In this document: positions 1 to 45,648 of the stretch, in pieces
How the letters are laid out: each line of letters starts with the position of its first letter
How positions within the stretch are numbered: position 1 is the stretch's first letter
Source of the DNA: Antrihabitans stalagmiti
GTDB taxonomy: Bacteria > Actinomycetota > Actinomycetes > Mycobacteriales > Mycobacteriaceae
NCBI RefSeq assembly: GCF_016482825.1
Contig: NZ_JAEMNV010000015.1
Location: 1 to 45,648 of the forward strand
Direction of reading: 5' to 3'
Length of the DNA stretch: 45,648 nucleotides
Translations under genes and position numbers: made by a program
The notes under the pieces: generated by a model
What the model saw: the letters and a program-made list of their open reading frames with translations, nothing else
Told to the model about the DNA's origin: nothing
Databases searched by the model: none

Positions 1-75
1 AACCCGGAAGCTAAGCCTGTCAGCGCCGATGGTACTGCACCCGCCAGGGTGTGGGAGAGTAGGACACCGCCGAAC
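1..75 (+). rRNA. rrf: 5S ribosomal RNA, 3' part only
   Basis: The window opens inside a 5S rRNA gene. The stretch from AACCCGGAAGC through GTGTGGGAGAGTAGG to CACCGCCG is the conserved 3' half of bacterial 5S rRNA (loop C/helix III side and the closing helix). The 5' part lies before base 1. The end at about 75 is judged from the usual 5S 3' terminus and is good to a few bases. A perfect terminator follows within 10 bases, so this is the last gene of an rrn operon. Confidence 0.93.
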
Positions 76-84
76 ATACTTTCC

Positions 85-120
85 GAAAGGGGACCCAGAC
101 AACTGGGTCCCCTTTCGTCA
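85..120 (+). terminator. Rho-independent terminator of the rrn operon
   Basis: Bases 85-98 (GAAAGGGGACCCAG) pair perfectly with 103-116 around a 4-base ACAA loop, giving a 14-bp stem with a CCCC/GGGG core. The 3' arm ends in TTTC and is followed by a short T-containing tail (CGTCATTTG). It lies right after the 5S 3' end. The stem is symmetric, but no gene arrives from the right, so it serves the rrn transcript. Confidence 0.9.
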
Positions 121-240
121 TTTGTGCCTAAAATTGACTAACGAACTTCGAATTGCTCGATACGGCATTGGCTGAATATCGAACACTAATCTTCAATTAC
201 AGAGCGGTTCAACAACAGAGCGGCGCGAGAGGAATCGACT

Positions 241-1218
241 GTGACGGACCGAAGTGGCGATCGCAAGTCCTTCCGTGGGGGAAATTCATCGAGCGGGCGC
301 AACAGCCGTGATGGTGCACCGGGAGATCGCGGCGGCAGCAACAGCACTGGCGGTGCAGGCCGAACAGGCGGCGCAGCAGGTGGTCGTGGTGGTTCCTACG
401 GCGGCAATCGACAGGGCGGTGCTGGTCAAGGCGGATCTGGCCAAGGTGGCGGACCCCGTCAGGACGGTCCTCGTCGTCGCGGTGGCGAAGGCGGATTCGC
501 GGGCCGTTCGGGTGACAGCTCGGCCGGACGCCGGCCACCGCGCCCCGAAGAGCCCGACCTACCAGACGACATCACACCGAGCGACCTCGACGCCGTTGTA
601 CGTCGCGATCTGCTCAGCCTCGACAAGTCGAATGCCGAAGCTGTTGCACGCCACCTGGTGATGGTCGCCAATCTGCTCGACGACGACCCGCGCCTCGCAC
701 TTGCACACGCTCGAGCCGCACGGCAGCGGGCGGGTCGAATTGCTGTCGTACGCGAAACTGCAGGCGTGGCTGCCTACCACGCCGGCGAGTGGGCCGAAGC
801 GTTGTCCGAACTGCGCGCCGCACGCCGAATGGCAGGCGGTCCAGGACTTTTGGCTGTCATGGCCGATTGCGAACGCGGCCTCGGCCGCCCCGAACGTGCC
901 ATCGAGCTCGGTCGTAGCGACGAAGCCCGCGCACTGACCGGCGACGATGCAAGCGAACTGCGGATCGTCGTTGCAGGTGCTCGGATGGACCTCGGCGAAT
1001 ACGACCAAGCCGTCGTGACACTGCAGACCGCAGACCTGGATCCAGCTCGAACGGGTCCTGGACCTGCGCGCCTTTTCTATGCCTACGCCGATGCGCTCGT
1101 CGCGGCCGGGCGGACCGACGAGGGTGTCAAGTGGTTCCTCAACTCGGCGTCCGCGGATCTCGAGGGTGATACCGATGCGGAGGAGCGCGTCGCGGAACTG
1201 TCCGGCGGCGGCGAGTGA
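241..1218 (+). CDS. TPR-like protein with a Gly/Arg-rich disordered N-terminus (Rv1691-like)
   Basis: This 325-residue protein has two parts. Residues 1 to about 100 are low complexity, rich in Gly, Arg, Ser and Gln with RGG-like and GGxGQGG strings, and probably disordered. From about 110 onward it is Ala/Leu/Arg-rich helical sequence with TPR character (for example ARHLVMVANLLDDDPRLAL, then AYHAGEWAEALSELRAAR), which suggests a protein-binding scaffold. No catalytic motif is visible. The GTG start at 241 has a GAGAGGA ribosome site 6-12 bases upstream. Its stop overlaps the phosphatase start by 4 bp (GTGA), so it leads the operon. Position and architecture match the M. tuberculosis Rv1691 locus. 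The exact role is unknown. A weak promoter candidate (TTGACT at 134-139) lies upstream. Confidence 0.85.
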   Translation: MTDRSGDRKSFRGGNSSSGRNSRDGAPGDRGGSNSTGGAGRTGGAAGGRGGSYGGNRQGGAGQGGSGQGGGPRQDGPRRRGGEGGFAGRSGDSSAGRRPPRPEEPDLPDDITPSDLDAVVRRDLLSLDKSNAEAVARHLVMVANLLDDDPRLALAHARAARQRAGRIAVVRETAGVAAYHAGEWAEALSELRAARRMAGGPGLLAVMADCERGLGRPERAIELGRSDEARALTGDDASELRIVVAGARMDLGEYDQAVVTLQTADLDPARTGPGPARLFYAYADALVAAGRTDEGVKWFLNSASADLEGDTDAEERVAELSGGGE

Positions 1219-2246
1219 CATCTTCTGCGCTGCGGCAGGGCTACGAATGCCTACTGCTCGATCTCGACGGCACGCTGTACCGGGGGAGCGGCGTAGTGCC
1301 AGGCGCTGTGCAGGCACTCGAAGGGTCAACTGAGCGACTGCTTTTCGTCACCAACAATGCCAGCAAAAGCCCGGCGGCCGTCGCGCGCCACCTGTCCGAC
1401 CTCGGATTCGTCGCGTCGAAAGACGACGTGGTGACGAGTTCGCAGGCAGCTGCGCGACTGCTCGCCGAGCGTCTCGAACCAGGATCGAAGGTGCTGATCG
1501 TAGGCACGCAGGCACTGGCCGACGAGGTAGAACTTCTCGGCCTCGTTGCTGTCCGGAGCGCGGACGACGAGCCTGCCGCTGTCGTGCAAGGGCATTCGAC
1601 GGAGACAGCGTGGCCCGCTCTCGCCGAGGCTGCCTATGCAATCAGGGCCGGCGCGCCGTGGATCGCGACCAATACCGACGCCACGCTCCCGACCGAACGT
1701 GGACTCGCTCCAGGCAACGGTTCGCTGGTCGCTGCTTTGCGCGCCGCGACCGATCGCGACCCCATCGTCGCGGGTAAGCCTGCTGCGCCACTGCTCGAAG
1801 ATGCATTGCAGCGCAGTGGGACTCGCTCTGCGATGGTCGTCGGAGATCGGCTCGACACCGACATCGAGGGTGCCAACACGGTCGGTCTCGACTCGCTTCT
1901 CGTCCTTTCGGGCGTCAGTACCGCGGACGACCTCCTGCGAGCACTGCCCGACCGCCGACCCACGTATCTTGCGTTCTCGCTTGCGTCGCTCGATCAACCG
2001 AGCGTGGACCCTGGCGACAGCTGGTCTGCGAAGTTCACCGGATCCGATATCGAACTGTCCGGTTCGGGGGATGCGATCGCTGCTCTGGCTGTGACCGCCG
2101 CGATAGCGTGGGCGCACCCCGAGTTCGGAGCGGTCGTCACATCGTCGCCGGAAGCCGAGGACGCCGTCCGATCGTGGACGAACCCGTCGGATCGCACGTC
2201 CACGCTGGCCGTTTCGTTGCCAGCACCGCTTCGCGATATCGACTAG
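1215..2246 (+). CDS. HAD-superfamily phosphatase, glycerol-3-phosphate phosphatase type
   Basis: This 343-residue HAD-IIA protein is the positional counterpart of M. tuberculosis Rv1692, reported as a glycerol-3-phosphate phosphatase involved in lipid polar-head recycling. The nucleophile motif DLDGT (D16, D18) is near the N-terminus. The Thr-Asn motif FVTNNASKS lies about 25 residues further on, and GDRLDTDIEGA supplies the C-terminal Mg-binding acidic motif. After about residue 250 the sequence leaves the HAD fold and forms an extra C-terminal domain of about 90 residues, as in the mycobacterial protein. The GTG start overlaps the upstream stop (GTGA), so translation is coupled. The HAD assignment is certain; the substrate is inferred from synteny. 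Confidence 0.88.
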   Translation: MTSSALRQGYECLLLDLDGTLYRGSGVVPGAVQALEGSTERLLFVTNNASKSPAAVARHLSDLGFVASKDDVVTSSQAAARLLAERLEPGSKVLIVGTQALADEVELLGLVAVRSADDEPAAVVQGHSTETAWPALAEAAYAIRAGAPWIATNTDATLPTERGLAPGNGSLVAALRAATDRDPIVAGKPAAPLLEDALQRSGTRSAMVVGDRLDTDIEGANTVGLDSLLVLSGVSTADDLLRALPDRRPTYLAFSLASLDQPSVDPGDSWSAKFTGSDIELSGSGDAIAALAVTAAIAWAHPEFGAVVTSSPEAEDAVRSWTNPSDRTSTLAVSLPAPLRDID

Positions 2247-2251
2247 CGTTG

Positions 2252-2500
2252 ATGCCGATGAGCATGCCGACACCTCGACCAGGACACCATCTGCCCGGAC
2301 CAAACCACCCGGGCGATCCGACCATGTCGTTTGCAGATCCGCACGAAGTACGTGCTGAGGTCGAAGCCCTGCTCGGTCGGCTCGGTACCTCGACGCTCGA
2401 AGACGGAACGCGGCTCGAGACCATTCCCGAGCAGGCGAAAATCTTGGAACAGGCGCACGACGTGTTGGTCGCGGCGCTGGCCACCGTGGACAAGATCTGA
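2252..2500 (+). CDS. Small conserved protein between the HAD phosphatase and tlyA (Rv1693-like)
   Basis: This short acidic protein is about 82 residues from the ATG at 2252; in-frame ATGs at 2258, 2264 and 2324 are alternatives. Its N-terminal 25 residues are Pro-rich. The remainder is one amphipathic helical stretch (EVRAEVEALLGRLG, later IPEQAKILEQAHDVLVAAL) ending in TVDKI, and looks like a small helical hairpin. No ribosome site is strong, so the start is uncertain. The stop lies 1 bp before the tlyA GTG. A short hypothetical gene sits at the same place in mycobacteria. No function is known to me. Confidence 0.65.
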   Translation: MPMSMPTPRPGHHLPGPNHPGDPTMSFADPHEVRAEVEALLGRLGTSTLEDGTRLETIPEQAKILEQAHDVLVAALATVDKI

Positions 2501-2501
2501 G

Positions 2502-3326
2502 GTGGTCCGGCGGGCGCGGGTCGACGCCGAGCTGGTGCGGAGAGGTCTTGCGCGCTCGCGCGAGCATGCTGTGGAGCTGATCGGCTCCGGTCGAGTCCTC
2601 ATCGGCGGCTCGGTGGCATCCAAGGCAGCGACGGCGGTAGAGCCAGGTACCCCCTTGCTCGTCAAGGACATCCCGGACGAAGTGTCCTGGGCATCGCGAG
2701 GTGCGCACAAACTACTCGGTGCGCTCGCGGCCTTCGAACCACACGGGCTCAGCGTCCACGGCAAGCGATGCCTCGACGCGGGAGCCTCGACGGGCGGATT
2801 CACCGATGTTCTTCTCCAGCGTGGCGCGTCCGAGGTTGTCGCCGTCGACGTCGGCTACGGCCAGTTGGTGTGGCGCCTGCAGTCCGACGAACGAGTTCGC
2901 GTTCTCGACAGAACCAACGTCCGTTCGATCGACGCCGACGCGATCGGGGGAGCCGTCGAAGTCGTTGTATCCGATCTGTCCTTCATCTCGTTGAGCTTGG
3001 TGCTACCCGCGCTGGCGGCCTGCGTCGCTCCGAACGCCGACCTGGTTCCGATGGTCAAACCGCAGTTCGAAGTCGGCAAAGAGCGGGTCGGCGCCGGTGG
3101 CGTCGTGCGTGACCCGGCATTGCGGGCCGAAGTGGTTCTCGACGTTGCGAAATCTGCTGCTGCCCTTGGCCTCCGGACGCTCGGCGTGGTCGCAAGTCCG
3201 CTGCCTGGCCCGTCCGGCAATGTCGAATACTTCTTGTGGCTCCGCGCCGGTGCAACGCAGGATCCCGACGACGAGACACGAGTATCTGCACTTATCGCCA
3301 CAGCGATCCAGGAGGGTCCACAGTGA
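2502..3326 (+). CDS. tlyA: 16S/23S rRNA 2'-O-methyltransferase TlyA
   Basis: TlyA methylates the 2'-OH of C1409 in 16S rRNA and C1920 in 23S rRNA. In mycobacteria its loss gives capreomycin and viomycin resistance. The protein is 274 residues, against 268 in M. tuberculosis. An S4 RNA-binding domain fills residues 1-60 ([17 protein letters not shown], then [10 protein letters not shown]). The FtsJ-like SAM domain begins near WASRGAHKL and has the SAM-binding [15 protein letters not shown] motif and [10 protein letters not shown]. The frame is open further upstream, but homology begins at GTG 2502, which makes the gene follow the previous stop by 1 bp. It overlaps the NAD kinase start by GTGA. 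Confidence 0.95.
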
Positions 3327-4264
3327 ACGAGTCGGCGCAGGAGCGTCGGGAGATTCTGGTGGTTGCGCACCCCGGTCGCACCGACATCTCCGACACCGCG
3401 CACCGGGTTGCGAAGATCTTTGCCGATGCAGGCATCGCGATCCGAGTGCTCGCGGACGAGGCATACAGCACGCAGATGGAGCAGAGTCCGGACGAGGAGT
3501 CGGGCACGTCGGCTCGGCGTGTGACAGTTGTCGAAGCAAAGCCCGACGCCGCGGTCGGGTGTGAAATGGTCCTCGTACTCGGCGGCGACGGCACCTTTCT
3601 CCGTGCCGCCGAACTCGCGCAGGTGGCGTCGATCCCGGTGCTCGGAATCAACCTCGGCCGGATCGGTTTCCTGACGGAGGCCGAGGCAGAACATTTGGAT
3701 GTTGCACTCGCACAGGTTGTTCGGCGTGACTACCGGGTCGAGAAGCGGATGACGATCGATGTCGTGGTCACCCTCGACGACGAGGTCGTCGACCGTGGGT
3801 GGGCGCTGAACGAAGCGAGCATCGAAAACGAGTCGCGGCTCGGGGTGCTCGAGGTTGTTCTCGAAGTCGACGGTAGGCCCGTGTCTGCTTTCGGGTGCGA
3901 CGGCGTGCTCATCTCGACTCCGACGGGGTCGACGGCATACGCGTTTTCGGCCGGTGGACCTGTCGTGTGGCCCGAACTCGAAGCGATACTCGTCATCCCG
4001 AGCAACGCCCACGCACTGTTCGCTCGTCCGTTGGTCACCAGCCCGGAATCGGTGATCGCCGTCGAATCCGTTGCGACAGGCCACGATGCGTTGGTGTTTC
4101 TCGACGGACGTCGGACTATGAAACTGCCCCGCGGTGGACGAGTCGAAGCCGTGCGGGGCAGCAATCCGGTGCGGTGGGTACGGCTGGACTCAGCGCCGTT
4201 CGCCGATCGGATGGTTCGTAAATTCGAGCTGCCCGTCACGGGTTGGCGCGGAAGGAAGAATTAA
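3323..4264 (+). CDS. nadK: NAD kinase
   Basis: This ATP/polyphosphate-dependent NAD kinase makes NADP in the cytoplasm. The protein is 313 residues, close to the mycobacterial enzyme (307). It carries the diagnostic GGDGT motif at residues 87-91, followed by [12 protein letters not shown], and the second conserved block [16 protein letters not shown] of the NAD-binding domain. The GTG start at 3323 has a strong GGAGGG ribosome site at 3311-3316 and overlaps the tlyA stop. recN starts 3 bp after its stop. The tlyA-nadK-recN order is conserved across actinobacteria and many firmicutes. Confidence 0.97.
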
Positions 4265-4267
4265 CAA

Positions 4268-6043
4268 GTGCTAGCGGAAATTCGGATCGATGGACTCGGC
4301 GTCATCTCGAAGGCGAGTGCTCAATTCCACGAGGGGTTGACGGTTCTCACCGGCGAGACAGGCGCAGGTAAGACGATGGTCGTCACGAGTCTGCACCTGT
4401 TGAGCGGCGCCCGCGCCGACCCGGGTCGAGTGCGACTCGGTGCGACGCGTGCGGTTGTGGAGGGACGCTTCACGATCGACGACGTGCACGAGGCCGCACA
4501 GACGGAGGTCGCTCGTGTGCTCGAAGCGACGGGCGGCGAGGCCGACGAAGACGGCAGCATCATCGCGTTACGAACGGTCGGCAGCGACGGCAGGTCGCGC
4601 GCGCATCTCGGCGGTCGCAGCGTTCCGGCAGGCGTGCTTTCGGAGTTCACAAGTCCGCTGCTGACCGTGCACGGCCAGAACGATCAGCTCCGACTGCTGA
4701 AGCCGGAGCAGCAGCGAAACGCTCTCGACCGGTTCGCTGCCGATTCGGTCGGTCCACTGGTGACCAAATATGTGGCGCTGCGTCGGAAGTGGCTCGATGC
4801 CCGGACCCAGTTGCTCGAGCGAACTCAGAAAAGCCGCGAACTCGCGCAGGAAGCTGACAGGCTCCAATTCGCATTGACCGAGATCGACAACGTTGCTGCG
4901 CAACCCGGCGAAGACGTGACGATCGTCGGCGAGGTGCGCAGGCTCAGCGAATTGGATTCGCTGCGTGAGGCGGCAACGGGTGCGCAGGGCGCTCTGGTTG
5001 GTGCGGATGCGGATTTCGGTCCGTCCTCCGACGCCGACGGTGCTCTCGACCTTCTCGGTTCGGCACGGTCGAAGGTGGAGAGCATCGAGGATCCGGCGTT
5101 GCGGGCGTTGGGGCCGCGCTTGGACGAGGCGATCGCGATCGTCAGCGATCTCTCTGCGGAATTGACCTCGTACCTGGCGGATCTGCCGTCGGACCCGAAC
5201 GCCCTCGACACGTTGCTGACACGTCAAGCAGAGCTGAAGCAGTTGACGCGAAAGTACGCAGCCGACGTCGACGGCGTGCTCGCGTGGGCGGATGACGCCC
5301 GCGAGCGGTTGACCAAGATCGACGTCTCCGCCGAAGCGCTCGCAGATCTCGCGACGAAAGTGGACGAGAACGCAGCAGCGCTTTCGGTTGCAGCGACGAA
5401 GCTGACCGCCGCACGCGTCAAGGCCGCAGCGAAGTTGTCGAAGGCGGTCAGCACCGAGCTCGGCGGCCTGGCCATGGGCAAAGCCCGCCTCGAGGTCGAG
5501 GTCCGCGAACTGCCTGCGGGACCACAGGATTCGGCACCCCTGGTCATCGACGGCCGCGACGTGCATGCCGGTTCCGCGGGTGTCGACGAGGTCGAGTTCA
5601 GGTTGTCTGCTCATTCCGGAGCGCAATCGCTCCCGATCAGCAAAAGCGCATCGGGCGGTGAGTTGTCGCGCGTCATGTTGGCGCTGGAGGTTGTGCTCGC
5701 GGGTTCGGACCGTGGGGCGACGATGGTGTTCGACGAGGTCGATGCCGGCGTCGGTGGCCGAGCAGCGGTCGAGATCGGTCGCAGGCTCGCGCGTCTGGCG
5801 CGCACCCACCAGGTGATCGTCGTGACGCACCTACCGCAGGTGGCTGCATTCGCCGACACGCACCTTGTGGTCGACAAGTCCGACAACGCCAAAGGGGTTG
5901 TCAACAGCGGTGTGAAAGCGCTGACCGACGAAGAGCGGGTAAAAGAGCTGGCACGGATGCTGGCCGGCCTCGATGACACCGAGACCGGCCGCGCCCACGC
6001 CGAGGAACTGCTGGCTACGGCGAACGCCGAGCGTTGTGCCTGA
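4268..6043 (+). CDS. recN: DNA repair protein RecN
   Basis: RecN is an SMC-like ATPase that acts early in recombinational repair of double-strand breaks. The 591 residues show the expected layout: Walker A GETGAGKT at 29-36, a long central coiled coil (roughly 160-370, rich in Glu, Arg, Ala and Leu), the ABC signature SGGELSR and Walker B MVFDEVDAGVGG, then VIVVTHLPQVAAFAD with the switch His. The GTG start at 4268 follows a GGAAGGA ribosome site. No actinobacterial SOS box was noticed directly upstream, which fits its place inside an operon. It converges with the SRPBCC gene, 13 bp away. Confidence 0.97.
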   Translation: MLAEIRIDGLGVISKASAQFHEGLTVLTGETGAGKTMVVTSLHLLSGARADPGRVRLGATRAVVEGRFTIDDVHEAAQTEVARVLEATGGEADEDGSIIALRTVGSDGRSRAHLGGRSVPAGVLSEFTSPLLTVHGQNDQLRLLKPEQQRNALDRFAADSVGPLVTKYVALRRKWLDARTQLLERTQKSRELAQEADRLQFALTEIDNVAAQPGEDVTIVGEVRRLSELDSLREAATGAQGALVGADADFGPSSDADGALDLLGSARSKVESIEDPALRALGPRLDEAIAIVSDLSAELTSYLADLPSDPNALDTLLTRQAELKQLTRKYAADVDGVLAWADDARERLTKIDVSAEALADLATKVDENAAALSVAATKLTAARVKAAAKLSKAVSTELGGLAMGKARLEVEVRELPAGPQDSAPLVIDGRDVHAGSAGVDEVEFRLSAHSGAQSLPISKSASGGELSRVMLALEVVLAGSDRGATMVFDEVDAGVGGRAAVEIGRRLARLARTHQVIVVTHLPQVAAFADTHLVVDKSDNAKGVVNSGVKALTDEERVKELARMLAGLDDTETGRAHAEELLATANAERCA

Positions 6044-6056
6044 ACAGCTGGCCTGA

Positions 6057-6485
6057 TCAGGCCCGCTTCGCTGCTTCCTTGCGTGCACCGGAGACGAATG
6101 CACCGATGAGCGCCTTCAGGCCGAGCGAGAGCACCTTGCTTGGAACGGGCAGCTTGGGCTCGGATTCCATCGTGTAGACGACGCGGGTGCCGTTGGCGGC
6201 ATCGGTGAACGCGATCGTTCCGACGTGGCGCTTGACCGGTGCGCCTGCCACGATCTTGTAGACGATCCGCTCACCGGGGACCAGATCGATGATCTGCTCC
6301 GATACGCCGACCGGGCCGAGGCCGAGGAAGTGCACAGCGCCGACGCCCTGGCGTTCGGTGGTGCCTGCGGACTTGAGCCGGGTCGAGATCGGCAGGAAGT
6401 CGCCGTTGTTCTCACGGTCGGCGAAGATGCTGTAAACGACGTCACGTGGTGCTTCGATCACGGTGTCGACGGTGTAGCTGGCCAT
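6057..6485 (-). CDS. SRPBCC (START/polyketide-cyclase-like) family protein
   Basis: This 142-residue single-domain protein has the helix-grip fold pattern. It opens with a strand and VIEAPRDVVYSIFADREN, typical of polyketide cyclase/dehydrase and ribosome-associated toxin RatA-like SRPBCC proteins. Later it has VGVSEQIIDLVPGERIVYKI and a long C-terminal helix ending KEAAKRA. Such proteins bind hydrophobic ligands; the ligand here cannot be told. The ATG start has an AAAGGA ribosome site. It is the only gene on the minus strand inside the syntenic core, between recN and steA, where M. tuberculosis has no gene in this orientation as far as I recall, so it looks like a lineage-specific insertion. 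Confidence 0.88.
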   Translation of the reverse strand: MASYTVDTVIEAPRDVVYSIFADRENNGDFLPISTRLKSAGTTERQGVGAVHFLGLGPVGVSEQIIDLVPGERIVYKIVAGAPVKRHVGTIAFTDAANGTRVVYTMESEPKLPVPSKVLSLGLKALIGAFVSGARKEAAKRA

Positions 6486-6633
6486 CTGAATCCTTTCGAA
6501 GAGTCGGCTCAGCCTATCCAGGCCGGCTCGAGCCTGGATTTCGGTCGATCAGTTGGTGCCCATGTGACTGATGTGGTAGTTGATTCGGCGCGCCTCCACG
6601 ATCTGGAGGTGTACCACGGCCATCATCGTGGTC

Positions 6634-7818
6634 ATGAAACTTGCGGCGTTGTTGTCCCGAAGCACCGAGTCGCTGCCCGGAGTCAGCGGCATTGCCAGAG
6701 TCGATCGCAACACCGCCCGGCTGCTGCGCCGGGTGGGTCCGGGCGACATCGTGATCCTCGACGAACTCGACCTCGACCGAATCACCGCTGATGCACTCGT
6801 CGAAGCCGGCGTGCTCGCGGTGGTCAACGCGTCGCCGTCGATCTCGGGGCGATACCCCAACCTCGGTCCGGAGGTCGTTGTCGCCAACGGCATCTCGCTG
6901 ATCGATGCGACCAACGACGACGTCTTCAAGAAGGTCAAGGACGGTTCGAAGATCCGGCTCGACGAGGGCAATGTCTACGCGGGGGAGCGTCGTCTCGCCG
7001 AGGGACGTGAACTCACCGAAGCCGAGATCTCCGACCGAATGATCGAAGCCAAGAGTGGCCTCGCGGCGCACTTGGAAGCGTTCTCCGGCAACACGATCGA
7101 GTTCGTTCGTACCGAGAGCCCGCTGCTGATCGACGGCATCGGCGTTCCGGATATCGATCTCAATCTCAAGGACCGCCACGTTGTCGTCGTCGCCGACGGA
7201 CCCGATCACGTCGCCGACCTCAAGAACCTCAAGCCGTTCATCAAGGAATATGCACCGATTCTCATCGGCGTCGGAACTGCTGCCGACACGTTGATGAAGG
7301 CCGGCTACCGACCCGACCTCATCGTCGGCGATCCGGAAGACATCACGACCGCGACGTTGCGCAGCGGCGCCGAAGTTGTGCTTCCCGCCGACTCCGACGG
7401 CCACGCCAAGGGTCTCGAGCGGATCCAGGACCTCGGTATCGGTGCAGTCACCTTCCCCGCGTCAGGATCACCCGCTGACCTCGCGCTACTGCTCGCCGAC
7501 CACCACGGTGCAGCGTTGATCGTGACCGTCGGCGCAGCCGCGACGCTGGACGAATTCTTCGATCGTGGCCGCCGCGACAGCAATCCGGCGACCTTCCTGA
7601 CGCGCCTCAAGGTCGGCGCCAAACTGGTCGACGCAAAGGCGGTAGCGACGCTGTATCGCAGCCGAGTGTCCGGTGGTGCGATCGCACTGCTCATCATGGC
7701 CGCGCTCGTCGCCGTCATCGTCGCGCTCGTTGCGTCGAACATGGGTGGTGAGACGCTCGATTGGGCGATCGCAACCTGGAACAGCTTCGTCACGTGGGCG
7801 CAGGGGCTGCTCGAGTGA
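6634..7818 (+). CDS. steA: SteA, septal cell-wall hydrolysis regulator
   Basis: This is a homologue of M. tuberculosis Rv1697 and Corynebacterium SteA, which with SteB promotes peptidoglycan cleavage for daughter-cell separation. It is 394 residues. The N-terminus (LLSRSTESLPGVSGIARVDR) and the motif SGRYPNLGPE are strongly conserved. The middle has a thiamine-pyrophosphokinase-like fold (VGVGTAADTLMKAGYRPD, VGDPEDITT, LPADSDGHAKGLERIQDLG). One membrane helix lies near the C-terminus (about 350-372, IALLIMAALVAVIVALVAS) with a short tail outside. The start at ATG 6634 follows the mycobacterial protein; the in-frame GTG at 6628 is an alternative. It overlaps steB by GTGA. Confidence 0.92.
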   Translation: MKLAALLSRSTESLPGVSGIARVDRNTARLLRRVGPGDIVILDELDLDRITADALVEAGVLAVVNASPSISGRYPNLGPEVVVANGISLIDATNDDVFKKVKDGSKIRLDEGNVYAGERRLAEGRELTEAEISDRMIEAKSGLAAHLEAFSGNTIEFVRTESPLLIDGIGVPDIDLNLKDRHVVVVADGPDHVADLKNLKPFIKEYAPILIGVGTAADTLMKAGYRPDLIVGDPEDITTATLRSGAEVVLPADSDGHAKGLERIQDLGIGAVTFPASGSPADLALLLADHHGAALIVTVGAAATLDEFFDRGRRDSNPATFLTRLKVGAKLVDAKAVATLYRSRVSGGAIALLIMAALVAVIVALVASNMGGETLDWAIATWNSFVTWAQGLLE

Positions 7819-8750
7819 TATCGCTACGGCAACATGCGATTTCGATCGCTGGGATCTTTCTCGCACTTGCCATCGGGGTAGTGCTCGGGTCCCAGACGAT
7901 CGCATCCGGCGTGCTGTCCAGCCTGCGTGACGACAAAAGTGGCCTGCAAGGCACGGTCGACGAACTCGAAAACACGAACAACCAGCTACAGATCGCCCTC
8001 GGCTCGTCCGACAGTTTCGAAGCAGCGAACGCCGGTCGGATTCTGCAGAACGCCCTTGCTCAGCGGTCGGTCGTCATCTTCACGACACCGGACGCCGATC
8101 CTGCCGACCTCGACGGCATCGTGAAGTCCGTCGAGGCAGCGGGTGCAAGTGTCTCGGGCAGGGTCGGTCTCACGGACGCGTTCGTCGATCCTGCCAATGG
8201 CGATCGGCTCCGCACCACATTGACGAACGTCATTCCGGCCGGTGTGCAGTTGCGAACGGGTGCTGTCGATCAGGGCAGCATCGCGGGTGATCTGCTCGGG
8301 TCGGTTCTGCTGCTGAACCCCGAGACGGCGCAGCCACAAAGCTCGCCCGAGGAACTGACGCTCGCGCTGGACACGTTGCGCGGCGGTGGCTTCGTCGAAT
8401 ACGACCAGGTTCGGCCCGCGCAACTGGCCATAGTCCTCACCGGCGGCACGACAGGCGGCGAAGGCAACCGAGGCGCGATCGTGGCTCGTTTCGCCGGAGC
8501 GTTGGATTCGCGTGGAGCAGGCACCGTCCTCGCGGGCAGGCCAGGCTCGGCGGAGGGCAACGGCGCAATCGCCGTCGCGCGAGCCGATGCCGCACTCGCG
8601 TCGACGGCGTCCACGGTCGACAACGTCGATCGTGAGGCCGGACGCATCACGAGTGTGCTTGCGCTCCAAGAACAATTGACCGGTGCATCGGGTCGTTACG
8701 GCACGGGTCCGAAGGCGACCGCCGTGACGGTGGGGGCGCTGCCGAGCTAG
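7815..8750 (+). CDS. steB: SteB / MctB-type envelope protein
   Basis: This is a homologue of M. tuberculosis Rv1698, described as the copper transport protein MctB, and of Corynebacterium SteB, the partner of SteA in daughter-cell separation. It is 311 residues. The first 30 form an uncleaved signal anchor (SLRQHAISIAGIFLALAIG). A coiled coil follows (about 36-65, LQGTVDELENTNNQLQIAL) and then an outer alpha/beta domain with VVIFTTPDADP and VLTGGTTGGEGN. The GTG start overlaps the steA stop. Adjacency to steA favours the SteB role; a role in copper export remains possible. No cysteine-rich metal site is seen. Confidence 0.9.
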   Translation: MISLRQHAISIAGIFLALAIGVVLGSQTIASGVLSSLRDDKSGLQGTVDELENTNNQLQIALGSSDSFEAANAGRILQNALAQRSVVIFTTPDADPADLDGIVKSVEAAGASVSGRVGLTDAFVDPANGDRLRTTLTNVIPAGVQLRTGAVDQGSIAGDLLGSVLLLNPETAQPQSSPEELTLALDTLRGGGFVEYDQVRPAQLAIVLTGGTTGGEGNRGAIVARFAGALDSRGAGTVLAGRPGSAEGNGAIAVARADAALASTASTVDNVDREAGRITSVLALQEQLTGASGRYGTGPKATAVTVGALPS

Positions 8751-11275
<2,525 letters not shown>

Positions 11276-11276
11276 T

Positions 11277-12200
11277 GTGCTCGCGCGAGAGCTGCAGACC
11301 TACCTCGACCATCTCGCGGTAGAACGCGGCGTCGCGAAGAACACGCTCAGCTCCTATCGACGCGATCTCGATCGCTATTCGGGCTTTCTCGACGACCGGG
11401 GAATCGCGTCGCTGTCGGATGTGACCGAAGCCGACATCACCGACTTCACGGTGTCGCTGCGTCGCGGCGTTCCGGATGCCGGTCTGCCCGCTCTGGCGGC
11501 GAGTTCGGCGGCGCGGGCACTCATCGCTGTTCGGGGACTCCACAAGTTCGCGACCCTGGAAGGCATCACGTCGACAGACGTCGCCCATGCGGTGAAGCCG
11601 CCGACGCCGGGTCGGCGGCTGCCGAAGTCGTTGCCGTTCGACGACGTCCTTTCCCTCCTCGAAGCGTCGGGCGGTACGAGTGCGACCGACGGTCCACGAT
11701 CGTTGCGGGACCGAGCCATGCTCGAGTTGCTCTATTCGACCGGTGCCCGCATCTCGGAAGCGGTCGGACTCGACGTCGACGACATCGACGTGGAGGATCG
11801 AGCGGTCCTGCTACGTGGCAAAGGTGGCAAGCAGCGGTTGGTGCCGATCGGTCGGCCTGCCGTTGCTGCCATCGACGCCTACCTGGTCCGTGGCCGACCC
11901 GCATTGGTATCGCGAGCTCAGCCGGCGCTGTTCCTCAACGTGCGCGGCGGCAGGTTGTCGAGGCAGAGTGCCTGGCAGGTTTTGCAGACTTCGGCAGAGC
12001 GTGCCGGCATCTCGACCGGCGTGAGTCCGCACACACTGCGGCACTCGTTCGCGACGCATCTACTCGACGGTGGTGCGGACGTGCGCGTGGTGCAGGAGTT
12101 ACTGGGGCATGCTTCTGTGACGACGACTCAGATCTACACGCTGGTCACCATCAACGCGTTGCGTGAGGTGTGGGCAGGTGCTCATCCGCGGGCTCGGTAG
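11277..12200 (+). CDS. xerD: Tyrosine recombinase XerD
   Basis: XerD works with XerC at dif to resolve chromosome dimers. The 307 residues hold an N-terminal SAM-like core-binding domain (1-100) and a catalytic domain with all signature residues: R158 (TGARISE), K182 (RGKGGKQR), H252 and R255 ([11 protein letters not shown]), H278 ([10 protein letters not shown]) and Y287 (IYT). The frame is open upstream into the Nudix gene, but homology begins at GTG 11277. An embedded chromosomal Xer with this synteny (Rv1701) is not an element integrase. Confidence 0.95.
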
Positions 12201-12353
12201 TGCGTATGCGTGTCCGGGCACAGCTCCGGCTGACGAGGCGGTAGGTTCTATCCAAGTTGCGGCATCACTCGTCGTCCGGGTGGCAGCCGGGATGGATCGG
12301 GTGAGTTGTACGTCCGCTCAGATCAGGAAGATTCGAGACAGGGAGCACCGAAC

Positions 12354-13253
12354 GTGAAGGCACCGCAGCGACCCGCAGCGGAGTCCGAGCAGCCCGAATC
12401 GATCTACACCCCAGGCGTCATGGGTCCGACAGGTCGCCCGGCTCGCAACATTCCCGAGCCGAAGCCGCTGTCCAGTCACGGACCCGCCCAGATCATCGCG
12501 ATGTGTAACCAGAAGGGCGGCGTCGGCAAAACGACGTCGACCATCAATCTCGGTGCCTCGCTCGCCGAATACGGTCGCCGCGTTCTGCTCGTCGACCTCG
12601 ATCCGCAGGGTGCGTTGTCCGCTGGTCTCGGCGTCGCACATCACGACCTCGAGCTGACTGTGCACAACCTGCTCGTCGAACGTCGTGTTTCCGTCGACGA
12701 CGTACTGATGCGAACCCGCGTCGACAACATGGATCTGCTGCCGAGCAACATCGACCTGTCTGCCGCGGAGATTCAGCTTGTCAACGAAGTCGGCAGGGAA
12801 CAGACACTCGGGCGCGCTCTCGATCCGGTCGTCGACCGTTACGACTACATCCTCATCGATTGCCAGCCATCGCTCGGATTGCTCACGATCAACGCACTCG
12901 CGTGCGCCGAGGGCGTGATTATCCCGATGGAGTGCGAGTACTTCAGCCTGCGTGGGTTGGCGTTGCTCAACGACACCGTCGAGAAGGTGCACGATCGTCT
13001 CAACCCACGGTTGACGCTGTCCGGGATCGTCGTGACGATGTTCGACCCACGGACGTTGCACGCCCGCGAGGTGATGGCTCGTGTGGTCGAGGTGTTCGGC
13101 GACGTCGTCTACGACTCCGTCATCAACAGAACCGTCCGTTTTCCCGAAACAAGCGTCGCCGGTGAGCCGATCACGACATGGGCACCCAAATCCCATGGCG
13201 CAGAGGCATATCGAGCGCTGGCACGCGAGGTCATCCACCGGTCCACGTCGTGA
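12354..13253 (+). CDS. ParA/Soj-family ATPase linked to scpAB
   Basis: This 299-residue ParA-family P-loop ATPase corresponds to Rv1708. It has a 45-residue Pro-rich N-terminal extension, the deviant Walker A KGGVGKT at 54-60, LLVDLDPQGALSAGLG and the DYILIDCQPSLGLLT switch block. It starts the scpA-scpB unit and so probably helps position or load the condensin, though no partner ParB is nearby and no parS site was seen. GTG 12354 has GGGAG at 12341-12345. The 153-bp gap after xerD suggests its own promoter, but no clear -10/-35 pair stood out. It overlaps scpA by GTGA. Confidence 0.9.
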   Translation: MKAPQRPAAESEQPESIYTPGVMGPTGRPARNIPEPKPLSSHGPAQIIAMCNQKGGVGKTTSTINLGASLAEYGRRVLLVDLDPQGALSAGLGVAHHDLELTVHNLLVERRVSVDDVLMRTRVDNMDLLPSNIDLSAAEIQLVNEVGREQTLGRALDPVVDRYDYILIDCQPSLGLLTINALACAEGVIIPMECEYFSLRGLALLNDTVEKVHDRLNPRLTLSGIVVTMFDPRTLHAREVMARVVEVFGDVVYDSVINRTVRFPETSVAGEPITTWAPKSHGAEAYRALAREVIHRSTS

Positions 13254-14071
13254 CCGCCGAGGTCGCGACGACGACCGAACCCGATGCTGAGCAAGGTGGA
13301 TTTCGGGTCCGGCTGCGAAACTTCGAGGGTCCGTTCGACCTGCTGCTGACGTTGATCAATCAGCATCGACTCGACGTCACCGAGGTTGCTCTGCACACCG
13401 TCACCGACGACTTCATCGCCTATACGAAGGCGTTGGGGTCGCAGATGGACCTCGATCAGACAACCGAGTTTCTGGTCGTCGCTGCGACCCTGCTCGACCT
13501 CAAGGCAGCACGATTGTTGCCGTCCGGCGAGGTGGAGGACGCCGAAGACCTGGCGCTGTTGGAGGCACGTGACCTCCTGTTCGCCCGGCTGCTGCAGTAC
13601 CGCGCCTACAAGCAGGTTGCCCAGTTCTTCGGTGAACTCGAGGCTGCCGCGCTGCGGAGATATCCGCGGTCGGTGTCGTTGGAGGAACGCTTCGCCGGTC
13701 TGCTGCCGGAGGTGATGATCGGTGTCGCGCCGGCGCAGTTCGCACAGATTGCAGCAGCAGCATTTCGCCCGCGTGAGGTCCCGACGGTCGGACTCGACCA
13801 CCTCCACATGCCGAAGATCTCGATCGCCGAACAGGCGCAGTTCATGCTCGACATCCTGCAAGCAAGGGGAGAAGGGCAATGGACGTCCTTCGGCGAACTG
13901 ACCGCCGACTGCACTGTGACAGTCCAGATCATCGCGCGCTTCCTCGGCCTGCTCGAACTGTTTCGCGAGAAGGCGATCGACTTCGAACAGCCGGATCCGC
14001 TCGGCGCACTCGCGGTCACCTGGACGGGTTCCGGCGAGGCTGTTCGGGCGAGGGACGAGGACTACGAATGA
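13250..14071 (+). CDS. scpA: Segregation and condensation protein A
   Basis: ScpA is the kleisin subunit that bridges SMC heads in the bacterial condensin. The 273 residues open, after about 15 variable ones, with FRVRLRNFEGPFDLLLTLI, the SMC-binding N-terminal hallmark. FLVVAATLLDLKAARLLP follows, and a C-terminal winged-helix part contains VTVQIIARFLGLLELFREKAI. The GTG start overlaps the parA-like stop and its stop overlaps scpB (ATGA), consistent with fixed stoichiometry through translational coupling. Confidence 0.95.
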   Translation: MTAEVATTTEPDAEQGGFRVRLRNFEGPFDLLLTLINQHRLDVTEVALHTVTDDFIAYTKALGSQMDLDQTTEFLVVAATLLDLKAARLLPSGEVEDAEDLALLEARDLLFARLLQYRAYKQVAQFFGELEAAALRRYPRSVSLEERFAGLLPEVMIGVAPAQFAQIAAAAFRPREVPTVGLDHLHMPKISIAEQAQFMLDILQARGEGQWTSFGELTADCTVTVQIIARFLGLLELFREKAIDFEQPDPLGALAVTWTGSGEAVRARDEDYE

Positions 14072-14772
14072 GTGAGGAAGCGGATGTGAGCGTGACCGAC
14101 GTCGACATGAACGACGGGGTGGGCCTCGAGCCGGTGCTCCTCGACGACGACGCATTGCGATCCGCGTTGGAGGCAATGCTGCTCGTGATCGACTCGCCCG
14201 CCTCGGCGGAACTGCTTGCCGATGCAGTCGGGGATCGCGCCGAGCGAGTCGAGCAGCTGTTGCAGTCGATGGCGGCCGAGCTGACCGAACGCAGTAGCGG
14301 AATCGATCTGCGCTACGTCGGTGACGGGTGGCGTTATTACACACGTAGCGAGTACGCGCCCTACGTCGAACGGATGCTTCTCGACGGCGCACGGTCGAAG
14401 TTGACTCGCGCCGCTTTGGAAACTTTGGCAGTTGTGGCATACCGTCAACCGTTGACTCGCGCACGAGTCAGCGGTGTTCGTGGCGTCAATGTCGACGGTG
14501 TGATGCGAACTCTGCTGGCTCGCGGCCTGATCGCGGAGTCCGGTGTAGACCCGGATTCCAACGGCACTCAGTACGTGACCACCGAGCTCTTTCTGGAGCG
14601 ACTCGGACTGGCGTCGCTGGCCGACCTGCCCGCATTGGCACCGCTGCTGCCGGGTGTCGACCTGATCGACGAGATCAACGACAGTGTTGAGATGGACAAT
14701 AGATTTGCCCGGATGCGTAAGAATCCGGCCACAGAGCCCGGCCCGATGCCGGATCTCGAAACCGAAGATTGA
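14068..14772 (+). CDS. scpB: Segregation and condensation protein B
   Basis: ScpB is the winged-helix dimer that binds ScpA in the SMC complex. It is 234 residues. After an acidic 25-residue lead comes ALEAMLLVIDSPASAELLAD, the family start. The core LTRAALETLAVVAYRQPLT and ARVSGVRGVNVDGVMRTLL are the conserved block of the second winged helix, followed by GLIAESGVD and YVTTELFLERLGL. An acidic tail of about 45 residues extends beyond the usual fold. The ATG overlaps the scpA stop. Confidence 0.95.
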   Translation: MSEEADVSVTDVDMNDGVGLEPVLLDDDALRSALEAMLLVIDSPASAELLADAVGDRAERVEQLLQSMAAELTERSSGIDLRYVGDGWRYYTRSEYAPYVERMLLDGARSKLTRAALETLAVVAYRQPLTRARVSGVRGVNVDGVMRTLLARGLIAESGVDPDSNGTQYVTTELFLERLGLASLADLPALAPLLPGVDLIDEINDSVEMDNRFARMRKNPATEPGPMPDLETED

Positions 14773-14785
14773 CAGGACAAGTTAA

Positions 14786-16243
14786 GTGAATAGACCCGCT
14801 CGCCGTGATGGCACACCGGACCGAAGTAAGCGAACAGACCCGAAGCAGGGTGGTTCTCCCAGAGCAGGCGCACCGCGCGCCGGAGGCTCCAGATCCGGCG
14901 CACCGCGCGCCGGAGGATCGAAATCGGGCGCACCGAGAACGGGTGGATCCAAGTTCGGCGCGGGCAAGTTCGACGGCCCCCGAACCGATGGACCCCGCTC
15001 GGATCGGACCCGCTCCGATCGGACCCGTTCGGACAATCCCCGCTCGGATCGTTCCGAACGTCCGGATCGTCCGAGGTTCGACGGTCCTCGTTCGGACAAG
15101 CCGCGTACCGATCGTCCGAGGTTCGACGGTCCGCGGACCGACGGTCCTCGTTCGGACAAGCCGCGCACCGATCGTCCGAGGTTCGATGGACCGCGCACCG
15201 ATAGGCCACGTACCGACCGACCAAGGACCGACGGACCTCGGACGGGTGCTCCTCGTTCCGGTGCACCGTCGGATCGTGGTTACCAGGGTGACCGTGGTTA
15301 CCAGGGTGACCGCCCGCAGTCGGGCCGTCCTCAGGCTGACAGGCCCACCGGCCGCCCGAACCGCGCGCCGAGCGACAGGCCCAACCCGGCGGCTGCATCG
15401 AACAAGCCCGAGCGCAAGAAGGCCGCTCCGGCCCCGAAGTTGAACAATGCGAAACCTGCGCGCCATCAGAATGCGGAGAACCCGAACCCTCAGGCCCGGT
15501 TGCCGTGGGGCGAGGGTGTGCGGTTGCAGAAGGTGCTCGCGAAAGCTGGCGTCGCCTCTCGCCGTGCCGCAGAAGAAATGATCGAGGCTGGACGCGTCGA
15601 GGTCGACGGTCGGATCGTCACCGAGCAGGGCATGCGAGTCGACCCGAAGACAGCAGTCGTCCGCGTCGACGGCACTCGCGTCATGATTCAGGAAGAGCTC
15701 GTTCATCTCGCGCTGAACAAGCCGCGCGGCTGGCAGTCGACGATGTCCGACGACCTCGGTCGTCCGTGTGTCGGCGACATCGTTGCAGAGCGAATTGCAG
15801 CGGGGCAGAGGCTCTTTCACGTCGGCCGTCTCGACGCCGACACCGAGGGTCTGCTGCTGCTGACCAACGACGGCGACCTCGCGCACCGATTGATGCACCC
15901 GTCCTACGAGGTGTCGAAGACCTACATGGCGACGGTCTCCGGGATCGTATTGCGCGGTGTCGGTAAGGAATTGAAGGCCGGCGTCGAACTCGAAGACGGT
16001 CCGGCAAGGGTCGATTCGTTCTCCATCGTCGATATCGGCGAAGGTTCGACATTGGTGAAAGTTGTTCTGCACGAAGGTCGTAAGCACATCGTGCGGCGTC
16101 TGCTCGAAGCCGTGGGACACCCGGTCATTCGTTTGGTGCGCACGGACATCGGTCCGGTTTCGCTCGGTGATCAACGGCCGGGCACGCTTCGCGTGATCGG
16201 CCGCGACGAGGTCGGCAAACTGTACGAAGGGGTTGGACTGTGA
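14786..16243 (+). CDS. RsuA/RluB-family rRNA pseudouridine synthase with a long repetitive N-terminus
   Basis: The 485 residues split sharply. About 1-245 is disordered sequence rich in Arg, Asp, Ser, Pro and Gly built from repeats such as [15 protein letters not shown]. From about 247 an S4 domain ([20 protein letters not shown]) leads into a pseudouridine synthase domain with the catalytic Asp in [17 protein letters not shown], then [12 protein letters not shown] and [19 protein letters not shown]. The family modifies one uridine of 23S (RluB) or 16S (RsuA) rRNA; by synteny with Rv1711 and the S4 form I favour the RluB-like 23S site. The tail is far longer than in E. coli and may aid RNA binding. 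The GTG start at 14786 follows a weak AGGACA site. It overlaps cmk by GTGA. Confidence 0.92.
14867..14934 (+). repeat. 30-bp direct repeats in the pseudouridine synthase tail
   Basis: Bases 14867-14886 (GGCGCACCGCGCGCCGGAGG) recur exactly at 14897-14916, and the first eight bases recur at 14927, so the period is 30 bp. In the reading frame each unit gives [10 protein letters not shown]-type decapeptides. The period is a multiple of three, so copy-number change would keep the gene open. Confidence 0.85.
15081..15200 (+). repeat. 60-bp tandem repeat in the pseudouridine synthase tail
   Basis: Units 15081-15140 and 15141-15200 are nearly identical over their first 50 bases, with a single T/C change at unit position 26 and small changes toward the end. 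Each encodes a 20-residue block around [16 protein letters not shown]. It is an in-frame coding minisatellite of recent duplication. There are no spacers of differing sequence, so it is not a CRISPR array. Confidence 0.85.
15275..15310 (+). repeat. 18-bp exact tandem duplication
   Basis: CGTGGTTACCAGGGTGAC occurs at 15275-15292 and again immediately at 15293-15310. It encodes two copies of the hexapeptide RGYQGD in the disordered tail of the pseudouridine synthase. The copies are identical at every base, which points to a very recent slippage or duplication. Confidence 0.9.
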
Positions 16244-16929
16244 GCGAGATTCCTTTGATCGTGGCAATGGACGGACCATCGGGCACAGGCAAATCGAGCG
16301 TCTCGCGACGGCTTGCTACCCGCCTCGGTGCGAGTTACCTCGACACCGGAGCCATGTATCGCGTTGCGACGCTGCAGGTCCTGCGTTCCGGCGTCGAGCT
16401 GACCGACGCAGCCGCCATCGTTGCAGCGGTTGCGGATCTGCCGTTGACCATCGGCACGGATCCCAGCGGTGAGGTTGTGCTGCTCGACGGCGTCGACGTG
16501 TCCGACGAGATTCGCGGCGACGCGGTCACAAAGGCGGTCTCGGCAGTGTCGGCGGTCGGTGAGGTGCGTCAGCAGCTCGTCGAGCTGCAGCGCCGGCTTA
16601 CGGCAAGTGCTGATCGGATCGTCGTCGAAGGTCGTGACATCGGCACCGTTGTGCTGCCGGATGCGGATGTGAAGATCTACCTGACCGCGTCGGCGCAGGC
16701 TCGTGCCGAGCGTCGCAACGAGCAGAACGTCGCACAAGGTCGAGGCGACAACTTCGACGCGGTGCTCGCCGACGTCGAGCGTCGCGACAATCTCGACTCC
16801 ACCCGAGCTGTCTCCCCGCTGCGGCCGGCGGACGATTCCGTGATCGTCGACACCAGTGAATTGGGCATAGAAGCAGTGATCGACAGGTTGTACGACGTTG
16901 TGTGTGAGAAGACAGGCGCCCTGAGATGA
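16240..16929 (+). CDS. cmk: Cytidylate kinase
   Basis: Cmk phosphorylates CMP/dCMP and so complements PyrG in the same block. The 229 residues show the P-loop [17 protein letters not shown] near residue 10, the CMP-binding [30 protein letters not shown] (a family hallmark), and a lid segment AERRNEQN. The GTG start overlaps the pseudouridine synthase stop and its stop overlaps der (ATGA). The order rluB-like, cmk, der is the standard actinobacterial arrangement. Confidence 0.96.
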
Positions 16930-18359
16930 GTGAAGACGTAGGCGTCGAATACGCCGGAGACGGCATCTGGAACGAAGAAGCGGACTGGGAACTTGCCGAT
17001 CTCGCCGAAGACGGCGAACTCGATGCTCATATCCCTATGCCTGTGCTTGCGGTCGTCGGCCGCCCGAACGTCGGAAAGTCGACGCTCGTGAATCGCATCA
17101 TCGGCCGTCGCGAAGCAGTCGTCGAAGATGTTCCCGGTGTGACACGTGACCGTGTTTCCTACGAGGCGAACTGGGCCGGGCGCAAGTTCATGGTTCAGGA
17201 CACCGGCGGCTGGGAGCCGGATGCGAAGGGGTTGCAGCAGTCCGTTGCGCGTCAGGCCGAGCTTGCTATGTCGACTGCGGACGCGATCCTGCTCGTCGTC
17301 GACGCCGTCGTCGGTTCGACAACGACCGACGAGGCCGTGGCACGTGTGCTGCGAAAGTCGAAGACCCCGGTGATTCTGGTCGCCAACAAGGTCGACGATG
17401 CGCGTGGCGAGTCGGAGGCCGCGTCGCTGTGGTCGCTCGGACTCGGCGAGCCGCGTGCGGTCAGTGCAACGCACGGCCGCGGTACCGGTGACCTGCTCGA
17501 CGATATTCTCGCGATCCTGCCGGAGACGCCGCGTGAAGGCGGTACGGGCCTCGGTCCGCGTCGCGTCGCGCTCGTCGGTAAGCCGAACGTCGGCAAGTCG
17601 AGCCTGATCAACCGGCTGTCCGGTGACGAGCGGTCTGTCGTGCACGACGTCGCCGGTACCACAGTCGATCCGGTCGACTCGCTTGTCGAACTCGGCGGCA
17701 AGACGTGGCGTTTCGTCGATACCGCCGGTCTGCGCAAGCGGGTCAGCCATGCGAGTGGTGCGGAGTTCTACGCGTCGCTGCGGACCAAGTCGGCGATCGA
17801 TGCCGCCGAGGTCGTCATTCTGCTGATCGATGCGTCCGAGCCGCTCACAGAGCAGGACCTGCGGGTGCTGTCGATGATCGCCGACGCCGGTCGTGCGCTC
17901 GTGATCGCGTTCAACAAGTGGGATCTCGTCGACGAGGACCGACGGTTGCAGCTCGACAAGGAGATCGATCGCGAGCTTGCCCGCGTGCCGTGGGCGCAGC
18001 GAGTGAACATCTCCGCGAAGACCGGCCGCGCTGTCCAGAAGTTGGTTCCCGCCTTGGAAACTGCGCTCGAATCGTGGGACAAGCGCGTCCCGACGGGCCG
18101 ACTCAACAACTGGCTCAAGGAAGTCATCGCTGCCACGCCACCACCGTTGCGTGGTGGTCGTCTGCCGCGAGTTATGTTCGCGACGCAGGCCGCGACGCGT
18201 CCGCCGACGTTCGTCCTGTTCACCACCGGGTTCCTCGAGGCAGGCTATCGCCGCTTCATCGAGAGGCGGCTGCGTGAAGAGTTCAACTTCGACGGCAGCC
18301 CGGTCAGAGTGTCGGTCCGCGTGCGGGAGAAGCGGGATCGGCCGGGCAAACGAGGCTGA
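16926..18359 (+). CDS. der: Ribosome-assembly GTPase Der (EngA)
   Basis: Der has two tandem G domains and helps mature the 50S subunit. The 477 residues begin with an acidic 35-residue extension seen in actinobacterial homologues. G domain 1 has [18 protein letters not shown] and NKVDDARG. G domain 2 has [24 protein letters not shown] and [11 protein letters not shown]-like C-terminal domain follows ([32 protein letters not shown]). The length is as expected. It ends the syntenic block; 42 bp separate it from the thioesterase. Confidence 0.97.
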
Positions 18360-18389
18360 CGTGGTCGCCGCGGCGAGTGTGGCAACTGC

Positions 18390-18402
18390 CATACTCGCCG
18401 GA
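18390..18402 (+). promoter_or_regulatory. Candidate -10 box of a leaderless thioesterase transcript
   Basis: CATACT at 18390-18395, preceded by TGC (extended -10 style), lies exactly six bases before the ATG at 18402. No Shine-Dalgarno sequence precedes that ATG. This spacing puts the transcription start on the A of the start codon, the usual arrangement of leaderless genes in this group of actinobacteria. No convincing -35 was seen. It is a pattern-based inference. Confidence 0.4.
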
Positions 18403-19166
18403 TGGTGATCGCTACTCCGCTACCCGACAGTCCTGATGGTCTGGTTCCTTTCGAGACGTCGTGGCCGGTCCGATTGGCGGATACGGATTCCGATCAGCGG
18501 CTGCGGCTCGATGCCGTCGCGCGGTATCTGCAGGACATCGGGTACGAGCATCTCGAGGTGAGCGACGACGGCGACAACCACCGCGGTTGGGTGGTTCGCC
18601 GAACGGTTTTCGATGTGCTGGAACCGTTGGTGTTCGGCGAACGCGCGACGTTGCGGCGCTGGAGTTCTGCGCTGTCGAATCGTTGGTGCAATATGCGCGT
18701 CCAGATCGTCGGTGATCGCGGTGGCCGTATCGAAACCGAGGCGTTCCTCATCCACTTCGGCGAAGACTCCGGTCTGCCGACGCGAATGAGCGAGAAGTTC
18801 ATGGCGCCGATGCTGGCGCACACCACCGAGCACAGACTGCGGTGGAAAGCTGCGCTGACCGAACCGATGCCCGGACCCGACGACGACGATGTGCATGCCA
18901 TGCATTTCCCGCTGCGCATCACCGACCTCGATTGGCTAGGCCACGTCAACAACGCCGTGCACTTGCACGCGATTGAAGAGTTCCTTGCCGTCGACCCGAG
19001 TTTGATGAAGCCGCCGTACCGCGTCGTGATCGAATACGGCAAACCGCTGATGGCGGGGGAGGACGTGCTGGTGCTGGGTCGCCGGGACGGGTCCGCGCTG
19101 GACGTCTGGTTCGGCGTCGGCACCGGAATGCGCGCCGTGGCAAGGGTTTCCCCGCTCGAGGCGTAG
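18402..19166 (+). CDS. Acyl-ACP/acyl-CoA thioesterase, double hotdog
   Basis: This 254-residue protein has two hotdog halves, as in FatA/FatB-type acyl-ACP thioesterases and the mycobacterial Rv2001-like proteins. Half one carries VRLADTDSDQRLRLDAVARY and LQDIGYEHL. Half two carries RITDLDWLGHVNNAVHLHAIEE, where the D-x-x-x-HVNN block holds the catalytic Asn/His region. It would release fatty acids from ACP or CoA in the cytoplasm; chain length cannot be read. No ribosome site precedes the ATG, which fits leaderless expression from the box just upstream. It converges with the HNH gene, 20 bp apart, with no clear terminator between. Confidence 0.85.
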   Translation: MVIATPLPDSPDGLVPFETSWPVRLADTDSDQRLRLDAVARYLQDIGYEHLEVSDDGDNHRGWVVRRTVFDVLEPLVFGERATLRRWSSALSNRWCNMRVQIVGDRGGRIETEAFLIHFGEDSGLPTRMSEKFMAPMLAHTTEHRLRWKAALTEPMPGPDDDDVHAMHFPLRITDLDWLGHVNNAVHLHAIEEFLAVDPSLMKPPYRVVIEYGKPLMAGEDVLVLGRRDGSALDVWFGVGTGMRAVARVSPLEA

Positions 19167-19186
19167 TTGTACGACCATCCGCCGCG

Positions 19187-20596
19187 TCATCGGAGCGGCT
19201 CGTCGTCCATGAGGTAGTCGCCTGGGTGGTGGTAATAGTTGATTCTCGGTTTTCGTTGGGGATCGACGTGTGCGGGTGGTATCCACAGGATTCGGCCTGC
19301 GTGCGAGTGTCCGGGTGGTGCGGTGATGGTGTGCCAGTGCTTGTCGGTGAGCCCGGCGAGTTGGTGGTGGGAGTCGCAGGCGAGGGCGAGTTGGTCGACG
19401 TCGGTGTGCCCGTGTTGGGCGGCCCATTCCCTGCAGTGATGGCATTGGCAGAGGTTGGCGGGTCTCCAGCAGCCGGGGAAGGTGCAGCCGCGATCTTTGG
19501 CGTAGCAGACGATGCGTTGGTCGCCTGAGGCGATGCGGACGGTGCGGCCGAGATAGATGGGGCGACCGTCGTCGTCGAAGATGGTGAGGTAGTGGTAGGC
19601 GTGGCGTGCCATTTTGAGGATGTCGCGCATCGGGAGCACGGTGTCGCCCGCGGTGGTGGCGGTGCCCGTGGCGTCGGTCAGCTCTTTGACGGTCATCGAG
19701 GCGACAACAGTGACAGGCAGACCTCGGTGTTGGCCGAGATTGCCGGTGGCGAGGGTAGCGCGGAGGACAGCCTTGAGTGCGTCGTGGTTGCGTTGTCCGG
19801 GGTTGCGGCGGTCGCGGGCGGCGGCTGTCTCGGTGGGGTCGGCGTCGACGGCTGATTCGGTGTCGTCGGGGTTGCACATGCCGCGTCTGGCGTATTTGGC
19901 GAGGATGGTTTCGAGGTAGGCGCGCAGTTCGGGGTCGATGACGAAGTCGCCTTTTGTCATCAGGTCGGGGCCTTGCTTGCCGAACATGAAGCTGCGTTTG
20001 CGGGCGCGGTCAGCGTCGTCGAAGTGTCCGTCGGGGTTGAGGTAGGCGAGGAGGCGTTCGGATACCTTGCGGAGTTGGTCGGGACGCAGTGTGCGGGCTT
20101 GGTGAGCGAGCGTGCGTTCGGCGTGTTCGCGGGTGTCGAGGTCGGTGTCGTGGGGGAGTTGGTTGAAGAATTCGCGGATGATCTGGACGTGGGCGTCGCT
20201 GATGGCGCCGTCGGCTTGAGCGTCGGCGATCGCCGGGTAGATCGGGTCGAGTTGCTCGCCGGTCAGGGTGATGCGGGGTGCGAGTTGTTCGGCGGTGCGG
20301 ACGCGGTGACGGGCGTCGGTGGGGGTGATGTGGAGCTGGTCGGCGAGAGTGTCGGCGAGCCGGTTGTCGCCGAGTTCGCCGGGGATCCAGTCGGTGGCGA
20401 GTGCGGCGATCAGAGTATGGCCGAGGCTGGGGACCGTGCGGGCGAAGGTTTCGAGGCGATCGAGGGCGGTTATACGTTCGCGTGCGGTGGTCAGGGTGTC
20501 GAATCCGTTGTCGCGCAGATTTTTCAGTGCGGTGTCGATAGCGTCGAAGGCAGCATCGACCACGGTGGCGGGGTCGGATGCTGGGTTCGAAAGCAT
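19187..20596 (-). CDS. DUF222 and HNH-endonuclease protein (13E12 repeat family type)
   Basis: The 469 residues contain an N-terminal DUF222 helical region (about 20-320) and a C-terminal HNH nuclease core: CTFPGCWRPANLCQCHH, then WAAQHGHTDVDQLALACDSH and HQL. The Cys pairs and the His-His/Asn/His residues needed for zinc and catalysis appear present. Members are multicopy in mycobacteria and rhodococci (REP13E12 in M. tuberculosis) and may behave as mobile or selfish nucleases; their role is not established. Codons end overwhelmingly in C and avoid G, unlike the neighbours, which mix C and G. This suggests a separate history. The ATG lacks a ribosome site and has a -10-like box six bases upstream. 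Confidence 0.9.
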   Translation of the reverse strand: MLSNPASDPATVVDAAFDAIDTALKNLRDNGFDTLTTARERITALDRLETFARTVPSLGHTLIAALATDWIPGELGDNRLADTLADQLHITPTDARHRVRTAEQLAPRITLTGEQLDPIYPAIADAQADGAISDAHVQIIREFFNQLPHDTDLDTREHAERTLAHQARTLRPDQLRKVSERLLAYLNPDGHFDDADRARKRSFMFGKQGPDLMTKGDFVIDPELRAYLETILAKYARRGMCNPDDTESAVDADPTETAAARDRRNPGQRNHDALKAVLRATLATGNLGQHRGLPVTVVASMTVKELTDATGTATTAGDTVLPMRDILKMARHAYHYLTIFDDDGRPIYLGRTVRIASGDQRIVCYAKDRGCTFPGCWRPANLCQCHHCREWAAQHGHTDVDQLALACDSHHQLAGLTDKHWHTITAPPGHSHAGRILWIPPAHVDPQRKPRINYYHHPGDYLMDDEPLR

Positions 20597-20602
20597 GTGC
20601 GA

Positions 20603-20633
20603 ATCGTATCGCGAGGTACCGACACGTTTCGGT
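20603..20633 (-). promoter_or_regulatory. Candidate leaderless promoter and palindromic operator of the HNH gene
   Basis: Read on the minus strand, TACGAT (20608-20603) fits TANNNT and stands six bases before the ATG at 20596, so transcription could start on the start codon. Ten bases further upstream, 20618-20633 (ACCGACACGTTTCGGT) is a 16-bp palindrome with a single mismatched pair, at about the -20 to -35 region where a repressor would block RNA polymerase. Both readings are by eye. Confidence 0.4.
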
Positions 20634-20825
20634 CAAAGATGCTGGGTGGCAGACAGTTTCGATGCAGATGTGTCTGGATGTGTTTGTGGTGTTCCTGTTT
20701 CCGATGTTGCGACTTCTGGTTAGCTGAAGAAGGGTCTTACCGTGCCTGACCACCGACTGGATAGCGATTGGCTCTAGGCGAGTCGCTTGGGGTAACCTCT
20801 TCGAGCGCCCGCAGTTGGGCGCGAA

Positions 20826-20899
20826 CGGGCTGTGGCGCAGTTTGGTAGCGCACTTGACTGGGGGTCAAGTGGTCGCAGGTTCAAATCCTGTCAGCCCGA
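20826..20899 (+). tRNA. tRNA-Pro (anticodon GGG)
   Basis: The 74-base cloverleaf is complete. The acceptor CGGGCTG (20826-20832) pairs with CAGCCCG (20892-20898), with discriminator A at 20899. The anticodon arm CTTGA/TCAAG holds the loop CTGGGGG, so the anticodon is GGG and reads CCC. The T loop is GTTCAAATC with stem GCAGG/CCTGT. CCA is not encoded. A -10-like TAACCT at 20793-20798 with TTGGCT 19 bp before it may be the promoter. Its 3' end is partly repeated at 26037-26067. Confidence 0.96.
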
Positions 20900-21094
20900 C
20901 AAGTAGTTAGGTCTCAGGCGGTTTCGGAGAATTCCGGAGCCGCTTTGTTCGTGCAAAGCGGGTCGAAAAGGCAAGCTGGCGAGAAGGCCCTGTCGTACAA
21001 CGACTCTGGTGATGCGTGTCCGCCCTCTGCGTATTCTCTGCGAACCCTCTATAGGCGCACTGCACTGTCGGTGCCCCGTGCGACTCTGCGCAGC

Positions 21095-21391
21095 ATGGCA
21101 ATTTGCAAGGCTTGCGATCTGGAAATGCTCGATTCGGTGGGATGCACGTGGCGGCCCAGTCGACTACGCAATGGGAGGACCAAGTGTCACGACTGTGGTG
21201 CGCCGCCGAAAGCACTTCACCACCCGGGCTGTGACGGTGAGCGGTGCCGATGTGGCCACCAAATGCTCATGTGCGGCAGTGGATGCGCATCCGACGAGTG
21301 CGAACGTGAAGATGGACACCACTACGTCGACGGGAGCTGCAGGTGGTGTAATCAACCGTTCGGACAGTTGCGTGTCGTAAGCGGCCGGTAA
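21095..21391 (+). CDS. Small Cys-rich, zinc-binding-like hypothetical protein
   Basis: This 98-residue protein has 14 cysteines, mostly in metal-ligand spacing: CKAC near the N-terminus, CHDC, HHPGCDGERCRCGHQ, MCGSGCASDEC and CRWC near the C-terminus, with His pairs between. It could fold as two or three small zinc knuckles. The HHPGCD-x-E-x-C-x-C pattern recurs in many small uncharacterised bacterial proteins. I chose the ATG at 21095 because the Cys-rich part begins there; the frame is open upstream to 20945. The ribosome site is weak. It is the first gene after tRNA-Pro, inside the bracketed segment. The function is unknown. Confidence 0.6.
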   Translation: MAICKACDLEMLDSVGCTWRPSRLRNGRTKCHDCGAPPKALHHPGCDGERCRCGHQMLMCGSGCASDECEREDGHHYVDGSCRWCNQPFGQLRVVSGR

Positions 21392-21452
21392 TCCCGTACC
21401 GCCGCGCTCGCCCCCCGGTAGTCATTGACCCATACGAGGTGACTCGAGACCG

Positions 21453-22112
21453 ATGCGCATAGCGGTGGTGGAGGACGACGACGGCGTCGGGGACGCGCTT
21501 GTGGATGCGCTGGCCGAGGTGGGGCATAAACCTGTCCGTATGCGCCGCGGCACCGATGTTCTGCTCGGGCACCACGAGATTGATGTCGTCCTGCTCGATC
21601 TCGGATTGCCGGACATGGACGGCCTCGAGGTGTTGCGCAAGCTACGGACCTTGAGTTCGGTTCCGGTGGTGGTGCTGACCGCCCGCGACGACGAGCGCTC
21701 GGTGGTCCGGGCACTACACGGCGGCGCGGACGACTACGTCGTCAAACCAGCTCGACTCGGGGAGTTGCACGCGCGACTCCAGGTCGCCGCCCGACGTCGC
21801 ACTACGACGATCGATTCCACCGCCGACAGACTTGTTCTCGGCGATATCGTCGTCGATCTCGTCGGCCGCAGCGTAGAGGTGAACGGGCGGGGTGCTGCGC
21901 TGACGACCAAGGAATTCGAACTGCTGGCTCATCTGGTAACCCGGCGTGGTGAAGCGGTCAGTCGGGAGCAGTTGATGGACGCAATCTGGGGTGACGCATA
22001 CGTCGCAATTTCGCGGACCCTGGACGTGCACATGACGGCGCTGCGCTCGAAACTCGATCGGCCGGGCACCATTGTGACCATCCGCGGCTTCGGCTACCGC
22101 TGGGTTACCTGA
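21453..22112 (+). CDS. OmpR-family response regulator
   Basis: This 219-residue two-domain regulator has a receiver domain with acidic pocket EDDD (7-10), phospho-acceptor D49 in VVLLDLGLPDMDG, Thr in VLTARDD, and Lys in DDYVVKPARLGEL. A DNA-binding winged helix follows from about 125: LTTKEFELLAHLVTRRGEAV, SREQLMDAIWG and the C-terminal IVTIRGFGYRW. GAGGTGA at 21437-21443 is the ribosome site. The kinase gene starts 1 bp after its stop, so the pair is co-translated. The likely targets are the downstream transporter and binding-protein genes. Confidence 0.95.
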   Translation: MRIAVVEDDDGVGDALVDALAEVGHKPVRMRRGTDVLLGHHEIDVVLLDLGLPDMDGLEVLRKLRTLSSVPVVVLTARDDERSVVRALHGGADDYVVKPARLGELHARLQVAARRRTTTIDSTADRLVLGDIVVDLVGRSVEVNGRGAALTTKEFELLAHLVTRRGEAVSREQLMDAIWGDAYVAISRTLDVHMTALRSKLDRPGTIVTIRGFGYRWVT

Positions 22113-22113
22113 C

Positions 22114-23514
22114 GTGCGACGCCGTGTGCTGGTGGTGCTCATGATCTACTCCACCATTGTCGTGCTTGCGCTGTCGGTGCCCTTGGCGGTTCTCGTCGGA
22201 CGGGAACGAGTGCAGCGTTTCAGCGAAAACCGTGCCGCTGCAGCAACGTTCTTCGCCGAGTTGAGTTCGCGTGAGGGCGAATCCGGCATACCTCGGATCC
22301 GAGAGTCCGTGCAGCGTTACAACAGCCTGTACGACGAAGGGATAGCGATCGTCGACCGAACGGGGGCTGTCCGGGCTTCGGCGGGCCTGGACGTCGAGCG
22401 AGCTGACGTGCGGCAGGCCATCGCAGGGGCTTTGCGTAACCAACGTGGTTCCGTCCCATCGGGTTTGACGCCGTGGTCGCAGCCCTCGGTATTGGTTGCA
22501 GCACCGGTCGGCGGTGGAACGCAAGTCGACGGCGCCGTGGTGATTGCCGCGTCGACCGGTCCTGCACGCAGGGACGTCGCGGTGGCCTGGATGGTCATTG
22601 CTGGCGGTGCCCTGCTGATTCTCGTCACCGTTGCGTTGATCGCCGCGGCGTTGTCGCGCTGGGTGGTTCGTCCGCTGACTGCACTGTCGTCGCGTGTCCA
22701 TACGTTCGGGGACAAATTCCACGACCAGGTGCCGATCGAGGAGTCTCGAAGTCCCGAGCCGCCCGCTTACGACGGGCCGCCCGAGGTTCGAGAACTGTCC
22801 GGCGCATTCGACGCCATGGCAAAAGACGTCGAGACGGCAACGACCGCGCAGCGACGGCTGGTGGCCGACACGGCCCACGCTCTCCGTAACCCGCTGGCTG
22901 CGTTGAGGATTCGGCTCGACATCCTAGGGATGCGGGTGCCGGAGTCGGCAGCTCCGGCGCATTCGAAGACGACTCTGGAGGTCGATCGGCTGACGACCAT
23001 CGTCGAAGACCTGCTAGTCCTGGCCGCTGCCGAGACACCTGCCCACACTCAGTCCGCCGGATGCGACGTGGGCGCTGCGGTAGCAGAGCGAGTCGAATTC
23101 TGGTCGAGTGCAATGACGGTGGCAGGCATAACCCCGAAGATCGTCGGGTCCGATGAAACCCACCTCGCTGCACTTCCGCACGACGACCTGACCCGAATTC
23201 TCGACGCGCTCCTGAGCAACGCGACCAAGTACGCCGGTGCCGGTGCCAACGTCGAGATCGGTCACCGAGCACTCGAACATCAGGTTGTGATCTTCGTGTC
23301 CGATACCGGATCCGGCGTACCCGCCGAGGAGCTGCCGAACATCATCGACCGGTTCTATCGGGGCTCGAGCGCCCAGGGCACAGGTACCGGTCTCGGTCTG
23401 TCCATCGTCCACGCGCTGACAGAGCGGGCAGGCGGAAGTCTCCAGGTCAGTGGGCTGCGACCATCAGGACTACGGATCGAACTCACGCTGCCGAGGGCCG
23501 ACGCGCTTTCCTAA
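22114..23514 (+). CDS. Membrane sensor histidine kinase
   Basis: This 466-residue kinase has membrane helices at about 5-28 and 157-183, an extracellular sensing loop of about 125 residues between them, a HAMP-like linker, and a dimerisation/phosphoacceptor helix with H255 in DTAHALRNPLAAL. The ATPase domain has the N box ALLSNATKYA, G1 VSDTGSGVPAEE, F box DRFYRG and G2 GTGLGLSIVHAL, so it should be active. GTG 22114 has no separate ribosome site and depends on the response regulator upstream. The outer loop is large enough to meet a ligand or a loaded binding protein such as the TAXI lipoprotein encoded downstream. Confidence 0.95.
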   Translation: MRRRVLVVLMIYSTIVVLALSVPLAVLVGRERVQRFSENRAAAATFFAELSSREGESGIPRIRESVQRYNSLYDEGIAIVDRTGAVRASAGLDVERADVRQAIAGALRNQRGSVPSGLTPWSQPSVLVAAPVGGGTQVDGAVVIAASTGPARRDVAVAWMVIAGGALLILVTVALIAAALSRWVVRPLTALSSRVHTFGDKFHDQVPIEESRSPEPPAYDGPPEVRELSGAFDAMAKDVETATTAQRRLVADTAHALRNPLAALRIRLDILGMRVPESAAPAHSKTTLEVDRLTTIVEDLLVLAAAETPAHTQSAGCDVGAAVAERVEFWSSAMTVAGITPKIVGSDETHLAALPHDDLTRILDALLSNATKYAGAGANVEIGHRALEHQVVIFVSDTGSGVPAEELPNIIDRFYRGSSAQGTGTGLGLSIVHALTERAGGSLQVSGLRPSGLRIELTLPRADALS

Positions 23515-23635
23515 GGGAGTGTTAGGAAATCCGGGACAGCTTGGTTCTGAGGTGTGCTTGCGGTCACAGTGGGAGGACTTCGGTTGCCGCACACGTTCCG
23601 GCAACCCGCATCAGCCCCCTGTGGAAGGACTCCCC

Positions 23636-25000
23636 ATGGCCAACGAGGCCACCTCGACAGCCGAATCGCCGCGATCCACGCAGACTGTCTCCTCGCCCGC
23701 TGCGACTCGTCGCGCAGTTCTCAACACGCTGCGAGGGTCGTCGGGCAACCTTGTCGAGTGGTATGACGTCTACGTCTACACCGTCTTCGCAACGTACTTC
23801 GAGAACCAGTTCTTCGACTCGGCGGAGAAGAATTCGACGGTCTACGTCTACGCCATCTTCGCCGTCACCTTCCTGATGCGGCCGGTCGGATCGTGGTTCT
23901 TCGGCCGCTACGCCGATCGCAACGGGCGCCGTGCAGCGCTGACCTTCAGTGTCTCCCTGATGGCCGCGTGTTCACTGGTCATCGCCTTGACTCCAGGACG
24001 GGAGAGCATCGGCGTATGGGCGGCGGTGATCCTCGTCCTGAGTCGTCTGGTCCAGGGCTTCGCGACCGGTGGTGAATACGGCGCATCGGCGACCTACATG
24101 TCCGAGGCCGCCACCCGCGAGCGTCGTGGCTTCTTCTCGTCGTTCCAGTACGTCACTCTGATCGGCGGGCATGTTCTCGCACAGGTGACCCTGCTGCTGA
24201 TGCAGGTATTCCTCGACCGTGGGCAGATCGAGGAATTCGGTTGGCGCATAGCCTTCTTCATCGGTGGCGTCGCGGCGGTAGTGGTGTTCTGGCTACGCCG
24301 GAGCATGGACGAATCGCTGACGAAGGATCAACTCGACGCCGTGCGCAGCGGAGCCGACCAAGCCTCCGGTTCGATGAAAGAACTCATCGGCAACCATTGG
24401 CGAGCGCTGCTGATCTGCTTCATGGTGACTGCCGGTGGCACCATCGCGTTCTACACCTACAGTGTCAACGCGCCCTCGATGATCAGGACCGCGTACGAGG
24501 ACCGGGGAATGACCGGCACCTGGATCAACCTCTTCGGTCTGATCTTCCTCATGTTGCTGCAGCCCATCGGAGGACTGATCAGCGACAAGGTGGGTCGCAA
24601 GCCGCTCCTTCTCTTCTTCGGAATCGGCGGCGTGCTCTACACGTACGTGCTCATCACCTACCTCCCGACGGCGACCTCGGTGGTCCAGTCCCTCGCGCTG
24701 GTATGCGTCGGCTACGTGATCCTGACCGGTTACACCTCGATCAATGCGATCGTGAAGGCCGAGTTGTTCCCCTCGCACGTCCGTGCGCTCGGTGTCGGTC
24801 TCGGCTATGCGCTCGCTAACTCTGCGTTCGGTGGTACAGCGCCGCTGATCTACCAGGCGGCGAAGAACGGTGGCCATGTTTCGTGGTTCATCTTCTACGT
24901 GACGGTCGTGATCGGGATATCTCTGATGGTCTATATCTTCGTTCTACGCAACAAGGCAGAGACCGTCCTAGACCGCGAGCAGGGCCGAGCGTTTCAGTAA
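23636..25000 (+). CDS. MHS-family (metabolite:H+ symporter) MFS transporter
   Basis: The 454 residues form about 12 membrane helices. The hallmark GNLVEWYDVYVYTVF occurs in the first helix, as in KgtP, ShiA and citrate or proline/betaine symporters. The loop 2-3 motif is GRYADRNGRRAAL, and RLVQGFATGGEYGAS in helix 4 is likewise an MHS signature. The substrate is likely an organic acid or similar small anion, not further defined. I chose ATG 23636 (GGAAGGA at 23623-23629) over the longer open frame, since hydrophobic homology begins 35 residues later. It lies 121 bp after the kinase and is probably its target. The binding-protein gene begins 24 bp downstream. Confidence 0.92.
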   Translation: MANEATSTAESPRSTQTVSSPAATRRAVLNTLRGSSGNLVEWYDVYVYTVFATYFENQFFDSAEKNSTVYVYAIFAVTFLMRPVGSWFFGRYADRNGRRAALTFSVSLMAACSLVIALTPGRESIGVWAAVILVLSRLVQGFATGGEYGASATYMSEAATRERRGFFSSFQYVTLIGGHVLAQVTLLLMQVFLDRGQIEEFGWRIAFFIGGVAAVVVFWLRRSMDESLTKDQLDAVRSGADQASGSMKELIGNHWRALLICFMVTAGGTIAFYTYSVNAPSMIRTAYEDRGMTGTWINLFGLIFLMLLQPIGGLISDKVGRKPLLLFFGIGGVLYTYVLITYLPTATSVVQSLALVCVGYVILTGYTSINAIVKAELFPSHVRALGVGLGYALANSAFGGTAPLIYQAAKNGGHVSWFIFYVTVVIGISLMVYIFVLRNKAETVLDREQGRAFQ

Positions 25001-25024
25001 GACTCCAGGCTTACAGTTACTGAC

Positions 25025-25963
25025 ATGACCAAGCCCGCAGCATTGCTCTCCAGGAGAGCGACGCTGCGGGCTTGTTTGTTGACACTCGGGGTCACTGCGG
25101 TGGGTTCCTGTGCCCGGGATCCGGCACCGCAACTGCGTTTCGCAGCAGGCGAGGTAGGCGGCTTCTTTTGGGAGTTTGCTGGCCTACTCGCCGGCGCCGC
25201 CGCGAAAACCGATGCAGCGGATATTATTCCGCTCACGACCGCTGGTTCTATCGACAATCTCCAAGCATTGGATTCCGGGCGAGCTGATCTGGCGATGACG
25301 CTCATCGATGCCGCATACAGCCACCGGAGTCCGAATCTGGCGGCGGTCGGGTGCGTGTACGAGAATTACTTCCAGGTCGCCGTGCGTGCGGACTCGGCCA
25401 TCGAGTCAGTCGCGGATCTGCGTGGCGTGCGCGTCAGTATCGGTGCGCCTGGGTCCGGTGCGACCGTGGTGTCGCAACGAATCTTCGACGCAGCCGGTTT
25501 GGGGGATCCCGGTGCCGTGCAGCAGGTGCAGTTGTCGATGCGCTCGGCGGCAGAAGCCCTGTCCAACAACGAGGTCGACGCCGTGATGTGGGCGGGCGGG
25601 CTACCGACCCCGGCGTTCGCCGATGCTCGTACCGCCATCCGCTTGCTCGATCTGGGCGCCGTCGTGGCGAACCTGCGGAGTTCGTTCGGCACCGCCTACG
25701 AGTCGGTGCCGATTCCTGCGGACGTGTACGGCAAACACTCGAAGGTGACAACAGTAGGAATTCCGAACCTGATGTTGGCACACCCCGCGGTGCCGGACAG
25801 CGTTGTCGGGGCACTGGTAGGCCTGCTTCTCGACCAGTCTTCTGCTCTCGTTCCCGGGCAGGCGATCGGGAGCCAATTTCTCGACGCCCGATCACTCGTC
25901 ATGACCGGCAGTGTCCCCCTGCACCCGGGGGCGGAACGGGAATACCGCAGACGCCACGGCTGA
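25025..25963 (+). CDS. TAXI-type solute-binding lipoprotein without TRAP permease
   Basis: This 312-residue protein belongs to the TAXI group of TRAP binding proteins: RFAAGEVGGFFWEFAGLLA, TAGSIDNLQALDSGRADLAM, and later GSGATVVSQRIFDAAGL and VDAVMWAGGLPTPAF. The signal peptide has twin arginines (SRRATLR, R10-R11) and a lipobox VGSC with C29, so a Tat-type lipoprotein is likely. No TRAP membrane subunit is near. With a sensor kinase and a secondary transporter beside it, it may deliver a ligand signal to the kinase rather than feed a TRAP channel; this is an inference. A terminator-like hairpin covers codons 3-17. TTG at 25043 is a possible later start. Confidence 0.88.
   Translation: MTKPAALLSRRATLRACLLTLGVTAVGSCARDPAPQLRFAAGEVGGFFWEFAGLLAGAAAKTDAADIIPLTTAGSIDNLQALDSGRADLAMTLIDAAYSHRSPNLAAVGCVYENYFQVAVRADSAIESVADLRGVRVSIGAPGSGATVVSQRIFDAAGLGDPGAVQQVQLSMRSAAEALSNNEVDAVMWAGGLPTPAFADARTAIRLLDLGAVVANLRSSFGTAYESVPIPADVYGKHSKVTTVGIPNLMLAHPAVPDSVVGALVGLLLDQSSALVPGQAIGSQFLDARSLVMTGSVPLHPGAEREYRRRHG
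25031..25078 (+). terminator. Terminator-like hairpin inside the TAXI gene start
   Basis: Bases 25031-25041 (AAGCCCGCAGC) pair perfectly with 25063-25073. Inside, 25045-25050 (GCTCTC) pairs with 25054-25059 around a CAG triloop, with a 3/3 internal loop between stems. GTTTGTT follows. This is the shape of an intrinsic terminator, placed 30 bp after the transporter stop but within codons 3-17 of the lipoprotein gene. It may end or attenuate the transporter transcript. Confidence 0.6.
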
Positions 25964-26036
25964 TCCGACATGCTGTAACCGACCGCACGGCTGCGCGGGT
26001 TTTCGCAGGTCACAGTAGTCCACTGCGTACCAGAAC

Positions 26037-26067
26037 TCGCAGGTTCGAACGCTGTCAGCGCGACAAG
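26037..26067 (+). repeat. Partial copy of the tRNA-Pro 3' end, candidate att remnant
   Basis: These 31 bases match 20873-20903 (T arm, acceptor 3' strand and four flanking bases of tRNA-Pro) at 27 positions; the mismatches fall opposite 20883, 20886, 20887 and 20896. No matching 5' half of a tRNA precedes it, so it is not a second tRNA gene. A 3'-end fragment in direct orientation is what tRNA-targeting integration leaves. It lies in the 151-bp gap between the TAXI gene and the SGNH hydrolase, which otherwise holds only a 5-bp hairpin (26072-26086). Confidence 0.7.
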
Positions 26068-26114
26068 GCTTCGGTGGTTTTCACCGTCCCATTACGCCGT
26101 ACTGCAACGATGTG

Positions 26115-27257
26115 CTAATTCACGATGGCGCCTGCAACGGCTGCGAAACGTGTCCCGACTCGACGGTGCGTTTCGGGACCCGGGTGAAGTCCGTCGGGCA
26201 GTGGAAATTCCGCGAAGTCGGCCTCTCCGTACAGGTTCAGCCCATCGAGATAGTGGATGTTCGGGTCATCGGCGGCACGCTCGCGAACTATCAGTGCCAA
26301 TGCGTCGCGTATGACAGTCAGAGTCAATTTTCCGGGCTCCGGTTCTCCAGTCGCGATGAAGCGGACATCGCCGGCAGCGAACGCGCCCGGATCGAAAGCG
26401 CCTGGCCCCGGCGTGTTTTCGTGAATCGCGCAGTAGAGTGGCGATACGACTATGACAGGCGTGGTTGGGTGTCCGTCTCGGATCGTGTCGAGAAAACCGT
26501 GTACAGCGGGGCCGAAGGCGCGCAGCCGCATCGCATCGGTGTTGACGATGTTGATGCCGATCTCGAGGCTGATCAGATCTGCCGCCGTATCGCGTATGAC
26601 CCGGGCGACGAAAGGGTCCAACAAAGCGCTTCCGGCGAACCCGAGGTTGACCAATTCGAACCCGATGCCCGACGCCGCAAGCGCCGGGAACGACGAGCTG
26701 GGACCCGAACCGTTGGACCCCTGACTTATCGAGCTTCCATAGTGCACCCAGGAGGGCGAAGTGAGGGACTCGGGTTCGATCGCAGCATCGGTCCGCAGCT
26801 GCAACAACTCGACGTTCTCGTTGTGCGGCAACCAAATTCGGACACTCTTCGCCACACCGGCCGAACCGACGGCAAAACTCAGTGTGCTGTGCGTGCCGGC
26901 CCGAATCTCTTCGGCTCCGGTCGCCACGTCGACCATGATCGTATTGCCACCGACAGCGACGGCCTGTTCCACGAACTCACCGTCCACACACAGGTCGTAT
27001 GCCCCGTCCGGCCGGGGCGGTAGGCCGCGATAGACACGTTTGGTCGGAAGTACGTCGAGTTCGATATGGGCGGCTGTCGTGCGGAACGCCAACCGAACGC
27101 CCGAGGGGTGCGCCTCCGCCGTAGCGAACTGTTTGTCGGGAAGTCGAGCGCGTGCCCAGGAGGGGAGGCGGTGCGGCACCAGACCACGAGCGGTGCGCTC
27201 GAAGTCGAGAGCTCCACGAACGAGATTCGGTGTGATCGGTGTGAGTGTCTCGCTCAT
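26115..27257 (-). CDS. SGNH/GDSL-type hydrolase with N-terminal beta domain
   Basis: The 380 residues combine an N-terminal beta-sandwich-like part (1-185; strands such as VRLAFRTTAAHIELDVL) with a C-terminal SGNH esterase domain. Block I is WVHYGSSISQGSNG with the nucleophile Ser. Block II is LGFAGSALLD with Gly. Block III ISLEIGINIVN carries Asn, and block V DGLHPGPETH carries the catalytic Asp and His. This layout is that of carbohydrate- or acetyl-esterase-like SGNH proteins. No signal peptide is seen, so it is probably cytoplasmic. The substrate is unknown; a lactone or ester released by the Baeyer-Villiger operon 8 kb away is conceivable but unsupported. The stop is TAG. Confidence 0.85.
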   Translation of the reverse strand: MSETLTPITPNLVRGALDFERTARGLVPHRLPSWARARLPDKQFATAEAHPSGVRLAFRTTAAHIELDVLPTKRVYRGLPPRPDGAYDLCVDGEFVEQAVAVGGNTIMVDVATGAEEIRAGTHSTLSFAVGSAGVAKSVRIWLPHNENVELLQLRTDAAIEPESLTSPSWVHYGSSISQGSNGSGPSSSFPALAASGIGFELVNLGFAGSALLDPFVARVIRDTAADLISLEIGINIVNTDAMRLRAFGPAVHGFLDTIRDGHPTTPVIVVSPLYCAIHENTPGPGAFDPGAFAAGDVRFIATGEPEPGKLTLTVIRDALALIVRERAADDPNIHYLDGLNLYGEADFAEFPLPDGLHPGPETHRRVGTRFAAVAGAIVN

Positions 27258-27344
27258 ATTCGAACCCTACGTCGTTCGGCAGTTCGTCAGACGTGCAGTG
27301 ACATTCGTCGGATTTGCCGCGATACGACCGACTGACCACAGCGG

Positions 27345-27660
27345 TCAATGAAACAACTTAGGTTCGTGGGGTACCCCTTCTCGACTTTGCGCTGCGTCAT
27401 GTTCGGCGACCCGGCAAGCAGCGCCAGCCGGTCGAGGGCGTCCATGAGTTCGAGGACGGCAGGTTCAGCACACACTCGCGTTCGCACAGCAGGTTGCGTG
27501 TGGTTTGCGATCCGCTGTCATGCCGAGCATGCACTGATCACCGAGCCGCCATGCCGACGACATCGGCGCGAGGTGCGCCGTTCCGTCTGGACTGCGTGTC
27601 CTGATCAGCACGACCGGCCTGCCGAAGTATGTTTCGATCGGCCTGGCCCGGCGAGGGCAA
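27345..27660 (-). pseudogene. Frameshifted relic of a flavin reductase/DIM6-NTAB family gene
   Basis: Translating the minus strand in successive frames gives IETYFGRPVVLIRTRSPDGT and AHLAPMSSAWRLGDQCMLGM in one frame, then ELMDALDRLALLAGSPN in another (about 27455-27405), then a return to the first frame at HEPKLF. Joined, these follow the FMN-binding split-barrel flavin reductase family (YFGTPVVL...NLAPMSSAWWLG...DAVDRLALTTG...GYRHEPDKF). At least two frameshifts and the absence of the C-terminal half show it is dead. The family recognition is from memory and the limits are approximate. The 800-bp span 27258-28065 otherwise holds only a second relic and the metal-operon promoter. Confidence 0.65.
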
Positions 27661-27818
27661 TGCTGACGGAAACGGACGCGAGGCTGTCATAACCGTGGTC
27701 GTGCGTACGTTGGCCCACGCCCGCGCGCTGTGCGGATGAACCATTGACGCCTCGTGCTGAGCCGGCCTAGCGCGAGGCCTCAGCCTCTGCGCGTGGTCAG
27801 TGTTGGGTGAACGATCGG

Positions 27819-27934
27819 ATGTTGCCGCTACGCCCTTCGTGTCCATCAGGTGGGCAAAGTGGCCGTGTCCTGGCAACACGGCCTCGGTGGAATCGGGGAG
27901 GGTCGACTTCAAGAACGCCGATGCGCCGACCAAC
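27819..27934 (-). pseudogene. Relic of an alpha/beta-hydrolase C-terminus
   Basis: The minus strand reads SAFLKSTLPDSTEAVLPGHG then HFAHLMDTKGVAA. This resembles the last 35 residues of an alpha/beta hydrolase, where GHGHFAHL would hold the catalytic His. The reading frame is open much further in both directions, but the flanking sequence has no hydrolase character, so only a fragment survives. It lies just upstream of the flavin reductase relic in the same direction. Confidence 0.4.
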
Positions 27935-28039
27935 TGATTCGGACTCGCGTCCGTGGCTCGATCGGCGTGACGGTGGATGGTGCGCCTGCGCGTCCCCCGC
28001 GATGGTTGTGACAGACCAGTCGATTCAGCATTCCCTGAA

Positions 28040-28060
28040 TACAGAAGTGCCTGTACTATT
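28040..28060 (+). promoter_or_regulatory. Operator and -10 box of the metal-sensor operon
   Basis: TACAG-AAGTGC-CTGTA (28040-28055) is a perfect 5-bp inverted repeat with a 6-base spacer. It overlaps TACTAT (28054-28059), a good -10 that stands six bases before the ATG at 28066. There is no ribosome site, so the transcript is probably leaderless. A repressor on the palindrome would cover the -10, as expected for ArsR/SmtB-family autoregulation. Confidence 0.65.
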
Positions 28061-28065
28061 AGGCC

Positions 28066-28395
28066 ATGTCGACAGTGGTGCACAGTGACGCATTGAGCCG
28101 CTTCGGTTATGCACTCTCGGACCGGACCCGCACTCAGATCCTGCTCCGCCTTCGCGAAGGTGCGAGCTATCCATCGGAGCTTGCCGACACGATCGGAGTG
28201 ACACGCCAGATCCTCTCGAATCATCTTGCCTGTCTGCGCGGTTGCGGCCTTGTTGTCGCCGTCCCCGAAGGGCGTCGTGCCCGCTACGAACTGGCTGATC
28301 CCCGCATCGGGCAGGCGCTCGACGACTTGGTAGGCCTGGTTCTCGCGGTCGACCCTGCATGCTGCCCAAATTCCGAGGCCGAAGGCTGCTGCTGA
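28066..28395 (+). CDS. ArsR/SmtB-family metal-sensing repressor, CmtR-like
   Basis: This 109-residue winged-helix repressor closely resembles mycobacterial CmtR, a Cd/Pb sensor. The recognition region is YPSELADTIGVTRQILSNHL, followed by CLRGCGLV, where C56 and C60 match CmtR's two helix-located metal ligands. The C-terminus has two CC pairs (DPACCPN and EGCC) that may add ligands in place of CmtR's C102. Metal binding would release the operator just upstream. It is probably leaderless. Its stop shares one base with the transporter start (TGATG), so expression is coupled. Which metal it senses is an inference from the family. Confidence 0.9.
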   Translation: MSTVVHSDALSRFGYALSDRTRTQILLRLREGASYPSELADTIGVTRQILSNHLACLRGCGLVVAVPEGRRARYELADPRIGQALDDLVGLVLAVDPACCPNSEAEGCC

Positions 28396-29114
28396 TGGCC
28401 GAGTCTCATGTATCCCTCGGATTGCCCACCGCTGATCGGGGTGCGGAGCGACGAAAAGTGTTGTCACGCAGGATCCGATGGTTCGTCGCGGCGACGATCA
28501 GTTACAACGTCGTCGAGGCTGCGATCGCGCTCACCGAAGGGGCCCGGGTTTCCTCGACTGCGCTCATCGGGTTCGGTCTGGACTCCGTGATCGAAGTGGC
28601 CTCCGCCGCCGCGGTCGCGTGGCAGTTCGCCGGCCGCGACCCCGAAACTCGCGAGAAGACCGCGCTACGGATCATCGCGTTCTCCTTCTTCGCGCTCGCC
28701 GCCTATGTCACCGTCGATGCGCTGAGGTCCCTGTTGGGGGTAGGCGACGTTCGGCACTCCTCGGTCGGAATCGGTTTGGCCGCAGCCAGTCTCGCGATCA
28801 TGCCCGTCCTGTCCTACGCGCAACGGCGAGCGGGACGCGAGCTCGGGTCGCTGTCGGCGGTCGCCGACTCCAAACAAACCCTGCTCTGCACCTACCTGTC
28901 TGCGGTCCTGCTGGTGGGATTGCTGCTGAACAGCCTGTTCGGCTGGTCATGGGCCGATCCGCTCGCAGCCCTCGTCATCGCCGGCATCGCGGTCAGGGAG
29001 GGCATCAACGCCTGGAGGGGCGATACCTGCTGCCCCGCAACGGCATCGAACCCAATCGACGCCGAGCAGAGACACACCTGCGACTGCTGTCAGCAGCCGA
29101 CAGAGGAAGGATGA
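28395..29114 (+). CDS. CDF-like cation efflux protein with Cys-rich tail
   Basis: This 239-residue membrane protein has about six helices. Two acidic intramembrane sites of the cation diffusion facilitator type are visible: ALIGFGLDSVIEVASAA in helix 2 and SAVADSKQTLLCTYLS in helix 5. The usual large cytoplasmic C-terminal domain is missing. A short tail with GDTCCPA and HTCDCCQQP takes its place, a likely soft-metal site. With the CmtR-like repressor it should export Cd, Pb, Zn or a similar ion. The start at ATG 28395 is coupled to the repressor stop, and the following gene overlaps by ATGA. Confidence 0.88.
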   Translation: MAESHVSLGLPTADRGAERRKVLSRRIRWFVAATISYNVVEAAIALTEGARVSSTALIGFGLDSVIEVASAAAVAWQFAGRDPETREKTALRIIAFSFFALAAYVTVDALRSLLGVGDVRHSSVGIGLAAASLAIMPVLSYAQRRAGRELGSLSAVADSKQTLLCTYLSAVLLVGLLLNSLFGWSWADPLAALVIAGIAVREGINAWRGDTCCPATASNPIDAEQRHTCDCCQQPTEEG

Positions 29115-29464
29115 CCATGCCAAATATCAGCCCACAGGCGCGCGCTCTCTACAACGAGGAAATGGCCGCCGCCCGTTCGTGCCCCGACGCTGACGCGCGA
29201 TGGGTGCATCTCGAACGCGCGCACATCGTTTCTCAGCCACACCCATGGCTGCACACCCGAAACCACGTCGCAATGCTCGCGCTTGCTGTTCGGCAGCACG
29301 ACCGGCGGGAAGCCCTCGGCCAAGTCGTCCGCATCATCGTCGCCGCCCCGGGATCGCTGAGCGGTCGTTACCCCGAAGGCAACACCGGCCGCACCGCAGT
29401 CGGCCTCACGACGCCGATGCGGGTACCCGCCGATCTCGCAGCGGCGCTGACAGCGCCGAATTGA
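29111..29464 (+). CDS. DUF3703 family protein
   Basis: This 117-residue helical protein carries the DUF3703 features: an N-terminal ARALYNEEMAAARS helix, WVHLERAHIVSQPHPWLHTR and the end GRYPEGNTGRT. Members usually sit beside heavy-metal transporters and ArsR-type regulators, as here; their action is not known. The His-rich HIVSQPHPWLHTRNH segment could bind metal. ATG 29111 overlaps the transporter stop and has AGGAAGG just before it; ATG 29117 is also possible. It converges with the SDR gene, 22 bp away. Confidence 0.85.
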   Translation: MTMPNISPQARALYNEEMAAARSCPDADARWVHLERAHIVSQPHPWLHTRNHVAMLALAVRQHDRREALGQVVRIIVAAPGSLSGRYPEGNTGRTAVGLTTPMRVPADLAAALTAPN

Positions 29465-29486
29465 GAACTCTGCCAGCTACCACCGA

Positions 29487-30233
29487 TCAAATGTGCCGCC
29501 CACCAGTCACTTCTGCGACGGTGCCGGTCATGTACGAGGATAGATCGGAGGCGTAGAAGAGGGCGACCGACGCGACTTCTTCCGGCTCGCCCGCGCGCTG
29601 CATGGGGATCTCCGCCATCTTCTGGTCCCATGCTGTTTCCGGCATCGCGGCGGTCATCGCGGTGCGAATCAGTCCGGGCTGGATGACATTCACTCGAACG
29701 CCGAGATGCGCGACCTCCTTTGCGGCCGCTTTGGACAGGCCGACGATGCCGGCTTTTGCTGCGGAATAGTTGGTCTGGCCGATGAAGCCGACCTTGCCCG
29801 ATATCGACGACATGTTGATGATCGATCCGCCGCCGTTGTCGCGCATGATGCCGGCGGCCAAACGGGTTCCGTTCCAGCAGCCGCGTAGATGAACTTGGAC
29901 AACCTGATCGAACTGATCCTCTGTCATCTTCCGCATCGTCGCGTCGCGGGTGATGCCTGCGTTGTTGACCATGATGTCGAGTGAGCCGAAGGCCTCGACC
30001 GCAGCCTCGAGCAGCCGGGCTACATCCTCGGAATCGGTTACGTTGCAGCCGATTCCGATCGCCTCGTTCGGCAAGCCGGCGGCTGCTTCCTTTGCTTTCG
30101 TTTCATCGAGATCGCCGATGGCGATGCGGGCGCCGTGTTCGGCGAAGGTGCGCGCGATCGCCAGCCCGATTCCCTGCGCGCCGCCGGTGATGACAGCTGT
30201 ACGTCCTGTGAGCATTGGGTTCCTATCGTTCAT
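29487..30233 (-). CDS. Short-chain dehydrogenase/reductase, FabG-like
   Basis: This 248-residue classical SDR has the cofactor motif TGGAQGIG at 16-23, and D41 after strand 2 suggests NAD(H). The motif NNAG follows, and the catalytic S143, Y156 and K160 (YSAAK). The tail AEVTGGRHI is of the FabG/3-hydroxyacyl-CoA dehydrogenase type. It is last in a three-gene leftward operon and overlaps the CoA-transferase stop by ATGA, which fixes the start. Its probable job is oxidation of a 3-hydroxyacyl-CoA or a related alcohol formed after the acyl-CoA dehydrogenase step. The open frame extends far upstream within the CoA-transferase gene, but that part is a shadow. Confidence 0.88.
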
Positions 30234-31444
30234 CGGGTGGGTGCGGGCTGGAACATCTCGGCCTGGAATGCGATTCCTTGCGCGACGATGTCGTCGACGG
30301 CTGCGGCGTCGAGTCCGGACTCGTGCAACAGCGCGGTCGTGTGCTGACCGAGCGCTGGGACGTTGCCCATGGCGGACTCGACGTCGTCGAACGTGATCGG
30401 TGGCAGCAGCGCGTCGACCTGAGCGTGCTCGGTCTCGATTCTGCGCCAACGGTTTCGCGCCTGCAGCTGTGGATGATCGACGACCCGATCGAGTTGTTTG
30501 ATCTGGGCCGCAGGTACGCCCGCCGAGGCGAGGCGGGCGTCGAGTTCTGCCGTAGTCAACTGTGAGGTCTGTTCGGCCACAAGCGCATCGCATTCCTTGC
30601 GGTGTTGGACGCGCTGCATGTTCGTTGCGAATCGAGGGTCGTCGGCCAATTCGGGAACGCTGAACACCGAACCGACGAGCGCTCGCCAGCCCGTGTCGTT
30701 CTGAACTCCGATCAGCATCTGGCCGTCTCGGGTCGGAAATGCGTCGTACGGGGCAATCGAGCTGTGGCTCAATCCCATTCGCGGAGGTTGCGCACCGGTG
30801 TGCATCTGCGTGTACATCGCGTGTCCCATCCACTCGATGGTCGCGTCGAGCATCGACACGTCGACCGTGGCACCTACACCAGTGCGCCAACGCCGCAGCA
30901 AAGCGGCGAGAACTGCTTGAGCGCAGTACATTCCGGACGCGATATCGGCTGTCGGGATGCCGGTCTTGACGGCCGTCTCCGGGGTTCCGGTGATCGACAC
31001 GAGGCCGGCCTCGGCTTGAACGAGCATGTCGTAGGCCTTGCGCTGCTCCATGGGTCCACCAGTGCCGTAACCGGATAGGTTCACGACGACCAGTTCGGGA
31101 CGGCTTGCGCGAAGTGCAGCGGCGCCGAGCCCCAGCCGTTCTGCCGCTCCGGGCGCAAGATTCTGCAGAAAGACATCAGCCTTGTCGACCAGGCGCCGGA
31201 CGACCGCGCGACCCTCGTCGGACTTCAGATCGATTGCAATGGATTCTTTTCCGCGGTTCAACCAAACGAAGTGTGCACCGGTGCCGTGCACCACGTGGTC
31301 GTAGTCGCGTGCGAAGTCGCCGCCCTCGACGCGTTCCACCTTGATCACCCGCGCACCGAGATCGGCAAGATTGCGGGTGGCAAGAGGAGCGGCGACGGCC
31401 TGCTCGATCGCAACGACGGTGACGCCCTCGAGCGGCAGGATCAT
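30230..31444 (-). CDS. CaiB/BaiF family III CoA transferase
   Basis: This 404-residue family III CoA transferase moves CoA between acids. Signs are the N-terminal [51 protein letters not shown] with the catalytic Asp D139, the [21 protein letters not shown] helix, and a C-terminal hydrophobic PALGQHT block. The donor and acceptor are not readable. It sits between acyl-CoA dehydrogenase and SDR genes, overlapping both by ATGA, so it should activate the organic acid that the dehydrogenase then desaturates. Confidence 0.92.
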
Positions 31445-32619
31445 GACGTCTTCTTCTGCTCTGCGCGGACGAGTCCGCCGCCGATGATCAGGCGTTGAAT
31501 CTCGCTGGTGCCTTCGTAGAGTCGCAGCAGACGGACGTCGCGGTAGATTCGTTCGACCGGAACCTCGCGCATATAGCCTGTGCCGCCGTGGATCTGGACG
31601 GCGAGGTCGGCAACTTTGCCCACCATTTCGGTGCAGAACAGTTTGGCCGCAGATGGCGCAATACGCCGGTCGGTGTTGTCGACCCAGGATCGTGCAGCCT
31701 CACGGGCCAACGCGCGTCCGGCCATCACGCCGGTTTGTTGATCGGCGAGCATCGCCTGGACGAGTTGAAATTCGCCGATGGCGGTGCCGCCTTGCGTCGA
31801 AGTAGTTGCATAGGCAAGGGATTCGTCCAGTGCACGTTGCGCCTGACCGACAGACAAGGCGGCGATGTGAATACGACCACGAGCCAACGACGTCATCGCG
31901 GCGCGGTAGCCGACATCGCCGGAACCGCCGACAAGGGCCTCCGGACCCACGCGAACGCCGGCGAACGTGACGTCGGCGGTACGTGATCCTTCCTGGCCCA
32001 TCTTGGCGTCTTTCGGTCCGACGTCGATGCCGGGAAGGTCGGCTGGAACGAGAAAGACGGCAATCCCGTTGCCCTGAGCGGGTTTCGGGTCGGTGCGCGC
32101 GAAGACGACGAACAGGTGTGCGTTGGTGGCATTGGTGATGAAGCGTTTGCTCCCGTCGATGATCCACCCGTCACCGTCGGCCTTGGCCGTGGTGCGCAAA
32201 CCAGCAGGGTTGGAACCCGCGCCGGGTTCGGTCAGCGCGAACGATGCGACGACCTCACCGGAGGCGATGCGAGGAAGCCACTGCGCCTTCTGTTCGTCCG
32301 TGCCGAAGCCGACGAGGACCTGACCGGCGATGCCGTTGTTGGTGCCGAACATCGACCGCAACGCCAGCGAGGTGTATCCGAGTTCCATAGCCAGCTCGAC
32401 GTCCTGGACCAGGTCGAGGCCTAGCCCGCCCCACTCTTGCGGGATTGCGTAGCCGAAGAGTCCCATGTCGGCAGCCTGCTTGCGAAGGTCGGCCGGAATA
32501 GCGTCGTCGGCCATGATCTCGAGTTCGCGGGGGACGACACGAGTCCTGACGAATTGGCTGACCTGCTTGAGCACCTCGGCAAAAACGTCCTCGGGTACCT
32601 CGGGGTTGTGGTTTGGCAT
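31441..32619 (-). CDS. Acyl-CoA dehydrogenase
   Basis: This FAD-dependent acyl-CoA dehydrogenase has about 392 residues. Conserved pieces are the flavin site SFALTEPGAGSNPAG, ITNATNAHLFVVFART, the ARGRIHIAALSVGQAQRAL helix, QIHGGTGYMREVPVERIYRD and, near the C-terminus, YEGTSEIQRLI with the catalytic Glu at about residue 369. I prefer the ATG at 32619, which has GTGAGAG just upstream; GTG 32628 is in frame. It is first in the operon with the CoA transferase and SDR and divergent from the LysR gene, with 95 bp between. The substrate is unknown. Confidence 0.93.
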   Translation of the reverse strand: MPNHNPEVPEDVFAEVLKQVSQFVRTRVVPRELEIMADDAIPADLRKQAADMGLFGYAIPQEWGGLGLDLVQDVELAMELGYTSLALRSMFGTNNGIAGQVLVGFGTDEQKAQWLPRIASGEVVASFALTEPGAGSNPAGLRTTAKADGDGWIIDGSKRFITNATNAHLFVVFARTDPKPAQGNGIAVFLVPADLPGIDVGPKDAKMGQEGSRTADVTFAGVRVGPEALVGGSGDVGYRAAMTSLARGRIHIAALSVGQAQRALDESLAYATTSTQGGTAIGEFQLVQAMLADQQTGVMAGRALAREAARSWVDNTDRRIAPSAAKLFCTEMVGKVADLAVQIHGGTGYMREVPVERIYRDVRLLRLYEGTSEIQRLIIGGGLVRAEQKKTS

Positions 32620-32657
32620 GACTCTCACTATCCGTGTGCGATTAGGATCAGTCCAAT

Positions 32658-32695
32658 ACTTAATAAGTAGTTCTGTATTACCTTTTGGGTAATAC
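32658..32695. promoter_or_regulatory. Palindromic LysR-type operator in the divergent promoter region
   Basis: GTATTACC (32675-32682) and GGTAATAC (32688-32695) form a perfect 8-bp inverted repeat around TTTTG, and it contains the T-N11-A core of LysR boxes. A second palindrome ACTTA-A-TAAGT lies at 32658-32668. Both stand in the AT-rich gap between the divergent acyl-CoA dehydrogenase and lysR genes, as recognition and activation sites of a LysR regulator usually do. Confidence 0.7.
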
Positions 32696-32714
32696 CGGTG
32701 AAATGGAGTCCGTT

Positions 32715-33614
32715 ATGGATGTAGCCCAACTGCGGTCCTTCCTAGCTGTGGCCGAGGAACTTCACTTCGCGCGCGCCGCTGAGCGACTCCACGTTGCGCA
32801 ACCGCCGCTGAGTCGAACGATCAAACAGATGGAAAAAGAGCTCGGGACGCTGTTGTTCGACCGGAACACGAGGTCGGTGCGTTTGACATCGAGTGGGCAG
32901 GCGCTGGTCGGTCCGGCCCAAGAGGTGCTCGATGCGGTGAAGCGAGCCGAAGCGGCGGTCCGATCAGCAGGTGACGGTGATGTGGGCACCGTTCGAATCG
33001 CCTTCGCAGGTGTGTCGACGCACCGGCTGGTCGCTCGATTGGCACGGGTGGTCAGATCGCAGCGACCCGGTATTCAGTTGGAACTGTCGAGCCAAAACTT
33101 CGCGCAGCCGGCGATGAAGAAGCTCGTCGACGGTGCCACCGATATAGCTCTCGGGCGATGGGACGTCATACCTGCCGATGTGTCGGCCGAGGTGGCGATG
33201 CCCGATTCGTTGGTCGTCGCTCTTCCCGACACCCACGAACTCGCGGGTGCTCGTCGGTTGACGATGGCGCAGCTGACCGACGAGGGTTTCGTGTCGCTGC
33301 CTCCCCACGAAGGAGCGGTGTTACCCGACCGCCTGCGTAGACTCGCCAACTCGAACGGCTTTGTGCCGCAGGTTGTTCAGATTGCACCGGATACACAGAC
33401 GGCGTTGGCGCTGGTCAGCGCCGAAGTGGGCGCTCACCTGACCTTGGCGTCGGTCGCACGCAACGTCATCGACTCGCACGTGGTGTTCGTTCCGCTCGAT
33501 GCGTCGACGTCGGATGTGGACTTGCGGATCGCGTGGCGACGCAACGACAACAATCCGGCATTGAAGGCGGTGCTGGACGAAATGCGTAAGCTCGACGTTG
33601 CCGAATTCGACTGA
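32715..33614 (+). CDS. LysR-family transcriptional regulator
   Basis: This 299-residue LysR protein has its DNA-binding helix-turn-helix at 1-60 (LRSFLAVAEELHFARAAERL, VAQPPLSRTIKQMEKELG) and its linker at FDRNTRSVRLT. The effector domain starts near 92 (GTVRIAFAGVSTHRLVARL) and continues with DIALGRWD and VVALPDTHELAG. I chose ATG 32715 for GGAG at 32705-32708; ATG 32703 is the alternative. It diverges from the acyl-CoA dehydrogenase operon, its likely target, across a perfect palindrome. Its stop codon directly abuts that of the AcoR-like gene. Confidence 0.93.
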   Translation: MDVAQLRSFLAVAEELHFARAAERLHVAQPPLSRTIKQMEKELGTLLFDRNTRSVRLTSSGQALVGPAQEVLDAVKRAEAAVRSAGDGDVGTVRIAFAGVSTHRLVARLARVVRSQRPGIQLELSSQNFAQPAMKKLVDGATDIALGRWDVIPADVSAEVAMPDSLVVALPDTHELAGARRLTMAQLTDEGFVSLPPHEGAVLPDRLRRLANSNGFVPQVVQIAPDTQTALALVSAEVGAHLTLASVARNVIDSHVVFVPLDASTSDVDLRIAWRRNDNNPALKAVLDEMRKLDVAEFD

Positions 33615-35327
33615 TCACAAAGAACTTTCGTCACTTGCGAGGCCCAGCTCGCGAATTCTTCGGTAGAGGGTGGTTCTGCCGATACCGAGCAGGGTGGCGG
33701 CTTCGGACTTGTTACCGCCAGCGTTGTCGAGCGCTTTCAGGATCGCGTCCCGCTCCGCTGTCTGCATCAAGGTGAGTCGACGGCTCGTCGGTGCCTGCTG
33801 GATGTGTCGCGGCAACTGCCGACGCTCGATCACCGAGCCGTCGGCGGTCCGTACGAGTTCGGTCAATGTCTCGATGAGCTCGGAGATATTGCCCGGCCAC
33901 GACCACTGCACAAGTGCCTGCAGTGCGGCAGGGGAGAGGGAGTGCTGACCGTCCGGATCGACGCGGTCGAGTATCGATTTCACGAGACCAGGTATTCGTT
34001 CACGATTCGACGTCAACGGATGAGTCCGTATGGAGACTCCGATTTCGTCGACCGCCGATCGGACGTCGTCGGCCGCAGTGTCGCTACAGACGGTCAGCAG
34101 CAGCACGCTTCGACGCTTGCCCGCGGCCACTGCCGCCCGATGCTCGTGCGCAACCCGTGACAGGTCGCGCGCCTGGATCGCGGCAAGGCCCTCGGCGCGG
34201 CGAAGCAGAACGTTCCTTCCATCGGCCAACGCGGCTGTCACTGCGGGCCAGGGGATATCGCCGGCTATCGAGAGATCGATCGACTCGACGTCGGTTGTGT
34301 CTTCCCGATTCGAGAATGATTCCAGAACTGTCGTTGCGCGGCCCGACCCCCGTGGTCCCTCGACGACGACAAATGCCGCCGCAGGGGTGGTCTTGCTGGA
34401 GTGCGGTTGCGCAACAAAGCTTCTCGGCTCGGCCTGGGCTTCAGGCCGATCGTCGAAGTGCATCACGTAGTGTGCACGCGGACCGTCCAGCACGCGCCGC
34501 GCTGTCACGTCGTAGTGCAGTCCGTCGAGTTGTAGCACCGCGCTGCCGGCGGACCAGTCCTGGTCGCTGAGCAACTGCCACAACGCAACGTGGGAGCCGA
34601 CATCGACGTAGGAAAGCCCGGGGGTATTTGCGAGCAGCGACTCTTCGTCCATGACGAGCGTCGGACGTCGGGAGTTCTTGTACCGCATAAACGACATCGC
34701 CAACGCGAGATCCTGCGGCCGCGACGAACTACGCAGACGTTCCTCGATCTGTTGGCCGATCTCGCGGGTGACCGACAGCATGAGGGGATTCGCCATCTCG
34801 ATCGGACCCCCGAGCGAGATGGATCCGAGCACCAATCCCGTTGGGGTGCAGACCGGCGCGGCAGCGCAGGCGAGACTCGCCAGCGCGTCGCTGTAGTGCT
34901 GAGTTCCCTCGATGTAGACCGCACGTTTTTCGACCATCGACGTGCCGAGCCCGTTAGTACCGATCGAGTCCTCGGAATAGTCGAATCCTTCCGCGGCGTG
35001 GATTCGATCCAAGCGCCGACTGACACTGCTGTCGCCTGTGCGTCGGGCGACGATGCTTCCTGCTCGGTCGCTGAGGAACAGGGTGATGTCGGTGTCGGTC
35101 AGCTGATGCTGCCACCGGTCCAGTACGGGGTCGGCCGCGCGTAGCAGCATCGAATCGGTGTCGGCCTGCTGGAAGCGTTCGCTCAGGGATGTGCTCGCGA
35201 CACTGTTGCCGATCGACCTGCGCCAGCTGCGCAGGACGAGATCGGGGACGACGCCGGCGGCGTGTGATTCACCGAGTAGACCGACGCGGATGAGTTCTTC
35301 GCGTGCTCTGCGCACCAGATCCGACAT
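33615..35327 (-). CDS. AcoR-like GAF/Fis regulator with a degenerate AAA domain
   Basis: The 570 residues contain a GAF sensor part (about 80-220; IGTNGLGTSMVEKRAVYIEG), a second sensor-like part, a vestigial AAA+ region and a C-terminal Fis helix-turn-helix (NKSEAATLLGIGRTTLYRRI). Where AcoR has a Walker A this protein has EGPRGSGRATT. No GAFTGA sigma-54 contact loop is present, as expected in actinobacteria, which lack sigma-54. It should therefore activate sigma-70-type promoters. Relatives control acetoin, ketone or propane oxidation genes. ATG 35327 has a perfect AGGAGG. It diverges from the Baeyer-Villiger operon, its probable target, and ends back to back with lysR. Confidence 0.92.
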   Translation of the reverse strand: MSDLVRRAREELIRVGLLGESHAAGVVPDLVLRSWRRSIGNSVASTSLSERFQQADTDSMLLRAADPVLDRWQHQLTDTDITLFLSDRAGSIVARRTGDSSVSRRLDRIHAAEGFDYSEDSIGTNGLGTSMVEKRAVYIEGTQHYSDALASLACAAAPVCTPTGLVLGSISLGGPIEMANPLMLSVTREIGQQIEERLRSSSRPQDLALAMSFMRYKNSRRPTLVMDEESLLANTPGLSYVDVGSHVALWQLLSDQDWSAGSAVLQLDGLHYDVTARRVLDGPRAHYVMHFDDRPEAQAEPRSFVAQPHSSKTTPAAAFVVVEGPRGSGRATTVLESFSNREDTTDVESIDLSIAGDIPWPAVTAALADGRNVLLRRAEGLAAIQARDLSRVAHEHRAAVAAGKRRSVLLLTVCSDTAADDVRSAVDEIGVSIRTHPLTSNRERIPGLVKSILDRVDPDGQHSLSPAALQALVQWSWPGNISELIETLTELVRTADGSVIERRQLPRHIQQAPTSRRLTLMQTAERDAILKALDNAGGNKSEAATLLGIGRTTLYRRIRELGLASDESSL

Positions 35328-35441
35328 CGATTTGCCTCCTTCCGCCTCTACTGTGCGCCCGAAACGGTGTCGGAGCCAATACACAATCTGCTTCTTATTC
35401 TTACTGTTTCGGTATAAACGCTGTTCAACGCTTTGGCGAAC

Positions 35442-35462
35442 GGTGTTCCACATTGGAACACC
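35442..35462. promoter_or_regulatory. Perfect palindrome, likely operator of the AcoR-like regulator
   Basis: GGTGTTCCA (35442-35450) and TGGAACACC (35454-35462) form a perfect 9-bp inverted repeat with a 3-base spacer CAT. It lies 82 bases before the monooxygenase start in the 216-bp divergent gap. A looser GTTC-N11-GAAC pair lies just to its left. The dyad form TGTTCC-N-GGAACA suits a Fis-type dimer. The rest of the gap is AT-rich toward the regulator gene. Confidence 0.7.
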
Positions 35463-35543
35463 CGTCATGCAGTGATCGCTCCCACCATGGTGTCAGACAG
35501 TGAACTACCTCACACAGGCTGCAAGGCCGAAGGAGCAAACGCC

Positions 35544-37169
35544 ATGGATGCACAGGTCCACGAACTCGACGCATTGGTCGTCGGAGCCGGCTTCGGCGGC
35601 ATCTACATGCTGCACAAACTGCGCAACGAGCAAGGACTCGATGCCGTTGCAATAGACAAAGCAGGCGGAGTCGGCGGAACTTGGTACTGGAACAAATACC
35701 CGGGTGCGCTCTCGGACTCCGAGAGTTTCGTCTACCAGTACTCGTTCGACCGCGACCTGTACACGGATACGCCGTGGAAGACGAAGTTCGTTCGGCAACC
35801 CGAGATCCTGGAATACCTCAACGGCGTGGTCGACCGCTACGAGCTTCGCGACCACATCCAGCTCGAGACGGGCATGGTGTCGGCGGAGTTCGATGAATCC
35901 GCGGGTATGTGGACTGTGCGTACCGACCGCGACGTGACCTACCGCAGCCGTTTTCTCGTGACCGGACTCGGTCTGCTTTCGGCGACCAACCTGCCGAAGT
36001 TTCCGGGTATGGAGTCTTTCGAGGGCAGCCTCGTACATACCGGAGCATGGCCGGAGGATCTGGACGTCACCGGCAAGCGCATCGGTGTGATCGGCAATGG
36101 ATCGACCGGCAACCAGGTGATCACCGCGACAGCGCCGATTGTCGGTCATTTGACCTCGTTCCAACGCACCGCGCAGTACAGCGTCCCCGCAGGGAACCGA
36201 GTGCTGACGGAGCAGGAGCAGCAGGCGATCAAAGACAATTTCGAAGCCAACTGGGATCAGGTCCGCAACTCGGGGCTCGCGATGGGGTTCGTCGAGAGCA
36301 CCCTCGAAATGGGGACAGTCTCCGACGCCGAGCGGGAGCGGATATTCGAGGAGGCCTGGAACGAAGGCGGTGGTTTCTGCTTTATGTTCAAGACGTTCGG
36401 CGACATCGCGACCAGCGAAGAAGCGAACGAAGAAGCCGCAAAATTCATCCGAAACAAAATTGCGCAGATCGTCACGGACCCGGAAACGGCACGCAAGCTC
36501 ACTCCGACCGACCTCTACGCGCGCCGCCCGCTGTGCGACTCCGGCTACTACGAAACCTTCAATCGGCCCAACGTGTCGTTGGTGAACGTCAAGGAAAACC
36601 CCATCACGAAGGTCGTCGACAAGGGCATCGTCACTGCCGACGGAACCCTGCACGAACTCGATGTTTTGATCTGCGCCACCGGTTTCGACGCTGTCGACGG
36701 CAACTACGTGCGCACCGACATTCGCGGCCGGAACGGGCAAACGCTGAAAGAGCATTGGAGTGACGGACCGACGAGCTACCTCGGCGTCGCCACCAGCGGC
36801 TTCCCGAACATGTTTATGATCCTCGGTCCGAACGGCCCGTTCACGAACCTCCCACCGTCGATCGAAACTCAGGTCGAGTGGATCAGCGACGCCATCGCCC
36901 ACGTGCTGGCCGACGGCAAGGAGTGGATCGACGTCAAACCCGACGTCGAACACGAGTGGACCGAGACCTGCATCGACATCGCAAATCAGACTCTGTTTCC
37001 CAAGTCGCCCTCGTCGTGGATCTTCGGTGCCAACATCCCAGGCAAGAAGCGGGCGGTCATGTTCTACCTGGGCGGTTTGAAGGAATACCGAACCATCGGC
37101 GGAGCAGAAGCGGCAGCGGGATACCAAAGCTTCGCGACCAAAGCCGATGCACTCACGCCGGTCTCCTGA
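35544..37169 (+). CDS. Type I Baeyer-Villiger monooxygenase, cyclohexanone monooxygenase-like
   Basis: This FAD- and NADPH-dependent enzyme inserts oxygen next to a ketone, giving an ester or lactone. The 541 residues contain FAD motif GAGFGG (14-19), GGTWYWNKYPGALSD, the type I fingerprint FEGSLVHTGAWP (159-170), NADPH motif GNGSTG (184-189) and ATGFDAVDGNY. From memory it follows the rhodococcal cyclohexanone monooxygenase along its length, including GPNGPFTNLPPSIETQVEW. ATG 35544 has AAGGAG at 35530-35535. It leads a five-gene operon with aldehyde dehydrogenase and diol/ketone dehydrogenases. The true substrate could be a cyclic ketone or a small ketone such as acetoin. Confidence 0.95.
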   Translation: MDAQVHELDALVVGAGFGGIYMLHKLRNEQGLDAVAIDKAGGVGGTWYWNKYPGALSDSESFVYQYSFDRDLYTDTPWKTKFVRQPEILEYLNGVVDRYELRDHIQLETGMVSAEFDESAGMWTVRTDRDVTYRSRFLVTGLGLLSATNLPKFPGMESFEGSLVHTGAWPEDLDVTGKRIGVIGNGSTGNQVITATAPIVGHLTSFQRTAQYSVPAGNRVLTEQEQQAIKDNFEANWDQVRNSGLAMGFVESTLEMGTVSDAERERIFEEAWNEGGGFCFMFKTFGDIATSEEANEEAAKFIRNKIAQIVTDPETARKLTPTDLYARRPLCDSGYYETFNRPNVSLVNVKENPITKVVDKGIVTADGTLHELDVLICATGFDAVDGNYVRTDIRGRNGQTLKEHWSDGPTSYLGVATSGFPNMFMILGPNGPFTNLPPSIETQVEWISDAIAHVLADGKEWIDVKPDVEHEWTETCIDIANQTLFPKSPSSWIFGANIPGKKRAVMFYLGGLKEYRTIGGAEAAAGYQSFATKADALTPVS

Positions 37170-37209
37170 TGGCGACGTCTTTCACCGACCATTCAGCAAG
37201 GACGAAACG

Positions 37210-38580
37210 ATGACACGCTACGCAACTGTCGACCCGACAACGGGCGAGGTGGTGCGCGAGTTTGCAGAGATGTCGGATGTCGAAGCGGCGCAATCGCTTG
37301 TGGACGCGCAGGAGGCGTTCCTGAGCTGGCGTCGCACGGACATCACCCAGCGAGCCGAGCTGTTGTCGCGGGTGGCGGCCCTGCATCGCGAGCACGCAGA
37401 ATCCCTTGCCGAGTTGATGACCTTGGAGATGGGGAAGCCGATCGCGCAAGCGAGGGGCGAGGTGGAACTGTCCGCGTCGATCTACGAGTACTACGCAACG
37501 GTCGGCGTGAACTTTCTTGCCGACGAAGTCCTCGACATCGCTGGGACTGGACGAGCAGTCGTCCGAACTGCGCCCATCGGTCCACTGCTCGGCGTCATGC
37601 CGTGGAACTTCCCGTACTACCAAGTTGCCCGATTCGTCGCACCGAATCTGCTGTTGGGCAACACTATTCTGCTCAAACACGCCGGGAACTGCCCGCAGCA
37701 AGCACTCAGGATCGAACAGCTGATCGAGGAAGCAGGAGCACCTACCGGCATCTACCAGAATGTGTTTGCTAACAGGGACCAGGTCGCGCAGATGATCACG
37801 GGCCCGATCCTGCAAGGCGTCTCACTGACGGGTTCCGAGCGTGCCGGCAGCGAAATCGGCGGACTGGCTGGCAAGCACCTCAAGAAATGTGTGCTCGAGC
37901 TTGGCGGGTCCGATCCGCTACTCGTTCTCGCCGGTGCCGATGTCGCACAGGCGGTTTCCGCTGCGGTTCCGGGCAGGTTCGGCAATGCGGGGCAGGCTTG
38001 TACTTCTGCCAAGCGACTGATCGTAGAGGCACCGGTGTGGGATCGATTTGTTTCCGGCTTCCTCGAGCAGACAGCGCAGTGGACGGTTGGTGATCCTCGG
38101 CGTGACGAGACCAAACTCGGACCGATGTCGTCGATCGATGCTCGCGACGAATTGGCAGCCCAGGTGGACGACGCAATCTCCAAGGGAGCCGTCGTCCACG
38201 CGGGCGGCAAGGTCCCCGACGGTCGGGGCGCCTTCTATCCCGCCACAGTTCTTTCCGGCGTGACGCCGGAGATGCGCGCGTACCACGAAGAGTTGTTCGG
38301 CCCAGTCGCGGTCCTCTACAAGGTCGACTCCGTCGATCAGGCCGTCGATCTGGCCAACGATTCGCCGTATGGACTCGGTAGCTCGGTGTTCACCACAGAC
38401 GACACCGTTGCCGACGCGGTCGCGAATCGGCTCGACGTCGGAATGGTCGGCCTGAACACGACTTTGAAAAGCGCACCGGATATGCCCTTCGGTGGTGTCA
38501 AGAACTCTGGAATCGGCAGGGAACTCGGTCGATTCGGTCTCGACGAGTTCGCAAACAAGAAGCTCGTCCGAATCGCCTGA
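37210..38580 (+). CDS. NAD(P)-dependent aldehyde dehydrogenase, succinate-semialdehyde type
   Basis: This 456-residue aldehyde dehydrogenase has the family core: PWNFPYYQVARFVAPNLLLG, SLTGSERAG, general base E230 in LELGGSDP, and nucleophile C264 in GNAGQACTSAK. The C-terminal motif is LFGPVAVLY and PFGGVKNSGIGRE. It groups with short succinate-semialdehyde dehydrogenase-like enzymes that lack a long N-terminus. AAGGAC precedes ATG 37210. In this operon it would oxidise the aldehyde left after the monooxygenase step (acetaldehyde, or an omega-oxo acid in a cyclic ketone route). Cofactor choice is not clear from sequence. Confidence 0.93.
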   Translation: MTRYATVDPTTGEVVREFAEMSDVEAAQSLVDAQEAFLSWRRTDITQRAELLSRVAALHREHAESLAELMTLEMGKPIAQARGEVELSASIYEYYATVGVNFLADEVLDIAGTGRAVVRTAPIGPLLGVMPWNFPYYQVARFVAPNLLLGNTILLKHAGNCPQQALRIEQLIEEAGAPTGIYQNVFANRDQVAQMITGPILQGVSLTGSERAGSEIGGLAGKHLKKCVLELGGSDPLLVLAGADVAQAVSAAVPGRFGNAGQACTSAKRLIVEAPVWDRFVSGFLEQTAQWTVGDPRRDETKLGPMSSIDARDELAAQVDDAISKGAVVHAGGKVPDGRGAFYPATVLSGVTPEMRAYHEELFGPVAVLYKVDSVDQAVDLANDSPYGLGSSVFTTDDTVADAVANRLDVGMVGLNTTLKSAPDMPFGGVKNSGIGRELGRFGLDEFANKKLVRIA

Positions 38581-38589
38581 GGAGTGACA

Positions 38590-39639
38590 ATGCGTGCAGC
38601 GATGTACTACGGAAACAACAAGCTCGACATCGAAGATATCCCCGAACCAACGCCAGGAGAGGGGCAGGTCAAGGTGAAGGTCAGTCGCAACGGTATTTGC
38701 GGCACCGACCTACACGAGTTCTACGACGGCCCGATCTTCATCCCGCCGAGTGATCCACACCCCCTCACCGGCAAAGCGATGCCACTCGTCCTCGGACACG
38801 AATTCTCCGGTGTTGTAACAGATCTCGGCGCAGGAGTGACAGACATCGACGAAGGCGATCGAGTCACCATCGAGCCGCTGTATCGCTGCGGCGAATGCCG
38901 ACCGTGCAAGTCCGGACACTACAACCTGTGCACCGTCATCGGCTTCCACGGACTTATGGCCGATGGGGGTATGGCGGAGTACACCGTGGTGCCGCGCAAC
39001 CAGATTCATGTATTGCCGGATTCGGTCTCGGTCGAAATGGGTGCGCTCGTGGAACCCATGTCGGTTGCCTATCACGCCGCCGTGCTCGGTGCCGTCGGCG
39101 ACCAGGACAGCGCCTTGATCTTCGGTGCGGGACCGATCGGAATCGGTCTGTGGTTTGCGTTGCGGGGCATGGGATTGACGGAAATCGATGTGGTCGAGCC
39201 TTCGCCGACGCGCAGGCAGTCGATCGAAAAACTCGGTGCGCGGACCCTCGATCCGACAAGTCAGGACGTATCGGCACTCATTGCCGATCGCACAAATGGC
39301 AACGGAGTTGATGCAGCCTTCGACGCAGCTGGCGTCGCGCCGGCCGTCGAGGCTGCACTCGAGTGCGTGGGGGAGCGTCGGCCACTGATCAGCGTCGCAA
39401 TCTACGATCGGCCGCTGCCGACACCACTGATCAATCTGGTCCTTCGCGAGCGGCGAATTCAAGGAACGATCTGCTACACGAGCGACGACTATCGCGCCGT
39501 CGTCGATCTGATGTCACGCGGGCACTACGACACGACCGGCTGGGTCGACACCATCCCGCTCAGCGGGGTTGTCGAGCAAGGCTTCGAACCGCTGCGGGCC
39601 GGACGCAAGATGAAGCTTCTCGTAGATCCGACGCTGTAA
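38590..39639 (+). CDS. Zinc alcohol dehydrogenase, 2,3-butanediol dehydrogenase type
   Basis: This 349-residue medium-chain dehydrogenase has catalytic zinc ligands C37 (GICGTD), H70-E71 (LGHEFSG) and E155 (LVEPMSV). The structural zinc site C100-x2-C-x2-C-x7-C114 lies in YRCGECRPCKSGHYNLC, and the NAD motif is GAGPIG at 179-184. The insert before GHEF (PPSDPHPLTGKAMPLVL) is typical of butanediol dehydrogenases. The reaction would be diol to hydroxyketone (2,3-butanediol to acetoin) with NAD. The ATG at 38590 has GAGGAG at 38580-38585; GTG 38584 is also in frame. It lies 9 bp after the aldehyde dehydrogenase. Confidence 0.92.
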   Translation: MRAAMYYGNNKLDIEDIPEPTPGEGQVKVKVSRNGICGTDLHEFYDGPIFIPPSDPHPLTGKAMPLVLGHEFSGVVTDLGAGVTDIDEGDRVTIEPLYRCGECRPCKSGHYNLCTVIGFHGLMADGGMAEYTVVPRNQIHVLPDSVSVEMGALVEPMSVAYHAAVLGAVGDQDSALIFGAGPIGIGLWFALRGMGLTEIDVVEPSPTRRQSIEKLGARTLDPTSQDVSALIADRTNGNGVDAAFDAAGVAPAVEAALECVGERRPLISVAIYDRPLPTPLINLVLRERRIQGTICYTSDDYRAVVDLMSRGHYDTTGWVDTIPLSGVVEQGFEPLRAGRKMKLLVDPTL

Positions 39640-39679
39640 ATAACTCTGCTACAAACCAATTCGAATACTGGAGATTGTC

Positions 39680-40453
39680 ATGACTGTTGCACATGTTACC
39701 GGCGCCGCGCGCGGAATCGGTAAAGCCATCGCTCTTCGCCTCGCGCAGGACGGACATGACGTTGCCGTGTCCGACCTGCCGTCCATGAGCGCCGAACTCG
39801 ACGTCACCCGTAAGGAAATCGAGACGCACGGGGTCCGTTCCGTTGCCTTGACCGGCGATGTGTCGGACCCGGAATCGGTCCATCGTCTGGTTGCCGACAC
39901 CGCCGAACATCTCGGTTCGCTCGACGTAATGGTTGCCAACGCCGGCATCGCCCAGACGAAGGCGTTGCTCGATGTGACGCCGGCCGAGTACGACAAGGTG
40001 CACGCGGTCAACGGTCGCGGCGTGTTCCTCTGTTACACCGAAGCGGCGCGCCAGATGATCGCACAAGGTAAGGGCGGCAAAATCATTGGCGCCTCCTCGA
40101 TCGCCGGTCACAAGGGCTTCGGCTTGCTCGGTGTCTACAGCTCGTCGAAGTTCGGTGTACGGGCTCTCACCCAAGCTGCCGCGCAGGAATGGGGCGAGCA
40201 CGGAATCACGGTGAACGCCTACTGCCCAGGCATAGTCGACACCCACATGTGGGTGGAGGTCGATCGCGACCTCGGTGCGATCAACGACGTCGGAGAGGGC
40301 GAGTCGATGAAGGCCATGGCCGCGGGCATCACCCTCGGACGGGTGTCCACCGGTGCAGACGTCGCAAACTTCGTGTCCTTTCTTGCCGGACCTGACTCCG
40401 ACTACATGACCGGTCAAGCCGTATTGATCGACGGCGGAATGCTTTTCGTCTGA
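39680..40453 (+). CDS. Short-chain dehydrogenase, acetoin/diacetyl reductase type
   Basis: This 257-residue classical SDR has TGAARGIG at 7-14, VSDLP after strand 2, NAG and the catalytic S140, Y153 and K157 (YSSSKFG). The stretch SSIAGHKGFGLLGVYSSSK and the loop after YCPGIVDTHMW resemble BudC-type acetoin reductases, which interconvert diacetyl, acetoin and 2,3-butanediol. GGAG stands before the ATG. With the zinc dehydrogenase just upstream it would give the operon two stereospecific alcohol dehydrogenases, useful for handling several isomers of a diol. The butanediol assignment is a family inference. Confidence 0.9.
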   Translation: MTVAHVTGAARGIGKAIALRLAQDGHDVAVSDLPSMSAELDVTRKEIETHGVRSVALTGDVSDPESVHRLVADTAEHLGSLDVMVANAGIAQTKALLDVTPAEYDKVHAVNGRGVFLCYTEAARQMIAQGKGGKIIGASSIAGHKGFGLLGVYSSSKFGVRALTQAAAQEWGEHGITVNAYCPGIVDTHMWVEVDRDLGAINDVGEGESMKAMAAGITLGRVSTGADVANFVSFLAGPDSDYMTGQAVLIDGGMLFV

Positions 40454-40485
40454 GCCGACAACACACCACCGAAAAGGAGCTTCGG

Positions 40486-41544
40486 ATGTCCACCTCCACA
40501 CCTACATTCGGCCTTTGGTACGACCTTCGCAATCCCTCGCAGTGGCGTCAGCCGCTCGGCTCGCTGTATCGGGAGTCGGTCGATCAAGTTGCCTGGGCAG
40601 AGCAACTCGGATTCGGGTCCGCCTGGGTCAGCGAGCACCATTTCGCCGACGACGACTACGCCTCGTCGCCCCTGACGATCGCAGCGACCATCGGTGCGCG
40701 CACCTCGACGATGCGCATCGGCACGAATATCGTGGTTGCCGGGTTGCACGACCCGGTGCGGCTCGCCGAAGACGCCACTGCGTTATCGCTGTTGACCGAC
40801 AATCGATTCGAGCTCGGAGTTGGTCTCGGCTATCACGCACGCGAATTCGAGGCGTTCGGTCGCAGGGTCAAACAACGTCCGAGCCTGCTCGAAGACAGCA
40901 TCGCTGTCATCAGGAAAGCGTGGAGCGGCAGCGCCGAACCCTATGAGGGCAAGAGGTTTTCGCTACCTGGATTGCAGGTCACACCGGTTCCGGAACAGGC
41001 GCCGCGCCTGTTGATCGGTGCACAGTCGCCAGTAGGGATCGACCGGGCCGCCCGCATGGGCGACGGCGTCATCACACTGTCGAACGATCACTGCCAGGTC
41101 TACCTCGATGCCGTCGAACGCCACGGGGGCGATCTCGCCGAAGCGCGGATCTACGCCAGCCAGTGGACCATCGTCGCCGACGATCCGGAGCGGGTGTGGG
41201 CGCAGGTGGGCGAACACGCGAGATATCAACTCAACGAGTACATCGCGTGGGGATCCTTCGAAGGGCCCGATCAGCCATCGGAGTTCGGCGACACACAGTC
41301 GGTTCTCGATGCCGGCGCCTACCGCCTGATGGATGCGTCGATGGCCGTCGACGAACTCGTTACCCTCGCGACCACCTACCCACAGATTCGTGACTTCCAT
41401 TACTGGGCGCAGCTACCAGGAGAATCCGTCGACTCCGGTTCCGCGCGAATCCAGTACATCGCCGACCATGTGATTCCGGAGGTGACTCGACGACTCGACG
41501 CCAGCAGTCGAGTCGATGCACAACCGACGTCGGTATTTGCCTGA
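40486..41544 (+). CDS. Luciferase-like flavin-dependent oxidoreductase
   Basis: This 352-residue TIM-barrel protein of the luciferase-like monooxygenase family uses FMN or F420. Family features are WAEQLGFGSAWVSEHHFADD, LTIAATIGARTSTMRIGTN, FELGVGLGYHAREFEAFG, APRLLIGAQSP and the helix YLDAVERHGG. AAAAGGAG precedes the ATG. It is the last gene of the Baeyer-Villiger operon. It might be a second oxygenase or an F420 reductase acting on the same substrate series; which one cannot be told. The stop lies within the perfect palindrome GCCTGATCAGGC (41539-41550). Confidence 0.88.
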   Translation: MSTSTPTFGLWYDLRNPSQWRQPLGSLYRESVDQVAWAEQLGFGSAWVSEHHFADDDYASSPLTIAATIGARTSTMRIGTNIVVAGLHDPVRLAEDATALSLLTDNRFELGVGLGYHAREFEAFGRRVKQRPSLLEDSIAVIRKAWSGSAEPYEGKRFSLPGLQVTPVPEQAPRLLIGAQSPVGIDRAARMGDGVITLSNDHCQVYLDAVERHGGDLAEARIYASQWTIVADDPERVWAQVGEHARYQLNEYIAWGSFEGPDQPSEFGDTQSVLDAGAYRLMDASMAVDELVTLATTYPQIRDFHYWAQLPGESVDSGSARIQYIADHVIPEVTRRLDASSRVDAQPTSVFA

Positions 41545-41593
41545 TCAGGCGGAATGGTCGTTGCCCATGGCCCTGCCGGCGTAAAGGACGGTC

Positions 41594-41812
41594 CTATCTG
41601 TCGGTCGCGTTCGGGTTCGGTGTACGAAACAGGGAGTCGTGATCTCGCTCCTGGTCCATCCTCTTCTGGAACTCGTCCTGTTGCGCTTTCAGTTCGGCGT
41701 CGGTGGCATCCGGGGGAAGAATGGTGCCGGGTGCGCCGAGGCCAGGATCGGCGGCGTCTATCTCGTCGGTGCGTGAGTGCTTGACAGGGAGGAACGGTTC
41801 GCTCGAGTTCAT
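41594..41812 (-). CDS. Small charged hypothetical protein
   Basis: This 72-residue hydrophilic protein has no membrane segment. Residues 1-38 are Pro/Asp-rich (DAADPGLGAPGTILPPDATD). Residues 39-62 form a likely helix (AELKAQQDEFQKRMDQERDH). The end is FRTPNPNATDR. Amino acid choice looks natural rather than like a shadow frame, and no other frame across it is convincing. No ribosome site is obvious before the ATG. It is unrecognised and is encoded opposite to its neighbours. Confidence 0.5.
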   Translation of the reverse strand: MNSSEPFLPVKHSRTDEIDAADPGLGAPGTILPPDATDAELKAQQDEFQKRMDQERDHDSLFRTPNPNATDR

Positions 41813-42203
41813 GTCTGTGCGGTGCCCGCTTTTCGAGTTTTCTAATCATCCGTTGTGACGACGCAGTTATGAAAACATGCGTGCGACGTATCGACTTTTC
41901 CGAGTATTTCACCGTGGCCGGTGGTCGGTTGTGGCAACCTCGGCGGCCGGTGACATCCCGTGCATCGATTGCGCCTCGATTGTGTTGCGCCGGAACCGGA
42001 ATCGTGCAGGATGCCCCTTGTCTCGAAACAAAACCTACCGCCCGGTACTGAGTGCTTGCGCCAGTGACCGGTACGGAAAATAAACCTATTTACCTGTCTT
42101 TCAACGGGTTTCAATTGTCTATCAATTGCGTTAACTTCAGGCGTTCGCGCACGTGAACTAAGACGGCGTGCTTATATCGGTCCATCAGGTCGGGTGGTCA
42201 AAC
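41813..42203. other. Non-coding gap before the NRPS with an AT-rich promoter-like stretch
   Basis: No convincing gene is seen in these 390 bases. From about 42075 to 42140 the DNA becomes distinctly AT-rich compared with the surroundings. It contains two CAATTG boxes (42112-42117, 42123-42128) spaced 11 bp centre to centre, which together form a dyad, and TTAACT just after them. This is the best candidate for the promoter and regulator site of the NRPS transcript. I looked for an IdeR/DtxR iron box; only unpaired ACCT half-sites (42085-42095) are present, not a full site. Confidence 0.45.
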
Positions 42204-42239
42204 GATGAACTAGAACCGGTTCATCTCCTTCACGGAGGT
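42204..42239 (+). promoter_or_regulatory. Two overlapping hairpins around the leader ORF ribosome site
   Basis: GATGAAC (42204-42210) can pair with GTTCATC (42219-42225), and this loop includes the palindrome GAACCGGTTC (42213-42222). ATCTCC (42223-42228) can instead pair with GGAGGT (42234-42239), burying the ribosome site of the leader ORF. The two stems share bases 42223-42225, so they exclude each other. This is the form of a switch, or the first dyad may be a protein operator. Confidence 0.45.
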
Positions 42240-42244
42240 TCCTG

Positions 42245-42355
42245 ATGACGCTCTGCCCGCCCGATTACGCAGGCCCTTGTGACCTTTCGCGGGGTAACCG
42301 ATTCAAGCTGAAAACGCAGCCGCCACGAGTCGGAGCGATCTGCAACAAACGATGA
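42245..42355 (+). CDS. 36-residue leader ORF coupled to the NRPS
   Basis: ATG 42245 follows GGAGGT (42234-42239) at five bases, the strongest ribosome site in this part of the window. The ORF runs 36 codons (starting [12 protein letters not shown], ending ICNKR) and stops with TGA at 42353-42355, overlapping the NRPS ATG at 42352 by the ATGA pattern. The NRPS start itself has no Shine-Dalgarno sequence. The peptide has three Cys, several Pro, and Lys/Arg in its second half, with no known family. It is likely a leader that delivers ribosomes to the NRPS start. It is not MbtH, which is about 70 residues with conserved Trp. Confidence 0.6.
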
Positions 42356-45300
42356 GTGCTGCGGAGTATCCGGCATGGGAACATCGGGCTCTCCCTGAGA
42401 ACCTGTTGCCGGGCAAACCATTTCCGTTGTCCGCTGCACAGCACGGGATCTGGCTGGCATACAAGCTCGACCCGGAGATCTCGCTCTCCGTTGCCCAATG
42501 TGTCGAAGTGTGTGGCGATCTCGATGTCGCCCTGCTCAATTGGGCCTATGCCACGGCGGGGCGCGAGTTCGAGGCATTCGCCGTCCGAATAATCGACGTC
42601 GGCGGTCGCCCACACCAGATCGTCGACCACTCACTCGACGTGTCGGTGGAGCTGATCGACGTGCGGAGCTGTACAGACCCCGTGGCTGCCGCACACGACT
42701 GGATGGAACAGGACTACACGGCGCCGCTCGACGTGGTCGGTGATCGGCTGATTCGGTCGGCAGCGCTCTGGACGGGAAATCAGCACTACCTCTGGTACTT
42801 CCGTGTCCACCACATTGTCCTGGACGGCTTCGGCGCGATGACGATCTTCGATCGAGTCGCCGAGCTCTACACAGCAGCGGTCCACGAGCGCGAACCCGGA
42901 CCGGCGGAGGCGACCCCGCTACGCGAACTGGTTGCGATCGACCGGCGCTATCGCACGTCGGCGTCGTTCGACGAAGACCGGGCCTACTGGGTGGAGCAGT
43001 TGAGTGATGTCCGTGGGGTCGCCACGTTGGCTACCACCGACGCGCCCGCCGCCACAGGCAACCGGCGCGTGGCCGGCCCGCTGTCCGAACAGGCGACCGC
43101 CATTCTGTTGGGTGCCGAGCGGCCTGCAGTGTCGGCGGCCACCGTCATGGCTGCCTTTGCGTGTTATCTGTCGCGAGCAACCGGCCGCGACGAGGTAGTG
43201 CTCAACGTGCCGATGTCGGCGCGCGTCACCCCAGAGGAGCGGCGTGCCGGCGGCATGATGGCCGAGGTCGTACCGCTCCGACTTCGGGTCGAGCCCGACG
43301 ACTCTGTCGAAAAGTTGGTTCGACGGGTACAACTCGCAGTGAAGGGCGTACTGCCACATCAGCGTTTCGGTATCGCCGACCTACGCCACGAGGTCGGCGA
43401 ACCGGGTACCCAGCGTTTCGGGGGACCGGTCGTGAACGTGATGCTCTACTTCCATTCGTTGCAGCTAGGATCGACGAGCTGCGAAAACCGCATTCTCACT
43501 TACGGTCCCGAGCGAGACCTGTCGGTCAATGTGTATCCCGTCGGCAATCCCGCCCGCGTATTCGTCGACCTTCGTGCCAATCCCGACCGGTACGACGAGG
43601 CACAACTCGGTGCCCACCAGGAGACTTTCTCGGCTCTGCTCGAGGAACTGCTGCAAGCCGATTCGGCCACGTTGCTCTCTGCGGTGCACACCGAGTCGGC
43701 GCGCGCGGGTGAAGAATTGCGGCGTACTGAAGAGCAGCTCGAGTATTGGCGTACAACGTTGTCCGGTGCTCCCGAGGTGCTGGCGTTGCCGTTGGATCGG
43801 CCGCGGAACACGGTGCGGTCCACGCGCGGGGGCCGGGTGAACTTCGAGATCGGACCGTCGCTACATCGACGTCTTGTCAGCCTCGGGGACGCTCATCGCG
43901 CGAGCCTGTTCATGACGATGCATGCCTCGTTGGCGGTACTGCTCACGAGGTTGTCGGGGCAGGACGACGTCGTCATCGGAACGACGGTTGGACCTCCCGC
44001 CGTCGTGACGGGGAGCAACGTGGTCGCCTTGCGGACACCGGTCGAGTTGGGGATGGCGTTCGCAGACTTGCTCGATCGCGTACGCACAGTGGATCTGGAT
44101 GCGTTCGAGCGTGCAGACGTGCCGTTCGATCGTGTGGTCGACGAGTTGGTTCGTGTGCGATCGTCGGCGCACACGTCGCTGCTTCAGGTTGTCCTCGAGC
44201 AAATGGAGTCGCAGCGGTCACTCGGGCTCGAGCCGGTCGACGTCAGCTTCGATCTGCACACGAGGATGGCCGAACGATTCGACCCACAGGGGCGGCCCGC
44301 CGGGATATCGGTGGAATTTACCTATGCCACTGACATATTCGACAAGGCGACCGTACGGGGATTCGCCGATCGGTTCGCGCGGACGCTGGCGGCGGTGGCC
44401 GCCGACCCCGAAACGAGGGTGGGTGACGTTCAACTACTCAGTTCCGTCGAACGTCGCACGATCGAACGCTGGAACAAGTCGGGCGTCGACACCGGTGCGG
44501 CAACGATCACGAGCATGCTCGCCAACCGCGCCGCGCTCGCTCCGAACGCTCCGGCCGTGCACGACGCCGGGTCGACGCTCGCCTACGGGCAGTTGGTCGC
44601 TCGCGCGAATCAACTTGCCCGCCATATCATTGCGCAGGGTTGCTGCCCCGACACGCTCGTCGCGGTCGTATTGCCGCGTACCTCCGAGTTGGTCGTCACG
44701 CTCACAGCAGTGCTCACATCAGGCGCCGGGTACTTGCCGATCGATGTCACGCACCCGACGGCACGCATCCGTGCCATCCTCGACGACGCACACCCGCTGA
44801 TCGTCGTTACTACGGCACAGTTCTGCGACGAGCACGACCTCGGTGCCGATCGGCTTGTGCTGCTGGACGATCCGGATACGGTGGCGACCATTACCGGCCT
44901 GTCGACGGAACCGGTGAGCGACACAGAGCGGCCGGCACCGTTGCGAGCCGACAACACGGCCTATCTCATCTACACCTCCGGATCGACGGGAGTGCCGAAG
45001 GGCGTTCTCGTCTCGCATCGCAGCGTCGTCAATCTGTTGGCCAACACATTCGTCGAATTCGGCTTCGACGAGTCGGATGTGTGGACGATGTTCCACTCGC
45101 CCGCATTCGATTTCTCCGTGTGGGAGGTGTGGGGTGCACTGCTCTCCGGCGGCAGCGTTGTCGTCGTCGATCACTTCACTGCGCGCACACCCGTCCAGTT
45201 CCTGGACCTGTTGCGGCAGCGGCGTGTCACCGTGCTCAGCCAGACCCCGACGGCGTTCTACCAACTCTCGAACACAGAACTGTCCCGCCCCGCGGGCGCA

Positions 45301-45648
45301 TCGCCACTGTCGTTGCGCTACATCGTCTTCGGCGGGGAGGCGCTGAACCCAGCACTCCTGACGAACTGGTGGGAGCGGCACGGTGACAGGTCGCCCGTAC
45401 TGGTGAACATGTACGGCATCACCGAAATCTGCGTGCACGCAACGATGCTCCGGATGACAAGCGACACCGCTGGGAGCGCGTCCGCGAGTCCCGTCGGACG
45501 AGCGATCCCGAGTCTGCAGTTGCACGTGTTGGATTCGCGGTTGCGGGTGGTGCCTGTGGGTGTGGTCGGTGAGTTGTATGTGTCGGGTCCTGGTGTGGCG
45601 CGGGGGTATTGGGGTCGGTCGGGGTTGACGGCGTCGCGGTTTGTTGCG
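42352..45648 (+). CDS. Non-ribosomal peptide synthetase, N-terminal part (C, half-C, A), runs off the window
   Basis: The frame is open for 1099 codons to the last base. Residues 20-440 form a condensation domain with [15 protein letters not shown] and the active motif HHIVLDG (H153-G159). Residues 460-690 look like only the second half of another condensation domain ([20 protein letters not shown] to FDRVVDEL); it lacks an HHxxxDG half. An adenylation domain starts near 724 with core A3 [11 protein letters not shown] (874), A4 [10 protein letters not shown] and A5 NMYGITE (about 1019). Hand alignment to GrsA gives the pocket D-F-W-S-V-G-M-V-H, close to threonine codes. No carrier domain is reached before the end. 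The start is set by ATGA overlap with the leader ORF. The product is unknown, perhaps a siderophore or lipopeptide. Confidence 0.93.

Follow-up and report, generated by a model that had tools for sequence, protein, structure and literature searches.

The window analysed here, a stretch of 45,648 nt of Antrihabitans stalagmiti DNA, closes with the beginning of an NRPS gene that is preceded by a short leader ORF. The following features are located in this region:

42352-45648, + strand: NRPS start, with a condensation and then an adenylation domain (Pfam PF00668, PF00501), running past the window end
42245-42355, + strand: leader ORF (uORF) of 36 codons (36 aa), its TGA (42353-42355) overlapping the NRPS ATG at 42352 (ATGA, 42352-42355)
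42234-42238, + strand: Shine-Dalgarno (SD) sequence GGAGG of the leader ORF, 6 nt to the leader ATG (same GGAGG in Williamsia faeni, spacing 7 nt)
42332-42340, + strand: SD-like stretch GGAGCGATC in the distal part of the leader, 20 nt upstream of the NRPS ATG, a candidate reinitiation aid
42204-42225, + strand: hairpin 1, 8 pairs, also a DNA palindrome (-8.1 kcal/mol alone)
42223-42239, + strand: hairpin 2, 6 pairs, which would bury the leader SD (-5.9 kcal/mol alone)
42164-42179, + strand: conserved block CGGCGTGCTTATATCG, also written CGGCGTG-TTATATCG, of whose 16 bases W. faeni shares 15

The contig appears to end within the NRPS gene, since the open frame of the latter is as long as the window permits. 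Pfam assigns two condensation stretches to 42352-45648, the second of which, by eye, resembles a partial domain before the adenylation domain. The top NCBIfam match of the incomplete NRPS protein is myxochelin synthetase MxcG, far under the cut-off. The gene immediately upstream has the same orientation and encodes a luciferase-like monooxygenase of 352 aa. Between this gene and the NRPS, a 72-aa ORF without family match is located on the minus strand (41594-41812); a homolog (59% identical) is present in one genome of the same genus (2 of 41 genomes match, that of the window included), which displays no clear collinearity to the window over a 12-kb stretch.

Leader ORF and ribosome sites

The earlier note on this DNA had described a 36-codon ORF, led by a strong ribosome site and ending as ATGA over the NRPS start; the ORF, its GGAGG and the overlap were confirmed. 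The architecture of the leader ORF exceeds chance expectation: when the 300 upstream nt were dinucleotide-shuffled 20,000 times, SD-preceded ORFs with 20 or more codons and an ATGA end arose in 0.19% (window) and 0.57% (W. faeni region) of cases with GGAGG as SD, and in 2.1% (window) and 4.3% (W. faeni) when three 4-base SD matches were accepted besides GGAGG. The GC content at codon positions 1, 2 and 3 of the window leader (0.60, 0.57 and 0.65) is weakly gene-like, and the leader peptide has no Pfam or NCBIfam match. A peptide search in 61 genomes gave matches at E<=1 in 25 of them, with one match in the window's own genome; the best match outside the window (E = 0.013) sits within a 329-codon frame, and homology was not adopted. 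A further tiny ORF, whose TGA overlaps the leader ATG (TGATG), is found in the window (42168-42245) as well as in W. faeni (L057:2826-2894), with differing starts and unrelated-looking peptides in the two species.

The NRPS frame contains no ATG, GTG or TTG from the preceding stop to the start, in the window and in W. faeni, and no SD is present at the usual spacing for the NRPS start. The claim that the leader SD is the only strong ribosome site before the NRPS is nevertheless doubtful on account of the distal stretch. Duplex energies, computed with what we take to be the sequence of the 16S tail, are -10.5 kcal/mol for GGAGCGATC and -18.6 kcal/mol for GGGGTGATC, which occupies the corresponding position in W. 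faeni (L057:2981-2989), compared to -10.7 (window) and -10.9 kcal/mol (W. faeni) for the leader SD. Among 3140 23-mers of NRPS coding sequence, 5.3% are as strong as the distal stretch of the window, which is not statistically strong, and none (0/3140) is as strong as that of W. faeni. On the same measure, the leader's own SD is reached by 4.5% (window) and 7.1% (W. faeni) of coding 23-mers; thus, energy alone does not single out the leader SD, but its spacing does. The GGAG core of the distal stretch is located 16 nt from the NRPS ATG, and an SD-to-ATG distance of 16 nt is too far for ordinary initiation. From its position inside the leader, the distal stretch could hold a terminating ribosome.

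The ortholog in Williamsia faeni

The sole ortholog found is encoded on contig QJJF01000019.1 of W. faeni DSM 45372 (75% identity over the first 450 aa of the NRPS), a record bearing the title UNVERIFIED_CONTAM; all ortholog comparison thus rests on two sequences, window and W. faeni. According to the genus grouping of the genome set, W. faeni belongs to a genus distinct from that of the window. No further ortholog was detected in 4 genomes of the window's genus and 9 of W. faeni's genus. W. faeni was also the only ortholog among 401 family genomes, the other matches listed being 42-49% identical; 30 loci were taken for inspection. Searches of 59, 28 and 37 genomes of three further genera (nearly all within the 401-genome set) yielded no further ortholog, those of the 59- and 37-genome genera giving zero matches and hence lacking a positive control. 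A search of 397 genomes of the order yielded no ortholog, in a sample that gave no W. faeni match and is therefore no proof of absence. A contig collection searched by exact peptide patterns returned only W. faeni, and all matches of a plasmid search were below 60% identity.

Fifty-seven NRPS loci (L031-L087; L031 is the window, L057 and L059 are the W. faeni locus) were scanned for ORFs of 15-60 codons with a stop overlapping a start and an SD core 4-10 nt from the ORF start. The feature was seen in the window and in W. faeni but at none of the 54 non-orthologous NRPS loci, of which L061 has no start codon within 150 nt and some have an uncertain true NRPS start. A looser scan gave weaker candidates, two of them RTGA-linked:

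L033: 20-aa ORF, RTGA-linked, GGAGG 12 nt away
L046: 48-aa ORF, RTGA-linked, GAGG abutting the start

The core pattern of the leader (<=3 mismatches) has a single match in its own genome and occurs in 2 of the 401 family genomes, that of the window and W. faeni.

As checks in orthologs, the earlier note had named the presence of the ORF with its stop overlap, compensatory stem changes and codon-level constraint. Both ORF and stop overlap are present in W. faeni: the leader MQSRRRYSLFLSDISRSIWIELKSTSARSGVIGARR comprises 36 codons, with CGGAGGTACGCTGATG and ATGA (L057:2894-3004), and has no indel relative to the window. In W. faeni, an ATG further upstream lies in the same open frame and would extend the product to 68 aa (L057:2798-3004); the 36-codon start was chosen because that ATG carries the SD. 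Codon 9 of the W. faeni leader is a TTA leucine codon (L057:2918-2920), and TTA is absent from the window leader.

The genes immediately upstream are different ones, W. faeni having an AraC-type regulator on the opposite strand. Beyond the latter (L096 about 4596-6170) is a distant homolog of the flavin monooxygenase-like gene at 35433-37169 of the window (Pfam PF00743), with about 35-63% identity in same-frame tblastx pieces; this may reflect either chance paralogy or a remnant of shared surroundings.

Local similarity of the two sequences starts at about 42134 and reaches the NRPS start, with a score of 77 (300 shuffles gave at most 40). Taken separately, the leader DNA has a score of 42 (maximum 32 in 1000 shuffles) and the region upstream of the leader one of 39 (maximum 40, n=300); since the latter is within the shuffle range, the similarity there is not secure by itself. 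MAFFT aligned the leader gap-free, while the 101 nt preceding it have three internal gap events, plus a 19-base gap at the left edge of the alignment. The block at 42164-42179 may represent a candidate promoter -10 region; a consensus scan found no + strand sigma-70-like site and thus lends this no support.

Identity of the leader DNA (61/105) is close to that of the third codon positions of the NRPS (0.84, 0.88 and 0.60 for positions 1, 2 and 3), so that most of the leader could drift neutrally, and the open frame survives in 34% of random sets with an equal number of substitutions. Both values would fit a chance ORF without role, the NRPS starting from its own distal SD, which is strong in W. 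faeni, or by SD-free initiation. However, GGAGG, ATG, length and overlap are all kept, such ORFs are rare in the shuffles described above, and the distal SD core is too remote from the NRPS ATG, which together make this explanation unlikely. By rough arithmetic, all eight bases of SD and ATG would be retained with a probability of about 0.017 at an identity of 60%. That GGAGG, ATG, frame, length and overlap are retained together in the two sequences argues for a function.

Predicted structures and the leader peptide

The earlier note had further proposed a regulated switch, in which two mutually exclusive stems would bury or expose the leader SD, thereby gating the NRPS. Both hairpins can be drawn at the proposed places, are predicted to form alone and have 42223-42225 in common, but they are neither beyond chance nor conserved. 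Hairpin 1 dominated in five predicted transcript-segment ensembles (pairing 0.87-1.0), whereas pairing of hairpin 2 was 0.31 in the shortest segment, 0.13 in a second and close to 0.03 in the remaining three. In the MAFFT alignment, only 2 of 8 (hairpin 1) and 2 of 6 (hairpin 2) pairs are able to form in W. faeni; thus, compensatory stem changes are not apparent and neither stem is kept. The fold of the region (z = -0.37 and -0.70) is not beyond chance, and the window contains 340 positions of eight-pair stems (loops 3-10, G-U allowed). The leader SD is predicted to be mostly paired in both species, though via different partners, and 24% (window) and 70% (W. faeni) of 300 shuffled flanks bury it to the same degree or more. 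Rfam gave no match near a family cut-off in the region, the sole match, a fungal snoRNA far below cut-off, being due to chance. A local aligner, which placed more gaps before the leader than MAFFT, matched a TCTCC upstream of the SD between the two species, so that a weak anti-SD may exist. Taken together, hairpin 1 is probably incidental, burial of the SD by hairpin 2 is not supported, and the switch as a whole appears very unlikely.

The palindrome at 42204-42225 was also considered as a repeated operator. No second exact copy is present in its own genome, and GATGAAC-N8-GTTCATC at <=2 mismatches occurs at 70 genome places vs. 6 for a reversed control pattern. The inexact matches were put down to composition and the candidate was dropped.

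Alternatively, the leader may encode a functional small protein forming an operon with the NRPS, as could be suspected from its equal length in both species and a few common residues (e.g., D-[LI]-S-R and L-K). The comparison of the two peptides points the other way: 9 of 35 residues after the start are identical, compared to a mean of 11.1 when the same 44 substitutions are placed at random with the frame kept, and the identity and BLOSUM score were at least as high in 0.91 and 0.95 of the trials, respectively. Codon positions 1, 2 and 3 of the leader are identical at 17/35, 19/35 and 25/35 (ungapped), i.e., third positions are best conserved, and 25 or more third-position matches were reached in 3.6% of shuffles. 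BLASTP of the two leader peptides gave no alignment, and the peptide belongs to no family. A small protein is therefore highly improbable. The leader peptide is under no visible constraint in this comparison, i.e., the codon-level constraint is lacking even though ORF, length, SD and overlap persist. Since the peptide match is below random expectation, translation as such is all that could be conserved.

An attenuation leader, with ribosomes pausing at specific codons as in the leaders of amino-acid operons, is suggested by 3 Cys and two PP pairs in the window leader but is extremely unlikely, since the W. faeni leader has neither Cys nor Pro, terminator-like sites are absent from 41545-42400 (0 found) and, by reading, neither leader contains a repeated codon run. 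A -1 frameshift fusion of leader and NRPS was rejected as well: by eye, no slippery heptamer is present at the junction in either species.

Probable translational coupling and its relation to known systems

The leader is likely to represent a sequence-indifferent, translated uORF which delivers ribosomes to the NRPS by termination-reinitiation. Ribosomes would load at the leader GGAGG and translate the leader, the peptide itself being immaterial, terminate at the TGA within ATGA and reinitiate on the overlapping NRPS ATG; the terminating ribosome would perhaps be held by the distal SD-like stretch in the last leader codons. Transcription and translation of the leader, a dependence of NRPS translation on reinitiation and a contribution of the distal SD are what we infer from the two loci. 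Coupling of the leader to the NRPS, as had been proposed in the earlier note, gains support from the single ortholog found, which shows the same architecture, and the persistence of ORF, length, SD and overlap with an unconstrained peptide fits coupling without a functional peptide. The SD-led leader, the local similarity reaching the NRPS start, with different genes immediately upstream, and the NRPS start with neither an alternative start codon in its frame nor an SD at usual spacing also count in favour of coupling.

Several observations speak against it. Due to the longer W. faeni frame (68 aa), the figure of 36 codons there depends on choosing the SD-led start. The comparison involves two sequences, one from an UNVERIFIED_CONTAM record, with upstream-only similarity within the shuffles and a leader identity close to that of NRPS third positions. 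The 34% survival of the open frame, the common SD energy, the weakly gene-like GC content and the wide translation of short ORFs that have no evident function in Mycobacterium tuberculosis point in the same direction.

Beyond coupling as such, one may tentatively speculate that NRPS translation depends on a uORF with two staged ribosome sites, the proximal SD loading ribosomes and the extended SD in the last codons holding the terminating ribosome for reinitiation, possibly as a control point for a costly enzyme; this more specific version is rather doubtful. If the coupling itself is real, heterologous expression of the NRPS would need the leader ORF and not the gene from its ATG alone, and annotation that skips short ORFs would miss the leader.

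The following comparisons refer to excerpts of the cited papers. Amino-acid attenuators of Streptomyces lividans (PMC8079986) likewise have a short leader ORF before a biosynthetic gene; unlike these, the present leader has no regulatory codon run or terminator-like site and overlaps the gene directly. The MIRU elements of mycobacteria, as described in PMC12548453, also comprise an ORF coupled to the next gene, at -4 spacing. MIRUs are repeated, however, whereas the leader core pattern is found once in its own genome and in 2/401 family genomes. According to PMC9094748, short ORFs are widely translated in M. tuberculosis without evident function, most of the newly found ones having no signs of purifying selection.

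The available parts of work on translation in Streptomyces griseus, S. lividans (PMC8079986) and M. tuberculosis (PMC9094748) mention no NRPS leader of this kind. The claim that such a leader is undescribed is uncontradicted for NRPS genes, since no NRPS/PKS leader of this kind was found in the open-access literature consulted in excerpts (weak evidence of absence), but coupled small ORFs as a class are already described in mycobacteria.

Strict coupling was reported by Huber et al. 2019 (PMC6728339) for 13 of 14 overlapping gene pairs, with a varying contribution of the SD. Their ATGA/TGATG pairs have the same type of overlap as the leader and the NRPS, and an SD inside the upstream gene contributes; these are native gene pairs, tested in Haloferax volcanii and Escherichia coli. 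Brown and Wade 2025 (PMC12548453) proposed that uORFs deliver the ribosome by translational coupling; like these uORFs, the leader would have no task other than driving the gene behind it. The excerpts of that paper present this as a general concept, with no NRPS case noted.

Closest to the present case, short unannotated ORFs whose stop overlaps the downstream start as RTGA were described by Shell et al. 2015 (PMC4633059), who found such coupled small ORFs over-represented in M. tuberculosis (23/220 vs. 32/1000 random sites). The overlap is of this form in the window and in W. faeni, and the size of the leader (36 aa) falls within their range of 5-50 aa, as it does in W. faeni when the SD-led ATG is taken as the start (36 aa; 68 aa if counted from the first ATG). 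In some of their cases, only placement and coupled architecture are kept and the peptide sequence is not, as observed here for two sequences, and an SD inside the upstream ORF may likewise assist. The set counted by Shell et al. consists of small ORFs starting on leaderless transcripts, whereas a leadered start, with probably about 60 untranslated nt before the leader ORF, is suggested in the present case by an SD at its usual distance. Unlike in that set, as far as excerpted, the downstream gene is an NRPS. The leader would thereby add a biosynthetic megagene to the class of coupled uORFs, an extension of a described class rather than a new one.
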